A stretch of 64,000 nt of DNA from Cyanobium sp. CZS48M (GCA_030373145.1 JAUCZK010000006.1:1-64000); one strand, 5' to 3'; shown: positions 1-64,000, counted from the stretch's first letter. A program made the numbers and translations. Notes: a model not told the origin generated them from the letters alone.

Positions 1-211
1 CCTCCAGCCGCATCAGCTCCTGCACCTGGCGGCCCAGGGTGATCTCCTGCTCATGCGTCAGCAGCGGCACCCGGCCGATGTCTCGCAGGTAGGAGCGCAC
101 CAGGTCGCCATCCACCGGCGGCAGGGTGCGCACGGCGATGGGGGCCTGGCGAGGGCTCGCCTCGGGGACGGACTGGAGGGCGGCTGGGGGGCTGGAGAGG
201 GCGGCGACCAC
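1..211 (-). CDS. RpoD-like sigma-70 family sigma factor, N-terminal part (cut by window edge)
   Basis: Only about 70 N-terminal residues are inside the window; the gene continues past base 1. The reading frame contains VRSYLRDIGRVPLLTHEQE followed by ITLGRQVQELMRLE, which is the start of sigma region 1.2 as found in cyanobacterial primary and group 2 sigma factors. The frame is closed upstream by a TAG at 242-244, and the only plausible start before the conserved part is the GTG at 211-209. The short, non-acidic N-terminus argues for a group 2 alternative sigma rather than the long primary SigA. It lies downstream of mgtE on the same strand, 93 bases away. Start codon is the uncertain point. 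Confidence 0.8.
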   Translation of the reverse strand, partial: MVAALSSPPAALQSVPEASPRQAPIAVRTLPPVDGDLVRSYLRDIGRVPLLTHEQEITLGRQVQELMRLE

Positions 212-304
212 GACGAGGGAACTTCTGAAGGTGTGTAAAGCCTAACCTGAAGAAGTGTGAAGGGCCTCTCAGGAATGGCATGAGTTCCGCCGAGCCCGGC
301 CAGC

Positions 305-1732
305 TCAGGCCGGCATGCCCACGTGATTCAGCAGCCACGACGCCGTTTTCAGGTAGATGAACACCCCGGCCACGTCTGTGGCGGTGGTGATGAAGGGAGC
401 CGACATCAGGGCTGGATCCAGGCCCAGCCGGTCGAACAGCAGCGGCAGCGAGGCGCCGGCCGTGGCCGCCAGGGTGGTGATGCAGACCAGGCTGATGCCG
501 GCGGCGGTGGCCACCAGCATCCCCCCACCCACCTGCCAGGCCCAGGGCACCACCACGATCACCAGCAGCAGCCCCAGCAACAATCCTGAGAGCGCTTCAC
601 GGCCCACGGTGCGCCACAGCCCCAGTGCCTGGATGCGCTGGGTGCTGAGGCCGCGGATCACCACCGTGGAGCTCTGGGCGCCGACGTTGCCGCCGGTGCC
701 GATCAGCAGCGGGATGAAGGCCGCCAGCCGCACCACCTCCTGGAGCACCCCTTCCTCGGAGGCGATCACCGCCGAGGTGCCGGTGTTGGCCACCAGCAGC
801 ACCAGCAGCCACACCACCCGGCGGCGGGCCACGGTGAAGAGGTTGCTCTGGAAGTAGTCGTCCTCATCGCCGGCCTGTACGGCGCCGGCGGCGTAGAGGT
901 CGCGGGTGGCCTCCTGCTGGATCACGTCGATCACGTCGTCGACGGTGACGATCCCCACCAGCCGCTGCTCGAGATCCACCACCGGCACGGCCAGAAAGTC
1001 GTAGCGCTGGATGATGCGGGCCACCTCCTCCTGATCAGCGGTGGTGGTCACGTTCACCACTTCCCGCGTCATCACATCGCCGATGCGGTCCTCAGGATCG
1101 GCCGTGACCAGGTCGCGCAGCGAGAGGATGCCGGTGAGATGGCGCGAGGCGTCGGTGACGTAGAGGCTGTAGACGGTTTCGGTGTCGCGGGCGCGGCGGC
1201 GCACGATGTCGAGAGCCTGGGCAGCGCTGTGGAACTCCTTGAGATCGATGAATTCGGTCGTCATCAGACGGCCGGCGGTTTCGGGCTGGTAGCCCAGCAG
1301 CTGGGCCGTCACGCGCCGTTCGGCCGGGCTCAGCTCCACCAGCAGCCGGCGCACCACCTTGGCGGGCAGCTCGTCGAACAGCCGCACCCGATCATCGGGT
1401 GACATCTCCTCCACCAGCTCCAGCACCTCACCGGAGCGCAGCCGCTCCAGCAGCAGTTGCTGCACCGGCTGATCGAGGTACTCGTAGACCTCAATGGCCT
1501 CGTCCTTGGCCAGCAGGCGGAAAGCCAGGGCCTGCAGGGTCTGGGGCAGGGCGCCGATGGCCTCAGCGCAGTCGACGGGCTGAACCGGCTCCAGCAGCAG
1601 CTTGACGCCGGCGTAATTGCCCGCGTTGAGCAGGGCCTGCAACTGCCGCGCCACCACTTCGGCCACGGGCAGCCGGCCGCTGCTGGCCAGCCCTGCAGTG
1701 GAGGCGCCGCCGCCGCTGGTGCCCTCGCTCAT
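305..1732 (-). CDS. mgtE: Magnesium transporter MgtE
   Basis: A 475-residue Mg2+ channel/transporter of the inner membrane. Domain order is complete: an MgtE N-terminal helical domain (about residues 30-135), two CBS domains (about 140-270, including DVMTREV), and a C-terminal membrane domain with five hydrophobic segments (about 305-475). The membrane domain carries the family motif PLLIGTGGNVGAQSS and the ion-pore segment APFITTATDVAG, which has the Asp conserved in the MgtE selectivity region. The cytoplasmic N and CBS domains of this family act as a Mg2+ sensor that closes the pore. Length is normal for the family (about 450-480). Transcribed away from the glutathione-peroxidase gene, with an 92-base divergent spacer. 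Confidence 0.96.
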   Translation of the reverse strand: MSEGTSGGGASTAGLASSGRLPVAEVVARQLQALLNAGNYAGVKLLLEPVQPVDCAEAIGALPQTLQALAFRLLAKDEAIEVYEYLDQPVQQLLLERLRSGEVLELVEEMSPDDRVRLFDELPAKVVRRLLVELSPAERRVTAQLLGYQPETAGRLMTTEFIDLKEFHSAAQALDIVRRRARDTETVYSLYVTDASRHLTGILSLRDLVTADPEDRIGDVMTREVVNVTTTADQEEVARIIQRYDFLAVPVVDLEQRLVGIVTVDDVIDVIQQEATRDLYAAGAVQAGDEDDYFQSNLFTVARRRVVWLLVLLVANTGTSAVIASEEGVLQEVVRLAAFIPLLIGTGGNVGAQSSTVVIRGLSTQRIQALGLWRTVGREALSGLLLGLLLVIVVVPWAWQVGGGMLVATAAGISLVCITTLAATAGASLPLLFDRLGLDPALMSAPFITTATDVAGVFIYLKTASWLLNHVGMPA

Positions 1733-1824
1733 CGGCCTGAAGGATCGCGGCTTCCCGAGTGTATGGGCGAAGGCCCATCGCGGCGACGCGGCCCGCCTAG
1801 GGTCCGGCCGGTTGAGGAATGTCC

Positions 1825-2304
1825 ATGGCTGTCAATGTGTCGGATGTGGTGGTGCGCGGTGCCACGGGTGCTGAGCAGCGCCTGGGTGATTTTGCGGGCC
1901 AGGTGTTGCTGATCGTGAATGTGGCCAGCCGCTGCGGTTTCACCCGCCAGTACGCCGGGCTGCAGAAGCTGAACGAGACCTACGGCGAGCGCGGGCTGCA
2001 GGTGCTGGGCTTCCCCTGCAACGACTTCGGCGCCCAGGAGCCGGGCACGCTGGCCGAGATCCAGCAGTTCTGCTCCACCACCTACGGCGCCTCCTTCACC
2101 CTGTTCGACAAGGTGCACGCCAAGGGCGTCAAGACCGCGCCCTACGACCTGCTCACCACGGTGGAGCCGGCAGGCGATGTGGAGTGGAACTTCGAGAAGT
2201 TCCTGGTGGGGAAGGACGGCACCGTTCTGGGCCGCTACAAGAGCGCCATCGAACCCGATGGCCCCGAACTCACCGCCGCGATCGAAGCGGCCCTGGCGGC
2301 CTGA
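1825..2304 (+). CDS. Glutathione peroxidase family thiol peroxidase (Cys type)
   Basis: Detoxifies hydroperoxides in the cytoplasm; Cys-type bacterial members of this family normally take electrons from thioredoxin rather than glutathione. The catalytic motif ASRCGFT has Cys (residue 37 from this start), not selenocysteine. FPCNDFGAQEPG supplies the resolving Cys (65) and the catalytic Gln (71), and EWNFEKFL supplies the Trp-Asn pair (121-122), so the active-site tetrad is intact. Length of 159 residues is typical. Two in-frame ATGs exist, at 1819 and 1825; the GAGG at 1814-1817 is too close to the first and well spaced for the second, so 1825 is preferred. Its last 35 bases overlap the convergent crcB gene. 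Confidence 0.94.
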   Translation: MAVNVSDVVVRGATGAEQRLGDFAGQVLLIVNVASRCGFTRQYAGLQKLNETYGERGLQVLGFPCNDFGAQEPGTLAEIQQFCSTTYGASFTLFDKVHAKGVKTAPYDLLTTVEPAGDVEWNFEKFLVGKDGTVLGRYKSAIEPDGPELTAAIEAALAA

Positions 2305-2737
2305 GTCCACGCCTGAACCTGACCCAGGCCACCAGTCTGGGCAGCAACCGCCGGCTGGTGGCCAGCCCGGCGGCGGCGGCGGCCACGCCCATCCCCAGGC
2401 TAGCGATCAGCAGGGTCAGGGCCTCAGCCTCTTGACCCTGGCCATTGAGGCGCACCAGATCCAGCATCCAGGAGCTGAAGGTGGTGAGCGATCCACAGAA
2501 GCCAATGCCCCCCAGCAGCAGCAGGGGGGCCCGCCGCGGGATCGGTCCGGCAAGGATCCCGAGCAGGAACGAGCCCAGCAGGTTGGAGAGCAGGTTGGAG
2601 GCTGCCACCCCGCCAGCCCCGGCGGCCAGCAGCGGACCGACCTGAACCCCAAGTTGCCAGCGCAACAGCGCCCCGGGCACGGCCCCCGCGGCCACCAGAG
2701 CCAGTTCCCACAGCGCGAAGCGCAGACGGCGTCTCAT
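2270..2737 (-). CDS. crcB: Fluoride channel CrcB/FluC, first copy
   Basis: Small four-helix membrane protein exporting fluoride as a dual-topology dimer. The diagnostic motifs are present: GALLRW near residue 23, NLLGSFLLG near 50, and GFCGSLTTFSSW near 80 with the paired Phe/Thr/Ser residues of the fluoride track. Four hydrophobic helices are visible. At 155 residues it is slightly long, because of a basic tail after the last helix that overlaps the 3' end of the peroxidase gene on the other strand. It starts one base after the stop of the second crcB copy, so the two are surely cotranscribed; paired crcB genes often make hetero-oligomers. Confidence 0.93.
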   Translation of the reverse strand: MRRRLRFALWELALVAAGAVPGALLRWQLGVQVGPLLAAGAGGVAASNLLSNLLGSFLLGILAGPIPRRAPLLLLGGIGFCGSLTTFSSWMLDLVRLNGQGQEAEALTLLIASLGMGVAAAAAGLATSRRLLPRLVAWVRFRRGLRPPGPLRSRR

Positions 2738-2738
2738 C

Positions 2739-3113
2739 TCAGGCGGCCCCGATCAGCAACCCCAGCTGCAGCGCCAGCAGCCCGGCCAGCACGGAGGCCA
2801 GCGCCAGCAGCAACGCCGCCCCTGGTTGCCCGTCGCGCACCACCTGCAGCACCTCCACCATCAAGGTGGAGAAGGTGCTCAAGCTGCCCAGGAAGCCGGT
2901 GGCCAGCAGCAGCCACAGGCCACTGCCTCCCAGACCGCAACGCCGCTCCAGGGCCACCAGCAGCCCGAGGGCGAAGGCGGCGGCCACGTTCACGCCGAAG
3001 GTGCCCCAGTGCCGGCGGGGCAGCATCGGCTCGAAATGGTTGATCAGCCGCAGCCGCAGCCAGGCCCCTGGAACGGCTCCGAGAGCCACCAGCAGCACGT
3101 CATGCCACGACAT
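2739..3113 (-). CDS. crcB: Fluoride channel CrcB/FluC, second copy
   Basis: A 124-residue paralogue of the adjacent crcB gene, with four hydrophobic helices. It shows [19 protein letters not shown] and [15 protein letters not shown]. The central Asn is kept, but the usual G-S-F after it is A-A-F, so this copy has drifted from the consensus more than its partner. Such asymmetry is common where two genes encode the two halves of a heterodimeric channel. The family function is fluoride efflux; the heterodimer idea is inference from the tandem arrangement. Only one base separates its stop from the partner's ATG. Confidence 0.92.
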
Positions 3114-3134
3114 CCAGCCCGGTCGACGGCCCCA

Positions 3135-3442
3135 TCAGCCTGGAAGCCAGCCACGGCTCGGTTGCCCGGCCACCGGGCTGGAGATCTGAACCTGCAGCCA
3201 CCGGCTCCCTCCGGGTTCCCACCACGTACGCAGCAGCTGCAGGGGCTCGCTGCGCTCCAGCTGGGCCAGGGCAGGGGCGGAGTGCTGGGGGGCGCAACGC
3301 AGGGCCACGGAGCCGCTCGCCAGCAGAGGCTCACGCTGTTGGCGTCGCCGCAGCTCCGGTGAACGACGCTCGCCACCCCCGGCCGGCAGGGCCGCCGGAG
3401 CCATCAGGGCCAGCCCCAGCACCCATGGCAGCCGCCAGTCCA

Positions 3443-3443
<1 letters not shown>
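3135..3443 (-). CDS. Small secreted or lipidless SH3-like domain protein
   Basis: A 102-residue protein with an N-terminal signal sequence (hydrophobic run [15 protein letters not shown], about residues 6-20) and then a compact domain in which [18 protein letters not shown] and [17 protein letters not shown] resemble the strands of a bacterial SH3 (SH3b) fold, ending SRGWLPG. The terminal G-W-L/V motif is typical of SH3b domains. It probably acts outside the membrane, perhaps binding cell wall. Its ATG overlaps the gyrB stop by one base (TGATG), so it is likely cotranscribed with gyrB, although no functional link is known. I recognise the fold, not a named gene. Confidence 0.7.
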
Positions 3444-5512
<2,069 letters not shown>

Positions 5513-5596
5513 TCAAGATTACCACCGAAGGCTCACAGCCGCCCCCAGGGGCCTCTGACGGCCCGTTCAGGCCAGGGATGCACCCCCCAGGATTCC

Positions 5597-6493
5597 ATGC
5601 CCCTGCCGCCTTTGCTGATCGCCCTGATGGGACCCACCGCCAGCGGTAAGACCGCCCTGGCGATCGAGCTGGCCGAAGCCCTGGATCTGGCCGTGCTTTC
5701 GGTCGATTCCCGCCAGCTTTACCGGGGCATGAGCATCGGCACCGCCAAACCGAGCGCCCAGCAGCGCGCCCGGGTGCGCCATGAGCTGCTGGACCTGCGC
5801 GATCCCGACCAGCCGATCAACCTGCAGGAATTCTGCGCCGTCGCCCGGGCGGCCATCGCCGCCGAACACCGCCGCCGGGGTGTGGCCCTGCTGGTGGGCG
5901 GCAGCGGCCTCTACCTGCGGGCCCTGACCCAGGGGCTCGAACCACCGGCGGTGCCACCCCAGCCCGCCCTGCGGGCCCAGCTGCAGGAGCTCGGTCAGCC
6001 CTTCTGCCACCAGCTCCTGGCTCAGGCCGATCCCCTCTCCGCCGGGCGGATCGCCGCCGCCGATGCCGTGCGCACCCAACGGGCCCTGGAGGTGATCTAT
6101 GCCACGGGCCGGCCGCACACGGCCCAGCCCAGAGCCTGCCCGCCCCCATGGCGGCTGCTGGAGCTGGGCCTCAACCCCCCGGACCTGCGCGAGCGCATCA
6201 GCCGGCGCAGCCAGCAGCTCTACAGCGATGGCCTGGTGGAGGAAACCCGGCAACTGATCAGCCGCTACGGCGCCGGCCTGCCCCTGCTGGCCACCATCGG
6301 CTACGGCGAAGCTCGCTCGCTGCTGGCCACAGAGCTGACGGAAGCGGAGGCCATCGCCCTGACCAGCCGCCGCACCATCCAGTACGCCAAACGACAACGC
6401 ACCTGGTTCCGGCGCCAGCATCAGCCCCTGTGGCTGGAGGGCGACGATCCCCTGCGCCAGGCGTTGCCAGCGGTGCAGCGCGTCCTAGGGTGA
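5597..6493 (+). CDS. miaA: tRNA dimethylallyltransferase MiaA
   Basis: Transfers a dimethylallyl group to N6 of A37 in tRNAs that read codons starting with U. It is 298 residues long with the P-loop GPTASGKT at residues 12-19, the substrate motif [30 protein letters not shown], and near the C-terminus ATIGYGEA and the basic [17 protein letters not shown]. All belong to the MiaA family. The frame stays open for more than 2 kb upstream, but that part is antisense to gyrB; the ATG at 5597 places the P-loop where the family has it and is the first sensible start after gyrB. Confidence 0.96.
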
Positions 6494-6548
6494 CTTTCTG
6501 GTCTAACCAGAGTCAACGACACCACTGCCCGTCCCCTCGCCTCTCTGA

Positions 6549-7205
6549 ATGCCACCTCGTCCCCGTTTCGATCGCCGCGCCCCCGTCCGGGAGCTCCCCA
6601 ACATCAACGACCGCATCAGCTACCCCCAGCTCAGGGTGGTGGATGCCGACGGCAGCCAGCTCGGGGTGATCACCAGGGAAGAAGCCCTGGAGGTGGCCAA
6701 GGACCGCGACCTTGACCTGGTGCTGGTGAGCGAGAAAGCCGATCCGCCGGTCTGCCGGATCATGGACTACGGCAAGTTCAAGTTCGAGCAGGAAAAGAAA
6801 GCCAAGGAAGCCAAGAAGAAGTCGCATCAGACCGAGGTCAAGGAAGTCAAGATGCGCTACAAGATCGATTCGCACGACTACCAGGTGCGCATCGGCCAGG
6901 CGGTGCGCTTCCTCAAGGACGGCGACAAGGTCAAGTGCACAGTGATCTTCCGCGGCCGCGAGATCCAGCACACGGCCCTGGCCGAGCAACTGCTGTTCCG
7001 AATGGCCAAGGACCTTGAGGAGAGCGCCGAGATCCAGCAGGATCCCAAGCGGGAAGGCCGGAACATGATCATGTTCCTCACCCCGCGCAAGACGCCGCTC
7101 ACCAAGGAGAAGGACGCCGCCGCCCTGGCCGCCAAGGCCGTGCGCACCATTCCCTCCCCGGTCCGGCAGCTCAGCAACGCCGAACCAGCCACCAGCGACG
7201 CCTGA
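6549..7205 (+). CDS. infC: Translation initiation factor IF-3
   Basis: Prevents premature joining of ribosomal subunits and checks start-codon pairing on the 30S subunit. The N-domain starts [15 protein letters not shown], the linker is the lysine-rich [20 protein letters not shown], and the C-domain shows [16 protein letters not shown] and [18 protein letters not shown] tail of about 40 residues after the C-domain (ending [10 protein letters not shown]) is longer than in E. coli and low in complexity, as in other cyanobacteria. The start is an ordinary ATG, unlike the AUU of E. coli infC, so the classic start-codon autoregulation is not expected here. It lies 55 bases after miaA on the same strand. 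Confidence 0.97.
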
Positions 7206-7334
7206 TCCGGCCCCTGCACTCCGGCCCATGCACTGTGACGGCAGCAACCGGCACAGGCTCCTATGCCACAGGGGGAATTGTCACCAGCGCCGAAGCTCCG
7301 TAGGGTGGCCCCACCCGTACTGGTTCCCTCCGGC

Positions 7335-8363
7335 GTGCGATTCCACATCCAGCAGGAAAGCGATATCCCGGCGTCGACCCAGCTCTACAACCAGATCTGC
7401 TTTGCGATCGCCGCCCGGCACTACCCCCCGGGCCATCGCCTGCCCAGCACGCGGCAGCTGGCCATGCAGACCGGCCTGCACCGCAACACCATCAGCAAGG
7501 TCTACCGCCAGCTGGAGAACGACGGGGTGGTGGAGGCGATGGCCGGCTCCGGCATCTATGTGCGCGACCAGCAGAAGCCGCGGGAGCTCAAGGTGCCGCC
7601 GGGCCTGCGCAACCGCCTGCGCCCCGACATCGACCGAGAGGTGCGCCAGTGCGTCGACGGACTGCTCAACGCCGGTTGCACCCTGCAGCAGGCCCGTGAG
7701 CTGCTCACCCGCGAGATCGACTGGCGCCTGCGCTGTGGCGCCCGCGTGCTGGTGTCGACCCCCCGCGAGGACATCGGCGCCTCGATGCTGATCGCCGAGG
7801 AACTGGTGCCCGTCCTGGAGGTGCCCGTGGAGGTGGTGCCGATGGAGGAGCTCGAAGCCGTGCTCGAGAGCTCCAGCAACGGCACGGTGGTCACCAGCCG
7901 CTACTTCCTCCAGCCCGTGGAGGAGCTGGCCCAGCGCTTCGGTGTGCGGGCCGTGGCGGTCGACCTCAACGACTTCCACCACGAGCTCAACCTGCTCAAG
8001 GAGCTGCGGCCCGGCAGCTGTGTGGGCCTGGTTAGCATCAGCCCGGGCATCCTGCGGGCCGCCGAGGTGATCCTGCACAGCCTGCGCGGCAATGAGCTGC
8101 TGGTGATGACCGCCAACCCCGACGTGGGCAGCCGCCTGCTGGCCCTGCTGCGGGCCGCCAGCCACGTGCTCTGCGACCGCCCCAGCCTTCCCCTGGTGGA
8201 GCAGACCCTGCGCCAGAACCGTTCCCAGCTGATGCGTCTGCCCCAGGTGCACTGTGCCCAGAGCTATCTGGGCGCCGCCACCATCGATCTGCTGCGCAAG
8301 GAGATCGGCCTGATCGGCCCCCGTGACAGCCACAGCGAAGGTCCAGCCGCACAGGCCGGATGA
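7335..8363 (+). CDS. GntR family transcriptional regulator
   Basis: DNA-binding regulator with an N-terminal GntR winged helix: [41 protein letters not shown] and [20 protein letters not shown] cover roughly residues 10-75. The remaining 270 residues form an effector or oligomerisation domain that I cannot assign to the FadR, HutC or MocR types; there is no aminotransferase domain. The GTG at 7335 starts the conserved [10 protein letters not shown]; an ATG at 7263 would add 24 residues of unlikely sequence. Its stop overlaps the cysE ATG (ATGA), so the two are coupled and this regulator may control sulfur-related genes, which is only inference. Confidence 0.85.
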
Positions 8364-9121
8364 TCAGGCGCTACCTGAGCCCCCTGCTGGCGGATCTGCG
8401 GATCATCAAGGAACGGGACCCGGCGGCCAGGGGCACCCTCGAGATCCTGCTCTGCTACCCGGGCTTCCAGGCCCTGGTGCTGCACCGCCTCAGCCACTGC
8501 CTCTGGACCCTGAACGTGCCGCTGCTACCGCGCTTGCTCTCCCAGCTGGGCCGGCTGTTTACCGGGGTTGAGATCCATCCTGGCGCCACCATCGGCCACG
8601 GGGTGTTCATCGACCACGGCATGGGGGTGGTGATCGGCGAAACGGCCGAGATCGGCGACCGCTGCCTGCTCTATCAGGGGGTCACCCTGGGCGGAACCGG
8701 CAAGGAACACGGCAAACGCCACCCCACCCTCGCGGAGAACGTGGTGGTGGGGGCCGGCGCCAAGGTGCTCGGGGCCATCACGGTGGGCACCAACACCCGC
8801 ATCGGCGCCGGCTCGGTGGTGCTGCGCGATGTGGGCCCCGACAGCACCGTGGTGGGTGTGCCGGGGCGAGTGATTCATCAGTCGGGAGTGCGCATTGATC
8901 CCCTGGCCCACTCCCAGCTGCCCGATGCCGAAGCCAAGGTGATCCGCAACCTGATGGAACGCATCGACACCCTCGAAAGCGAACTGAGCCGATTGCAGAC
9001 CTGCCTGCGCGAGGTGGCGGCCGGCCGGCCCATCCAGGAAGCCTGCGGCGGCCGCGCCCAGAGCCTGAAGGACCGGGAAATCCTGGAGTTCCTGGGCGAC
9101 CGTCCCGGCGGACCAGGGTGA
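8360..9121 (+). CDS. cysE: Serine O-acetyltransferase
   Basis: Makes O-acetylserine from serine and acetyl-CoA, the first step of cysteine synthesis. An N-terminal helical part with [21 protein letters not shown] is followed by the left-handed beta-helix of hexapeptide repeats: [23 protein letters not shown] is the segment bearing the catalytic His and Asp, then the [17 protein letters not shown] loop and [13 protein letters not shown]. The C-terminal 70 residues are helical and variable. It is 253 residues, within the usual range. ATG overlaps the stop of the GntR gene; the polysaccharide exporter genes follow directly. Confidence 0.95.
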
Positions 9122-9132
9122 GAGGGGCGCCG

Positions 9133-9957
9133 ATGCCGCCGATGCCGCGCTGGCCGCGGCTCACCTTTCACCACAGCCTGCTGGCCAATCGTCAGCTGCT
9201 CTGGCGTCTGGTGGAACGGGATGTTGCTGGCCGCTACCGCGGGTCCATGCTGGGCTGGGCCTGGAGCTTCCTGACGCCGCTGCTGATGCTGGCGGTATAC
9301 ACCTTCGTCTTTTCACAGGTGTTTCAGGCGCGCTGGGGGAATCTGCACAATGCCGGGCCACTGGGTTTTGCGATCAATCTCTTTGCCGGATTAATTGTGT
9401 TCAACCTGTTCGCGGAATGCACCAGCCAGGCCCCGAATCTGATCCTGTCCAACAAGAACTACGTCACGAAGGTGATCTTCCCCTTAGATCTTCTTGCCGT
9501 GGTGAATGTGGCCACCGCCTGCTTCCATGCCCTCACCAGCCTGGTGGTGCTCGCCCTCTTCGAAATTCTGGCCCAGGGCGGCATCCCGTTCACGATGCTG
9601 TGGCTGCCAGTGGTCTGGCTGCCCTTGATCGGCAGCTGCCTGGCGGTGAACTGGACCCTCTCGGCCCTGGGTGTCTATCTGCGCGACATCGACCAGGCCG
9701 TTGGTGTGACCCTGAGCATGCTGATGTTTCTCAGTGCTGTGTTCTATCCACTCAGCGCCCTGCCCGAACGCTGGCAACCCATTTTATCGTTGAATCCACT
9801 GGTGATCATCATTGAGCAGACCCGCCGAGTGGCCATCAGCGGACTCCAGCCCACTCCGCTCTACCTGCTGCTGGGAACGGCCCTGGCCCTGGCGGCCTGT
9901 GAGCTGAGTTACAGGGGGTTCCAGAAAGCACGTCGTGGATTTGCCGATGTCCTCTGA
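9133..9957 (+). CDS. ABC-2 type polysaccharide export permease (Wzm type), system 1
   Basis: Membrane half of an O-antigen/capsule type ABC exporter that moves undecaprenyl-linked glycans across the inner membrane. Six hydrophobic segments are visible over about 274 residues. The family's N-terminal signature is clear in LLWRLVERDVAGRYRGSMLG followed by WAWSFLTPL, and the VFYPLSALPERWQPILSLNP loop is typical of ABC-2 permeases of this group. Possible starts are GTG 9118, ATG 9133 and ATG 9142; AGAGGGG at 9121-9127 sits correctly for 9133. It overlaps the ATPase gene downstream by 11 bases, giving a Wzm-Wzt pair. Confidence 0.92.
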   Translation: MPPMPRWPRLTFHHSLLANRQLLWRLVERDVAGRYRGSMLGWAWSFLTPLLMLAVYTFVFSQVFQARWGNLHNAGPLGFAINLFAGLIVFNLFAECTSQAPNLILSNKNYVTKVIFPLDLLAVVNVATACFHALTSLVVLALFEILAQGGIPFTMLWLPVVWLPLIGSCLAVNWTLSALGVYLRDIDQAVGVTLSMLMFLSAVFYPLSALPERWQPILSLNPLVIIIEQTRRVAISGLQPTPLYLLLGTALALAACELSYRGFQKARRGFADVL

Positions 9958-11353
9958 AGGGGCTGAACAGCAGAATCCTGTGGCAGTGGAGGTCCGTTCC
10001 CTCAGCAAGTGTTACAGGATTTACCCGCACCCACGGCACAGACTTCTGCAGGCGTTCTGGGGCGAGCGCCGACGCTATTACCGCGAGTTCTGGGCGCTTC
10101 AATCCCTCAGCTTCCAGCTTGGGCGCGGTCAAACCCTGGGCATCGTTGGTCGCAACGGATCAGGGAAGAGCACCCTGCTCCAGTTGATCTGCGGCACCTT
10201 GACCCCCAGCAGCGGCGCAGTGAGCGTGCATGGTCGGGTGGGGGCCCTGCTGGAGCTGGGCAGCGGCTTCAATCCAGAGTTCAGCGGCAGGGAGAATGTG
10301 TTTCTCAATGGGGCCGTGCTGGGATTGAGTGAGGCGGATATCGCGAGCAGGCTCGAGGATATTCTTGCCTTCGCCGACATCGGAGAATTCATCGATCAAC
10401 CGGTGAAGACCTATTCCAGCGGAATGGCAGTTCGGCTGGCCTTTGCTGTGCAGGCCCACATCGATCCAGATGTGCTGGTGGTGGATGAAGCCCTCGCCGT
10501 TGGTGATGAGCTCTTCCAGAAGAAATGCTATTCACATCTGGAGAAACTCAAAGCCAATGGCACCTCGATTCTGCTGGTCACCCACAGTTGCCCGCAAATT
10601 GTTCAGCACTGTGATGTCGCTCTGCTGATGCACAAGGGCCAGGCCAGACGCTGGGGGAAACCGGCGGAGATCACCACGCTGTACCAGCAGCTCAGCTATG
10701 CCGACGACAGCCAGTGGGATGCCCTGCTCGGATCAGCTCAGGAGTCGATCGAGAGCGGCGGCGATGCAGGTGCCACAAGCGGAAGGCGCCTGGATGAGGC
10801 CAAGGGGTCACGAGGACAGTCGCTGCAGCTGGCAGGCCAGGCCGAGGTCATCCTCACCGCCCATCTGGACCCTGGCCTGCAGCCATCCTCCACGATGGTG
10901 TATCCAAACCACGGGGCTGTGATCGAAGGGCTCGAGATCCTGACGATGGAGGAGCAGCTCGTCAACGTGCTTCCCTACGGGGAACCCTTCATTCTCGAGT
11001 TTCTCTACCGAGCCGAGCAGCATCTCAGCCAGGTGGCCTTCGGCTGTCATGTGGCCAGCCACACGGGCAGCCGCGTCACGGGTCAGGTCCATCCCGAGCG
11101 TGGCGGGCTGGTGGCATCGATCGAAGTCGGCCACCAGTGGTCCGTTCGCTTTCACTTCCACGGTGGGCTCTGGCCCGGTACTTATTTCATCGGAGGCGGC
11201 CTCTGGAGTCCGGGAGGGGAGCACCGATTCATTCACCGTGTCATTGATTACAAGGCCCTGCGCATCAGCGCGAACACGGAGGTGGGGATTGTGGGCCAAT
11301 GCGATCTGCACGCCCGGCCTGCGGAACTGATCTGCGGCGACGAACGGCCATGA
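9947..11353 (+). CDS. Polysaccharide ABC exporter ATPase with C-terminal glycan-binding domain (Wzt type), system 1
   Basis: Energises the preceding permease. The N-terminal ATPase (about residues 10-240) has Walker A VGRNGSGKSTLL, signature TYSSGMAVRLAFAV, Walker B DVLVVDEALAVGD and the switch His in LLVTHS. Residues from about 290 to 468 form an extra domain with beta-rich segments such as VIEGLEILTMEEQ, HVASHTGSRVTGQ and GLWPGTYFIGGGLWSPGG. This is the Wzt C-terminal carbohydrate-binding module that recognises the finished chain end in O9a-like systems. So this exporter probably moves a glycan with a capped terminus. ATG 9947 is preferred to GTG 9935. Coupled to the next gene by ATGA. Confidence 0.93.
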   Translation: MSSEGAEQQNPVAVEVRSLSKCYRIYPHPRHRLLQAFWGERRRYYREFWALQSLSFQLGRGQTLGIVGRNGSGKSTLLQLICGTLTPSSGAVSVHGRVGALLELGSGFNPEFSGRENVFLNGAVLGLSEADIASRLEDILAFADIGEFIDQPVKTYSSGMAVRLAFAVQAHIDPDVLVVDEALAVGDELFQKKCYSHLEKLKANGTSILLVTHSCPQIVQHCDVALLMHKGQARRWGKPAEITTLYQQLSYADDSQWDALLGSAQESIESGGDAGATSGRRLDEAKGSRGQSLQLAGQAEVILTAHLDPGLQPSSTMVYPNHGAVIEGLEILTMEEQLVNVLPYGEPFILEFLYRAEQHLSQVAFGCHVASHTGSRVTGQVHPERGGLVASIEVGHQWSVRFHFHGGLWPGTYFIGGGLWSPGGEHRFIHRVIDYKALRISANTEVGIVGQCDLHARPAELICGDERP

Positions 11354-12609
11354 CAGACCTGTGGATCCCCCACGGCGACTATGAACTGAACTACGGCTGC
11401 GCCTGTGGCCTGCCCACCCTCAGGCCATCCCCCGCCCTGGAAGACCGGCTGAGACTGCCCCTGCTCGATCAAGATCCGGCGCCAGAGCCATGGGCTTCTG
11501 CTTCAACCGCAGTTCTGAGCACGGCGGTACACATCCACGGGTTCCACCCCGACGGCCTGGCTCCACTGCTGGATGCCCTGATGGTGCTCAGCGGGCCTTT
11601 CGATCTACTGATCAGCACCGACAGCAGCGCCAAACAAGCGGAGATCCAGGGGTTGCTCAACGGCCACAGCCTCAGCCTCAGGCTCAAGGCCCCGGGCAGC
11701 ACCTCAGTTGTAGTACTGAGCAACCGGGGACGGAATCTGGGCCCGCTGCTGGTGGATCTCCATGCCCGTCTGCAGGCCTACGACCTTGTCCTGCATCTGC
11801 ACACCAAGAAGAGCAGCCACGAATCGATCGGCCACAGCTGGTTGGCGGAGCTGCTGGAGGAACTGCTTGGTGATGCCAGCCAGGCCAGCAGCATCCAGCG
11901 GGGCTTCGCCGCGGATCCACGCCTCGGCCTGGTGATGCCCGGCACCGCGGCCTCGGTGCGGAGAGTCGTCAACTGGGGGGCCAATTTCGAGATCGCGCGC
12001 CTGATCTGCCAGCAGTGCCTGCCTGACTGGCAGCTGGACCCCAAGGCCCCGCTGGTGTTTCCAGCGGGAATGATGTTCTGGTTCCGGCCCCAGGCGCTGA
12101 AAGGCCTGACTGCTGCCTGCCAGCATCTTCAGCCGTTGCCACCCGAGCCGCTCGGCATCGATGGCACCGTCCTGCACGCGCTGGAGCGGCTGACGGCCCA
12201 CTTCTGTGAGGCGGAGGGATACCACTGGGCCCTGGCTCCTCAGCCCAGTGGCGGGGCCGCCCCTGCAGGTGAGCGGTTGAGTGTGTGGCAGCCGTTGCCC
12301 GAGATCTATATGGGCAGCATCAGCCTGATGGCCGAACGCTGCCGACAGCAGTCAGCGGTGGCGAGCGACCTGGCCGCCTGCCTGAGCGAGAAGGAGACCC
12401 AACGAGTTGAACAGGCCAGGCAGTTGCAGAGACAGCGGCAGGACTTGATGGCCTCCATCGCCCGGCTGAACCAAGGCATCAACGAGTGGAAAGCAAACCA
12501 TGCCGTCCTGGTGGCTGAGCTGGCGGCCATGCGCAGCTCCCGCAGCTGGACCCTGACTCGACCGCTCAGGCAGTTGCAGCAGAGGCTTCAAGGCGGGGCT
12601 GGAACATGA
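11350..12609 (+). CDS. RgpF-like rhamnan synthesis family glycosyltransferase
   Basis: A 419-residue protein of the rhamnan synthesis F family, predicted to extend or modify a rhamnose-rich polysaccharide. It has the family hallmarks [18 protein letters not shown] near the N-terminus, the [15 protein letters not shown] motif near residue 150, LGLVMPGT and [14 protein letters not shown] near 240. Residues from about 340 to 400 are rich in Glu/Gln/Arg and predicted to be coiled coil ([18 protein letters not shown]). The ATG overlaps the Wzt stop (ATGA), so exporter and glycosyltransferase form one unit. The last 44 bases overlap the 3' end of secA on the other strand. Confidence 0.85.
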
Positions 12610-15403
12610 ACATTGAGTAGATCACGTTGCGGCGCATTGAGGTCATCATATCGAGGAACATGTCATAGCCTTCGTTCTTGTATTCGATCAGGGGATCCTT
12701 CTGGCCATAGCCGCGCAGGCCAACGGATTCACGCAGGGCGTCCATGGCCTGGAGGTGCTCCCGCCAGAGGGTGTCGATCTGCTGGAGGATGAAGAAGCGC
12801 TCGGCCTCCCGCATCAGCCCCGGCCGGGCCTGCTCGATCTGACTTTCCTTGAGGTCATAGGCATTGCGGAGCTGCTCGCGCAGGAAGGCCTTGAGCTCCT
12901 CGGTGTTGAGGCCGGCGAGCTGATCGGGGGTGAGGTCCTCCAGCAAGTAAACAAACTCCTGCACCTTGGCCACCAGCTGACCCAGATCCCACTCCTCGGG
13001 GGGAAGGTCGGGGTTCACGTAGGCCTCAACGATGTCGGACATCGTGCGCTCGCCGTAGCCGATCACCTGCATCTTGAGCTCACGCCCCTCTAGCACCCTT
13101 CGTCTTTCAGTATAAACGGCCTTGCGCTGATTGTTCATCACCTCGTCGTACTCAAACACCTGCTTGCGGATGTCGTAGTAGTAGGTTTCCACCTTCTTCT
13201 GGGCCCCCTCCAAAGAGCGGGTGAGCATGCCCGATTCAATCGGCATGTCCTCCTCCACGCGGAAGGCATTCATCAGTCCGGCCACCCGATCGCCGCCGAA
13301 GATGCGCAGCAGGTTGTCTTCCAGGGAGAGGAAGAAGCGGGTGCTGCCGGGGTCGCCCTGGCGGCCGGCACGGCCGCGCAGTTGGTTGTCGACCCGGCGC
13401 GACTCGTGGCGTTCCGTGCCGATCACATGCAGGCCACCGGCCTGGCGCACCTGCTCCTCCTCCTGCTTCACCACCGCGTCGTACTCGCCGCGCACCCGGG
13501 CAATGGCGTGGCGCAGCTGCTGGATGTGGGGATCCTCAGCCGGAGCCTTCTCTGCCGCCTGGGCAATGCGGTCCTCCAGTTCCAGCACCGTCAGGGCCCG
13601 ATCACCCCAGGCCTTCACCAGCTCGCGGGCCAGCTCCACCAACTCCACTTCGCTGCCCTCGCTGAGGGCGCAGGGGTAGAGGGCGCCGATGGCGCGCGCT
13701 TCGCTCGGGGCCATCACGGGTGCCGCTGGGGCATCGGCACCGAAACCGGCCGCAGCGGCCTGGCGCGGCAGGGGAACCGGCGGCTGATGGTCCTCCTCGG
13801 GCCGCACCAGGCGCGGCAGCAGCACTTCCCGCAACTTGAGGCGGGCCATGTAGTCGGAGTTGCCGCCGAGGATGATGTCGGTGCCACGACCGGCCATGTT
13901 GGTGGCGATGGTGACGGCTCCCGCTCGCCCGGCCTGGGCAATGATCTCGGCCTCCCGCTCCACGTTTTCAGGCTTGGCATTCAGCAGGTTATGGGGGATT
14001 CCCTGCTCAGCCAGCAAGCCTGAGAGCAACTCAGACTTCTCGACGCTGGTGGTGCCCACCAGCACCGGCCTGGAGGCCTGGTGAATTTCGGCGGTTTCAT
14101 TGGCCACGGCGCGCCACTTGGCCGCTTCGTTCTTATAAACCTGATCCACCAGATCCTGCCGGGAGCGGGAACGGTTGGTGGGCACCACCGTGACCTCGAG
14201 CTTGTAGGTTTTCTCGAACTCCACCTCCTCGGTTTTGGCGGTACCGGTCATGCCGGCCAGGCGTGGATAGAGCAAAAAGAAATTCTGATACGTGATGCTG
14301 GCCAGCGTCTGGGTTTCCGGCTGGACCGGCAGCTCCTCCTTGGCCTCGATCGCCTGGTGCTGGCCATCACTCCAGCGCCGGCCAGGCATCACCCGGCCGG
14401 TGAACTCATCGACGATCACGGCATCAGAGCCACGCACGATGTAGTTCACATCACGCACGAACAGCTCCTTGGCCTTGAGGGCGTTGGTGATGTAGTGGGC
14501 CCAGGGATCGGCGGGATCGAACAGATCCAGCACCCCCAGCATCTGCTCGGCCTTGGCGTAGCCCTCATCGGTGAGGGTCACATTGCGCTGCTTCTCATCC
14601 ACTTCGTAGTCGCCCTCGGGATCGATGCCGTCCTTGGCCATGCCCTCGGCGCGCTCCAGGGCGGCGGCAATCTCGGCTGCACGCATGTATTTCTCCTGGG
14701 GGCGCTCCACCTGGCCGGAGATGATCAGTGGCGTGCGCGCCTCATCCACGAGGATCGAATCAACTTCGTCGATGATGCAGTAGTTGAAATTGCGCTGCAC
14801 CACCTCATCGATATCATTCGCCATGTTATCGCGCAGGTAATCAAACCCGAGCTCGCTGTTGGTGGCGTAGGTGATGTCGCAGCCGTAGTTGCGCCGCCGA
14901 TCGGGCGGGGCCATGTCCTGCTGGATCAGCCCAACCGAAAGGCCCAGGAAACGATGCACCTGCCCCATCCACTCGGCGTCGCGGCGGGCGAGATAGTCGT
15001 TCACGGTCACCACGTGAACGCCGGCACCGGTGAGGGCGTTGAGGTAGGCCGGCAGGGTCGCCACCAGGGTCTTGCCTTCGCCGGTCTTCATCTCGGCGAT
15101 CTGGCCCTCATGCAGCACCATGCCGCCGATCAGCTGCACATCGAAGTGACGCATGCCCAGCACCCGCTTGCCGGCTTCGCGCACCACCGCAAAGGCCTCG
15201 GGCAGGAGCTCATCGAGCAGCTGACGCTGGCTGGCGGGGGAGCTGGCCTGCTCGAGCCGTTGGCGGAACTCGGCGGTCTTGCCGCGCAGCTGCTCGTCGC
15301 TGAGGGGGGCGATCTCCTCTTCCAGCAGGTTGATGTCCGAAACGATCGGCTGATAGCGCTTCAGCTTGCGGGCATTGGGATCACCAAGCAGCAGCTTGAG
15401 CAT
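12566..15403 (-). CDS. secA: Preprotein translocase ATPase SecA
   Basis: Motor that drives proteins through SecYEG. It is 945 residues long, with Walker A MKTGEGKT near residue 104, the [15 protein letters not shown] box near 215, the preprotein-crosslinking region, [16 protein letters not shown], and [15 protein letters not shown] in the second helicase lobe. About 100 extra residues lie inside the second nucleotide-binding lobe, after [16 protein letters not shown], as in other cyanobacterial SecA. The C-terminus ends shortly after [12 protein letters not shown] and lacks the Cys-x-Cys zinc motif seen in E. coli SecA. The gene overlaps the convergent RgpF-like gene by 44 bases. Confidence 0.98.
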
Positions 15404-15566
15404 GGAGAAGGACCAGCCGAATCAGTTCAGCCTACCACCGCCGACATCCCCCCAGAGGGGCAAACGGAAGGTGTGGCAAGGCTTTTCAGGGAAAACAGCA
15501 GGAGAACCCCGGGTCACATCCTCCGTGCGGTGTCCGCCGTCGGAGCAAGCCGCTCAGGAGCACCGC

Positions 15567-15692
15567 ATGATCCATACGATCCCGGAGAACTGCGGCTGCT
15601 CCGAACAAGAGGGACACGATCAACGAAGTGTCAGTCTTGTCACTGACACAATCAAGCGATCAGGCAAACTGTCGTCAACGAAAGCCTGTTGA
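15567..15692 (+). CDS. Possible small protein of 41 residues
   Basis: A short frame starting ATG 15567, with CAGGAG six bases upstream as a good ribosome binding site. It encodes MIHTIPENCGCSEQEG and then a basic Ser/Thr/Lys-rich half ending SSTKAC. It lies alone in a gene-poor stretch upstream of secA on the opposite strand. An inverted repeat (15628-15649) sits within it. I do not recognise the protein. The only evidence for coding is the ribosome binding site and the clear start, so it could be chance. Confidence 0.25.
   Translation: MIHTIPENCGCSEQEGHDQRSVSLVTDTIKRSGKLSSTKAC
15628..15649. repeat. Perfect 8-bp inverted repeat
   Basis: GTGTCAGT and ACTGACAC flank a six-base spacer (CTTGTC). 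No T-run follows on either strand, so it is not a simple intrinsic terminator. The symmetry fits an operator for a dimeric regulator or a small RNA hairpin. It lies 225 bases upstream of the secA start. Confidence 0.5.
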
Positions 15693-16074
15693 TGCTGAAT
15701 CAACTCCATCGGCGAGAGATGAAGGGGTGAACAACAATACCCTCAATGACAACAGCAGCACCGTCTTGTTGATTCTCGCCAGCTATCGAGCCGTCGGCGT
15801 GATAACTCTTTGCAAGCACGCTCTCGGGAATGGCATCCCCCTTTTTGGCAAGAACTGGAAGCGTCGATTCCTCATTCTCGGCATTCCCTCTCACCTGCCA
15901 GGGTAGATGCCCCCCAACTGAGCCACTGGAGCAGAACATCTGGTTTTGTAAAAACCCATCTGCCATTCTTCTCGTCCTTGGAAGCGCTCCCACCCACTCT
16001 ACGCCTTCACATTGATCTGACCACCCTGATCGAACGCGGAGATGAGCTATTTCTCCACCCCCTAGGAACAGAAT
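15693..16074. other. Gene-poor stretch, possibly decayed coding sequence
   Basis: This segment is visibly less G+C-rich than the flanking core genes. No frame gives a recognised protein. On the minus strand an open frame runs from 16287 to 15700; its last 88 codons, starting at ATG 15966-15964, read fairly protein-like but match nothing I know. On the plus strand, two short frames (through 15810-16115 and 15830-16015) also contain protein-like pieces, for example FVKTHLPFFSSLEALPP, broken by frame changes. The simplest reading is remnants of one or more lost genes. I see no transposase ends. Confidence 0.3.
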
Positions 16075-16428
16075 TTGGTAGCACCACCCCGCAGCCTGGG
16101 CAGCCCGACCAATAATGAAGACAACGAACGGATCTTTCGCCATGACCTCTCGGATCAATCCTTCCATCGGTTCAATTACGTGGTGATCAACACCTTGCTG
16201 GCCCCACTGGATCGCATCGCCGCACAGTGGCCAGATCGACAAGAAGAGATTCCCGACCGGTTCAAGGCTCTTTATGGAGACCATCAAGCGCAGCTTTGTC
16301 GGGAGCTGCGCAGCTCACTGTACCGAAGCTGGCTGGCAGCAAACCTTGGGGCTCTCGCACCAGACCTGTCCCAGCTGATTCATTTCGAGAGCGGCCGTCT
16401 CATCATCAAACGACACTATCCAGTCTGA
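16075..16428 (+). CDS. Hypothetical protein, 117 residues
   Basis: A TTG-started frame with AGGA seven bases upstream of the start. The sequence is soluble and helical in look (FHRFNYVVINTLLAPLDRIA; SSLYRSWLAANLGALAPDLS; ending GRLIIKRHYPV), with no signal peptide or membrane segment. I do not recognise a family. The neighbouring +1-shifted frame upstream also reads protein-like up to the same point, so this may be the 3' part of a larger gene broken by a frameshift near 16080-16110. The following acetyltransferase gene begins 85 bases later. Confidence 0.4.
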   Translation: MVAPPRSLGSPTNNEDNERIFRHDLSDQSFHRFNYVVINTLLAPLDRIAAQWPDRQEEIPDRFKALYGDHQAQLCRELRSSLYRSWLAANLGALAPDLSQLIHFESGRLIIKRHYPV

Positions 16429-16513
16429 CGCTGAGCGAGGAGGGAAGTGAGAGGATCTCTCCGTGCTGCTCCCGATTTCTGGACCCCCACTGTTCGCCTG
16501 AGCCGGCTGTCCC

Positions 16514-17011
16514 TTGAGCCCGACGAGCCCGAAGCATCTTCCTGCCGACATCCGCCTGATTCGCCACGGAGCCGGAAGGCTGCGGCTTCTGTGTCGGTTG
16601 AGCCAGCTGAAAAGGTTGCTCGATGACCACAGCTTCTGGGCGGTGGGCCGCAGCCCTCAACAACTGGGACGGATGATCCTCGCCAGCCAGGCAGTGGTCA
16701 GTGCCTGGCGTGGGGGGGATCTGGTCGGATTCGGCAGGGCCACCAGCGACGGAGTTTACCGGGCAGTGCTGTGGGATGTGGTCGTGGATGGCCAGCTCCA
16801 GGGTCTGGGCATCGGTCGGCGCTTGATGGAGGCCTTACTCGAGTGCCCTGCCGTAGCCGGAGCCGAACGGATCTATCTGATGACGACGAACAGCGAGGGG
16901 TTCTACGAGAAACTTGGCTTCCGGCACGTGCAGGAGCAACGGCTGATGCTGCTTGAGGGAATCACTGCCACCGACATCAGCGGCAGCTCTGTTCAGAGGG
17001 GCCATGGCTGA
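16514..17011 (+). CDS. GNAT family N-acetyltransferase (Ycf52-like)
   Basis: Acetyl-CoA-dependent transferase of 165 residues. The GNAT core is visible: VVSAWRGGDLVGFGRATSDG, the acetyl-CoA motif A as VVVDGQLQGLGIGRRLMEALL within residues about 92-112 (its Q/R-x-x-G-x-G/A core is QGLGIG), and YLMTTNSEGFYEKLGF in motif B. Plastid and cyanobacterial Ycf52 proteins look like this; some relatives act on amines or protein N-termini, but the substrate here is unknown. The start is a TTG because the frame has an upstream stop at 16499 and no ATG before the conserved part. Overlaps the next gene by eight bases. Confidence 0.8.
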   Translation: MSPTSPKHLPADIRLIRHGAGRLRLLCRLSQLKRLLDDHSFWAVGRSPQQLGRMILASQAVVSAWRGGDLVGFGRATSDGVYRAVLWDVVVDGQLQGLGIGRRLMEALLECPAVAGAERIYLMTTNSEGFYEKLGFRHVQEQRLMLLEGITATDISGSSVQRGHG

Positions 17012-17927
17012 AACCTCCACCACATCAGCACCATTGAGAGTGCGCGTGGCGCTGCCGCACCACTTCCGTGAATCCCAGGAGGGCACGGGCTACGGCTCCG
17101 GTCGCTCCGGGGCCCGCTTCAGCCGCTGCCTGGCTCTGGCTCGCTGCCTTGAGGCACTGGTGCAGCTGGAGCGCTCCCGCAGCGATCAGGTGCTGAACAT
17201 CGGCGATCGCTGTCTGGAGCCCACCGAACCCCTCCAGCAGGGGGGGCATCCCCTGCCGGCCATCCATCTGGACATCCACCTGTTCACCAGCGGCGAGAAC
17301 GCACTCGATGAGGTTCTGGACCTCTTCCAGGGCCGCCTTCACCGGCATCGACTCGAGCTGGAGGATCCGCGTCAGCTTCCGCTCGCCGCCAGGGACTTCC
17401 TGATCGCCGCCACCCCCAACGCCGACCTGAGCCTGTACCTCGAAGACGACCTGGTTCTGAGCGACCCCCTGTTTCTGGACAAACAGCTGTGGTTCCTGCG
17501 TGGCAGCGGCGGCAAGGTGGTGCTGATGCCCCACCGTCATGAACTGATCCCCGGCACCCAGGGGCAGCGGCTGCTGGTGGACGGCCCGCTGCGCGACGGC
17601 CTCATCCGGCGCTTCACCCAACCCCAGATGGATGCCGGCCGGGGTCGCTTCTGGGACGGGCAGGAGATCCGCTTCGACCGCACCGCCAATCCACACTCAG
17701 GGATGTTCTGCCTCGACCAGCGGCAGGTGACCCATCTTCGTGGTCAACAGCTCCCCCGGGAGGGCTTCGTCGGCCCCCTGGAGACAGCCGCCACCTTGAC
17801 GGCCCTGGCCCACTTCATGGTGATGAAACCCAGCTACGCCCATCGAAATTTTCTTTGGGTGGAGCATGGCCATCCCTCCTTCGGGCATTACGGCAGGACA
17901 TTGCCGCAACGGACGGAGGGAACATGA
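17004..17927 (+). CDS. Uncharacterised glycosyltransferase-like protein
   Basis: A 307-residue soluble protein beginning MAETSTTSAPLRVRVALPHHF. It contains LSLYLEDDLVLSDPLFLDKQ near residue 150, an acidic cluster placed like the metal-binding residues of GT-A glycosyltransferases, and a later FDRTANPHSGMFCLDQRQ segment. The overall pattern (N-terminal strand-turn, central E-D-D, C-terminal His-rich WVEHGHPSFGHYG) suggests a nucleotide-sugar-using enzyme, but I cannot place it in a named family. The ATG at 17004 has GAGGGG close upstream. The stop codon ends one base before the tRNA on the opposite strand. Confidence 0.55.
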   Translation: MAETSTTSAPLRVRVALPHHFRESQEGTGYGSGRSGARFSRCLALARCLEALVQLERSRSDQVLNIGDRCLEPTEPLQQGGHPLPAIHLDIHLFTSGENALDEVLDLFQGRLHRHRLELEDPRQLPLAARDFLIAATPNADLSLYLEDDLVLSDPLFLDKQLWFLRGSGGKVVLMPHRHELIPGTQGQRLLVDGPLRDGLIRRFTQPQMDAGRGRFWDGQEIRFDRTANPHSGMFCLDQRQVTHLRGQQLPREGFVGPLETAATLTALAHFMVMKPSYAHRNFLWVEHGHPSFGHYGRTLPQRTEGT

Positions 17928-17999
17928 AGCGGGTGACGCGATTCGAACGCGCGACATTCACCTTGGCAAGGTGACGCTCTACCACTGAGCTACACCCGC
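17928..17999 (-). tRNA. tRNA-Gly(GCC)
   Basis: A 72-base cloverleaf folds without mismatches apart from one G-T pair in the T arm. The acceptor stem is GCGGGTG with CACCCGC, the D arm GCTC/GAGC has an AGTGGTA loop, and the anticodon arm is TCACC-TTGCCAA-GGTGA with anticodon GCC. The T arm is GCGCG-TTCGAAT-CGCGT, and the discriminator is T. The CCA end is not encoded. The 3' end abuts the stop of the preceding convergent gene with no spacer. Confidence 0.97.
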
Positions 18000-18131
18000 A
18001 GCCGACAGGCTGGGCACCGGTTTTCGCCGGTCCAGCCAGCATGCACCACGCAGGGGGCGCCGGTCAAATGGCCCGACGGCGCATCTCACCCATACCCGTA
18101 AGGTGCCTGAACCCAGGAGCTCCTTGCCACC

Positions 18132-18914
18132 GTGTCCAGTGAGCAGCACCACCAGGAAGCGAGCTCCGCTGCAACGCCCCAGTCAAGCCAGCAGCAGGCT
18201 TTCACAGGGCTCCTGGCCCAGTTGCGTCGCCACAACCTGCTCATCCCCCTGATCCGGGCTGAGGTGGTGGCCAAGGCGGTGGAAACCCAGTCGATCACGG
18301 CTGAGGAGATGGGCCCGATCATCACTGAGTACCGAAAGATCCATCGCCTTGAAAGCGAGCAGGACGTGGAGGCTCATCTGCGGGGGCTGGCTCTCAGCAG
18401 CGCTGACCTTCAATGGCAGCTCGCACTGCCGATCCGGGTCCGCAAGCACGGCCACGAACACTTCGGCCACAAAGCTGAAGCTCGCTTCCTGCAACGCAAA
18501 AACGAGCTTGACCGCGTCGTCTACAGCCTGCTGCGGCTGAAGGATGGGCCTCTGGCCCGTGAGCTCTACCTGCGCATTGCCGACGGTGAGGCCGACTTTT
18601 CCGAGCTGGCCGCCCGCTATAGCGAAGGCCCCGAGAAGAGCACCAAGGGGGTGGTTGGACCGGTGCCGCTCGCCCAGTCGCACCCAGTGCTGGCCGAGCG
18701 GCTGCGCACCATGCCCTTGGGTGAACTGCAGGAGCCGTTTCAGCTGGTGGACTGGTGGGTGGTGGTTCGAGTGGAGCGCTTCTTTCCGGCCAGCTTCGAC
18801 GCGGCCATGGCCGAGCGGATGGAGAAGGAGCTGTTCGAGCAATGGGTGGACGAGGAAGTGCGGTCTAGGATCAAAGAAATGATCGTTGGAAACGTCCGTT
18901 CCGTCCCAGGATGA
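18132..18914 (+). CDS. Parvulin-type peptidyl-prolyl isomerase (PpiC/SurA-like) of a type I secretion operon
   Basis: A 260-residue cytoplasmic-looking protein with no signal peptide. The N-terminal half is a SurA_N-like helical part (HNLLIPLIRAEVVAKAVE). The rotamase domain covers about residues 125-215 and has ELYLRIADGEADFSELAARYS, GVVGPVPLAQSHPVLAERL and MPLGELQEPFQLVDWWVV, the standard PpiC pattern. It starts with GTG. The stop overlaps the ATG of the exporter ATPase (ATGA), so it belongs to the secretion operon. A reasonable role is to keep the substrate export-competent or to help it fold; family members usually act outside the cytoplasm, so the lack of a signal is notable. Confidence 0.88.
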   Translation: MSSEQHHQEASSAATPQSSQQQAFTGLLAQLRRHNLLIPLIRAEVVAKAVETQSITAEEMGPIITEYRKIHRLESEQDVEAHLRGLALSSADLQWQLALPIRVRKHGHEHFGHKAEARFLQRKNELDRVVYSLLRLKDGPLARELYLRIADGEADFSELAARYSEGPEKSTKGVVGPVPLAQSHPVLAERLRTMPLGELQEPFQLVDWWVVVRVERFFPASFDAAMAERMEKELFEQWVDEEVRSRIKEMIVGNVRSVPG

Positions 18915-21865
18915 CCTCTTCTGCTCGAGTGGTTGTCCTGGATCATCCGGCCTTTGACGGTCTGAGTCCTGAGGGCCTGCGTGCGGCCGAGGCCGAAGGG
19001 GTCACCGAACAGTTCAGGATCGGTCAGTCGCTGTGCGAACCCGGCGTCATCCCCCACCGGATCCTGTTGATCCTGGAGGGGGAAGCCCGGTTGCTCGGGC
19101 AGAGCGGCGGACGCCTCGTGACCCTGACCAAACTCGGAGCGGGCTCCTTCGTGGGGCTGGCGTCGCTGTTGCGGGCAGCCCCCTGCGAATACGTCACCGC
19201 CAGCACCGATCTGAAGGCCCTGGTGCTGTCCGATCGCCAGATGCTGGCGCTCTGGCGATCGGAACCCTCCTTCCGGCACTGGACCGAAGCCACCCTGTTC
19301 CCCGCCGAGATCGCGGCGCTGCTGACCAGCCTTCTGAACTCAAGCGCCAGACCAGCCGGAGACGTGAGGACGCTGCTTCCCGAGGCCCTGAGGGAAGCCA
19401 GGCCTGTGGACTCCGGCGGGGCCATACCCGGAGCAGTCACCACCGGGCATGCGCTGCATCTGGCCAGCGGCAACGCCGAGGGTCTGGCCATCGGCAGCCC
19501 GCTGGCAGCCGATCAACCCCTGCCTCGGGCTCTGCCGCCGTTGCCCCTGCGGCTGATCAGCCTGCCCAAGGAGCTGATCGAGGCCCAAGCCAGTGAGGCC
19601 CCTGCCCAGGAGCACCCAGCCCCAACCACCTCAACGGAAACGATCCCCACGGTCGCCGCCGCTCCCGCGGCTCAGCGGACCCTGGCCACCAGCCTTGACC
19701 TCGGACAGGAGAACCCGTCCCGCAGCATGAAGCTCGTGCGCGGCCAGGGAGTGCTCGAAGAAACCCTGGCCTGCTTCCAGATGCTGGCCCAGATGCTGCG
19801 GATGCCGTTCCGCCGCGACTCGATCGAGAAGGTGGTCCGCGACGCCCTGCGCCGCGGGCAGACGCCAAACCTGCAGCTGTTCGGCCAGCTGGCCGCCAGC
19901 ATGGGCCTGCACGTCGCCGGAGCGAAGGTGCCGGCCTCGATGGGCACACGGCTCCACACCCCTGCCCTGATCCCCTGGAAGGAAGGGCTGGCCCTGGCCG
20001 TGGCCAGCAACGCCGGCGGGCTTCGGCTGGCCAGCCCGCGCAACGGCTGGCTCACGCTCACCCCGAAGCAACTGGAAGAGCACTTCCCCGAGGGGATCGA
20101 TCTGATCCTCTGCGAGCGAAGCGACACCACCCCTGGGCAGACGTTCGACTTCAGCTGGTTCCTGCCAGCCCTGAAGCGTCACCGCGGTGTGCTGATCCAG
20201 GTGCTGGTGGCCTCCTTCGTGGTGCAGCTGTTCACGCTGGCCAATCCCCTACTGATCCAGGTGATCATCGACAAGGTGATCCGCCAGCGCAGCCTTGACA
20301 CCCTGCAGGTTCTCGGCATCGGCCTGGTGGTGCTGACCCTGGTGGAAGGGTTGCTCACCAGCCTGCGCACCTTCCTGTTCACGGAAACCACCAATCGGAT
20401 CGACACCCGCCTCGGCGCCGAGGTGATCGATCACCTGCTGCGACTCCCCCTGGGGTACTTCGACCGACGGCCGGTGGGCGAACTGGGCACCCGGATCGGC
20501 GAACTGGAGAAGATCCGCAATTTCCTCACCGGCCAGGCCCTCACCACGGTGCTCGATGCCGCCTTCTCGGTGATCTACATCGCCGTGATGCTGATCTACA
20601 GCTGGGTGCTCACCATCGTGGCCCTGGCGGTGGTGCCGATTCAGGTGGCGATCACCCTGTTGGGGGCTCCCCTGTTCCGTCGTCAGTTCCGCCAGGCGGC
20701 GGAGGCCAACGCCGCCACCCAGAGCCATCTGGTGGAGGTGCTCACTGGCATCCAGACGGTGAAGGCCCAGAACGTGGAGATGGTGAGCCGCTGGAAGTGG
20801 CAGGAGCGCTACGGCACTTACATCAGCCGCTCCTTCGAGAAGATGATCACGGGCACGGCGCTCACCCAGACCAGCCAGGTGCTCCAGAAGATCTCCCAGC
20901 TGCTGGTGCTCTGGGTGGGGGCCACGCTGGTGCTGCGCGGAGAACTCACCCTGGGCCAGCTGATCGCCTTCCGGATCCTCAGCGGTTATGTCACCCAACC
21001 CCTGCTGAGGCTCTCCACGATCTGGCAGAACATTCAGGAGTTGAAGGTCTCCTTCGAGCGCCTGGCCGATGTGGTCGACACCCCGGAGGAATCCGACAGC
21101 GCCGACCAGGCCAAGATCCCCCTGCCGCCGATCGAAGGCGCCGTGCGCTTCGACGACGTGAGCTTCCGCTTCAGTGTCAGCGCCCCTGAGGTGCTCAAGA
21201 ACGTGTGCCTGGAGGTGCCGGCCGGCACCTTCATTGGAATCGTGGGCCAGAGCGGCAGCGGCAAGAGCACCCTGATGAAGCTGCTGCCCAGGCTCTACAA
21301 GCCCAGCTCGGGAAAGATCCTGATCGACGGCACCGACATCGACAAGGTGGAGCTCTACTCCCTGCGCCGCCAGATCGGCATCGTGCCTCAGGATCCGCTG
21401 CTCTTCTCTGGAACCGTGGCCGAGAACATCGCCCTCACAGATCCCGACTGCAGCAGTGAGGCGATCGTGAAGGCGGCCCGGATCGCCGGGGCCCATGACT
21501 TCATCATGGAGCTGCCCCTGGGCTACAGCACAAACGTGGGCGAGCGCGGCTCCACCCTCAGTGGCGGCCAGCGCCAGCGGCTCGCCATCGCCCGCACCCT
21601 GCTGAGCAATCCACGCCTGCTGGTGATGGACGAAGCCACCAGTGCCCTCGACTACGAAACCGAGCGCCTGGTCTGCGACAACCTGCGCGAGTCGCTGCGG
21701 CACTGCACGGTCTTTTTCATCACCCACCGCCTGAGCACGGTCCGCCAGGCCGACGTGATCGCGATGATGCACCAGGGTGCCATCGTCGAAAGCGGTACCC
21801 ACGAGTCCCTGATGGCCATCAAGGGCCGTTACTACGCTCTTTATCGTCAGCAGGAGGCGGGTTGA
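18911..21865 (+). CDS. Type I secretion ABC exporter with N-terminal CNB domain and inactive C39-like domain
   Basis: A 984-residue HlyB-family exporter. Domains in order: a cyclic-nucleotide-binding-like domain (about residues 12-125, with ILLILEGEARLLGQSGG and LGAGSFVGLASLL); a Pro/Ala-rich linker (about 200-270); a C39-peptidase-like domain (about 275-400); a six-helix membrane domain (about 415-715); and the ATPase with Walker A GQSGSGKST near 779, signature LSGGQRQR near 883 and Walker B LLVMDEA near 904. In the C39 domain the usual D-C-G-L-A-C is E-E-T-L-A-C, so the catalytic Cys (residue 284) is Glu and no leader peptide should be cleaved. This matches an RTX-type substrate with a C-terminal signal. 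Coupled to both neighbours. Confidence 0.94.
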   Translation: MTSSARVVVLDHPAFDGLSPEGLRAAEAEGVTEQFRIGQSLCEPGVIPHRILLILEGEARLLGQSGGRLVTLTKLGAGSFVGLASLLRAAPCEYVTASTDLKALVLSDRQMLALWRSEPSFRHWTEATLFPAEIAALLTSLLNSSARPAGDVRTLLPEALREARPVDSGGAIPGAVTTGHALHLASGNAEGLAIGSPLAADQPLPRALPPLPLRLISLPKELIEAQASEAPAQEHPAPTTSTETIPTVAAAPAAQRTLATSLDLGQENPSRSMKLVRGQGVLEETLACFQMLAQMLRMPFRRDSIEKVVRDALRRGQTPNLQLFGQLAASMGLHVAGAKVPASMGTRLHTPALIPWKEGLALAVASNAGGLRLASPRNGWLTLTPKQLEEHFPEGIDLILCERSDTTPGQTFDFSWFLPALKRHRGVLIQVLVASFVVQLFTLANPLLIQVIIDKVIRQRSLDTLQVLGIGLVVLTLVEGLLTSLRTFLFTETTNRIDTRLGAEVIDHLLRLPLGYFDRRPVGELGTRIGELEKIRNFLTGQALTTVLDAAFSVIYIAVMLIYSWVLTIVALAVVPIQVAITLLGAPLFRRQFRQAAEANAATQSHLVEVLTGIQTVKAQNVEMVSRWKWQERYGTYISRSFEKMITGTALTQTSQVLQKISQLLVLWVGATLVLRGELTLGQLIAFRILSGYVTQPLLRLSTIWQNIQELKVSFERLADVVDTPEESDSADQAKIPLPPIEGAVRFDDVSFRFSVSAPEVLKNVCLEVPAGTFIGIVGQSGSGKSTLMKLLPRLYKPSSGKILIDGTDIDKVELYSLRRQIGIVPQDPLLFSGTVAENIALTDPDCSSEAIVKAARIAGAHDFIMELPLGYSTNVGERGSTLSGGQRQRLAIARTLLSNPRLLVMDEATSALDYETERLVCDNLRESLRHCTVFFITHRLSTVRQADVIAMMHQGAIVESGTHESLMAIKGRYYALYRQQEAG

Positions 21866-23043
21866 TGGGACCGCGTCTGCTCAAGAAATCCTCCGATGCC
21901 CCGGGTCACCAACCCTCGTCCCTGGAGGAGAGCTTCGGCGAAGGCCATCACTCCGAGGTGCTGCAACCCTCACGCACCTGGGCCCGGGCGATCACCTGGA
22001 GCCTGATCGGCACCACGGCCTTCGCGCTGGGTTGGCTCGCCCTGGCCCAGACCGAGCAGATCGTTGTGGCCCCCGGCAAGCTGCAACCGGTCGGAACCGT
22101 GAAGGATGTGCAGGTGCCCGTGGGCGGTGTTGTGCGAGATGTCCTGGTGAAGGAGGGCGAACGAGTGGACAAGGGTCAGGTGTTGATCCGGCTCGACACC
22201 GAAGCCAGCGCCGATCGCCAGCGCAGCGTGCGCCAGACCATCAGGCTCAAGGAGGAACAATTGAGCCTCAAACTCCAGGAACTGGAGCGTTACCTTCAGC
22301 TCAACAGCACCGAACAGCGCTTGCTGAGGGCTCAGGTTCAGCTGCAGCAGGACATCCTCAAGCGGCTGGAAACCCTGGAGCAGGAGGGAGCCAGCGCCGA
22401 GCTGCAGGTACTCCAGCAACGCAACAAAACCCAGGAAGTGCAGGGTCAGCTGGAACAAAGCGCCGGTGAACGGCTGCGCCAGGACGCGATCCTGAACCAG
22501 CAGATCCAGCAACTGCGCAGCGAACTGGCCGACCTGCGCAGCAACCTCACGGAACTGAACGTGAACCTGCGGTACCAGGAAATCCGCTCCCCCGTCAACG
22601 GAGTGGTGTTCGAGCTCAAATCCAAGGCCGCCGGTTTTGTGGCCCAGGGCAGCGAACCAGTGATGAAGGTGGTGCCCTTCGACAAGCTCGAGGCACGGGT
22701 GAAGATCAGCAGCAGCGAGATCGGCTTCGTGAGCGTCGGCAAACCGGCCGACATCAGCATCGACTCCTTTCCCGCCAGCGACTTCGGCGTGCTGGAGGGC
22801 ACCGTTCGCCAGATCGGCTCCGACGCCCTGCCCCCCGAGCCGGAGGACCCGGCGGGCACCGGCTACCGCTTCCCAGCCAGCATCCAGCTCAGCAGCCAGC
22901 AGCTGCGCATCAAGACCGGTCAGCGGCTGCCGCTGCAGGTGGGGATGTCACTCACCGCCAACATCAAGCTGCGCAAGGTGAGCTACCTGCAACTCATGCT
23001 GGGAACCTTCCGCGACAAGGCCGATGCCCTGCGCACCCTCTGA
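21865..23043 (+). CDS. HlyD family membrane fusion protein
   Basis: Periplasmic adaptor linking the inner-membrane exporter to an outer-membrane channel. It is 392 residues with one N-terminal membrane helix (about residues 43-63, WSLIGTTAFALGWLALAQ), a lipoyl half-motif (VVAPGKLQPVGTVKDVQVP and VLVKEGERVDKGQVLIRLD), a long coiled coil (about 110-240), the second lipoyl half (YQEIRSPVNGVVFELKSKA), and a beta-barrel domain. This is the normal HlyD layout. Its ATG overlaps the exporter stop (TGATG). No TolC-type gene is in the window, so the outer-membrane partner must be elsewhere. Confidence 0.93.
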   Translation: MGPRLLKKSSDAPGHQPSSLEESFGEGHHSEVLQPSRTWARAITWSLIGTTAFALGWLALAQTEQIVVAPGKLQPVGTVKDVQVPVGGVVRDVLVKEGERVDKGQVLIRLDTEASADRQRSVRQTIRLKEEQLSLKLQELERYLQLNSTEQRLLRAQVQLQQDILKRLETLEQEGASAELQVLQQRNKTQEVQGQLEQSAGERLRQDAILNQQIQQLRSELADLRSNLTELNVNLRYQEIRSPVNGVVFELKSKAAGFVAQGSEPVMKVVPFDKLEARVKISSSEIGFVSVGKPADISIDSFPASDFGVLEGTVRQIGSDALPPEPEDPAGTGYRFPASIQLSSQQLRIKTGQRLPLQVGMSLTANIKLRKVSYLQLMLGTFRDKADALRTL

Positions 23044-23099
23044 TCGGGATCCCGTGGCTGGAGGTGCTAAAATAACTTTGAGTGTGAGTGTGTCTCAAG

Positions 23100-23125
23100 T
23101 TCCCTGCCAGGAGCTTGTCAGGGAA
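23100..23125. repeat. Inverted repeat between hlyD-like gene and RTX gene
   Basis: TTCCCTG and CAGGGAA form seven-base arms around a 12-base spacer in the 230-base gap between the adaptor gene and the RTX gene. No T-run follows, so it is a weak terminator candidate at best; it could be an operator or a processing hairpin separating expression of exporter and substrate. The gap also holds an A+T-rich spot (CTAAAATAAC near 23067) that could be part of a promoter, which I cannot confirm. Confidence 0.35.
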
Positions 23126-23273
23126 GCTCCACACACAAGATTGGGCTAAGATTCGGCATGCCAGACTGTGTTCGGTTTCTAGGCTGAACACCTCAGCTTG
23201 CATCGTCGACCGTCAGCCTTAACCTTGAGCTGCACGTGTTGGGCGAACTGACACACTCCTATTGATTTTTTCA

Positions 23274-24641
23274 ATGGCTTTCTCCGCTTCCGTTCTCGGT
23301 TCGTCGAACCCGGACTTTCTAACCTTCCAGACACCCAGCCTGGGCGGCACTTCACTGTTGATGGAGGGCTTTGAAGGGGATGACACGCTCGCCTCGAGCG
23401 TTGACCTGGATGGCGCCTCCCTCACCGGCGGCCAAGGCAACGATTCGATTTTCATTGATGAGGAATTTGGCGAGCAGTTCAGCGTTCTGAACTCCTCCGT
23501 CAAAGCTGGTGACGGCTCAGACACCATTGAGATCGGCTGGCAGTTTGGATTTGTCACCGACTGGCTGAGCAATTTCACCAACGGCAATAGCGGCGATGAT
23601 TCCATCGTTGCCTATACCGAAACCATCTCAGACAGCACCTTCCAAGGTGGCCAAGGCTCTGACACGATTTACCTTGAAACAGAACTTGCCCAGAATGGCA
23701 ACCTCATTGGCGGCAACCTGGGCAATGATTCCATCTGGTTAGCAACCGGAAACAACACTGATCCCGGCATCGTTGATACCACAGTCAACGGCGGCCAAGG
23801 TGAGGATACTATTCTTACTTATTATGAGAAGGTCGCCGATTCGCAATTCAATGGCGACCTCGGCAACGACTCAATCTACTTGTATGAAACCGATTTAACC
23901 GATACGACCGTCAGGGGTGGAGACGGCGCTGACACCATCAATGTTTGGTATCAGTATGACGCAGGCAATAACGGCCTCTTCATCAATGGCAATGCTGGTA
24001 ATGACAGCATTTACTTCTATGATGTTGACACCTCCAGCTCCACTGTCCAAGGCGGCCAAGGTGATGACTCTATCCTTGTTGAATTCGGCGACTTCAAGGG
24101 CAACCTTGTCAATGGCAACCTCGGCGACGACAGCATCTTAGTCTACGATTCTTATGTTGATGGCAGCACGTTCAGGGGCGGCCAAGGTCAAGATACCATT
24201 GATCTTTATTATGCTATCACCGATGGTGAAACCACGGTCTCCGGCGATATCGGCGCCGACCTGCTGATTGGCGGGGAAGATGCCAGCATCAGCTTCTTCT
24301 ACCGTTATGGCGACACAGGGGTGAACGCCAGTGGTGCCGGCCGCGACACCATTGATTACTTCGACTACGAAGACAACATCGCCACGGCTGATGGCATCAG
24401 CAGCTTGGCGATCCTCAACACCACCTCTTTGAACAACTTCATCAGTGATGCTGCTGGATCCCTCAATTCAGGTGCCGCCTTCCAGTGGTACGACGATAGA
24501 GTGGATTCCTCTTATGTCTTCATCTCTGATGGATCTGGTTCATTGAACAGCGACGACATCCTGATTCAGGTCTACGATGCAGATCCCGCCGTGGGACCCT
24601 ACACATTTAAGTTGGACGGAGACAAAATCGTCCTGGCTTGA
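23274..24641 (+). CDS. RTX-like calcium-binding secreted protein, likely substrate of the adjacent exporter
   Basis: A 455-residue, very acidic, Cys-free protein with no N-terminal signal. It has at least 13 copies of an RTX-type motif, starting with GFEGDDTL (residues 32-39), GGQGNDSI (52-59), AGDGSDTI (78-85), NGNSGDDSI (103-111) and GGQGSDTI (125-132), continuing to about residue 330. Units recur every 20-28 residues instead of every nine, and two flavours alternate: G-G-x-G-x-D-T/S-I and N-G-x-x-G-x-D-S-I. The last 100 residues lack repeats and end FKLDGDKIVLA, as expected for a type I secretion signal. The ATG at 23274 is preferred to TTG 23262. Base composition is less G+C-rich than the exporter genes. 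Confidence 0.85.
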   Translation: MAFSASVLGSSNPDFLTFQTPSLGGTSLLMEGFEGDDTLASSVDLDGASLTGGQGNDSIFIDEEFGEQFSVLNSSVKAGDGSDTIEIGWQFGFVTDWLSNFTNGNSGDDSIVAYTETISDSTFQGGQGSDTIYLETELAQNGNLIGGNLGNDSIWLATGNNTDPGIVDTTVNGGQGEDTILTYYEKVADSQFNGDLGNDSIYLYETDLTDTTVRGGDGADTINVWYQYDAGNNGLFINGNAGNDSIYFYDVDTSSSTVQGGQGDDSILVEFGDFKGNLVNGNLGDDSILVYDSYVDGSTFRGGQGQDTIDLYYAITDGETTVSGDIGADLLIGGEDASISFFYRYGDTGVNASGAGRDTIDYFDYEDNIATADGISSLAILNTTSLNNFISDAAGSLNSGAAFQWYDDRVDSSYVFISDGSGSLNSDDILIQVYDADPAVGPYTFKLDGDKIVLA

Positions 24642-24692
24642 TCGTTCTTCATTTTAGTTATAGCTGAGCTTTCCGTTCTGCTATAGCATCAA

Positions 24693-24715
24693 GGCCCGCT
24701 CTGCGGGCCTTTTTT
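24693..24715 (+). terminator. Rho-independent terminator after the RTX gene
   Basis: GGCCCGC-TCT-GCGGGCC followed by six T is a seven-base-pair, all G/C stem with a T-run, 51 bases after the RTX stop codon. It should end the secretion transcript. A weaker inverted repeat TATAGC/GCTATA (24659-24664 with 24680-24685) precedes it. The glycosyltransferase on the other strand ends 10 bases later. Confidence 0.92.
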
Positions 24716-24725
24716 ATGGCTCAAC

Positions 24726-25976
24726 TCAGCTGATCAACAGGCGTTGCCATGCCCTCAGGCTGTGGGGGATAGACAGCGAGTCCGGCATCGGTACCCATCC
24801 CATAGAACATCCTGACAGGGCCTCCTGCTTCCGTTCCTCCAGTCGCTCCGCCAGGATGCCTTCAAGTTTGCGGGCTTCCTGCTCAGGGTCGCCATTGAGA
24901 TCAATCTGGCAGCGGCTCCGGGATTGCATCATCGCTGTGGCTGGCCCTTCGGCCAGGGCCAGCGGTGCGGCACATGCCGCCGCTTCCACCACACTCCAAC
25001 TCATCACGTAGGGGCGGGTGAACGAACAGTGCAGATCACTGCGCTGCAATAGCTGTCGGTAACGGGGATAATTCAGCAGGCCGGTGAAGTGAATACGCGC
25101 GAGATCCACATCACCCCGCCCGGCCAGCTCGTCCATCAGCGTGTTCTTCCAGGATCCGCCGTGGCCAGGTGAGCGATAACTGTAGGCAGCACGATCCTGC
25201 CCAGCTATCACAACCTTCAGCTCGGGAAACGAGCCGAGCAACCTGGGCAGCATGCGCATGAACTGGGGGAAGCCCCTCAAAGGCTCCATGCCCCGGGTGG
25301 CGTAGGTAAGAACAAGATCCTGAGGCTCCAGGATGGCCGTTGCGCCAGACTCAAATCCCGGCAATTCAAGAACCTGCTGACGAACGCTCAGATCAGGGGA
25401 GAAAAAAGTCAGATCGATGCCATCAAAGATCACCTGGAGCTTGCCGTGAAACTCCATAGGAAATTGACTCTTCTGCCACTCCGTCGGCACCACCGCAACA
25501 TCACAGCTCGATAATTCGCTGAGAATTGGTAGATTACGAAGATTGGTGGCAAGCTGTAAATCAAAGCTGAATTTCGGAAGCAAGTATCGGCTAGTGGATG
25601 GAGTGAAGTACCACTCAAAGTAACCAATGCACTTGGCATTAGGAAACAGATCCTTGACAAACAACCCAAGGCCATTGCCAGCGTGATAGATGATCACATC
25701 GGGCTTGAACCCCCCTCGCATCAAGTCATGAAGCGCCCGCGTGACCGCCTGCCCCGTGAGCACGGCCAATTCCGTAGGCTTGAGATAATGGTGCGCATCC
25801 TGGCGAACAGCTCGAGGCAGCTTATAAGTGACTACTTCAACACCCTCCATTGGCCACTTGTTTGGATAGTCTTCCTTGGTCAGAAAGACCACGTTACCCT
25901 TCTTTCTTTGTCCGGCTGCAAAGGCAAGATTTCGGAACTGGGCCGGATAGTTGGCATGAATAAAGAGCAGATTCAT
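24726..25976 (-). CDS. GT4-type glycosyltransferase with Glyco_trans_4_3-like N-domain (copy A)
   Basis: A 416-residue GT-B fold enzyme. The N-terminal half begins MNLLFIHANYPAQFRNLA and has DVIIYHAGNGLGLFVKDLFP and GYFEWYFTPS, which match the glycosyltransferase 4-like domain of Pfam PF12000. The C-terminal half has LTYATRGMEPLRGFPQFMR, KVVIAGQDRAAYSY and a nucleotide-sugar site like RPYVMSWSVVEAAACAAPLAL. It is homologous to the divergent gene starting at 26016. Substrate unknown; surface glycan assembly is inferred from the neighbourhood. Only 39 bases separate the two divergent starts. Confidence 0.85.
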   Translation of the reverse strand: MNLLFIHANYPAQFRNLAFAAGQRKKGNVVFLTKEDYPNKWPMEGVEVVTYKLPRAVRQDAHHYLKPTELAVLTGQAVTRALHDLMRGGFKPDVIIYHAGNGLGLFVKDLFPNAKCIGYFEWYFTPSTSRYLLPKFSFDLQLATNLRNLPILSELSSCDVAVVPTEWQKSQFPMEFHGKLQVIFDGIDLTFFSPDLSVRQQVLELPGFESGATAILEPQDLVLTYATRGMEPLRGFPQFMRMLPRLLGSFPELKVVIAGQDRAAYSYRSPGHGGSWKNTLMDELAGRGDVDLARIHFTGLLNYPRYRQLLQRSDLHCSFTRPYVMSWSVVEAAACAAPLALAEGPATAMMQSRSRCQIDLNGDPEQEARKLEGILAERLEERKQEALSGCSMGWVPMPDSLSIPHSLRAWQRLLIS

Positions 25977-26015
25977 CTCTGGCAGCCGCTACCCTGTGCG
26001 GATCGTCCTAGCGGT

Positions 26016-27269
26016 ATGAATCTACTCGTCGTCCATCACGGCTTCCCCGGTCAGTACGCCCACCTGATCAAGCTATTGTGCCGAGAAGGCGGCCACAGGA
26101 TTGTCGGCCTCGGCCTTCGCCAAAAACCAACAGGGGTGCCTAGCGAGGTGCGCTACGTCCCTTACCAGTTACGACGTGGCAACACCAAGGGAATTCACGG
26201 CTTGGTCCGTGAGACCGAAACCAAGGTGATCCGGGCTCAGCCCTGCACGGAGCAGGCACTGCAGCTGCGGCAGGCCGGGTTCATGCCCGACTTGATCTGC
26301 GCACATCCGGGCTGGGGGGAAAGTCTGTTCCTGAAAGACATCTGGCCCAATGTACCGATGCTCACTTATCAAGAGTTCTACTACAACAGCAGCGGCTCTG
26401 ATGTTGACTTTGATCCGGAATTCAAGCAGGACCATGGCTGGGAGTATGCCGCGACCATCCGAATGAAAAGTGCAAACGTGCTGATGAGCCTGGAGGCCAG
26501 CGACTGGTGCATCACCCCGACTCAGTTTCAGTACAACAGCTATCCAGAACATTGGCGCGCTCGAATCAGCATCATCCATGACGGCATCGACACGGAGCAG
26601 GCCGTTCCTCTGACCGATCCAGCTCCTCTGACACTACCGGGCGGGATCACTCTGCAGCCCGGATCTCCGCTGGTGACCTTCGTGAACCGCACGTTGGAGC
26701 CCTATCGAGGTTGCCACACATTTCTGCGCGCCATCCCACAGCTGCAGCAACTGATGCCAGAGGCAAGAGTGGTGATTGTTGGCCGGACAGAGGGAGTAAG
26801 CTATGGTGCGGCCTGCCCCACAGGAGAATGGAAAGATAGGTTCATCTCCGAAATTGATGGGCACTATGATGCTTCAAGGCTTCATTTCGTTGGTCACTTG
26901 CCCTATGCCAGCTATCTGCATCTCCTCCAACTCAGTCGCTGTCATGTCTATCTCACCTACCCGTTCGTGCTCAGCTGGAGCCTTCTGGAAGCCATGAGTG
27001 CGGGCTGCGCCGTTGTGGGCTCAGCCACAGCACCTGTGCAGGAGGTGGTGCAGGATGGAATGAACGGATTGCTGGTTGATTTCTTCAGCCCCAATGATCT
27101 CGCCACAGCCATGGCAGAACTGCTGGCCCATCCCGAGCGGCGCCGCTTGCTGGGCCAGGAGGCTCGACGCACCGTTGTTGAGCGGTATAGCCTTTCCCGC
27201 TGCCTTCCACGCCAACGGGCCCTGTTGGAACTGGTCTCCAGCCGAACTCTCAATGCCGGGGGACTATAG
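26016..27269 (+). CDS. GT4-type glycosyltransferase with Glyco_trans_4_3-like N-domain (copy B)
   Basis: A 417-residue paralogue of the divergent neighbour. It starts MNLLVVHHGFPGQYAHLIKL and has PDLICAHPGWGESLFLKDIWP, TYQEFYYNSSG, the C-terminal TFVNRTLEPYRGCHTFLRA, RVVIVGRTEGVSYG and YPFVLSWSLLEAMSAGCAVVG. The final E-A-M-S-A-G-C-A-V-V-G corresponds to the GT4 donor-binding E-x7-E region. The frame is open further upstream, but that part is antisense to copy A; the ATG at 26016 matches the start of copy A. Followed after two bases by a sulfotransferase-like gene. Confidence 0.88.
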   Translation: MNLLVVHHGFPGQYAHLIKLLCREGGHRIVGLGLRQKPTGVPSEVRYVPYQLRRGNTKGIHGLVRETETKVIRAQPCTEQALQLRQAGFMPDLICAHPGWGESLFLKDIWPNVPMLTYQEFYYNSSGSDVDFDPEFKQDHGWEYAATIRMKSANVLMSLEASDWCITPTQFQYNSYPEHWRARISIIHDGIDTEQAVPLTDPAPLTLPGGITLQPGSPLVTFVNRTLEPYRGCHTFLRAIPQLQQLMPEARVVIVGRTEGVSYGAACPTGEWKDRFISEIDGHYDASRLHFVGHLPYASYLHLLQLSRCHVYLTYPFVLSWSLLEAMSAGCAVVGSATAPVQEVVQDGMNGLLVDFFSPNDLATAMAELLAHPERRRLLGQEARRTVVERYSLSRCLPRQRALLELVSSRTLNAGGL

Positions 27270-27271
27270 CC

Positions 27272-27928
27272 TTGGCTGAACCTTTGCAACTCTTCAAGGG
27301 CAAGATCTTTCTCATCGGCTTCAACAAGTGCGGAACAACCTCACTCCACTCTTTCTTTGAAAGAAACGCCATCCCATCTGCTCACTGGGGGCACAATCAA
27401 CTGGCCACTCAGATCTACAGGAACAAGCACCTCAACCAACCTCTGCTCACTGGAATTGATCAGTACACGGCCTACTCTGATATGGAGGCCGTCATCGGCC
27501 AGGGCAGCCATCCCCGGCTACTCCTTTTCGCCCATCGAGAATTCAAGCTCTTGGATCAACATTATGGCAACTCCCTATTCATTCTCAACACCAGAGACCA
27601 GAATGAATGGATCCGGTCACGCCTGAAGCACGCCAATGGGGCCTATGCGCAAGTCTATCTGCAGAAACTACGAATCATGGCTAGAAATCCAGCGATTACT
27701 ATGGAGCAGATGGTCAAATACTGGAAACGTGAATGGATCCATCATCACCATGAAACCAGCCTTCATTTCAAAGACTGCAACCGCTTCCTCACCTTCCACA
27801 TCCACTCAGATCCCCCCTCCCTGCTGAGCTCGTTTCTTCTCGGCCACGGAGTGCCGATCAAGGATCCCACCATCCCGCACGATCGGGCCATTGGAAAGAT
27901 CGTTAGCTCCAAGAAGGCACACCCCTGA
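27272..27928 (+). CDS. Sulfotransferase-like P-loop protein
   Basis: A 218-residue protein beginning MAEPLQLFKGK and then FLIGFNKCGTTSLHSFF, the 5'-phosphosulfate loop of PAPS-dependent sulfotransferases (K-C-G-T-T-S). A second motif, FILNTRDQNEWIRSRLKHA near residue 105, is placed like the 3'-phosphate-binding R...S segment. It is shorter than typical sulfotransferases. A TTG start follows the stop of the upstream glycosyltransferase by two bases. It probably sulfates a sugar of the surface polymer, which is inferred from its neighbours. It has more A+T than the core genes. Confidence 0.7.
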   Translation: MAEPLQLFKGKIFLIGFNKCGTTSLHSFFERNAIPSAHWGHNQLATQIYRNKHLNQPLLTGIDQYTAYSDMEAVIGQGSHPRLLLFAHREFKLLDQHYGNSLFILNTRDQNEWIRSRLKHANGAYAQVYLQKLRIMARNPAITMEQMVKYWKREWIHHHHETSLHFKDCNRFLTFHIHSDPPSLLSSFLLGHGVPIKDPTIPHDRAIGKIVSSKKAHP

Positions 27929-27939
27929 TCTTCAGAAGC

Positions 27940-28647
27940 TCAACCCGGCCCTGCCATGCTCCAGGACTTCTGGATCATGTGGCCGGCACGTGAAAAAATA
28001 TCAGAATCGTAGCCTTCGGCATCGATTCCACTGGCAAAGTCTGTTCGGAAAGCTGCGCAAGGCCAGCACTTCGTGTAGGTGAGGACATTGTCATAGAGGA
28101 GAAAGTCGGCCACACCTCGGTCAGGACGACACGTCCCCCGCAGGTCAAGCGCTGCACCTTCAGGCAGAAAGCGGTCAGCCAGCAACCTCGCCGCCGATCT
28201 CCTGACCAAATACGCAAAAGCTCCCCAGAAATGTGGCTCCCAGCGCACCCAGAGGATGCGGTGCTTGAGCTGCAGGTTCAACAAGCGCTCCGTGTGGGCA
28301 GGATTGTTCAGGCCCAGCTGAAGGATCTGCCAATCAGGAGGGGCCTTGCTCAGCAGTCTGTCGAGGCGAAGTCCGGGCCGAAGCAGGCAGTCGTCCTCCA
28401 GGATCAGCACCGCCTCATCCAGATCACCGGGTTCAGCGGCAATCTGTCGCAGCAGGCGGAGGTGACTGGTGAGGCACGCCAGCTGCCTGGGCTCGTTCAG
28501 CACAGGCAGATCGTTCAGAATGGGAGGGAGATCCACAGGTGTGCTGGCCGCAAAGCGAACAGGCTCAAAACCTCCGGCAGTGAGATGCAGCCGAAGGGCC
28601 TCTCGGCGGGTCGCGGCGGAATCAAGATTGATGAAATGAGCCTTCAT
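27940..28647 (-). CDS. Glycosyltransferase family 25 (LPS biosynthesis type)
   Basis: A 235-residue GT25 protein. It starts MKAHFINLDSAATRREALRL, the standard GT25 opening, and continues with ACLTSHLRLLRQIA and the acidic motif AVLILEDDCLLRPGLRLD, followed by WEPHFWGAFAYLVRRSAARLL. These are the sugar-binding and metal-binding elements of the family. Such enzymes add galactose or related sugars to lipopolysaccharide. It reads with the sulfotransferase gene at 28661-29512 (13 bases apart). Confidence 0.88.
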   Translation of the reverse strand: MKAHFINLDSAATRREALRLHLTAGGFEPVRFAASTPVDLPPILNDLPVLNEPRQLACLTSHLRLLRQIAAEPGDLDEAVLILEDDCLLRPGLRLDRLLSKAPPDWQILQLGLNNPAHTERLLNLQLKHRILWVRWEPHFWGAFAYLVRRSAARLLADRFLPEGAALDLRGTCRPDRGVADFLLYDNVLTYTKCWPCAAFRTDFASGIDAEGYDSDIFSRAGHMIQKSWSMAGPG

Positions 28648-28660
28648 CGTGCAGGACTTC

Positions 28661-29512
28661 TCATGCCTTCACAACAGCAGGATACCGACCTGGAAAACGC
28701 GATTCCAGGATCGCATAGACGCTGGCCAAGCGTTGATGGCCCCTGAGAAGGCGATCCGGCGTCAGCCTCAGGGCAGAATGGTCGGCATTGGGCCGCCTGG
28801 CGAAATCGGGATCGATGAAAGGAACACCAAGAAAATTGGTGATCTGGCGAATCGAGCTCTCCTGAAAAAGGGACTCATAAAATCCGATCAGGACATCGGC
28901 AGGTTCGAAGGCTGCGTCAATGGCCGCCAGGGTGCTTCCGTAATCGGAGCGATAACCGCCAGCCAGGCCCCCTTCCTGGAGAGCCTCATCGTAGAGGGCC
29001 AGAGGATCACGCCCATAACCGGGCGACCAGGAGGCTCGGGAATGGTGCTTGCACATCGAGAACAAGCGCTCCACCGGATCCCGGATCAGGTAGATCACAC
29101 GCAGACGGAAATGGGGCCCCAGCAGATCCCTCACCTCCTGCAGCTGTTTGGCGTTGAGCCCGCAATAGGATGGGGTGATGTCACCCACGAAGGGATGCTC
29201 CGTGGCCAGGGTGATGAAATGATCTCGGTAGGCCTGCAGATCCAGACCCATCAGGCTGTAACGAAGCACTTGGACCAGATCCCGATTGAGCTTCTCTTTC
29301 GGCCCACTCTGGTGATAGTCCTGCATCAGCAGCGCCAGCCTTCTGAACCGCATCAGCTGGGCCTTGGGCTCCAGTCCAAAATAGGAATCGAGCACGTGGT
29401 ACTCCTTTCGGGCACCGAAATGGACCAGCCCGTTCACGCTGAGATAGTCGTGAAGCCAGGTGGTGCCCGCCTTCTGTGCACCGAGGCCCAAGAGAAATGT
29501 AGGTCGAGCCAT
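28661..29512 (-). CDS. PAPS-dependent sulfotransferase domain protein
   Basis: A 283-residue protein with the 5'-phosphosulfate loop FLLGLGAQKAGTTWLHDYL at the N-terminus and the 3'-phosphate-binding motif VIYLIRDPVERLFSMCKHH near residue 140. The usual acidic/His catalytic area lies in HPFVGDITPSY. Both PAPS-binding elements are complete, so it should be an active sulfotransferase, transferring sulfate from PAPS to a carbohydrate. It belongs to a minus-strand run with the acyltransferase and the second sulfotransferase upstream and GT25 downstream. Confidence 0.88.
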   Translation of the reverse strand: MARPTFLLGLGAQKAGTTWLHDYLSVNGLVHFGARKEYHVLDSYFGLEPKAQLMRFRRLALLMQDYHQSGPKEKLNRDLVQVLRYSLMGLDLQAYRDHFITLATEHPFVGDITPSYCGLNAKQLQEVRDLLGPHFRLRVIYLIRDPVERLFSMCKHHSRASWSPGYGRDPLALYDEALQEGGLAGGYRSDYGSTLAAIDAAFEPADVLIGFYESLFQESSIRQITNFLGVPFIDPDFARRPNADHSALRLTPDRLLRGHQRLASVYAILESRFPGRYPAVVKA

Positions 29513-29558
29513 CCGTGTCTGTGATCGTTGGTTAAACCAAGGCGAAGCGTGTTCCTGG

Positions 29559-30725
29559 TCAGCGCAGATGCCTGCGCAAGTTGAGGAATGGTTTCTCCAG
29601 CATCCACCAGGCCAGCCAGGAGAACCCGATCGAAACCCCCAGATAGCCCAGGAAGGGGGCCAGGCCCGGCGCCGGGCCCACGAACCACTGGTGCAGCGGC
29701 AGATGCAGCAGATAGAGGCTGTAGCTCATCGTGGAGAGAGTCTTGATCGGCAGCACCAGAGGAGACCAGATCATCGCGAAACTGAAGGGCCAGAGGGCCA
29801 GCAGGAACCAGCAGCTCAGCAGCCCTGAAAGTGGATAGCCCACAGCCGCCAGGCACTGCCAGCCCAGCGTGTCGGAAATCCAGCCCAGCTCCCCCTCCTG
29901 GCGCAGGGCCAGGCTGAACAGCATCATCACCGCCAGGCAGACGGCAAGGTTCCGCCAGCTTCCCTGACTCAGGCGTTGAAACAGGGCCGGGGCCGCCGCC
30001 GCCAGCACCGCCAGCAGGGCTCCATAGGCCAGGGAGTCGAGCTGAAGGGCCAGCACCTTCTTGAGCACCCCCCAGCTGGGATCAGGCCCTCCCGCATAAC
30101 GCAGTCGCAGAGCAATCGACACCACGATCACCGCCACCACCACCACTGCGGAGATCCAGAGCACCACCCGGCGATCGGGTGGACGGCGCCAGAGGGCGAC
30201 CACCACCAGTCCGACGACACCGAGAATCAGGTAGGACCATTCCTCGATCACCAGGCTCCAGGCCACCTCCAGCATGCTTGGCTCCACGGAGGTGAGGCTC
30301 TGCAGAAACAGGGCATTGCGCCACACCACTTCGCCTCCCCAGCGGCCCGGCTGCAGCAACACCAGGGCCGCCAGCACCATCCAGTAGGTGGGCACCGTGC
30401 GCAGCCAGCGGCGCAGCAGGAAGGTGACGGATCCCTTGCGGGAGTGCCTCAGGATCACCCGCAGCACCTCCCGGCCGATCAGGTAGCCACTCATGGCGAA
30501 GAAGATCCGCACACCCCACCAACCGGGCCTGAGAAACACCGGGTTGAAATAAGGCCGCCAGGCCTCCGGCAACAGGTCGATGCCATGGACCCACAGCACC
30601 AGAAAGGTGGCCGCGGAGCGGGCCAGTTCCAGCCCCTCGATCCAGGCACGTGAGGGCTTCGTTGGCGCCGCCACAGCGGCAGGCCCGGCCTGCAGCGCCA
30701 CACCTGAGGACGGGGACAAACTCAC
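29559..30725 (-). CDS. Acyltransferase 3 family membrane protein (OafA/YrhL type)
   Basis: A 388-residue integral membrane O-acyltransferase with about ten hydrophobic helices. The N-terminal helix carries the family pattern LELARSAATFLVLWVHGIDLL (Arg and the catalytic-site His) and FFAMSGYLIGREVLR; LRRWLRTVPTYWMVL is the conserved R-R-x-x-R-x-x-P region. It should add acetyl or another acyl group to a polysaccharide at the membrane. The GTG start overlaps the TGA of the upstream sulfotransferase (GTGA), so sulfation and acylation genes are translated together. Confidence 0.92.
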   Translation of the reverse strand: MSLSPSSGVALQAGPAAVAAPTKPSRAWIEGLELARSAATFLVLWVHGIDLLPEAWRPYFNPVFLRPGWWGVRIFFAMSGYLIGREVLRVILRHSRKGSVTFLLRRWLRTVPTYWMVLAALVLLQPGRWGGEVVWRNALFLQSLTSVEPSMLEVAWSLVIEEWSYLILGVVGLVVVALWRRPPDRRVVLWISAVVVVAVIVVSIALRLRYAGGPDPSWGVLKKVLALQLDSLAYGALLAVLAAAAPALFQRLSQGSWRNLAVCLAVMMLFSLALRQEGELGWISDTLGWQCLAAVGYPLSGLLSCWFLLALWPFSFAMIWSPLVLPIKTLSTMSYSLYLLHLPLHQWFVGPAPGLAPFLGYLGVSIGFSWLAWWMLEKPFLNLRRHLR

Positions 30726-31471
30726 CAGACGATCCCGAAGTGGCTGGCCATGGCGCCATAGGTGGGCTCCAACCGATGCCGCAGCATCCGCCGAACGGTC
30801 AGCGGCACCCCCGAAGCCTCTCCAGCCCCAGCATTGGCACGGATTCCGCCGCTGGGGAGCGGCTGGGGATCCAGATCCAGAAAGGCCAGCAGCTGCTGCC
30901 AGATCCGCACCGGCTCAGCGAACAGATCCTCACTGCGGAGAATCAACAGCTGCTCGCGCTGGAACAGGCGGAGATAGCGCTCCAGTTGCTGCTCATAGCG
31001 GCTGCGGCCGAGATAGCTGTGCTCCTGATGACTGCGGTGGCGTCCCCCAGGAGTGTCCAGTGTCGCTTCGGCGCCCGCCAGCCGCTCCGTCTCCGCCAGG
31101 AGGGCCTGCTCCAGGCTGAGGGGTTCGAGACCCAGGCGCAGGGAGTGGAAGTACTGAGACACGGCTCGCTCCACCGGATCTCTCAGCAACAGCACCAAGC
31201 GCACCTTAGGGAGCAGGGCCTGAATGCGCCTGGGGGCTTCCGGGTGGAAGAGGTAGTACGGAGTGATGTCACCGCAGCACTGCGACGGGGCTGCCTTGGC
31301 AAACTGCTCGCGATACCAGGCCTCGCCGCGGTCGTAGTGCAAGCTGAAGTAGTGCACCTCCTTGCCAGGGGGTAGGAACACCTGGGGGTGAGAAGCCAGC
31401 AGGGTCTGCAGAGTGGTGGTTCCCCCCTTCTGGGCGCCGGGAACGAGAAAATCCGGGAGCCTTCCTTCCAT
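30722..31471 (-). CDS. PAPS-dependent sulfotransferase domain protein
   Basis: A 249-residue sulfotransferase. The P-loop is FLVPGAQKGGTTTLQTLL, the 3'-phosphate motif is VLLLRDPVERAVSQYFHSL near residue 95, and SYLGRSRYEQQLERYLRLF is the region after it that is well kept in heparan-type N-deacetylase/sulfotransferase relatives. CGDITPYYLFHP carries the conserved acidic residue. Complete and probably active. The last four bases overlap the acyltransferase start. Its own start lies 32 bases from the divergent gene at 31504. Confidence 0.9.
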   Translation of the reverse strand: MEGRLPDFLVPGAQKGGTTTLQTLLASHPQVFLPPGKEVHYFSLHYDRGEAWYREQFAKAAPSQCCGDITPYYLFHPEAPRRIQALLPKVRLVLLLRDPVERAVSQYFHSLRLGLEPLSLEQALLAETERLAGAEATLDTPGGRHRSHQEHSYLGRSRYEQQLERYLRLFQREQLLILRSEDLFAEPVRIWQQLLAFLDLDPQPLPSGGIRANAGAGEASGVPLTVRRMLRHRLEPTYGAMASHFGIVW

Positions 31472-31503
31472 ACACTGTCCAGGCGGCTGCAGGCCTTCGC
31501 TCC

Positions 31504-32154
31504 GTGATCATCGCTGAGACCTTTCTCTGGCTGCATCTGCCCAAGACGGGAGGGACCTCGATGAACCGGCTGTTCCGGTCCTTGGCCCTTCCGGCTGTGG
31601 AGATCGACGCCGACGCCGATCGCGCCAAGCACGACTCGGTGACGCTACGGGAGAGCCGGGGCAGCTGGCGAGCTGGGGTTCGGCGCCGGTTCATCAGCTC
31701 AAGGCGGCTCTCCAGCTGGCTGCTGAGCGACTGGCGCCACAAGCGACGGCACATGGGCCTGCCTGATCTGCCGCTTGAGCCCGTGCGCAGCGGGCTCTTC
31801 TATTCCCTGCGGCTCGGTGGCGTCTGGGTTGCCGCCGACTGGTGGTTGCGCTACTTCGAGCTGGGGGAGTCGGTGACAGCCCTGCGCCTGGAGCATCTGG
31901 CGGAGGATCTCAACCGGCACCTGCTGCCCCTGCTGCCAGCCGCCACCGCACCGCTGCTTCAGGACGCCCTGCCCCGCGAGAATGCCAGGCCCCTGCCCAG
32001 CACCAGCGACGGCGATCCCGCTGAATCTGTGTTGTTCAGTGCTGAAGACCTGGCCAGGCAGCGCTGCGCCAACCCCCTCTGGGCAGCCTGGGAGCAACGG
32101 GTGTACGGCGGACGCCAGCGCAGCGCGACCCCGCTGCGGCACCCCGGGCCATGA
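31504..32154 (+). CDS. Sulfotransferase-like P-loop protein (Sulfotransfer_2 type start)
   Basis: A 216-residue protein with FLWLHLPKTGGTSMNRLF near the N-terminus, the H-x-P-K-T-G-G-T-S loop of the Sulfotransfer_2 family. The usual R-D-P motif is not evident; instead a basic stretch (RAGVRRRFISSRRLSSWLL) follows, so the 3'-phosphate site may be altered or missing and activity is doubtful. GTG start. Its stop overlaps the ATG of the sulfotransferase-glycosyltransferase fusion (ATGA), so they are coupled. Confidence 0.65.
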   Translation: MIIAETFLWLHLPKTGGTSMNRLFRSLALPAVEIDADADRAKHDSVTLRESRGSWRAGVRRRFISSRRLSSWLLSDWRHKRRHMGLPDLPLEPVRSGLFYSLRLGGVWVAADWWLRYFELGESVTALRLEHLAEDLNRHLLPLLPAATAPLLQDALPRENARPLPSTSDGDPAESVLFSAEDLARQRCANPLWAAWEQRVYGGRQRSATPLRHPGP

Positions 32155-34880
32155 CCGGATCCGGCCGGGCACCGCTGCTGCTGCTGTTGCTGGGCATGCA
32201 CCGGAGCGGGACGTCGTTGCTGGGATCCCTGCTGCCTCCCCTGGGGGTCGCCCTGCCCGGAGAGCTCATCGACGGAGACCGCCACAACCCGGAGGGGTAC
32301 TACGAACGGGAGGACATCACAGCCCTTCAGGAGCGACTGCTGATCGACCTGGGGCGTTGGTGGCCCAGCGCGGATGGCGTTCTGCCCCTGCCCGGCGACT
32401 GGTTGGAGGCTCCCTGCACCCGGGCGGTTCGCGAACGGCTGCTGCAGATCCTCGCCAACGAGCAGCGCCATCAGGTCGGGCCCTGGGCGGTGAAGGACCC
32501 CCGCACAAGCCTGCTGTTGCCGCTGTGGCGCGAGGTGGCCGACCAGCTGGGTCTGCCCCTGCGCCTGGTGCTTGGGGTGCGCGATCCCGCCGAGGTGATG
32601 CTGTCGCTGGTGCAGCGCGACAGCCAGCCGGCAGGGATGACGCCCTGGCGCGCCCAGCAGCTGTGGTGGCGGCACAACCGCCAGGTGCTGCTCGATGGCG
32701 CGGGCCTGCCACTCCTGATCGTGCACTACGACGCCTGGTTCCAGCCGACCAGCGCAGGACGCCAACTGGATCGGCTGGCGCGGTTCTGCGGTGTGGAACC
32801 CGCCACCGACGCGACCCGGGCTGCAGCCCTGGGTCGCATCCACCCGGAGCACCGGCGCAGCCTCCCGCAGGCCAGCCTGCCCCTGGCCCTTCACACGAGG
32901 GTGGAGCAGCTCCACCAGGACCTCCTGAGCCTGGCGCGACGCGATCCAGAGGCGGCCGATCGGCCGGGTCAGCGGCTGCGCCGCTCCCTCGCCGCACCGG
33001 AGCTGACCTCCCTCGAACCCGACTGGAGCCTGCCCCAGCGGCTGCGCAGGCGCTTGGGCCAGCCCGCGGCGGCGGCTGGTTCAGCCGGCGAGGCCGTGGC
33101 CCTCCCCAGCAGCCATCCCTGGCGAGCCGCGGCCCTGGCCTGCGCCGGTGGAGATTCAGTGGAGGCCGGGCAGCAGCTGCAGCACTGGTTGATTCACGGT
33201 CTGAGCGCCCACGACCTGGAGCGGATCCAACAGGCTCCCGCCGGATTCTTCCCCAGCCCGCCCCAGGATCCTTCCCCCCGGGCGCTCTGGCCGCCGAGAG
33301 GCCGGGTGGTGGGCCTGGGCACCCATCTGAGGGACTGGAAACTGCATGCCTGGCTGCAGCATTGCCCGCTCCCAGCGGGCTTCGAGCTCCTGGAGGCCGA
33401 ACCCGATGCCGCCGACGCAGCAGCCGTGGCGGCCTTGCATCTGGCCCAGGTGCCCAACGGCGCCCCGAGCCTGACGCTGATCGCCTGGAGCGCCCTGCCC
33501 CTGATCCTCGATCCGCACCCCCAGCGCGCCAGGCTGCTCCAGCGCTTGGGACTGCGCGCTCACCCCCTGGAGCCGAGCGCTGGCACGACGGATTGGCTGG
33601 ACCGCGAGGGAGATCTGGCCGCGGCCAGTGCCCGCCTGGGTCTTCCGCCACCGGAGGCGCTGCGCGCGTTCATGGCCCAGGGTGCGGAAAGGGGGGAACC
33701 CCCGATCCTCTGTCTTGGTACCGCGGGAGGAGCTTGGGAGCAGGCGCTGGATCCCTCGCTGGCCTGCCTGCCCGGCTTCGACGGGCTCCAGGTGGCCACG
33801 ATCGAGGACGCCCGTCTGCTCGCCAGCTGGCTGGACACCGCCTCACGGACGGGGCTCCAGTTGGTGCGGCTGGATCCGCAGGCCGAGACATCGAGCGCCG
33901 TTCAAGCCGAGCTCGCGGCGCGGGTGGGGGGGGCCCTGAGGCCTCCGGATCCCGGCTCGCAGCGACCCTGGCTGCCGATCCAGGTCCTGACGGCTCCGCT
34001 CAGCCCCTCGGAACTGCGCGAGGAACTCCGCTGGCGCTGGAGCGGCCGCCCGGCGCCGGTCCAGCCGATCACCCCACGGCCCGAGGTTGTCTCCGTGTGG
34101 GAGGGGGGCCGCGGGGGTGACCCTGCCGCGGTGGCTGTCTGCGTCAGCCTCTTCAACTACGCCGCTTGGATCCTGATAGCCCTGGAGAGTGCGCATCGCC
34201 AGAGCGCCCCGCAGCTCGAGCTGATCGTGGTCGACGATGGCTCTAGCGATGATGGCGTGGAGCTGGTCCGAACCTGGATGGAAGCGCACGGGGAGCGCTT
34301 CAGCCGCTGCTCCCTGCTGGCTCACGCCACCAATGGCGGCCTGGCGGCGGCCCGCAACACGGCCTTCGCCGCCACCGAAGCACCCTGGTGCTTCGTGCTG
34401 GATGCCGACAACGCCCTGCATCCCCAGGCCGTGGCCTCCTGCCTGGCGGTGGCGGAGGCCTCACCACCAGACACGGCCGTCGTTCATCCGCTGGTGATGG
34501 TCCATGGGGAAGGAGCGGCCGGCTCAGCCCCTCCCCCCACCCTCCTGAGCCGGGAGAGCTGGCAACGCGGACTGCTGGAGGGCGGCAATCAGATCGATGC
34601 CATGGCCTTGGTGCGGCGGTCCGCCTGGGATGCGGTGAGTGGGTACAGCCACATCGAGGGCGGCTGGGAGGACTACGACTTCTGGTGCAAACTCATCGAA
34701 GCTGGCTTTCACGGTGTGCTCTGTCCCCAGCCGCTGGCCACCTACCGGGCCCACGGCCAGTCGATGACAGCCACCGCCACGAGCCGCGGGCTGAGGCGGA
34801 TCAGCCGCTTGCTGCAGGCGCGCCACCCCTGGCTGAAACTCCCGTGGGCCACCGATGACGTCCAGCAGGAGGTTGATTGA
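32151..34880 (+). CDS. Sulfotransferase-GT2 glycosyltransferase fusion
   Basis: A 909-residue bifunctional-looking protein. Residues about 1-280 form a sulfotransferase domain with LLLLGMHRSGTSLLGSLL as the P-loop, WAVKDPRTSLLLPLW, and LRLVLGVRDPAEVMLSLVQR as the 3'-phosphate site. Residues about 300-650 are an Ala/Leu/Pro-rich region I cannot assign. Residues about 660-890 are a GT2 domain: VCVSLFNYAAWILIALES, LELIVVDDGSSDDGVELV, CFVLDADNALHP (the D-x-D) and GGWEDYDFWCKLIEAGF (the E-D acceptor motif). Both ends look intact. It could add a sugar and sulfate to the same polymer. Coupled to its upstream (ATGA) and downstream (TTGA) neighbours. Confidence 0.88.
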   Translation: MTGSGRAPLLLLLLGMHRSGTSLLGSLLPPLGVALPGELIDGDRHNPEGYYEREDITALQERLLIDLGRWWPSADGVLPLPGDWLEAPCTRAVRERLLQILANEQRHQVGPWAVKDPRTSLLLPLWREVADQLGLPLRLVLGVRDPAEVMLSLVQRDSQPAGMTPWRAQQLWWRHNRQVLLDGAGLPLLIVHYDAWFQPTSAGRQLDRLARFCGVEPATDATRAAALGRIHPEHRRSLPQASLPLALHTRVEQLHQDLLSLARRDPEAADRPGQRLRRSLAAPELTSLEPDWSLPQRLRRRLGQPAAAAGSAGEAVALPSSHPWRAAALACAGGDSVEAGQQLQHWLIHGLSAHDLERIQQAPAGFFPSPPQDPSPRALWPPRGRVVGLGTHLRDWKLHAWLQHCPLPAGFELLEAEPDAADAAAVAALHLAQVPNGAPSLTLIAWSALPLILDPHPQRARLLQRLGLRAHPLEPSAGTTDWLDREGDLAAASARLGLPPPEALRAFMAQGAERGEPPILCLGTAGGAWEQALDPSLACLPGFDGLQVATIEDARLLASWLDTASRTGLQLVRLDPQAETSSAVQAELAARVGGALRPPDPGSQRPWLPIQVLTAPLSPSELREELRWRWSGRPAPVQPITPRPEVVSVWEGGRGGDPAAVAVCVSLFNYAAWILIALESAHRQSAPQLELIVVDDGSSDDGVELVRTWMEAHGERFSRCSLLAHATNGGLAAARNTAFAATEAPWCFVLDADNALHPQAVASCLAVAEASPPDTAVVHPLVMVHGEGAAGSAPPPTLLSRESWQRGLLEGGNQIDAMALVRRSAWDAVSGYSHIEGGWEDYDFWCKLIEAGFHGVLCPQPLATYRAHGQSMTATATSRGLRRISRLLQARHPWLKLPWATDDVQQEVD

Positions 34881-37162
34881 GCAGCCTCGGCACGTTCCGT
34901 CCGGTCCACCTGGCACGGCGTCTGGTCCGCAAAACCCGGCGCTTCTCCTTCCTGCATGTCAGACCCGTGGCCCCGGGCCTGCACGATCTGCTCTTCCTGC
35001 ACCTGCGCCGGCGGGCGATCGTCGTGCTGCAACGGCTCCGTTCCCAGCCGTTCCGGAGTCTGCCGGCCATCTTCCGCAGTGGCGAACCCTCGGCACACAG
35101 CCACGCCAGCCCCAGGGTCAGTGTGGTGGTTCCCTGCTACAACCACGCCGAATTCCTGGAGCAGCGGCTAAAGAGCATCGTCGCGCAGACCTACACCAAC
35201 CTGGAGGTGATCCTCCTCGATGATGCCTCCAGCGACGGCAGCCTCGCGCTGCTCCAGCGGTTCCGGGAGCAGCACCCGGACATCACCCGGCTGCTGGCCA
35301 ACGACGTCAATGCAGGGTCGCCCTTCAGCCAGTGGCGCAAGGGGATCCGCGCCGCCAGCGGCGACCTGATCTGGATCGCCGAGAGCGACGATTTCTGCGC
35401 CCCGGATTTTCTCGAGAAGCTGGTGCCGCACTTTCGCAACGAAGGCGTGATGCTCGCCTTCGGCACCACCCAGTTCGTGAGCGAAGACGGCAAGCGAACG
35501 GTCTGGACCCTGCCGGAGTACCTGCCCGAACTGGGAGCCAGGATCTGGAAGAAGCCTTTCGTCGAATCCGCCCATCAACTGGTATGGCGTGTCTGGAACT
35601 ACAAGAATCTGGTGGTCAACGCCAGTGGGGCCCTGTTTCGGCGGGTGGAGGGAACCCCCGTGCTCGATGACCCCACCTGGCTGAGCCTGAGGATGTGCGG
35701 TGACTGGTATTTCTATCTTCACCTCATCCGAGCCGGCCTGGTCGCCTACAACCCTGAAGCCATCAATCACTACCGGCAACACCCCAGCAACACATCGGTG
35801 TCGCTGCATGGCAGTGAACGCGATCTTCAGGAACACATCCTTCTGGCCGAAACAGACTTCCGCCTCTATGCCCTGAGCCAGGACCATCGGATCCACCTTC
35901 AGCACACCCTGGTGCAACGCTGGGAGCAGCATCGCAGCGAAGCGATCCCTGCACCGCTGAAAGCAAGAATCGACGCGCTCGGATCAGCTGAGCCCGGATC
36001 AGCGGGGCTCGGATCTCCCGAATCCGGGCGACGGGGGCGAAAAGCCAACGTGATGATCGCCACCTATGCCCTGATCCCCGGCGGAGGGGAAATCCTGCCG
36101 ATCCGGCTGGCAAACATCCTCCACAACGCTGGCTATGCGGTCACGATGCTGAACTGCCGCCAGTATCCAAGTGACCCCGGCATCCGTTCGATGCTGCTGC
36201 CTGGGATCCCTCTGATCGAGCTGGAATCGCTGGAGAGTCTGTCGCTGCTGATCCAGAACCTGGGCATCGAAATCCTGCACACCCATCACGCCTGGGTGGA
36301 TGTCAGCTTCTGCGAGTTGCTGCAGGGCATCTGCGACGTGCAGCATGTGGTCACTTCCCACGGCATGTACGACACCCTCGGCCCCGAACGGCTGAATGAA
36401 CTCAGGCCGATGCTGGGCCCCTGGGTGACGCAGGCCACCTACGTGGCGGACAACAACCGTCCAGCCCTGCTGGACCTGGGCATCGCCCCGGAGCGGCTCA
36501 GCAAGATCCCCAACGCCGTGGATGACAGGCCGATCCGTCCGGTGCCGCGCGACTCGCTTGGACTGACCGATGAAGCCTTTGTGGTCTGCCTGGTGAGCCG
36601 CGCCATCCGGGAGAAAGGCTGGGAAGAAGCGATCGAGGCCGTGCGCCTCGCGCGGGCCGGCACCACCCGCGACGTGCAGTTGCTGATCATCGGTGAGGGC
36701 AGCGAGCGCCACCGGTTGCGGGAACATGCGGCCACCCCCTGGATTCACTTTCTCGGGCTTCAGCCCAACAGCCGTGATTTCTTCGCCACGGCCGACCTGG
36801 GGATCCTCCCCAGCTTCTTCCCAGGGGAAAGCCAACCCCTCACCCTGATCGAATGCCTGGCGGCCGGCACGCCATACCTGGCCTCCGACATCGGCGAGAT
36901 CACCACCATGCTCACAACGCCGGAAGGCCTTGCCGGCATGACCATCCCGCTCGAGCGGGGGCGGGTGCCCACCATGGCTTTCGCCAAGGCGATCCTTGCC
37001 TATGTGGAGGATCCCGGACTGCTTCAGCAGCACCGCGGGCTCGCACGGCTGGCCACCGGCAAATTCAGTGCCAAGTCCATGCTAGAGGCCTACGGCAGGA
37101 TCTACGACGCCGCCCTGGCGGAGGCTGACGCGGCCGCCCCGCGCCTGATCAGCAGCACCTGA
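34877..37162 (+). CDS. GT2-GT4 dual glycosyltransferase
   Basis: A 761-residue fusion. Residues about 78-330 are GT2, with RVSVVVPCYNHAEFLEQRL, LEVILLDDASSDGS and DLIWIAESDDFCAPDFLEK. A Gly/Ser/Pro/Glu-rich linker at about 366-388, made of repeated G-S-x-E/G-P/L-G-S units, leads to a GT4 domain (about 390-750) with NVMIATYALIPGGGEILPI, CLVSRAIREKGWEEAIEAV, LLIIGEGSERHRL and GESQPLTLIECLAAGTPYL. Two transferases on one chain suggest alternating addition of two sugars. TTG start overlapping the preceding stop (TTGA). Its end overlaps the convergent GT2 gene by 14 bases. Confidence 0.9.
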   Translation: MSSLGTFRPVHLARRLVRKTRRFSFLHVRPVAPGLHDLLFLHLRRRAIVVLQRLRSQPFRSLPAIFRSGEPSAHSHASPRVSVVVPCYNHAEFLEQRLKSIVAQTYTNLEVILLDDASSDGSLALLQRFREQHPDITRLLANDVNAGSPFSQWRKGIRAASGDLIWIAESDDFCAPDFLEKLVPHFRNEGVMLAFGTTQFVSEDGKRTVWTLPEYLPELGARIWKKPFVESAHQLVWRVWNYKNLVVNASGALFRRVEGTPVLDDPTWLSLRMCGDWYFYLHLIRAGLVAYNPEAINHYRQHPSNTSVSLHGSERDLQEHILLAETDFRLYALSQDHRIHLQHTLVQRWEQHRSEAIPAPLKARIDALGSAEPGSAGLGSPESGRRGRKANVMIATYALIPGGGEILPIRLANILHNAGYAVTMLNCRQYPSDPGIRSMLLPGIPLIELESLESLSLLIQNLGIEILHTHHAWVDVSFCELLQGICDVQHVVTSHGMYDTLGPERLNELRPMLGPWVTQATYVADNNRPALLDLGIAPERLSKIPNAVDDRPIRPVPRDSLGLTDEAFVVCLVSRAIREKGWEEAIEAVRLARAGTTRDVQLLIIGEGSERHRLREHAATPWIHFLGLQPNSRDFFATADLGILPSFFPGESQPLTLIECLAAGTPYLASDIGEITTMLTTPEGLAGMTIPLERGRVPTMAFAKAILAYVEDPGLLQQHRGLARLATGKFSAKSMLEAYGRIYDAALAEADAAAPRLISST

Positions 37163-37961
37163 ATCCCCAGGTACGGAAGTAAATCCAGGCGCTGTGCAGA
37201 TTCACCAGGGTCAGGCGCCAGCTGCTGTGGTTGCCGCGCCCCCAGGCATGCACCATCGTGGCCACCGGCAGATGCAGCGTCCGCCCGAGGGCACGCAGGC
37301 GACGGGTGAGATCGGCATCCTCCAGATAGAGGAAGTACCGCTCATCGAATCCACCCACATCCAGGAAGGCGCGGGCGCGGATCAGCATGCAGCAGCCACT
37401 CAGGTACGGCACCGCGAAGACCGTGTCGAGATCGCGATCGGCCATCACATAGCGGCTGTCATAGCGGCGCAACCAGGCCGGCTTGAGCCCATCGGGCAGA
37501 AAACGCCGGCTGAAGAGGCCCAGCAGGGTGGGGTCCTGCTTGCACAGCTGCTGGGGCTGCCCCGCCGGATCCGTGATCCTCGGAACGGCCAGAGTCACCT
37601 CGGGCTGCGACTCCAACCAGCCCAGCAGGGTTTCGAAACTGCCGGGATCCCAGCTGAGATCGGTGTTCAGGGCTCCGATCCACTCCGGCAACCGCGACCG
37701 CCGGCACCACGCACTCACGGCCCTGTTCACAGCTCGGCCATAGCCAAGGTTGCTGGCCATGGGCAGGAACAGCGTCGCAGCGGGAGCGAGCCAATCCACC
37801 GGTTCTCCCTCCCGGTGGTCATTGGCCACCACGGCATAGCCGACCTCGGCCGGGAGGCTCGCCAGACACTCAGCCAGCCGCTCCACCTCCGCCTGGCTGG
37901 GGTGATAAGCCACGAGGATCAGCAGCAGGCGCAATCGGGATGGAGGGTGCGGCTCAACCAC
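37149..37961 (-). CDS. GT2 family glycosyltransferase (rhamnosyltransferase-like)
   Basis: A 270-residue GT2 enzyme. LLLILVAYHPSQAEVERL opens the domain, LFLPMASNLGYGRAVNRAV is the N-x-G-x-x-x-x-x-N loop of rhamnosyltransferase-like members, IGALNTDLSWDPGSFETLL is the metal-binding N-x-D, and PYLSGCCMLIRARAFLDVGG with DERYFLYLEDADLTRRLRA is the acceptor region with the E-D motif. Complete. GTG start lies inside a degenerate reading frame related to a sugar nucleotidyltransferase. It is the last gene of the run ribH-wzt-wzm-relic-GT2. Confidence 0.9.
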   Translation of the reverse strand: MVEPHPPSRLRLLLILVAYHPSQAEVERLAECLASLPAEVGYAVVANDHREGEPVDWLAPAATLFLPMASNLGYGRAVNRAVSAWCRRSRLPEWIGALNTDLSWDPGSFETLLGWLESQPEVTLAVPRITDPAGQPQQLCKQDPTLLGLFSRRFLPDGLKPAWLRRYDSRYVMADRDLDTVFAVPYLSGCCMLIRARAFLDVGGFDERYFLYLEDADLTRRLRALGRTLHLPVATMVHAWGRGNHSSWRLTLVNLHSAWIYFRTWGFRCC

Positions 37962-38130
37962 GACGCTGCACCCTGCTGTGCTGGAGTGCTACCGAGCTGA
38001 TGTGAGGCTTGGAGAACTCAGGGTGCTGCTGGTGCCACTCCATATCCGCCATGGGCTCGGTCTTCAAGAGGGTTTCCTCGCTGATTCGGACTCGGACCTC
38101 AATCCTGCCGGCAAGAATCACAGCATTCAT
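37954..38130 (-). pseudogene. Relic of glucose-1-phosphate cytidylyltransferase N-terminus
   Basis: The 58-codon frame starts MNAVILAG, then reads RISEETLLKTEPMADMEWH. Family members (RfbF/DdhA) start M-K-A-V-I-L-A-G-G-L-G-T-R and continue S-E-E-T-x-x-K-P-K-P-M-V-E-I-G-G, so the nucleotide-binding start and the S-E-E-T-x-x-K-x-x-P-M block are recognisable while the glycine loop between them is scrambled. Nothing of the remaining roughly 200 residues is left. It begins three bases after the upstream permease stop and runs into the GT2 start, as an intact gene in this position would. Confidence 0.7.
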
Positions 38131-38133
38131 GCA

Positions 38134-38961
38134 TCAGACCCAAAAGGGAAGTCGATAGCGGAGCCGCTGGAGAGCCCAGACCGCCAGGAAAACCCCAAGC
38201 CCATTGAGTCCTAATGACAGAAGCTCACCAGGAAGATACAGCTGTCCATCGATCAAGGCATTGCGTACCGGCGCAAGTGCTTGGTAAAAGGGATTGAAGT
38301 CGGCAAGCAGGCTAAGCCTGCCAAGCCCATCACGCTTGTAGAGGATAGGGGAAACAAGAAAGAGGAGCTGGAGGAGAATTGGCATCAACTGAGCAAAATC
38401 CTTGAATCGCGCCCCAAGCACCGCCATGAATACAATGAGCCAGAAGGAGAACAGCGACAGATTCAGAATCGGCAACCAGATGAACTGAACCGCGTTCCGC
38501 AATAGCCCGGGATCCACGAACGCAAAGGCTACCAGGATCACCACGAAGGCCTGGGCAAAGGTCTGCAACTGGAAGGCCCATTCCTCTAGGCAATAGAAGA
38601 TGCTTGGAAGCGCATTGTTCACCAGCTGGTCGCGACGCTGAATGAACAGCGTGCTTCCGGCTACTGCAGACATGCTAATGAGACCCCAGAGGGTGATTCC
38701 GAACCCGAGATAGATGATGTAGTGGACGGGATCGGGGACCTTGAGCACGGTGCTATAGACCACCCCAAGAACCCCGACACTGAGTAAATTGCTCAGGCCT
38801 AACCAGAAGCTACCAAGAGTGGTGCGACTGAATCGCGCTAAAGTGCGCAACCAGGCGCTGTACCACCAGGCTCGTGCCGTTCTGCAGGCATAGGAGAGAC
38901 CCATCCCTGCGGCCGGCTTGGATTCCCGCAGGCGCATTTCACCTAGGATCGGTGTCTGCAT
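38134..38961 (-). CDS. ABC-2 type polysaccharide export permease (Wzm type), system 2
   Basis: A 275-residue membrane protein with about six helices. The N-terminal amphipathic part RTLARFSRTTLGSFWLGLSN followed by VGVLGVVYSTVLKV matches Wzm/KpsM permeases, as do IQRRDQLVNNALPSIFYCLE, ARFKDFAQLMPILLQLLFL and SPILYKRD. It is only distantly related to the system 1 permease at 9133-9957. It lies three bases after its ATPase gene on the minus strand. Confidence 0.9.
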   Translation of the reverse strand: MQTPILGEMRLRESKPAAGMGLSYACRTARAWWYSAWLRTLARFSRTTLGSFWLGLSNLLSVGVLGVVYSTVLKVPDPVHYIIYLGFGITLWGLISMSAVAGSTLFIQRRDQLVNNALPSIFYCLEEWAFQLQTFAQAFVVILVAFAFVDPGLLRNAVQFIWLPILNLSLFSFWLIVFMAVLGARFKDFAQLMPILLQLLFLVSPILYKRDGLGRLSLLADFNPFYQALAPVRNALIDGQLYLPGELLSLGLNGLGVFLAVWALQRLRYRLPFWV

Positions 38962-38964
38962 TGC

Positions 38965-39774
38965 TCAGACCATTTCGTTGTTATAGGCCTCAATCGCCTG
39001 ATCAAGAGGGCCATCGAAAGCCAGATGGCCATGCTTCAACACAAGGCCGCGGTTGCAGAACTGGGCAAGTAGTTCGTTGGAGTGGGACGCCAGGATCAGG
39101 GTGCCAACTTCCCCGAGGAAGCGGGTCAGCTGCTGGCGGGCCCTGGACAGAAACCACTGGTCACCGGCACCGATACCCTCATCAAGGGCCAGGGCCTCGT
39201 GGCGAAAGGCCGTGAGCAGGCCGAACTGAAGGCGGGTACGCATACCGTCGCTGTAGGTGCGGATCGGCAGATGGATGAAATCGGCCAGTTCTGTGAAGGC
39301 GGTGAGCTCCTCCAGGAAGCTGCTGAATCCCTCGATCGTGTTGCGATTGAGCAGGTAGTGAGCCCGAGCGGCGTGGCGGCCACTGAGATCGGTATCGACC
39401 CAAAAGCTTTTGTTGATCAACGGCACCACCTGTCCGTGGCGACGGATCCGGCCGCTAGTGGGTCGATACACATCGGACAACAGCCGCAGCAGTGTGGATT
39501 TGCCGGCCCCGTTGTGTCCCAGCAGGGCCACCCGCTCGCCTTTGTTGATCGTGAAGCTGAGGTCATTGAGGGCGCGAACCGACACCCCACCACCCCTGCC
39601 ACGGTTCAGCAATCCCCCAGTCAGACCGCCGAGCAGAGCGGCCTTGAGTGAACGGCTGCCGACGCCCTCGACCGGGATATCCAGGCAGACCCCGTCAAGC
39701 TCAACGAGCGGTTGATCACTGATGGCGATTTGACGCCGCCGCTGGTCAGCAGGGAGGGCCACCCTGCCGCTCAA
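38965..39774 (-). CDS. Polysaccharide ABC exporter ATPase (Wzt/RfbE type, no C-terminal domain), system 2
   Basis: A 269-residue ATPase with Walker [14 protein letters not shown] near residue 90, signature [15 protein letters not shown] near 175, Walker [13 protein letters not shown] (the more usual D-E-x-L-A-V-G-D is altered at the x-L-A positions), and switch His [10 protein letters not shown]. It stops soon after the ATPase fold, so unlike the system 1 ATPase it has no glycan-binding tail and should export without reading the chain end. The TTG start overlaps the ribH stop (TTGA). Confidence 0.92.
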
Positions 39775-40262
39775 AGCGCCTGAGTTGCCGGCAGCACACC
39801 CATCAGGCTCCCCATCTCCAGGGCCTGAAGGGCATAGCTCCAGCCCAGGTTGCTCTTGATGCCGGCCCGCTCCAGGGCCTGCTGCATGGTGTCGGTGGTG
39901 AGCACACCGAAGATCACCGGCACGCCGGTGCTGCGCGACACGGCCGCCACCCCCTTGCTCACCTCGGCGCAGACGTAGTCGAAGTGGGGGGTGTCGCCCT
40001 TGATCACGGCCCCGAGGGTGATCAGCACCTGGTAGCGACCCGAGGCCGCCAGGCGCTGGGCCACCAGGGGAATCTCAAAACTGCCGGGCACCCAGGCCAG
40101 GTCCAGCTGCTCGCTGCTGGGGCCAGTGTCGATGCCGTGGCGGGAGAGGGCATCCAGGCAGGCGCTGAGCAGCTTGGCGGTGACCAGATCGTTGAAACGG
40201 CCCACCACAATGCCGATGCGCAAGCCGCTGATGTCGGTGAAGCGGCCTTCAAAAACGGTCAA
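39771..40262 (-). CDS. ribH: 6,7-dimethyl-8-ribityllumazine synthase
   Basis: Penultimate enzyme of riboflavin synthesis; forms icosahedral or pentameric shells. The 163-residue protein has [20 protein letters not shown] (the F-N substrate motif), [32 protein letters not shown] (with the catalytic His) and [19 protein letters not shown]. The TTG at 40262 is the only start that fits, five bases after the psbZ stop; the open frame further upstream is antisense or psbZ out of frame. Its stop overlaps the start of the exporter ATPase. Confidence 0.95.
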
Positions 40263-40267
40263 TGGAC

Positions 40268-40456
40268 TCAGGCCACGAAATAGCTCATGCCCCAGTTGAG
40301 CAGCACCAGGGCCACCCAGGCGGCGCCGCCCAGCAGGATCAGCCGATTGGAGCGACCGCTGTCCTCGGTGCTGGCATAGAGCACCGGGACCGCCACCACG
40401 AGGGCAAACGACATCACCACCAGGGCCAGAACGGTGAGGGTGTTGAGGATCTGCAT
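40268..40456 (-). CDS. psbZ: Photosystem II protein PsbZ
   Basis: A 62-residue, two-helix membrane protein at the edge of photosystem II, helping to hold the antenna and the core together. It reads [20 protein letters not shown], a second segment with [20 protein letters not shown], and ends [16 protein letters not shown]. This is the Ycf9/PsbZ sequence with its characteristic length. Five bases separate it from ribH. It establishes that the host is an oxygenic phototroph. Divergent from mutS, about 160 bases apart, so its promoter lies in that gap. Confidence 0.96.
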
Positions 40457-40619
40457 GGTTGGGAGGGCGGAGTGCGCGGTCCCTGGCACGCGGGCCGGGG
40501 CAGGCAGTGGCTGGATTCTCCCATGGGGCTTCCGGGGTTTCCGCGCCCATGGCGGGCTTCCTTCACAAGTTGTGGGCACCACCCGGCCCTCCTACGATCG
40601 CTCCAGCCCTGAGCAAGCC

Positions 40620-43457
40620 GTGGCCACGCCGCCGGAAGAACAGCTCTCGCTGGTGGCTGCCCTGGGCCTGGAGGCCAACCCCGCCCCGAGGGGCGCCGCC
40701 CGGACAGCCGCCGCTGACGGCCCCACTGGCGAGAGCGATGACGAGCTGATGGCGGAGGCCGCCGCCCGCCCCCGGCGGCGCCAGGCCAGGGCAAGCGATT
40801 CCAAAGCCGAGAGTCCCGAGCCGGCCAACTCCCCGGACTCGGCCGAGCCCGGGGATACCGCCGACGCGCTGCCCCCCTGGCACCACCACAACCTGGTGGA
40901 TCCCGAGGCGCTGCCGCCGGTGCTGCGGCACTACGTGGAGCTGAAGGCGGCCCACCCCGAGCGGGTGTTGCTCTACCGCCTCGGCGATTTCTACGAGTGC
41001 TTCTTCGAGGACGCCATCCGGGTGTCGCGGCTGCTGGAGCTCACCCTCACCGGCAAGGAAGGGGGCAAACGGATCGGGCGGGTGCCGATGGCCGGCATCC
41101 CCCACCACGCCGCCGAGCGCTACTGCGGCGAACTGGTGCGCCGCGGCCTCGCCGTGGCCCTCTGCGACCAGCTGGAGAGCACACCGGCCCCTGGCGCCCT
41201 GCTCCGGCGGGGGATCACGCGCGTTCTCACTCCCGGCACCGTGCTGGAGGAGGGGATGCTGGCGGCGCGCCGCAACAACTGGCTGGCGGCTGTGGTGCTG
41301 GAGCAGGGCCAGTGGGGACTGGCGGTGGCGGATGCGAGCACCGGCGAATTCCAGCTGATGCAGCGCCATGGCAGCGATCAGCTGCACCAGGACCTGCTGC
41401 AGCTGCAGCCGGCCGAGCTGCTCTGGCCCAGCGCGGAGTCCGGCGAGCCCGCCTGGGCGCCGCAGTCGATCCACCTCACGCCGCTGCCGCTCACCCCCTT
41501 CACCCTGCCGGAGGCGCGCCGCACCCTGCTGGAGCGCTTCGAGCTGGCCAGCCTCGAGGGCCTGGGCCTGGGCCTGGGCGAGGCGCCCCTGGCCCTGAGG
41601 GCCGCCGGCGGTCTGGTGCGCTATCTCGATGACACCCAGCCTGTCACGGAGGATCCAGCTGACAGCACTTCCGCCGCCACCGCCGGCCGCATCCCCCTGG
41701 ATCGGCCCACCCTCCAGCAGCGCGGCGATCAGCTGGTGCTCGACGCCCAGACCCGCCGCAACCTGGAGATCACCCAGACCCAGCGGGATGGGCAGTTTCA
41801 GGGGTCGCTGCTCTGGGCCCTCGATCGCACCATGACCGCCATGGGCGCCCGGGCGCTGCGTCGTTGGCTGGAGGCCCCCCTGATGGACCTCTCGGCGATC
41901 GAGCGGCGCCAGGAGGGCATCGCTGTGCTGGTGCAGCAACGTCCCCTGCGCCTCGCCCTGCGCCGGCTGCTGCGGCCCATGGGCGACCTGGAGCGCCTCT
42001 CGGGCCGGGCCGGAGCCGGCAGCGCCTCCGCCCGGGACCTGGTGTCCCTCGCCGATGGGCTGGAGCGCCTGCCTCGCCTCGCCGCCCTGCTGGAGCCCGC
42101 GGCCGCGACCGTGTTCGGTCCCCTGCAGCAGGCCGAACCAGAGCTGGCAGAGCTGGCGGCCCTGGTGCGCCACACCCTGGTGGAGGCACCACCGCTCAGC
42201 CTCAGCGAGGGGGGCCTGATCCACGACGGCGTCGATGGCCGCCTCGATGGGCTGCGCAACCGGCTCGACGATCAGAACCAGTGGCTGGCGGCCCAGGAGC
42301 AGGAGGAGCGCCGCCGCAGCGGCATCCCCACCCTGCGGCTGCAGTTCCACCGCAGCTTCGGCTATTTCCTCTCGGTGAGCCGGGCGCGGGCCGAGCGGGT
42401 TCCCGAGCACTGGATCCGGCGCCAGACCCTCGCCAACGAGGAGCGCTTCGTCACCCCCGAGCTCAAGGCGCGCGAAGGCCGCATCCTGCAGCTGCGGGCC
42501 CGGTCGGCCCAGCGGGAATACGAGCTGTTCAGCCAGCTGCGTCAGCAGGTGGGGGAGCTGGCCGGACCGATCCGCCAGGCAGCCCGGCGCGTGGCCGGCC
42601 TCGATGCCCTGGCGTCGCTGGCGGAGGTGGCCGCCTGCTTCGGCTACTGCCGGCCGCAACTGGAGCACAGCCGCTGCCTGCAGGTGGAGGCGGGACGGCA
42701 CCCGGTGGTGGAGCAGCTGCTGGTGGAGGAGTCGTTCAGCGCCAACGATCTGCACCTGGGGGAGCCGGGCCGCCCGGACCTGGTGGTGCTCACCGGCCCC
42801 AATGCCAGCGGCAAGAGCTGCTACCTGCGCCAGAACGGGCTGCTGCAGCTGATGGCCCAGATCGGCAGCTGGATCCCGGCCCGCTCAGCCCGCTTGGGCC
42901 TGGCCGATCGCATCTTCACCCGGGTGGGGGCCGTCGATGACCTGGCCAGCGGTCAGTCCACCTTCATGGTGGAGATGGCCGAAACCGCCAACATCCTTCA
43001 CCACGCCACCGACCGCTCCCTGGTGCTTCTCGATGAGATCGGCCGCGGCACTGCCACCTTCGATGGCCTCTCGATCGCCTGGGCGGTGGCGGAGCACCTG
43101 GCGGCGGGGCTGCGGGCCCGGGCCGTGTTCGCCACCCACTACCACGAGCTCAACGAACTGGCCACGCTGCTGCCAGGCGTCGCCAACTACCAGGTGCTGG
43201 TGGAGGAAACGGGCGACCGCCTGCTGTTCCTGCACCAGGTACGTCCGGGCGGCGCCAGCCGCAGCTACGGCATCGAGGCGGCCAGGCTGGCGGGCGTGCC
43301 GCCCGAGGTGGTGCTGCGGGCCCGCCAGGTGCTGGGGCGGATCGAGGCCAACAGCCATGTGGCCGTGGGTCTTCAGAGCGTTGAGTCAGGAGTCGGACCA
43401 ATCAGTCTTCGCCGTACGACTTCTCCTCCACCAGGGCCGAGCCGCTCTGCTCATTGA
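40620..43457 (+). CDS. mutS: DNA mismatch repair protein MutS
   Basis: Recognises mismatches and recruits the repair machinery. About 945 residues. After a charged, Ala/Pro-rich N-terminal extension of some 85 residues comes the mismatch-binding domain ([14 protein letters not shown] with the Phe-x-Glu that intercalates), then core and clamp domains, and the ATPase with Walker [45 protein letters not shown] and ATHYHEL. The GTG at 40620 starts a sequence ([20 protein letters not shown]) like other cyanobacterial MutS; the frame is open further upstream antisense to psbZ. The last 56 bases overlap the cobH-fusion gene. Confidence 0.95.
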
Positions 43458-44421
43458 TGCGGCGTTTGAGCGCGGCCCGCTGATCGTTGAGGAGATACAC
43501 CGATCGCGCCAGAGCAATGAAAGCGGTATCGAAGCAGCCTGCCCGCTCCCCTGCGCGGATCTCCTCCTCCACATCCCAGAGCTGCCGGTTCACCCCCTCG
43601 AGCTGCCGGCTCAGTTCTGCCAGCGGGCCCTGGTCTGTCCCCAGGCCCAACTGCCGGGCCACCGCCTGCAGCTGATCGAACTCCTCGCTCACATGGCGGG
43701 CACGTTCCGGCTCGAGGATGCGCTCACGCTTGATCGTCAGGATGGTGAGCTTGTCGATCAGCTCGCCCACCGGCACCGGCACCCGCGGCAGCGGCCGACC
43801 ATCGCGCGCATTCAGCCAGGCCCGGCGCAGCAGGGCGTTGCAGCTGGCCCCCACCAGACCCGCCCCACCCTTGCTGCCCTCGAGCCGGATCTGGGGCCAC
43901 CCACTGGCTGCCAGCCGCCGCTTGCTCTCGGCCACTCCCACGAAGCCCACCGGCATGCCGATCACCAGGGCCGGCCGCTGGCTGCCGCCCGGCTGATCCA
44001 GCTGATCCAGCAGGCGCTCCAGGGCGGTGGGGGCACTGCCGATCAGCACCACCGCACCGGGGCAGGCCGCCAGGGCCGCCGTCATGCCCTCGGCGCTGCG
44101 GGTGCCGCCGGGGGGCGCCACGGCCGGGGCCCACTCGAGGATGCAGCGGACCGGATTGGCGAAGGTGCGCCGGGCCATCGGCGCCACGGCCGCGGCCGCC
44201 ATGGCCGTGTCGGTGAGGATCACGGCCCCCGCAGCGAGGGCCTCCAGGCCCAGGCCGCAGGCTCCGGCGCTGAAGCGCAGATCGGCGGCGATGGCCAGAT
44301 CACCACTACTGTGCACCAGACGCTCCAGCAGCTCCTGCTGCACGGGGTCGAGATCTGTGGGACCCAGCCACTGGCGGATGCGCCGCACACTTTCGCTGAA
44401 GATCGGATGATCCAGATCCAA
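43402..44421 (-). CDS. cobH: Precorrin-8X methylmutase fused to a DUF6165-like domain
   Basis: Residues 1 to about 205 are CobH/CbiC, which moves the C-11 methyl group to C-12 in corrin-ring synthesis: the catalytic His is in [11 protein letters not shown] (residue 37), then [44 protein letters not shown] and the final NALLRRAWL. Without any break a second domain of about 125 residues follows, [20 protein letters not shown] ... [20 protein letters not shown] ... [28 protein letters not shown], which matches the DUF6165 family found beside glycan genes in proteobacteria. No in-frame start separates them. Overlaps mutS by 56 bases. Confidence 0.85.
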
Positions 44422-44435
44422 GCCAGGCTCCCCCC

Positions 44436-45404
44436 ATGCCCATCCATCTCTACTGGGGTGACGACGAGGCCGCCAGGACCCGGGCGATCGACGAGTTGAT
44501 CACCAGGGAGGTGGACCCGGCCTGGCACAGCATCAACCTCAGCCGCCTCGATGGCTCCGACGCCGCCCAGGCGGCCCAGGCCCTGAGTGAAGCCCGCACG
44601 CCACCCTTCGGCAGCGGTGCCCGGCTGGTGCTGCTGCAGCGCAGTCCCTTCACCAGCCCTTGCTCCGCCGAGCTGGCGGCCCAGCTGGAGGACTGCCTGG
44701 AGCTGATCCCCGAGAGCTGCCACCTGGTGCTGGTGAGCAGCGGCAAACCCGATGCCCGCCTGCGCACCACCAAGGCACTGCGCCAGCGGGCCCTGGAGAA
44801 GAGCTTTCAGCTCCCCTCCGCCTGGGATGGGGCCGGACAGGTGGAGCTGGTGGCACGCACGGCGCGGGAGCTGGGGGTAACCCTGGCGGCGGGGGCAGCG
44901 GAAACCCTGGCGGAGGCGATCGGCAGCGACAGCGCCAGGCTGAGCAGCGAGCTGGAGAAGCTGGCGCTCTACAGCGGCGAGGCAGCGGTTCAGGTGGCGG
45001 CGGTGTCGGCCCTGGTGGGGGGCCACAGCACCACAGGTCTGGCGGTGGGGGATGCCCTGCTGGAGGGGAAACCGGGCGAGGCGATCGCCCTGGTCGACGA
45101 CCTGCTGCAGGCGGGGGAGCCCGCTCTGCGGCTGGTGGCCTCCCTCACCAGCCAGATCCGGGGCTGGCTGTGGGTCAGCTTGCTGGAGAGCCACGGCGAG
45201 CAGGACGTGGCCGTGATCGCCAAGGCCGCCGGCATCGGCAACCCCAAGCGCATCTACGTGATGCGCCGGCAGATCCGCGGGCGCAGCCCCGCCCGTCTGC
45301 TGACCCTGCTGGCCCAGGTGCTGGAGGTGGAGGCCGCGCTCAAACGGGGCGCCGAGCCCGCTGAGGCCTTCCGCGATGGGCTGTTGCTGGCCACCGGCCG
45401 ATAA
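44436..45404 (+). CDS. holA: DNA polymerase III delta subunit
   Basis: Clamp-loader wrench that opens the beta ring. The 322-residue protein starts MPIHLYWGDDEAARTRAIDE, like HolA, with SSELEKLALYS near residue 170, QAGEPALRLVASLTSQIRG near 225, and a C-terminal helical collar domain ending LLLATGR. No Walker motifs are expected or seen. It begins 14 bases from the divergent cobH fusion, and is followed on the same strand by lysC, an order known from other picocyanobacteria. Confidence 0.92.
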   Translation: MPIHLYWGDDEAARTRAIDELITREVDPAWHSINLSRLDGSDAAQAAQALSEARTPPFGSGARLVLLQRSPFTSPCSAELAAQLEDCLELIPESCHLVLVSSGKPDARLRTTKALRQRALEKSFQLPSAWDGAGQVELVARTARELGVTLAAGAAETLAEAIGSDSARLSSELEKLALYSGEAAVQVAAVSALVGGHSTTGLAVGDALLEGKPGEAIALVDDLLQAGEPALRLVASLTSQIRGWLWVSLLESHGEQDVAVIAKAAGIGNPKRIYVMRRQIRGRSPARLLTLLAQVLEVEAALKRGAEPAEAFRDGLLLATGR

Positions 45405-45435
45405 TCGCCGGATTCCATCGCATCCGCCGAGCGGC

Positions 45436-47241
45436 ATGGCCCTGCTGGTTCAGAAATTCGGGGGAACCTCCGTCGGCAGCGTGGAGCGGATCCAGGCGGT
45501 GGCACAGCGGATCGCCGCCAGCCGCGAGCAGGGCCATGACCTGGTGATCGTGGTCTCGGCCATGGGCCACACCACCGATGAGCTCACTTCCCTGGCGCGG
45601 GCACTCTGCCCTGAGCCCCCCCAGCGGGAGATGGACATGCTGCTGGCCACCGGTGAGCAGGTGTCGATCGCCCTGCTGGCCATGGCCCTGCACAGCATCG
45701 GCGTGCCGGCCGTGTCGATGACGGGGCCCCAGGTGGGCATCGTGACCGAATCAGCCCACGGCCGCGCCCGCATCCTCGAGGTGCGCACCGAGCGGTTGCG
45801 CAAACGACTCGAGGATGGCCAGGTGGTGGTGGTGGCCGGCTTCCAGGGCACCAGCAGCGGCAGTGCCGGCACGCCCGAAATCACCACCCTGGGCCGGGGC
45901 GGCTCCGACACCTCCGCCGTGGCCCTCGCCGCGGCCCTCGGGGCCGACGCCTGCGAGATCTACACCGATGTGCCCGGGGTGCTCACCACCGACCCGCGCC
46001 AGGTGAGCGATGCCCAGCTGATGGAGGAAGTGAGCTGCAACGAGATGCTGGAGCTGGCCAGCCTCGGTGCGGCGGTGCTGCATCCTCGTGCCGTCGAAAT
46101 CGCCCGCAACTACGGCGTGCCCCTGGTGGTGCGCTCCAGCTGGAGCGATGCGCCCGGCACTCGGCTCACCAGCGGCATGCCCCGGCCGATCGGCAGCGAG
46201 GGACTGGAACTGGGCCGCCCGGTGGACGGGGCGGATCTGGAGAGCCAGCAGGCGGTGCTGGCCCTCACCAGGGTGCCCGACCACCCCGGGGTGGCCGCCC
46301 TGCTGTTCGAGGCCCTCTCCGCGGCGGGGCTGAACGTGGATCTGATCGTGCAGGCCACCCATGTGGGCGCCAGCAACGACATTGCCTTCACCCTCTCGGA
46401 GAGCGAGCTGGAGGCGGCGCGCGCAGTCTGTCGCGGCCTGCTCCAACAGCTGGATGTGGAAGAGAGCGCCCTGAGCACCCAGGGCGGATTGGCCAAGCTC
46501 AGCATTTCCGGGGCCGGGATCATGGGGCGCCCGGGCATCGCCGCCCGTCTGTTCGACACCCTGGCCCGCTACGGCATCAACCTGCGCATGATCGCCACCA
46601 GTGAGGTGAAGGTGAGCTGTCTGGTGGAGGGCAGCCAGGGGGCCCGGGCCCTGCGCGCCGCCGCCGAGGTGTTCGAACTGCAGGAGCACCAGCTGCGCCA
46701 GAACCCGCTCCCCTGCGACGTGAGCGATCCGGCGGTGCGCGGCGTGGCCCTGGATCGCCACCAGGCCCAGGTGGTGGTCCGCCAGATTCCCGATCGCCCA
46801 GGCACAGCCGCCGCCGTCTGCCGGGCCCTGGCCGATGCCGGCATCAGCCTCGACACCATCGTCCAGTCGGAGCGCACCCACGGCTCGGGCCCGCAGCTCA
46901 GCCGCGACATGAGCTTCACCCTGCGCCGCGATGACCTCAACCGAGCCCGCCTGGCCCTGCAGCCGGTGCTCGCCCCCTGGCCTGAGGCTCGCTTCGAGGA
47001 GGGGCTGGCCATCGCCCGGGTGAGCGCCGTGGGCGCGGGCATGCCCTGCACCCACGGCACCGCCGCCCGCATGTTCCGAGCCCTGGCGGAGGCCGGTGTG
47101 AACATCGAGATGATCGCCACCAGCGAGATCCGCACCAGCTGCGTGGTGGCGGAGGCCGATGGTGTCAAGGCCCTGCAGGCCGTGCATGCCTGCTTCCAGC
47201 TGGGCGGCAGCACCACCGCAGAGATGGAGGCCATGGCCTAG
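45436..47241 (+). CDS. lysC: Aspartate kinase with four ACT domains
   Basis: First step of Lys/Thr/Met synthesis. The 601-residue protein has the kinase domain MALLVQKFGGTSVGSVERIQ ... GRGGSDTSAVALAAALGADA ... EIYTDVPGVLTTDPR, then four ACT domains: two around ALTRVPDHPGVAALLFEAL and ISGAGIMGRPGIAARLFDTL, and two around VVRQIPDRPGTAAAVCRAL and VSAVGAGMPCTHGTAARMF. The doubled ACT pair is the cyanobacterial layout, binding Lys and Thr for feedback control. ATG 45436 starts the conserved sequence. Its TAG overlaps the next GTG by one base. Confidence 0.95.
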   Translation: MALLVQKFGGTSVGSVERIQAVAQRIAASREQGHDLVIVVSAMGHTTDELTSLARALCPEPPQREMDMLLATGEQVSIALLAMALHSIGVPAVSMTGPQVGIVTESAHGRARILEVRTERLRKRLEDGQVVVVAGFQGTSSGSAGTPEITTLGRGGSDTSAVALAAALGADACEIYTDVPGVLTTDPRQVSDAQLMEEVSCNEMLELASLGAAVLHPRAVEIARNYGVPLVVRSSWSDAPGTRLTSGMPRPIGSEGLELGRPVDGADLESQQAVLALTRVPDHPGVAALLFEALSAAGLNVDLIVQATHVGASNDIAFTLSESELEAARAVCRGLLQQLDVEESALSTQGGLAKLSISGAGIMGRPGIAARLFDTLARYGINLRMIATSEVKVSCLVEGSQGARALRAAAEVFELQEHQLRQNPLPCDVSDPAVRGVALDRHQAQVVVRQIPDRPGTAAAVCRALADAGISLDTIVQSERTHGSGPQLSRDMSFTLRRDDLNRARLALQPVLAPWPEARFEEGLAIARVSAVGAGMPCTHGTAARMFRALAEAGVNIEMIATSEIRTSCVVAEADGVKALQAVHACFQLGGSTTAEMEAMA

Positions 47242-48575
47242 TGCACTGGTTGCGCCACCGCCGCTGGCTGGCCCTGGCCGCGGGCCTGGATGCCCTGGGG
47301 GTCTGTCTGCTGGCGGCCTGGATCGATCGGGAACGGGAAGGCTTTCTGAACAATCAGCTGGGCCTGCTGGCGATGCTGGTGGCGGTCTATCTCAGCCTCG
47401 GCTGGCTGTTCGGGTCCTTCACCCTGGTCAAGACCCGGCGCCTGCGCTGGAGCCAGCTGATCGTGCGCCTGGCCATCACCAGTGCCGCCACCACCGCCAC
47501 CGGCGCCGTGCTGGGCTGGTTGCTGCGCACCGCCCCCGAAGTGACGCTGCTGCACCGGGGCAGCCTGATGCCGCTGTTCACCCTGGCGGCCCTCTGGAGC
47601 GCAGGCGTGCGGCTGCTGCTGCGCCAGCTGGCCCACTCCACCAGGCAGGACCAGTGGCAGATCGTCAGTCTTCCCGACGAGCAGGAGGCGATCAGGGCTG
47701 AATGGGAGCGCATCGGGGCCATGCGGGCTCCAGCCATTCATGTGCTGGGTGAAGGTTTGAGCGTGATCGAGAGCGAGCAGGCCGGCGATGCGAGCATCGG
47801 CCTCGCCCTCAGCCAGGGGGTGCTCCAGCAACCCGATGGTCTTGATTCCTGTGCCCGGGTCCTGGCGGAGGGACGGGCCGTCACCTCACTGGCGCTGGCG
47901 GCGGAGCAGGAGCTGCAGCGCATCCCTCCGCGCTGGGTGGAGGATCAGTGGCTGCTGTTCTCCGACCGCAGCGAGCAGCGTGGTGGCGGCTTCGAGCGTC
48001 AGCTCAAACGCTACGCCGATGTGATGGTGAGTCTGCTGCTGCTGCTGCTCTGCACTCCGCTGCTGGCCATCGCCGCCGCCTTGATCCGCCTGACGGATAG
48101 CGGGCCGGTGCTCTACCGGCAATGGCGCACAGGCCTGCAGGGCCAGCGCTTCGAGGTGATCAAACTGAGGACGATGGTCCCCGATGCGGAGGAAGAGGGG
48201 GAGGCGATCTGGTCAGGTCCCAACGACAGTCGCATCACCCCGGTGGGCCACTGGCTGCGGCGCACCCGACTCGATGAGTTGCCACAGCTGATCAACGTGC
48301 TGCGGGGTGAAATGAGCCTGATCGGCCCGCGGCCGGAGCGGCCGGAACTGGAAACCGACCTGGAGCGGCGCATCCCCAACTATCGGCTGCGCCACTGGAT
48401 CCGGCCGGGACTGAGCGGCTGGGCTCAGGTAAACATTCCTTACACCTCCACAGTGGAGGACGCTGAGCTGAAGCTGAGTTACGACCTCTTTTACCTACGC
48501 AACAGCAGCATCTGGCTGGATCTGCTGATCCTGTTCAAGACAATCAAGATCGTGCTCAAGGGCGCTGGGCGCTGA
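47241..48575 (+). CDS. Polyprenyl-phosphate sugar-1-phosphate transferase (initiating glycosyltransferase)
   Basis: A 444-residue membrane enzyme of the bacterial sugar transferase family that loads the first sugar phosphate onto undecaprenyl phosphate. Four or five hydrophobic helices (about residues 8-130) precede a soluble spacer. The catalytic domain (about 255-440) has the insertion helix VMVSLLLLLLCTPLLAIAAA, FEVIKLRTMVPDAE, ITPVGHWLRRTRLDELPQLI, NVLRGEMSLIGPRPERPE and RPGLSGWAQVN. All family motifs are intact. It is joined to lysC by a one-base overlap (TAGTG) and is the only accessory gene on the plus strand here. Confidence 0.92.
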   Translation: MHWLRHRRWLALAAGLDALGVCLLAAWIDREREGFLNNQLGLLAMLVAVYLSLGWLFGSFTLVKTRRLRWSQLIVRLAITSAATTATGAVLGWLLRTAPEVTLLHRGSLMPLFTLAALWSAGVRLLLRQLAHSTRQDQWQIVSLPDEQEAIRAEWERIGAMRAPAIHVLGEGLSVIESEQAGDASIGLALSQGVLQQPDGLDSCARVLAEGRAVTSLALAAEQELQRIPPRWVEDQWLLFSDRSEQRGGGFERQLKRYADVMVSLLLLLLCTPLLAIAAALIRLTDSGPVLYRQWRTGLQGQRFEVIKLRTMVPDAEEEGEAIWSGPNDSRITPVGHWLRRTRLDELPQLINVLRGEMSLIGPRPERPELETDLERRIPNYRLRHWIRPGLSGWAQVNIPYTSTVEDAELKLSYDLFYLRNSSIWLDLLILFKTIKIVLKGAGR

Positions 48576-48630
48576 GGCCCTACTGATATGGAAGGGGCTT
48601 GTATTGTTCATGTGGTGCCCGAAGCAGCGA

Positions 48631-50067
48631 TCAATCAAGAGAAAAGGTCGGCAGAAATTTCGCCACATTGCATAGCTCAATATCAATAGCCCCAACATCG
48701 GTGAAGTCTCGATTCGTATCCCTTGTTCGCTCAATAAATCGCGCCGTACGATCCGGGTGCTTCGTCAGCCTGACGAGGCGGTCAACCCAGTTGCTACGGG
48801 GCACTTGGGGCATCAAGCCCTGAAGCCCGAGGAACCAGGGAATCAGCGAACCTGTGAGATTGAGTGCTTCAGACGATCGATGCGGGAATGATGGCATGGA
48901 GATCCTGATCGAACGAATAAATGCAAGCTGCGATTCGGTGAGCACCAATGGCTCAGACAACTTCATGAGATCTGCCCCGGTTGCACTCAAAGCATCAAGA
49001 AAACGACCAGGATGGCTGCGATAAGACTCGAAGCAAGTGGCAGGCCTGAGCTCATCTGCAAGAAGACATCGCTTCATCCATTCGAGATCAACACGACCAA
49101 GCGAGTGGTCGTTGTGGCAATCGTAGATACGTCCTTTGTCATACCGTACCGGGCAGAGATACCCAGGATCCACCAACTCAGAAGCCGCGGCATGATCCCC
49201 ACAGATCACCGGCAACCCTGCGTAACTCGCCTCAATCAGAACACGGCCCAGGGTTTCCAGATTGGAGGTACTGGGGAAAAGTAGAACATCAATCTCTGCC
49301 AAAAAATCCCAGATCTCAGCATGAGCTCGAGGAGGGAAGTAGCGAAAGACATCGGAGGATCCGAGGGCTTCTACCAACTCCTGTTCAACTAACTGCGGCG
49401 TACACCTGGAGGAATGGACATGTCCGCAGGCGAACAGAGTGAACCGACGATGTGACGTCGAGGCTCCTGCGGAATTCAGATCAATCAGCAACCGAATGAG
49501 ATCCGGAAAGTTCTTATCCTCGGAGATGCGTCCCAGATAACCAAGAATCAATCCAGAATCAGCCTTAGCAAAGCGTTTGCGCCGGACCAGCCGACGATCC
49601 GCAAAGCAGGCCGCTAGCGGGTAACAACGAAGTGCGGGGAAAGATGCAAGGAGCGGGAAAAATGCTTCATAGACACCCTGTGCATAGAAACTGGAAACCA
49701 GAATGGTGTCGTCTTGCCGCAAGAAAGGATGGCAAAGATACTCCTGAAAAAGATAACTGCTCCAGATGGCCGTACGCACATCTCTGACGATACGGTATGA
49801 GAGCGCAAGGCGCTCTCGAAGATAGAAGTAATAATGCGCATGAGGCCCCACATTGCTGACCACACAATCAGCGTCGGCCAGCATCTCAATCGCATAAGCA
49901 TCATCAGCAAGCAACCTGTTAAAATCATGGAACTGCACCTTCAAGGCAGGCCCTGGCCGATGCTTCAACAGCCAGGCAATACTCTCGTGCGCTAGGTTGA
50001 CACCATCACGCTGGGGAAGCGCTGGATCAGTGCAATAGTCATGAAGTGCAACTCTGAGGCTTTTCAG
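48631..50067 (-). CDS. GT4 family glycosyltransferase, probable CTG start
   Basis: A 478-residue GT-B glycosyltransferase. Clear motifs are GLILGYLGRISEDKNFPDLI, FTLFACGHVH and LLFPSTSNLETLGRVLIEAS (the donor-site E-x7-E region), with AGLPVICGDHAAASELV after it. The first ATG/GTG/TTG (TTG 49968) would cut off good sequence upstream, LKSLRVALHDYCTDPALPQR and then DGVNLAHESIAWLL, the GT4 opening. In that frame the only start candidate is CTG 50067-50065, overlapping the TGA of the upstream gene (CTGA) with GGGGAGAG six bases upstream. The last quarter is unassigned. It is less G+C-rich than the core genes. Confidence 0.82.
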   Translation of the reverse strand: MKSLRVALHDYCTDPALPQRDGVNLAHESIAWLLKHRPGPALKVQFHDFNRLLADDAYAIEMLADADCVVSNVGPHAHYYFYLRERLALSYRIVRDVRTAIWSSYLFQEYLCHPFLRQDDTILVSSFYAQGVYEAFFPLLASFPALRCYPLAACFADRRLVRRKRFAKADSGLILGYLGRISEDKNFPDLIRLLIDLNSAGASTSHRRFTLFACGHVHSSRCTPQLVEQELVEALGSSDVFRYFPPRAHAEIWDFLAEIDVLLFPSTSNLETLGRVLIEASYAGLPVICGDHAAASELVDPGYLCPVRYDKGRIYDCHNDHSLGRVDLEWMKRCLLADELRPATCFESYRSHPGRFLDALSATGADLMKLSEPLVLTESQLAFIRSIRISMPSFPHRSSEALNLTGSLIPWFLGLQGLMPQVPRSNWVDRLVRLTKHPDRTARFIERTRDTNRDFTDVGAIDIELCNVAKFLPTFSLD

Positions 50068-51677
50068 ATTAAACTCTCCCCATCCATTCTCTGATCTGCT
50101 GTTAGGCCTGCCAGCGCAAGAATCGTTGCCGGCAGGTCCTCCAGTCGACCAGGGCCCAGCTTGGTGCCTGGCTTGATGTCTGGACCTATAGCAAGAATCA
50201 GGTTACTAACCTCGGTGCCATGCATCACATGCCCTCCGGAACGGAAAAAGGGAAGGGGGCCGATCCGGCCATACTCTTCGCATTCCAAAGCATCAGCTGG
50301 AGGCCCTGAATCACTCCATCGTACGATCATATCTGGAGGAAGATGAATCTTTTCGAAAGGTGTGTCTCGCATGATCAGCACATCATGAACCATGGGCTGA
50401 CCGGTGCGTGGGTTAACGCAACGCACCAATAGGTTACGCAACTCCAGCAAAGTGGGGCCAAATTCCTCCGGGTCTATGAGGCCACAGGCCTCCCGCCCAC
50501 GCACATTCAGGCGCACGTATCCATCGGACACACTGGGGAGAGCAAAAGCACGCATATGGGGCCAGAGATTCTTGTACCAATTGGCCGGATTCCAGCTGAG
50601 TGGGTCCGCCTGGGCCTCCTGCTCAAAGGGGCTGGCGATCCGAGCTCGTGCTTCCTCCGCCACGGTCTGCCAGACCTCGGCCTTCCAGTGATTGCTGTAG
50701 TCAAAACGAGGTGGTGGCAGAGATGATCCGGCCATGGAAAGAGATCCTAGGCCCATCTCACCTGGAAACGCCCAGCGATACAATAGCTCAGGCAAAAGTG
50801 CAAAGCTAGGGACATCCATATGGTTAGCTACAGTATGATCTATAGTATAGACCATAAAAATTGCTTCCTCGGGTGCATCCGAATACAGAGCGGAGAGCGA
50901 GTGATCGATCTCACGATACACATCTAGCAACATTGAGTCGCCTGAAAACCATGGATCATGAAGGGGATGAGGCTCACCGACATGCCAAAGAAGGTGATTA
51001 GCGGTATGGCTTTCCGAGTAAAGGGAAAGGAAGAGATTCCAGCGTTCTGCCTGTAGGAGATCAGCGCAGATAGCCGTACGGCGACGTACAGACTCAAAGA
51101 GCTGCTCCCGCAGCCTAAAAAGCTCTTCCTTGATATAGATACTTGGCAGAGGAACAGAACGTTCAAGTCGACCTGAAATCGGATCGATCACTGTCTGTTG
51201 GCCATCAGTGATCCTGGGGTTGACTCCATGGACAGCCTCGAGTTTGGCCAACATTCCATCGGGCTTGCTCAGAGGAACCCAGGCGTTGAGCTCACTGGCC
51301 CAGCCAGTTACTTGTATGCCATCGACACGATCGACGATCGGTGCCGGCAGATCGAATGCACAGATGAGACGGCTCGGGTGGCCGGAATAAAACGGCGGCG
51401 CAAAGCCTACATTCTGATAGAGCGGAAGATTGGCATAGGAATACGAAGATGCATCGAAGCAGGATCCTGGATTCTGCAAGCTCTGACCAGAGAAGAAAAC
51501 GTCCCAACAGCGCTCATTCCGGAACAGCTTGGTGTACAAGCATTGGCCAAAGGCGCCTTGTGAGCGCATCCTGGCCAGAAAGGGGAGATCTCCGTCATCC
51601 ATACCAGCCAGGAGAAGATTATTATTAGGGGCGTCGATTCCGAGCGCAATGACCGGATGTTCTCTTGAGTCCGCCAT
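50064..51677 (-). CDS. Alkaline-phosphatase-superfamily phosphodiesterase/nucleotide pyrophosphatase
   Basis: A 537-residue protein without an evident signal peptide. PVIALGIDAPNNNLLLAG supplies the first metal Asp (residue 15); SESHTANHLLWHV near 230, VYTIDHTVANHMD near 275 and SGGHVMHGTEVSNLILAIGP near 483 supply the metal His and Asp residues of the type I phosphodiesterase fold. In the place of the Thr nucleophile the segment is FRNERCWDVFFSG, where the Thr is missing, so the reaction may differ from the usual hydrolysis. It is the third of four genes in a run with two cyanophycin-synthetase-like ligases. Substrate unknown. Confidence 0.75.
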   Translation of the reverse strand: MADSREHPVIALGIDAPNNNLLLAGMDDGDLPFLARMRSQGAFGQCLYTKLFRNERCWDVFFSGQSLQNPGSCFDASSYSYANLPLYQNVGFAPPFYSGHPSRLICAFDLPAPIVDRVDGIQVTGWASELNAWVPLSKPDGMLAKLEAVHGVNPRITDGQQTVIDPISGRLERSVPLPSIYIKEELFRLREQLFESVRRRTAICADLLQAERWNLFLSLYSESHTANHLLWHVGEPHPLHDPWFSGDSMLLDVYREIDHSLSALYSDAPEEAIFMVYTIDHTVANHMDVPSFALLPELLYRWAFPGEMGLGSLSMAGSSLPPPRFDYSNHWKAEVWQTVAEEARARIASPFEQEAQADPLSWNPANWYKNLWPHMRAFALPSVSDGYVRLNVRGREACGLIDPEEFGPTLLELRNLLVRCVNPRTGQPMVHDVLIMRDTPFEKIHLPPDMIVRWSDSGPPADALECEEYGRIGPLPFFRSGGHVMHGTEVSNLILAIGPDIKPGTKLGPGRLEDLPATILALAGLTADQRMDGESLI

Positions 51678-51711
51678 TGAACAGCAGCAATTGAAGAGCT
51701 AGAGTGGAAGG

Positions 51712-53592
51712 CTAGGCTAAGTCCATATCGGCACAATCAGGCCTCCGCAGATCATCAACGTGGGGTTTGACCAACCGCAGGATCCGTCTGGAGGCGTGGC
51801 TCACCTTCGCCGCCAATCCAAGCAAGGTGCCCGTAGCAAATTCAGGAGCCGGAAGACCTCGCTGCAGAATTTCGCTGACGCTCATCACAATCAGGCCCGA
51901 TGTCAAGGCCTGATCATGGATCATGGACTGAGCGGCAGAGAAGCCGCTGGAGGGCTGACAAGCCAACGCCTTACCGGCAATCCAAACACCTTCCGCAAGC
52001 GCCAGCCCATTGCAGTTCAGCTGCTGCAGCAACCTTTGGGCTTCCCTATGCAGGATTCCGGTCTCCATACCGTCCGGGTTGACCAAGAGGTGCAGGACAA
52101 CAGATTCTGCTGACTGAAACATACTGGCCAGGATTTCCCGGTAGATCATGGGAGTGTCACGGATACCGATCTGAGGTTGAGCATTCACCTCGCAGATGAT
52201 GCCTCCTCGATCCTTCCAGGATGCTTTCACATCGGGAATGATCAGGTCGATCCCAGCAATGTCCAGCCGGAAGGTTCGTGCAACCTGAAGAGCGAGTTCT
52301 AGATTCTCGGGGTGAACCTGCTCGTGGGCGATCAAGATATGGGATCCACCAGCAGAGATGTTGGCCTTGCCACGCAGGCGCACAACACGGCCTTCTTCTG
52401 GAATCGATTCGGAACTAAGACCCTGGTGGGTCAGCAGCATCTGAGCCTCAGCATCAAGCTCAAGGCGCATCTTCCCGGACATTCGCAGGATCTTTTGGCT
52501 CCGCTCCGTCCCCTGCTCTCGGGCAACAAGTCCATCAATGGTTGTCATACCATCGCCGATCACTCGACCCGGAACTCTATGCATGATCTTGACGATCTGA
52601 CCATGGGCAACCGTAAATCGATAGTCTTCGCCAAAGATAAACTTTTCGACAAGGATCTTTCTAGAAAGCTTTGCTGCTTCACGATAAGCCAGTGCAACCG
52701 ATTGTTCATCCCGCAATCCGGCAAAGACCCCGCGCCCCTGCTCCTGATCCGCAGGCTTAATCACCACAGGATAGCCAAGATCACCAGCCAATCTGATCGC
52801 CTCCTCCTCCGAGCGGCAGACCTTATGGGTGGGCCCTGGCAGCCCATGATGATTGAGGAAGAGGGCTGTCCGCTCCTTGTCCTTCGCCAGAGCCACGGAC
52901 ATGAAGGGTGCTTGATCTGTCAGCGAACTGTCGATCCAGCGCGTTGAGGCACCCTGGCCGATAGCCATGATGTTGCTATCGATTCGGATGGCCGGCAGGG
53001 CCAGCTCATGGGCCGCCTTGGCGAAGTAGAAATTGTTGGTACCCTTAAGGCCAAAGACACTCAGTTGACTGATCAACTGATCCCTACTCTTGCGAATCTC
53101 CTCCAGGCGATTATTCACGGCAGCAGGAGATCGGGCGAAAGCATTGATCAGGGATTCGAGCCAGCGCAGGGTGTCCACCGAAGCCCGTGGGAAGGAGTAG
53201 GGCAGGAACAGATCGTGGGCCTCCAAGAAGACATCCCTTGCCTCGGTCCTTGCAGGAAACGAGTGCCAGGGTCCAAACACGGGAAGATTGGCCAGGCGCT
53301 GGAGTTCGAGATGGGTCTTCAGGATCCCATCAAGGAGATCCAGGGAAGGGATCTCTCTTCCTCCCTCGCCATGAGTTTCCTCAGGCTCCACGACCCTGGA
53401 GAGGAAGTCCCTGACCTGGTCTGCTGCTACGGGCCTGTCGCGTCGAATCTCGATCCGGCCTTCGAGAAAAGGCTGACGGATGCCGAAGCCCATGCCTTGA
53501 TAGGCCCGGAATTCGTTGGAGAACCGCAGCAGAGGGGGAGCCTTGCCTCGTGGCCCTGATCGGTTGGCCCCATCAGCTAAGGGGTGCGCCAT
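51712..53592 (-). CDS. ATP-grasp ligase related to cyanophycin synthetase, with truncated Mur-ligase-like tail
   Basis: A 626-residue protein. The N-terminal 170 residues are a cyanophycin-synthetase-like helper domain. The ATP-grasp part (about 200-490) shows GYPVVIKPADQEQGRGVFAG, KILVEKFIFGEDYRFTVAHG, HRVPGRVIGDGMTTIDGL, RLRGKANISAGGSHI and the metal-binding ICEVNAQPQIG. The last 110 residues (GLALAEGVWIAGKALACQ ... SGLIVMSVSEILQRGLPAP) line up with the middle of the Mur-ligase half of CphA, but the P-loop and most of that half are missing. This recalls CphA2-type enzymes. It probably joins amino acids through an acyl-phosphate; the substrate is unknown. Starts three bases after the full-length paralogue. 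Confidence 0.78.
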   Translation of the reverse strand: MAHPLADGANRSGPRGKAPPLLRFSNEFRAYQGMGFGIRQPFLEGRIEIRRDRPVAADQVRDFLSRVVEPEETHGEGGREIPSLDLLDGILKTHLELQRLANLPVFGPWHSFPARTEARDVFLEAHDLFLPYSFPRASVDTLRWLESLINAFARSPAAVNNRLEEIRKSRDQLISQLSVFGLKGTNNFYFAKAAHELALPAIRIDSNIMAIGQGASTRWIDSSLTDQAPFMSVALAKDKERTALFLNHHGLPGPTHKVCRSEEEAIRLAGDLGYPVVIKPADQEQGRGVFAGLRDEQSVALAYREAAKLSRKILVEKFIFGEDYRFTVAHGQIVKIMHRVPGRVIGDGMTTIDGLVAREQGTERSQKILRMSGKMRLELDAEAQMLLTHQGLSSESIPEEGRVVRLRGKANISAGGSHILIAHEQVHPENLELALQVARTFRLDIAGIDLIIPDVKASWKDRGGIICEVNAQPQIGIRDTPMIYREILASMFQSAESVVLHLLVNPDGMETGILHREAQRLLQQLNCNGLALAEGVWIAGKALACQPSSGFSAAQSMIHDQALTSGLIVMSVSEILQRGLPAPEFATGTLLGLAAKVSHASRRILRLVKPHVDDLRRPDCADMDLA

Positions 53593-53595
53593 GAC

Positions 53596-56184
53596 TCAGG
53601 CTCCCAGGACTTCGGACCGATCCAGGGATTCCGTATGGAGCCACTCCAGGATACGTGCCTTGGCCGTATGGACATCGAGAGCATGGACCAGGACGGGATC
53701 TCCCGGAGCGGCATCCTTGAGGAAAGTGGGGATGGCGGCATGGACCTCGCCGACGTAGCGAAGGTCCACCCCTGGATCGGCCCCAAAACCAGCCTCAAGA
53801 ATCATGGCCACAGCCTCTTCCTCAACGCGATCAGCGCAGGACTCACCACGCGCGATGTCGACAACATCGAACAGCCGACAAGCTTCAGCGGCCATGGAGC
53901 ACATCCAGTGATCAGCGGCGCTGAAGCCCAGTCGAAGCAAGATCCGTGTGCGTGAGTGCAGCTCCGTTCTGAGCGACTCCATCAGCACAGCCAGAGACCG
54001 CAGCGCTTCAGGAGTCCCCGCCCAGCTCAGAACGATGGATTGCCCAGGGGTGTCGATTCTTTCAGCCCGGCCTGGATTGAGGCTGGCATCGAAGCCGAGA
54101 ATTCGTTCCCGGATCAGATCAGGGGCCACGCCCATCCGCTCGGACATCACCGCCACGAAAGCTGCAGCGATGACCGTGGCGCGACACATCCCTCCCCAGG
54201 CCCCTTGAATCTCCGCTGCCGGAATTTCACACAATGTGGTGTCGCCGCGACAAAGGACCACCACCCCATCCGGTCCATCCCGCCAGAGGGCGCCCAGGCC
54301 TCCGGATGCGAGATGGTCGCGGAGCAGCCCATGGGGTGGCATGGATCCGACCAGACAGTGCTCGCAGGAGGCCTGACGGTCGTAGACCCCTCGCAGCAGG
54401 GGGTCATCAACATTCAGGACAAGGGCCTGGGTGGCGGCACGGGCGACAAGAGACTTGATCTGCAGCAGATCCTCCCGTGTCGATACACCATCTTCGCCAA
54501 GATGGGCATCCAGGATGTTGAGCATGGCGCCGACATCGGCCTCCCGCAGCCTCAGTCCCCCCTTGAGCAATCCTCCGCGCGACACTTCACCCACCACGAC
54601 CTCGACGCGAGGATCCTGGAGAAACTGGCGGATGGTGCCTCCATGGGCCGAATCCTCCTGCTTGAAGACCAGATTGTCCAGCTGCGCGCCCGAGGTGGAG
54701 CCGACAGCCACCCGGCGCCCGGTCCCGCGCAGCACGTGGGCCAGCATGCGGGTCGTGGTGGTCTTGCCGATACTGCCGGTCACCAGGGCCGTCGGGATCC
54801 GTGCCATCTCCGGACCTCCAGTCCAGCGAAGCACCAGCCTGCGGCAAAGGTCGGACTCGGGATCCGCCACCAGATGGGGACGCAGGCCCGGCGAGAGGTT
54901 GGCCTCCAGGACCCGGAGACCCCCTTCGGTCCAGGACCTGCCGACATCCATAGCCATCACATCAAGGCCAAGGACATCCGCCCCCAGCAGGGAGGCGACA
55001 TCCTGGGCAAGGAGACGGTTGTCAGGGTGGAGCAGATCCGTCACATCAATGGCACCACCTCCCTGAGAGAGGTTGGCGGTTCGGGAGAGCTGAACACGCC
55101 GACCCGCTGCGGGCACGGACTTCAGCGTCATGCCCTGCCGGGCCAGTTCCGCCTGCAGGCGTTCGTCCAGGGGAATGCGGTTCATCAACCGCTCGTAGGC
55201 CACACCGCGCCGAGAATCACTATTGACTTCTCTGATCAGATCATCCAGAGAACGGCTCCCATCCCCACACACCTCGGCTGGATGCCGTCGGGCCACGGCC
55301 ATGACCTCACCGTCACAGATCAGGAGGCGGTGATCATGGCCGGGCAGCACCTCCTGAACCACTTGGGCCGATCCGTCGGCCGCATTGACCGTCCAGGCGC
55401 GCTCGAGCGCCCCACGCTCGGCCAGCCCCACCCAGACGCCCTTGCCCTTCCCCCCCGATGCCGGCTTGAGCACAACGGGCCAGCCGAGAGAACCGGCGGC
55501 CTCCAGGGCCTGATCCCAGGTGCGGGCGATCCGCTGCCGTGGGAGGGGAAGACCATGGCCGGCGAGGACCTGATGGAGGGATTCCTTGCCATGAAACTGC
55601 TTGGCGAAGAGGGTCGTCCGGTCGGTGAGGGTTTCATGCAGCAGGCGCCGTCTCGCCCCGTGGCCGAGCTGAAGGAACTGCTGGCCAACCCGCTCGACGC
55701 GGAAGTACGGCACACCCAGAGCACTAGCGGCTCGGGCCAGATGGGCATGGGTCTGATTCCAGCGGCGGCCGTGGAGCGCGCGGCAGACCTTGACATCCTG
55801 CAGTGAGGGCCGACCACCACCCCATGCACCGTTGAACCAACGACAGAGGAACTGTGCGGCAAAAACTGCCCCTGGGCCATCATCCATCGGCAGCCAGAGC
55901 CTGAGCTCCGTTGCCGTCGTCGTCAGGATCCTCGGCTCAGAAGGCTCAAGCCGGCAGAACTCCGTGAGCACCATGAGCGCCCGAGTCATCACGACGGGCA
56001 ACTTCCCAAGGAGATCGACGCCTGGCAGTACTGATGTCAAAATTGAGAAGCCATTGATCCAGCCCAGCAGGGCCTCCGGCTCGGGCGAAGAATTTCCTGG
56101 AAGATCAGCGAAGTGGAGCACGGCCCCGCTGGTGGGCCCCATCAGATTGAGGCCCTCAAGCAGCTGGCAGCCGGCAACCCTCAC
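53596..56184 (-). CDS. Cyanophycin synthetase-like ligase (ATP-grasp plus Mur ligase)
   Basis: An 862-residue relative of CphA. Residues 1-160 resemble the CphA N-domain (MRVAGCQLLEGLNLMGPTSG). The ATP-grasp domain (about 190-460) has GWPVVLKPASGGKGKGVWVG, VQEVLPGHDHRLLICDGEV, QLSRTANLSQGGGAIDV and VLEANLSPGLRPH. The Mur-ligase half starts with the P-loop VTGSIGKTTTTRMLAHVL (Lys 474), then VVVGEVSRGGLLKGGLRL and MLNILDAHLGEDGV. The later Mur motif D-Y-A-H-x-P is S-W-A-G-T-P (about residues 720-725), losing Asp and His, so the second half may not act as in true CphA. GTG start one base after uvrB, with GGAAGG eight bases upstream. Confidence 0.82.
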   Translation of the reverse strand: MRVAGCQLLEGLNLMGPTSGAVLHFADLPGNSSPEPEALLGWINGFSILTSVLPGVDLLGKLPVVMTRALMVLTEFCRLEPSEPRILTTTATELRLWLPMDDGPGAVFAAQFLCRWFNGAWGGGRPSLQDVKVCRALHGRRWNQTHAHLARAASALGVPYFRVERVGQQFLQLGHGARRRLLHETLTDRTTLFAKQFHGKESLHQVLAGHGLPLPRQRIARTWDQALEAAGSLGWPVVLKPASGGKGKGVWVGLAERGALERAWTVNAADGSAQVVQEVLPGHDHRLLICDGEVMAVARRHPAEVCGDGSRSLDDLIREVNSDSRRGVAYERLMNRIPLDERLQAELARQGMTLKSVPAAGRRVQLSRTANLSQGGGAIDVTDLLHPDNRLLAQDVASLLGADVLGLDVMAMDVGRSWTEGGLRVLEANLSPGLRPHLVADPESDLCRRLVLRWTGGPEMARIPTALVTGSIGKTTTTRMLAHVLRGTGRRVAVGSTSGAQLDNLVFKQEDSAHGGTIRQFLQDPRVEVVVGEVSRGGLLKGGLRLREADVGAMLNILDAHLGEDGVSTREDLLQIKSLVARAATQALVLNVDDPLLRGVYDRQASCEHCLVGSMPPHGLLRDHLASGGLGALWRDGPDGVVVLCRGDTTLCEIPAAEIQGAWGGMCRATVIAAAFVAVMSERMGVAPDLIRERILGFDASLNPGRAERIDTPGQSIVLSWAGTPEALRSLAVLMESLRTELHSRTRILLRLGFSAADHWMCSMAAEACRLFDVVDIARGESCADRVEEEAVAMILEAGFGADPGVDLRYVGEVHAAIPTFLKDAAPGDPVLVHALDVHTAKARILEWLHTESLDRSEVLGA

Positions 56185-56185
56185 C

Positions 56186-58192
56186 TCAAGCCCTTCCCAC
56201 CAGTTTCTGACGCAGCTTCTTGATGCGGTCGCGCAGGTTGGCGGCCTCCTCGAATTCCAGATTCTTGGCGGCGGCCTTCATCTTGTCCTCCAACTCCAGG
56301 ATCAGTTCCGGCAGGGCATCGAGGGGCACCATCGCGAACGATGCCGGCTCAGCCTCAGCGGCGGGTGCATCATCCTGAGCGCGTCTGGATACTTCCAGGA
56401 AGCTGAGGATGGCATTGCCGGCCCGCTTGCCGGCGGGGCTGGGGGTGATGCCGTGGGTCTCGTTGTAGGCCTGCTGAATCTCGCGGCGGCGTTCGGTTTC
56501 GGAGATGGCGCGGGCCATCGAATCGGTGAGGTTGTCGGCATAGAGCAGAGCTGTGCCATCCACATGGCGGGCCGCCCGACCGATGGTCTGGATCAAGGAG
56601 CGCTCCGCCCGCAGGAATCCCTCCTTGTCGGCATCGAGAATCGCCACCAAGGACACCTCCGGCAGGTCCAGACCTTCCCGCAGCAGGTTCACCCCCACCA
56701 GGGCATCGAATTCACCGTTGCGCAGATCCTGAATGATCTCGATCCGCTCGATCGAATGGATCTCCGAGTGCAGATAGCGCACCCGCACGCCATTTTCAGC
56801 AAGGTAATCGGTGAGGTCCTCGGCCATTCGTTTGGTCAGGGTGGTGATCAAGGTGCGCTCGTCCCGCCCGGCCCGCAGGCGGATTTCGCCGAGCAGATCA
56901 TCCACCTGACCCTCGCTGGGGCGCACCTCCACCACCGGATCCAGCACCCCTGTGGGGCGGATCACCTGCTGGGCCACATGGCCGTGACTCTGGTCCATCT
57001 CCCAGGTGCCTGGGGTGGCTGACACGAAGATGGTCTGATGGGCCTTCGACCAGAACTCCTCGGCCTTGAGCGGACGGTTGTCGGCGGCGCTGGGCAACCG
57101 GAAGCCATGCTCCACCAGCACCTGCTTGCGGGCCTGGTCGCCGTTGTACATGGCGTGGAGCTGGGAGCAGGTGACGTGGCTCTCATCCACCACCAGCAAC
57201 CAATCATCGGGGAAATAATCAATCAGGCACTCCGGTGGTGTGCCAGCCTGACGCCCCGCCAAGTGCCGAGCATAATTCTCGACGCCATTGCAGTAGCCCA
57301 CCTGCTGCAGCATCTCCAGGTCGTAGGTGGTGCGTTGCTCCAGGCGCTGGGCTTCCAACAGGCGTCCCTGGCCATGGAGAACCTCCAGGCGCTGATTCAG
57401 TTCATCGCGGATGGCGGCGATCGCGGATTCCAGCCGGTCTTTGGGTGTGACGAAGTGTTTGGCGGGGTAGATATTGATAGCTTCGAGGCTCTGGAGGATT
57501 TCGCCGGTGGTGGGATCGACATAGCGAATCGCCTCCACCTCATCGCCGAACAGTTCAATGCGCACCAGCCGATCTTCATAGGCGGGGCCGATCTCGAGCA
57601 CATCCCCTTTGACGCGGAAGCGGCCGCGGCCCACTTCGATGTCGTTGCGGGAATACTGGTTGTTGACCAGCTCGCGCAGGGAGCCGCGCAGATTGAGGGA
57701 CTCGCCCACCTGAAAGCGCACGGCCGCCTTGAGGTATTCCGAGGGAATGCCGAGGCCATAGATGCAACTGATCGAGGCCACCACGATCACATCCTGCCGT
57801 TCGAACAGTGAACGGGTAGCGGAGTGACGCAGCATATCGATCTCTTCATTGATCGATGCTGTTTTGGCGATGTAGGTATCGGAGACCGGCACATAGGCCT
57901 CCGGCTGGTAATAGTCGTAGTAAGAGATGAAATATTCGACGGCGTTGTTCGGGAAGAACTCCCTCAACTCATTGCAGAGCTGAGCGGCCAGGGTCTTGTT
58001 GTGGGCCAGCACCAGGGCCGGGCGGCCGGTGCGGGCGATCACATTGGCGATGGTGAAGGTTTTACCGGTGCCCGTGGCCCCCAGCAGGGTCTGGTAGCGC
58101 TCACCGGCATCGACACCCTCCACGAGGGCCTCAATGGCCGTGGGTTGGTCGCCCTTGGGCTCGTAGGGAGCCTGGAGCTCGAAGCGCGCCAT
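56186..58192 (-). CDS. uvrB: UvrABC excinuclease subunit B
   Basis: Damage-verifying helicase of nucleotide excision repair. The 668-residue protein starts [20 protein letters not shown], then Walker [17 protein letters not shown], the beta-hairpin region [30 protein letters not shown], the helicase motifs [12 protein letters not shown] and [27 protein letters not shown], and the C-terminal UVR domain [17 protein letters not shown]. Family length is about 660-680. ATG 58192 is preferred to an upstream TTG at 58231, because it starts the conserved sequence. In other picocyanobacteria uvrB is close to lysC; here 9 kb of accessory genes separate them. Confidence 0.97.
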
Positions 58193-58322
58193 GGCCGCTG
58201 GATCCAGGTGGTCCCTGGACAAACACAGCACCGATCCTAGGAATCAGCCAAGGCCTGCGTTCGCTGTTCTGGATGCCGATCGCTGAGACAGACTGCGAAC
58301 GCGGTTAACGCAGCCATCACAT

Positions 58323-58754
58323 TCAGCCCACGCCGACCGCCGCCGAAAGGGCGGCCGCCGCGCGGGTGAAGTTCACATTCAGGCCGAGCCAGCTGAGGAT
58401 CAAGGTACTGAGCACGCTGTAGACGATGGCGCCCAGGGCCGCACTGATCAGACCGTTCTTGAGCCGGAAGCCCTGGATCAGCCAGGCCGCCAGGGCAAAC
58501 AGGACAATCGTGATCACCCAGTTGTAAACGGCGGTGATCGGTGTCACCATCCCACCCAGGCTGGTGACCGCCCAGGGCAGCGCCAGCACCAGCCTCAACG
58601 GCCAGATCAGCAACGTGCCCAGCAGACCGATCACCGCCGCGGACAGCAGAGCAGTGCCAAAGCCACTGAACTCGACACCGAGGGGCAGGGCGCCCACGAT
58701 CAACAGCACAACCGCGCGGATCGGCCATTGCAGGAGCCAGATGAACGCGCCCAT
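58323..58754 (-). CDS. Phage holin 4-family (YvlD-like) membrane protein
   Basis: A 143-residue protein with four membrane helices: AVVLLIVGALPLGVEFSGF, ALLSAAVIGLLGTLLIWPL, PITAVYNWVITIVLFALAAW and LISAALGAIVYSVLSTLILS. It belongs to the phage-holin-4 superfamily of small membrane proteins that are common on bacterial chromosomes and are usually not lytic holins. No phage genes are nearby, so a role in the envelope is more likely than lysis. A longer frame over the same region (58237-58779) is an overlapping shadow. Confidence 0.8.
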   Translation of the reverse strand: MGAFIWLLQWPIRAVVLLIVGALPLGVEFSGFGTALLSAAVIGLLGTLLIWPLRLVLALPWAVTSLGGMVTPITAVYNWVITIVLFALAAWLIQGFRLKNGLISAALGAIVYSVLSTLILSWLGLNVNFTRAAAALSAAVGVG

Positions 58755-58861
58755 GGGAAAGAAAACAACTAGGGCCCAAGGCTAAACAAGGGCTCCTGAC
58801 TTAGCCAAGCCAAGGGTGCCGAACCGTCACAAGCCGGCAGGCCAGCCTCAGCCCCGGCGAC

Positions 58862-59617
58862 TCAGCCCGCCGCCACCGGCACAGCGACCAGGGCCTCGCG
58901 CAGACCGCGCACCACCGCCATCATCGCCAGCTCGTCGTCGAGCCGGTTGACGGCCGAGCCCACTCCGACGCCATGGGCGCCAGCCGCGATGGCCATCGGC
59001 AGGGTGACCGCCGAGAGGCCGGAGGCGCAGAGCACGGGAATCTCCACCGCCCGGCTGATGGCGTGGGCCGCTGCCAGGGTGGGCGCGGCCTTCTCGATCA
59101 GGCCCAGGACTCCGGGGCTGAAGGGACGGGCGCTGGTGCCCCCTTCGGTCTGGATCAGGTCAGCGCCGGCGGCGGCCAGATCGATGGCCAGCTGCTGCTG
59201 CTGATCGAGGGGAAGAACATGGGGCACCGTGACCGAGAGCACCACATCGGGAAGCAGCTGCCGGGTTTGGCGGGTGAGGGCCAGCACCTCCTCGGCGCCG
59301 AAGATCCGCTCTTCGGGATAGAACGAATCGAAATTGCCGATCTCCACCATCGCGGCGCCAGCGGCCACGGCGGCAGGGAACAGTGCAGGATCCACAGCCG
59401 AAACGCACACCGGCAGGCCGGAGACCTCAGCGGCCAGGCGCACGAGGGCCGGATCGCAGGCCACATCGAGCAGGTCGGCGCCGGCGGCACCGGCGGCCCG
59501 GCTGATGCGCTCCACGCTGGACGCCTCGAAGTTGGCCAGGCCGGCGATCACCTTCAACAGCCGCTGGGAGTGCAGCGCCGCTTGCAGGGGAGCGGGCAGG
59601 CTGGTGAGGCGCGACAT
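58862..59617 (-). CDS. DUF561 protein (Ycf23 homologue)
   Basis: A 251-residue TIM-barrel-like protein conserved in cyanobacteria and plastids (ycf23). It shows LLKVIAGLANFEASSVERI, AGADLLDVACDPALVRLAAE, VEIGNFDSFYPEERIFGA, TVPHVLPLDQQQQLAIDL, GADLIQTEGGTSARPFSP and PVLCASGLSAVTLPMAIAAG. The repeated strand-helix pattern with acidic ends fits a phosphate-binding barrel enzyme, but the reaction is not known. ATG 59617 starts the conserved sequence and lies 15 bases from the divergent tilS start; a longer upstream frame is antisense to tilS. Confidence 0.9.
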   Translation of the reverse strand: MSRLTSLPAPLQAALHSQRLLKVIAGLANFEASSVERISRAAGAAGADLLDVACDPALVRLAAEVSGLPVCVSAVDPALFPAAVAAGAAMVEIGNFDSFYPEERIFGAEEVLALTRQTRQLLPDVVLSVTVPHVLPLDQQQQLAIDLAAAGADLIQTEGGTSARPFSPGVLGLIEKAAPTLAAAHAISRAVEIPVLCASGLSAVTLPMAIAAGAHGVGVGSAVNRLDDELAMMAVVRGLREALVAVPVAAG

Positions 59618-59632
59618 CGGCGAACAGGGCAG

Positions 59633-60730
59633 ATGGAGGCGATTCTCCCATGGGGTCCCCTGCAGCAGCGGCTGCAGCAGCGGCTGCTGGCGGACCCCCA
59701 GCTCCTGCCCAGGGGGGAGTGTCTGCTGCTGGCCGTCTCCGGTGGCCAGGACTCGATGGCCCTGACGGTCCTGCTGCTGCAGCTGCGGCACCTGCACGGC
59801 TGGGAGCTGCACCTCTGGCACGGCAATCACGGTTGGCGCGAGCAAGCCGCTGATCAGGCCAGGGAACTGGCGGCCTGGGCCGCCAGCCTGGGGCTGCCGA
59901 TGCGGGTGGAGCGGGCCCCCGCTGGAGCCGCCTCCGCCGCCAGCGGCCGTGAGGAGGCTGGGCGCCGCTGGCGCTACGAGCGCCTGAGGGAGCAGGCCCT
60001 CAGCCTCAGCTGCCCCCGCGTCGTCAGCGGCCATACCGGTAGTGACCGGGCCGAGACCCTGCTGTTCAACCTGGCCAGGGGCTGCGGCCTGCGCGGGCTG
60101 AGCAGCCTGCGCGCGCGGCGTCCCCTCTGCAGCGGCATTGAGTTGGTGCGGCCCCTGCTCGGCTTCTCCCGGGCCGAGACCGCAGCCTTCTGTGAACATC
60201 AGCAGCTGCCCCTTTGGCTGGATCCCAGCAACGCCGATCTGCGCTTCAGCCGCAACCGCCTGCGCCACGAGGTGCTGCCGGTGCTGGAGGACCTCCACCC
60301 CGGGGCCTGGCGCCGTCTGGGGGCCCTCGCCGAGCGTCTGGAGAGCACCCATGACCTCAACGAGGAGCTGGCCCTGCTGGCCCTCACAGGGCTGCAGACC
60401 CCGCCAGCCCCAGGGGCTGCTGCAGGCCAGAGGGGGCAGGGACCAGCCCTGCAGCGCCGACGGCTGAGCGAGCTCTCCGCCAGCAGCCAGGCGCTGCTGC
60501 TCAATCTCTGGCTGGAGCGCAGCGCTGGGGTGAGGCTGGGGGCCAGGAGCCTTGAAGCCCTGAGGCGCCGGTTGCCTCTCAGCCAGGGGCCTGGCAGCCT
60601 GTCCTTGCCCGGAGGCAAAAGCCTTCACTGGGACCGTTGCAGCCTGCGGCTGCAACTGGAGCCAAGCGATCACGCGGATCCATCCAGCCCTCCCGCAGCC
60701 GGGTTGGCGTCAGCCCCCACCAACCCATGA
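59633..60730 (+). CDS. tilS: tRNA(Ile)-lysidine synthase
   Basis: Converts C34 of tRNA-Ile(CAU) to lysidine so that it reads AUA. The 365-residue protein has the PP-loop LLAVSGGQDSMALTVLLLQL near residue 34, HLWHGNHGWREQAADQA, VVSGHTGSDRAETLLFNLAR and WLDPSNADLRFSRNRLRHEV. The C-terminal TilS substrate-binding domain is short, as in other cyanobacteria. ATG 59633 is used because the frame before it is antisense to the DUF561 gene. Stop overlaps the next ATG (ATGA). Confidence 0.95.
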   Translation: MEAILPWGPLQQRLQQRLLADPQLLPRGECLLLAVSGGQDSMALTVLLLQLRHLHGWELHLWHGNHGWREQAADQARELAAWAASLGLPMRVERAPAGAASAASGREEAGRRWRYERLREQALSLSCPRVVSGHTGSDRAETLLFNLARGCGLRGLSSLRARRPLCSGIELVRPLLGFSRAETAAFCEHQQLPLWLDPSNADLRFSRNRLRHEVLPVLEDLHPGAWRRLGALAERLESTHDLNEELALLALTGLQTPPAPGAAAGQRGQGPALQRRRLSELSASSQALLLNLWLERSAGVRLGARSLEALRRRLPLSQGPGSLSLPGGKSLHWDRCSLRLQLEPSDHADPSSPPAAGLASAPTNP

Positions 60731-61224
60731 CCACCAGCGGCTTCGATCAGGCCTACAAGAGCGTGGAGCTGGCCTACAGCCAGGGCCGCTTCACCGAGGC
60801 CCTGCAGGAGGGGCAGGACCTGCTCAACGCCACGCCACTGGAGGCCGGCGATCCCCACAGCCTGCGGCTGAAACTGCTGCTGGGGCACATTCACTTCTAT
60901 GGCTTGCGTCAGCCCGACGCCGCTGGCGAGCTCTACCGCCAGGTGCAGGCCACGGCCACCCAGGGGAGCACCTACAACGATCTGGCCGCCGAGGGACTGG
61001 CCCTCTGTGAGCAGAGCCAGCCCAGACCCAGCCAGCCCGATCTGAGCCTGGCTCCGGCTCCTCCTGACAGCGCCGACCTGGAGAGCGACGACCTGGAGGA
61101 GGTGCGGGTGGAGGTGCTGGTGGAGCCCAGCGTCAGCCCAAACAAGGACTCAGGCCGAAGGCGCTTCAGCCCGGAGGAGGAGGCGGAGCTGGCCAAGGGA
61201 CTGCTGCGGGTGGTGCTGGGCTGA
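60727..61224 (+). CDS. Small TPR-like hypothetical protein
   Basis: A 165-residue soluble protein. The first 100 residues look like one to two TPR-type helix pairs (FDQAYKSVELAYSQGRFTEA and LLLGHIHFYGLRQPDAAGEL). The second half is acidic and Pro/Ser-rich, and the end FSPEEEAELAKGLLRVVLG forms a helix. Probably a scaffold or partner protein conserved in picocyanobacteria; I do not know its role. Coupled to tilS by an ATGA overlap. The convergent rnj gene ends 46 bases later. Confidence 0.75.
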   Translation: MTTSGFDQAYKSVELAYSQGRFTEALQEGQDLLNATPLEAGDPHSLRLKLLLGHIHFYGLRQPDAAGELYRQVQATATQGSTYNDLAAEGLALCEQSQPRPSQPDLSLAPAPPDSADLESDDLEEVRVEVLVEPSVSPNKDSGRRRFSPEEEAELAKGLLRVVLG

Positions 61225-61270
61225 GCGGCAGCGGAGTCACCCAGCCCGGAGCCGCCCAGCCCGCAACCGC

Positions 61271-63271
61271 TCAGCTGGCGGCGGTGGAGCGGCGACGACG
61301 CACGCGGTTGGCGGGCATCTCCGGTTCTTCCGGCTTGGTTTCCGCCACCTGGGCCACCTGGGCCACGGGGGCGCTGACGGGGATCTTGGTGGCGACGGCC
61401 ACGGCGCCGGTGCCCACAACCCGCTGGGGAGCCGCATGGTTGCGGATCACGGGTTCACGGCCTGAGCTCTCGCGGCGACCGCCGCGGGGGGCCGGACGGC
61501 TGTCGGGCTCGGCATCGGCACGGCCCTTGTAGGCCGGGGTGCCGGCCGGAGCCGGCTGCACCAGGCAGATGATCAACGGCTCCACCTGCAGCTCACGCCG
61601 CAAGCGGCGCTGCAGACCCACCTCGATCTCCCGTTGCACACCCACCCAGTCCACCTCGGGGGCCGTGCCGCCGGTGTTGCGGGCCAGCTGATTCCAGCGG
61701 TTGTCCAGCACCCAGCCGATCTCCCGCTCGGCCCAGACCGAGAGCCGGCGGGCATCGGCAGTGGTGACCACACCGCGCAGGTTCACCCGCGGCGGAGCGC
61801 CCATGACGCCATCGGTGCTGATCACGGTCAGCAGGGTGATGACGCCGTCTTCGGCCAGCTGCTGGCGTTCCTTGAGAACGCGGGTGTCGACGATGCCGTT
61901 GCGGGAGGCATCCAGCAGTTCGATGCCGGCCTTGACCGGATCCCCCTTGTGGATGGTGGTGGGGGTGAGCTCCACCACATCACCGTTGTCGATGATCAGC
62001 ATGTTGTCGGCGGGAATCCCCATCGACTGGGCCGTGCGTGAGTGGCACACGAGCATGCGGTGCTCGCCGTGCACCGGCACGAAGAATTTCGGCCGGGTGA
62101 GGGCCAGCATCAGCTTGTGGTCTTCCTGGCAACCATGGCCCGACACGTGAATGCCTTCGCCCTTGCCGTAGACCACCTTGGCGCCCATCATCATCAGCCG
62201 GTCGATGGTGTTCACCACCGAGATGGTGTTGCCGGGGATCGGGCTGGCGGAGAAGATGATCGTGTCGGTGGGTTTGACCTGCACCTGGGGGTGCTCACCA
62301 CGGGAGATGCGGCTGAGGGCCGCCAGGGGTTCGCCCTGGCTGCCGGTCATCAGCAGCAGGGTTTCGCGATCGGGAAGGTCGCGGATCTGCTTGATCGGCA
62401 CGAACAGCTCATCGGGGCAGCGGATGTACCCGAGCTCACGCGCCTTGGCGATCACGTTGAGCATGGAGCGGCCCAGCAGACCCACCTTGCGGCCGTGCTT
62501 CATCGCCAGCTCCAGGATCATCGAAACCCGGTGCACCGAACTGGCGAAGGTGGTGACGATCACCCGACCGTCGGAATTGGCGAAGTGGCGGTCGAGGTTT
62601 GGGAACACCGAGCGCTCGGGCGGGGTGAAGCCGGGCACCTCGGCGTTGGTGGAGTCACTGAACAGGCAAAGCACGCCCTGCTCACCGTAGTGAGCCATCC
62701 GCTGGATGTCGAAGTATTCGCCATCCACAGGGGTGTGGTCGAACTTGAAGTCGCCGGTGAAGATCACCACACCCACCGGGGTGGTGATCGCCAGGCTGAA
62801 GCTGTCGGCAATCGAGTGGGTGTTGCGGATGAACTCCACCTGGAAGTGCTGGCCCACCTTGACCACATCCCGGGGGCTCACCGTCTGGATGATGGTGCGA
62901 TCGGTGACGGCAGCCTCCTCCATCTTGCCCTGAAGCATCGACATGGCCAGCCTCGGGCCATAGATCACAGGGATGCTGAAGTTCTTGAGGTGGTGGGGAA
63001 TCCCGCCGATGTGATCTTCGTGACCATGGGTCACGATCATGCCGCGGATGCGCTTCTGGTTTTCACGCAGATAGCTGGTGTCCGGCAGCACCACGTTGAC
63101 GCCGTGCATGCCATCGCTGGGGAAGGCGAGGCCGGCATCCACCAGCATCAGCTCATCGCCATATTCAAAAACACAGGTGTTCTTGCCGATCTCATGCAGA
63201 CCGCCGAGGGGGATGACCCGCAGGGCTGGCTGCTTGTTGGTGGGGGAATTTTTAATGTTGCTTGAGCTCAT
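61271..63271 (-). CDS. rnj: Ribonuclease J
   Basis: Metallo-beta-lactamase/beta-CASP nuclease with 5'-3' exo- and endonuclease activity in RNA turnover. The 666-residue protein has LRVIPLGGLHEIGKNTCVF, the zinc site MIVTHGHEDHIGG, FTGDFKFDHTPV, VTTFASSVHRVSMI, and the beta-CASP motif GKGEGIHVSGHGCQEDHKLM with KFFVPVHGEHRML. The C-terminal 100 residues are a Pro/Ala/Arg-rich, probably unstructured tail ending RVRRRRSTAAS, as in other cyanobacterial RNase J. ATG 63271 is the first start. It lies 109 bases after dapA on the same strand. Confidence 0.96.
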   Translation of the reverse strand: MSSSNIKNSPTNKQPALRVIPLGGLHEIGKNTCVFEYGDELMLVDAGLAFPSDGMHGVNVVLPDTSYLRENQKRIRGMIVTHGHEDHIGGIPHHLKNFSIPVIYGPRLAMSMLQGKMEEAAVTDRTIIQTVSPRDVVKVGQHFQVEFIRNTHSIADSFSLAITTPVGVVIFTGDFKFDHTPVDGEYFDIQRMAHYGEQGVLCLFSDSTNAEVPGFTPPERSVFPNLDRHFANSDGRVIVTTFASSVHRVSMILELAMKHGRKVGLLGRSMLNVIAKARELGYIRCPDELFVPIKQIRDLPDRETLLLMTGSQGEPLAALSRISRGEHPQVQVKPTDTIIFSASPIPGNTISVVNTIDRLMMMGAKVVYGKGEGIHVSGHGCQEDHKLMLALTRPKFFVPVHGEHRMLVCHSRTAQSMGIPADNMLIIDNGDVVELTPTTIHKGDPVKAGIELLDASRNGIVDTRVLKERQQLAEDGVITLLTVISTDGVMGAPPRVNLRGVVTTADARRLSVWAEREIGWVLDNRWNQLARNTGGTAPEVDWVGVQREIEVGLQRRLRRELQVEPLIICLVQPAPAGTPAYKGRADAEPDSRPAPRGGRRESSGREPVIRNHAAPQRVVGTGAVAVATKIPVSAPVAQVAQVAETKPEEPEMPANRVRRRRSTAAS

Positions 63272-63380
63272 GGGAGAGGAAACGAAGGGTTGCAGAAAAA
63301 ATGAACGGAAACTGAACTGAATCGAAGTGTTGCTGTTGCGAGAACTCCAGGCGGCACTGCGCTGGAGCTAAGCCGTGGCG

Positions 63381-64000
63381 TCAGGTAGGACGCAGGGCAG
63401 CCAGGGCGGAGGTCAATCGGGCACGGACGTCGCTGTCAGCGGAGACCAGCGGAAGACGGGGGGCGCCCACGGGCCAGCCCTCCAGTTCAAGGGCGGCTTT
63501 GACGGGGATGGGATTGGTGGTGGCGAACAGGGCCCTGCAGAGGGGCAGCAGCCGTTCGTGCAGGGCCAGGGCCGCAGCCAGCTCGCCGGACAGAAAGGCG
63601 GAGATCATGCGCTGGATCTCGCGTCCCACCAGATGACTGGCCACGCTCACCACGCCGACGGCACCCACCGCCAGCATCGGCAGGGTCAGGGCATCGTCGC
63701 CGCTGTAGATCGCCAGGCGATCGCCGCAGAGCAGCCGCAGCTGACTCACTTCATCGGTGCTGCCGCTGGCGGCCTTGTAGCTCACCACATTGGCGAGGTC
63801 GAGCAGGCGGGCCGTGGTGGCCGGCTCAAGGCTGCAGCCGGTGCGGCCCGGGATGTTGTAAAGCATCACCGGCAGGCCGGGGGCCGCCTGGGCGATCGCA
63901 CGGAAATGGGCTTCCAGGCCTTGCTGGGGTGGCTTGTTGTAATAGGGCACCACCACCAAAGCCCCGTCGGCGCCTTCCTCGGCCGCCCGTTCGATCGCTT
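63381..64000 (-). CDS. dapA: 4-hydroxy-tetrahydrodipicolinate synthase, C-terminal part (cut by window edge)
   Basis: Condenses aspartate semialdehyde and pyruvate in lysine synthesis. About 205 residues are inside the window; the frame is open to base 64000 with [20 protein letters not shown] just inside the edge. Recognised elements are [18 protein letters not shown], the Tyr-containing YNIPGRTG, the Schiff-base Lys in [17 protein letters not shown], and [20 protein letters not shown]. The apparent internal ATG or GTG starts near 63959 are not the true start. The end ALAALRPT is normal. lysC, in the same pathway, is elsewhere in the window. Confidence 0.96.

Follow-up and report, generated by a model that had tools for sequence, protein, structure and literature searches.

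The window, a 64,000-nucleotide stretch of the Cyanobium sp. CZS48M genome, carries four tightly packed genes encoding two CphA-like ligases (LigL and LigS), an alkaline phosphatase (AlkP)-fold protein (PDE) and a GT4 glycosyltransferase (GT4). LigS, PDE and GT4 form a conserved unit that is extended by LigL in picocyanobacteria and is distinct from cyanophycin metabolism. The explanation that we favor, and on balance think probable, is a horizontally transferred cytosolic cassette with a LigS–PDE–GT4 core, making a small glycosylated amide or oligopeptide and not cyanophycin. No published description of the cassette was found in the open literature. The loci described below add at least two further subfamilies to the CphA-family ligases, situated in conserved cassettes of several enzymes, with AlkP-fold and sugar-transfer partners, across two phyla.

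Organization of the locus

The coordinates of the four genes and their surroundings are listed in Table 1. The intergenic gaps are 1 base between uvrB and LigL, 3 bases between LigL and LigS and 34 bases between LigS and PDE, in agreement with the sequence-only reading, which had described four packed genes with a GT4 start overlapping the PDE stop codon. A mechanical ORF caller places the GT4 start later, at TTG 49968. The codons from 50067 encode LKSLRVALHDYCTDPALPQRDGVNLAHESI, which agrees with the N-termini of GT4 homologues, including those from other phyla, and the CTG start is therefore correct. In comparison with Synechococcus sp. Cruz-7E5, all four genes had dN/dS ratios of 0.16–0.23, corresponding to purifying selection and showing that they are more than chance ORFs. 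No transmembrane or signal segments were predicted in LigL, LigS, PDE or GT4. The host, a rare Synechococcus-type cyanobacterium, has a picocyanobacterial genome of 2.77 Mb.

Table 1. Features of the CZS48M locus, in window coordinates.
Feature	Coordinates	Strand	Description
LigL	53596..56184	minus	862 aa, CphA superfamily; divergent N domain, intact ATP-grasp (G) domain, Mur-type M domain
LigS	51712..53592	minus	626 aa, CphA2-sized ATP-grasp amide ligase; no working Mur domain
PDE	50064..51677	minus	537 aa, alkaline-phosphatase superfamily; Asn54-Glu55 at Thr nucleophile region
GT4	48631..50067	minus	478 aa GT-B glycosyltransferase; CTG start, CTGA overlap with PDE
uvrB	56186-58231	minus	flanks LigL
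EPS (exopolysaccharide) sugar transferase gene	47241-48575	plus	flanks GT4 end
~7.6-kb segment	48576..56185		missing at this site in seven congeners and SynAce01

The seven congeners and Synechococcus sp. SynAce01 lack the block at this site, and their uvrB adjoins the sugar-transferase gene directly, at a distance of about 10–55 bases (neighboring genes were called mechanically). Cruz-7E5 has all four genes at the same site as CZS48M, and SynAce01 has all four at another site, where LigL is truncated by a transposase-like insertion element. An operon partnership with uvrB was rejected, as the uvrB neighborhood is intact without the block and the SynAce01 block lies elsewhere. The spacer 3′ of uvrB is similar to the start of LigL (its first 30 bases) in several congeners, G001 being the clearest case (score 35; shuffle maximum, 26), so the block may once have been present in those congeners and then lost; alternatively, the first codons of LigL could derive from the native spacer. 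PLSDB contained no GT4 match and no cassette, giving no sign of plasmid carriage.

The LigS–PDE–GT4 core in Pseudomonadota

A search of 85,000 species genomes with PDE identified nine Pseudomonadota loci in which LigS, PDE and GT4 occur together, a co-occurrence that is conditional on PDE because the loci were found through it. The order and strand are the same in Quisquiliibacterium transsilvanicum, Ramlibacter sp. WS9, Inhella gelatinilytica, a Sphingomonadales MAG, several Burkholderiales MAGs and Burkholderiaceae. In one MAG locus (L111), LigS is convergent and lies downstream. A Porticoccaceae contig (L117) is cut and contains a single 957-aa LigS–PDE frame whose two parts are joined by an out-of-register stretch of low complexity; we do not claim a fusion, because this frame is probably frameshifted. 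The product is open to direct testing, given the compact three-gene core and its named carriers, among them Cruz-7E5, SynAce01, Ramlibacter and Inhella. Across the cassette loci there is no constant exporter, precursor peptide or carrier protein.

Over the alignments, the CZS48M proteins are 40–52% (PDE and GT4) and 33–39% (LigS) identical to those of the Pseudomonadota loci. In the PDE tree, which like the others was rooted by midpoint only, the three cyanobacterial cassette copies are nested within the Pseudomonadota cassette clade (support 100/99), far from the EPS-associated PDEs of cyanobacteria. The GC content of the LigS–PDE–GT4 triad is 52–57%, compared with 62–72% in the flanks, and the LigS, PDE and GT4 distances correlate with r of 0.76–0.95, values that are inflated by shared ancestry. 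The nesting, the synteny, the GC contrast and the correlated distances all point to LigS–PDE–GT4 as a functional unit spread by horizontal transfer, and the presence of these three genes together in unrelated proteobacteria makes a mobile pathway very probable.

LigL was absent from all Pseudomonadota cassettes found. The four-gene system proposed in the sequence-only reading therefore holds in part: the four genes recur together in Cruz-7E5 and SynAce01, but the conserved core is LigS–PDE–GT4, and LigL is a cyanobacterial addition to it.

LigL and LigS are distinct from cyanophycin synthetases

Cyanophycin is the product for which the CphA family is known. Domain searches showed RimK/ATP-grasp and Mur_ligase_M domains in LigL and a RimK ATP-grasp domain alone in LigS, matching the earlier assignment of a CphA-like long ligase and a shorter ATP-grasp paralogue, and the nearest characterized proteins are CphA1 and CphA2. 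LigL shares with CphA1 (TIGR02068; PDB 7wae, 7lg5) the N–G–M domain order, the ATP-grasp core, the Asp-recognition residues and the M-domain P-loop. LigS, for its part, resembles CphA2 (PDB 7ta5, 8fxh) in its ≈630-aa size, its architecture of an ATP-grasp domain with a reduced Mur-like tail, and its predicted fold (pLDDT 86), which matches CphA1 and CphA2, with a Z score of 25.6 to 7ta5 and a further match to 8fxh. These likenesses would fit a cyanophycin locus of the usual kind, or one that has drifted slightly, comprising CphA1 and CphA2 beside unrelated genes.

However, in a TIGR02068 profile search, LigL scored 458 bits and LigS 246 bits, far below the curated cut-off of 850. Because both ligases match curated cyanophycin-synthetase models, albeit below the cut-offs, loci of this kind are easily mistaken for nitrogen-storage loci. 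The ATP-grasp-domain tree placed LigL (support 100/99), the cassette LigS (100/99), CphA1 (100/99) and CphA2 (100/100) in four separate clades, with LigS grouping with the Pseudomonadota cassette ligases.

We tabulated the CphA1 residues with published roles on an alignment (PMC9427784, PMC9262961). In CphA1, E215 contacts the Arg side chain of the primer, Ala mutants of E215 and H267 are inactive, and R458 holds the α-carboxylate of the incoming Asp (PMC9427784), while a Cx19HxxEH hydrolase site is found in the N domain of about 83% of CphA1 proteins (PMC9262961). The ATP-grasp catalytic residues K220, K261, R309, R323, D431 and E450 and the Gω pair N394/S396 are all kept in both LigL and LigS. 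E215 is lost in both, replaced by Lys in LigL and by Ala in LigS. LigL has Lys at position 267, the residue also found in CphA2, and LigS has Gln. R458 is kept in LigL, which thus retains the ATP-grasp Asp-recognition residues R323, N394, S396 and R458, and is lost in LigS, which has Gly at this position where CphA2 has an aromatic residue. The M domain of LigL retains the P-loop (K499), E558, R561 and H586; D585 (Ala or Asn instead), DYAH and GGxGDR are all lost. The DYAH loss had been noticed from the DNA and proved to be common to the LigL subfamily. On the alignment, Cx19HxxEH is absent from the N domain of LigL, and the Mur P-loop is absent from LigS.

No recognizable cyanophycinase (TIGR02069) was found in the CZS48M genome, in the congeners tested or in the other LigL genomes. 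Genomes without a match include G003 and G089, and the search covered eight genomes with the cassette or LigL. As a positive control, a genome with true CphA1 (G040) has a cyanophycinase directly adjoining cphA, and cyanophycinase was also found in two CphA2 genomes (G134 and G188). The conserved neighbors of LigS are instead PDE and GT4. A cyanophycin locus is thus already contradicted, and we regard it as highly improbable. That this is not an ordinary cyanophycin locus, as proposed from the DNA, and that the block travels without uvrB are both supported, since both ligases lie outside the CphA1 and CphA2 clades and PDE and GT4 adjoin the short ligase in unrelated genomes, the opposite of the outcome that would have refuted the sequence-only reading.

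The AlkP-fold protein and the glycosyltransferase

PDE gave no Pfam match and no significant PDB sequence match. Its model (pLDDT 92) has an alkaline-phosphatase fold, as the superfamily assignment made from the DNA had implied, and is closest to PafA, iPGM and the nucleotide pyrophosphatases (NPP), with Z scores of about 22. With PF01663 (type I phosphodiesterase/nucleotide pyrophosphatase) it shares the fold and the metal-ligand-type residues D15, E222, H224/H228, D280 and H483, which, together with D258, are invariant in the cassette PDEs. In contrast to PF01663, it has no signal peptide, and the position of the Thr nucleophile, in the motif before WTxFLTG, is Asn54 in all 12 cassette PDEs and mostly Ala in others. 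The following Glu55 is present in 12 of 12 cassette PDEs and in 23 of 24 members of the wider family. The Thr nucleophile reported missing in the sequence-only reading is therefore indeed absent, but as a fixed trait of the wider family and not as a defect of one gene.

We disfavor the possibility that PDE is a pseudogene, because all 12 cassette members share the variant site and the gene evolves under purifying selection. This pattern of residues suggests altered chemistry rather than decay, though PDE could also be a catalytically dead structural partner. For an AlkP-fold enzyme, the conserved Asn–Glu substitution raises a specific question of mechanism.

GT4 carries a Glycos_transf_1 domain like the rest of its family (PF00534), with a score of 58.4 bits and a gathering score of 26.4, and domain searches thus bear out its assignment. 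It differs in having conserved motifs of its own at both ends, N-terminal PQ[KR]DGVN[LF]AHE and C-terminal DFTxxGxxDxELC, and the other GT4 proteins of its relatives are weakly similar (best E about 1e-10).

Proposed function of the cassette

We infer the identity of the product and every catalytic step from these comparisons. LigS would activate a carboxylate as an acyl-phosphate and join it to an amine, yielding an amide, and GT4 would add a sugar to the LigS product or its precursor. PDE would act on a phosphate- or sulfate-type ester intermediate, at a metal site with Asn–Glu in place of the Thr nucleophile. In picocyanobacteria, LigL might carry out a second amino-acid ligation, and the pathway would end in a small glycosylated amide or oligopeptide. 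The product suggested earlier, a polymer of amino acids or a peptide that caps a sugar or lipid carrier, was likewise conjectural.

The main rival to this explanation is a modification of surface polysaccharide or capsule, in which the ligases would put an amino acid or short peptide on a sugar, and GT4 and PDE would act on a glycan or lipid-linked precursor. Distant PDE relatives in filamentous cyanobacteria are found among glycosyltransferase, polysaccharide-chain-length/kinase-like and flippase-type genes, LigL adjoins a CapA-type gene in one genome (see below), and the Inhella cassette adjoins another GT4 and ABC exporters. However, the PDE tree sets the cassette clade apart from the EPS-associated one, the cassette includes no constant polymerase or flippase, and all four proteins lack membrane segments. 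The EPS sugar transferase next to the CZS48M block was considered as a partner and rejected as coincidental, because the gene is ancestral at this site and the congeners have it without the cassette. We therefore consider surface modification unlikely, although it deserves to be kept in mind, and retain the small glycosylated amide or oligopeptide as the favored product.

LigL relatives and related ligase clusters

LigL matches with E values below 1e-110 came only from the host's family. Four genomes (G002, G031, G423 and G448) encode full-length LigL relatives; a fifth (G337) encodes a shortened form. In G423, G337 and G448, a cluster consisting of a LigS-like ligase, a small unknown protein, a P450 and a TauD oxygenase has LigL at its end. 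The G448 contig ends within the first ligase of the cluster. In G337 the frames of both TauD and LigL look truncated, and the small gene is not listed. In G002, LigL adjoins a CapA-type (PGA_cap) gene and a methyltransferase. G448 also encodes a fusion of an adenylation domain with an ATP-grasp domain, and a Burkholderiaceae MAG (L112) packs four such ligases, a methyltransferase, a 6PGDH-type dehydrogenase, PDE and GT4 into about 13 kb. All these settings resemble small-molecule biosynthesis, in keeping with the favored explanation.

The residues kept in LigL, namely R323, N394, S396 and R458 and the M-domain P-loop, would also be consistent with a storage polymer of amino acids other than cyanophycin. 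Such a polymer is improbable, however, given that there is no recognizable depolymerase, that the Pseudomonadota cassettes do without LigL, and that the P450 and TauD partners in the related clusters fit a small molecule better.

More tentatively, the small-product cassette may belong to a new class of pathway, in which stand-alone CphA-like ligases, and not NRPS or ribosomes, would make amides or small peptides; these would be glycosylated and then acted on by an AlkP-fold enzyme with a new Asn–Glu active site. Such pathways would have been exchanged horizontally by Pseudomonadota and picocyanobacteria and would have diversified by taking on P450, TauD, methyltransferase and adenylation partners.

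Relatives of the ligases and the phosphodiesterase-like protein in other settings

A second kind of two-ligase cluster was observed in three genomes, G423, G337 and G448, all from the host's family, and its gene set consists of a LigS-like ligase, a small unknown protein, a P450, a TauD oxygenase and the long ligase LigL. Genomes G002 (locus L056) and G031 (locus L057) have a comparable set without LigL. In SynAce01, the first 631 residues of LigL have been lost to a transposase-like element, but the short ligase LigS, the phosphodiesterase-like PDE and the glycosyltransferase GT4 are intact. In the Burkholderiaceae MAG, four CphA-like ligases share a cluster with PDE, GT4 and genes for a methyltransferase and a 6PGDH-type dehydrogenase.

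The L090 protein joins an NRPS-type adenylation domain (AMP-binding and AMP-binding_C) to a CphA-like ATP-grasp ligase. The second CphA1-like protein of genome G194 retains an intact ATP-grasp domain next to an altered Mur domain, with Ala after the P-loop Lys and DYAH absent.

AlkP-fold proteins lacking the Thr nucleophile, like PDE, form a wide cyanobacterial family (L012, L022, L024, L028 and other PDE loci), often as tandem copies inside exopolysaccharide/glycosyltransferase clusters. In the Chromatiaceae MAG, the AMP-binding enzyme gene directly precedes the PDE relative, occupying the place expected for LigS.

Table. Features and their positions by locus.
Feature	Locus and position
P450/TauD two-ligase cluster (G423, G337, G448)	L085 2274-10313; L086 292-6775; L084 117-6127
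LigL relative in G002, methyltransferase before, CapA/PGA_cap gene after	L054 11722-16155
LigL truncation by a transposase-like element, Synechococcus sp. SynAce01	L109 5421-8086
Four-ligase cluster, Burkholderiaceae MAG	L112 1728-14451
Adenylation-domain/CphA-like ligase fusion, 1114 aa	L090 4630-7974
Second CphA1-like protein of G194, 1125 aa	L100 8424-11801
PDE relative and AMP-binding enzyme gene, Chromatiaceae MAG	L116 8529-11578
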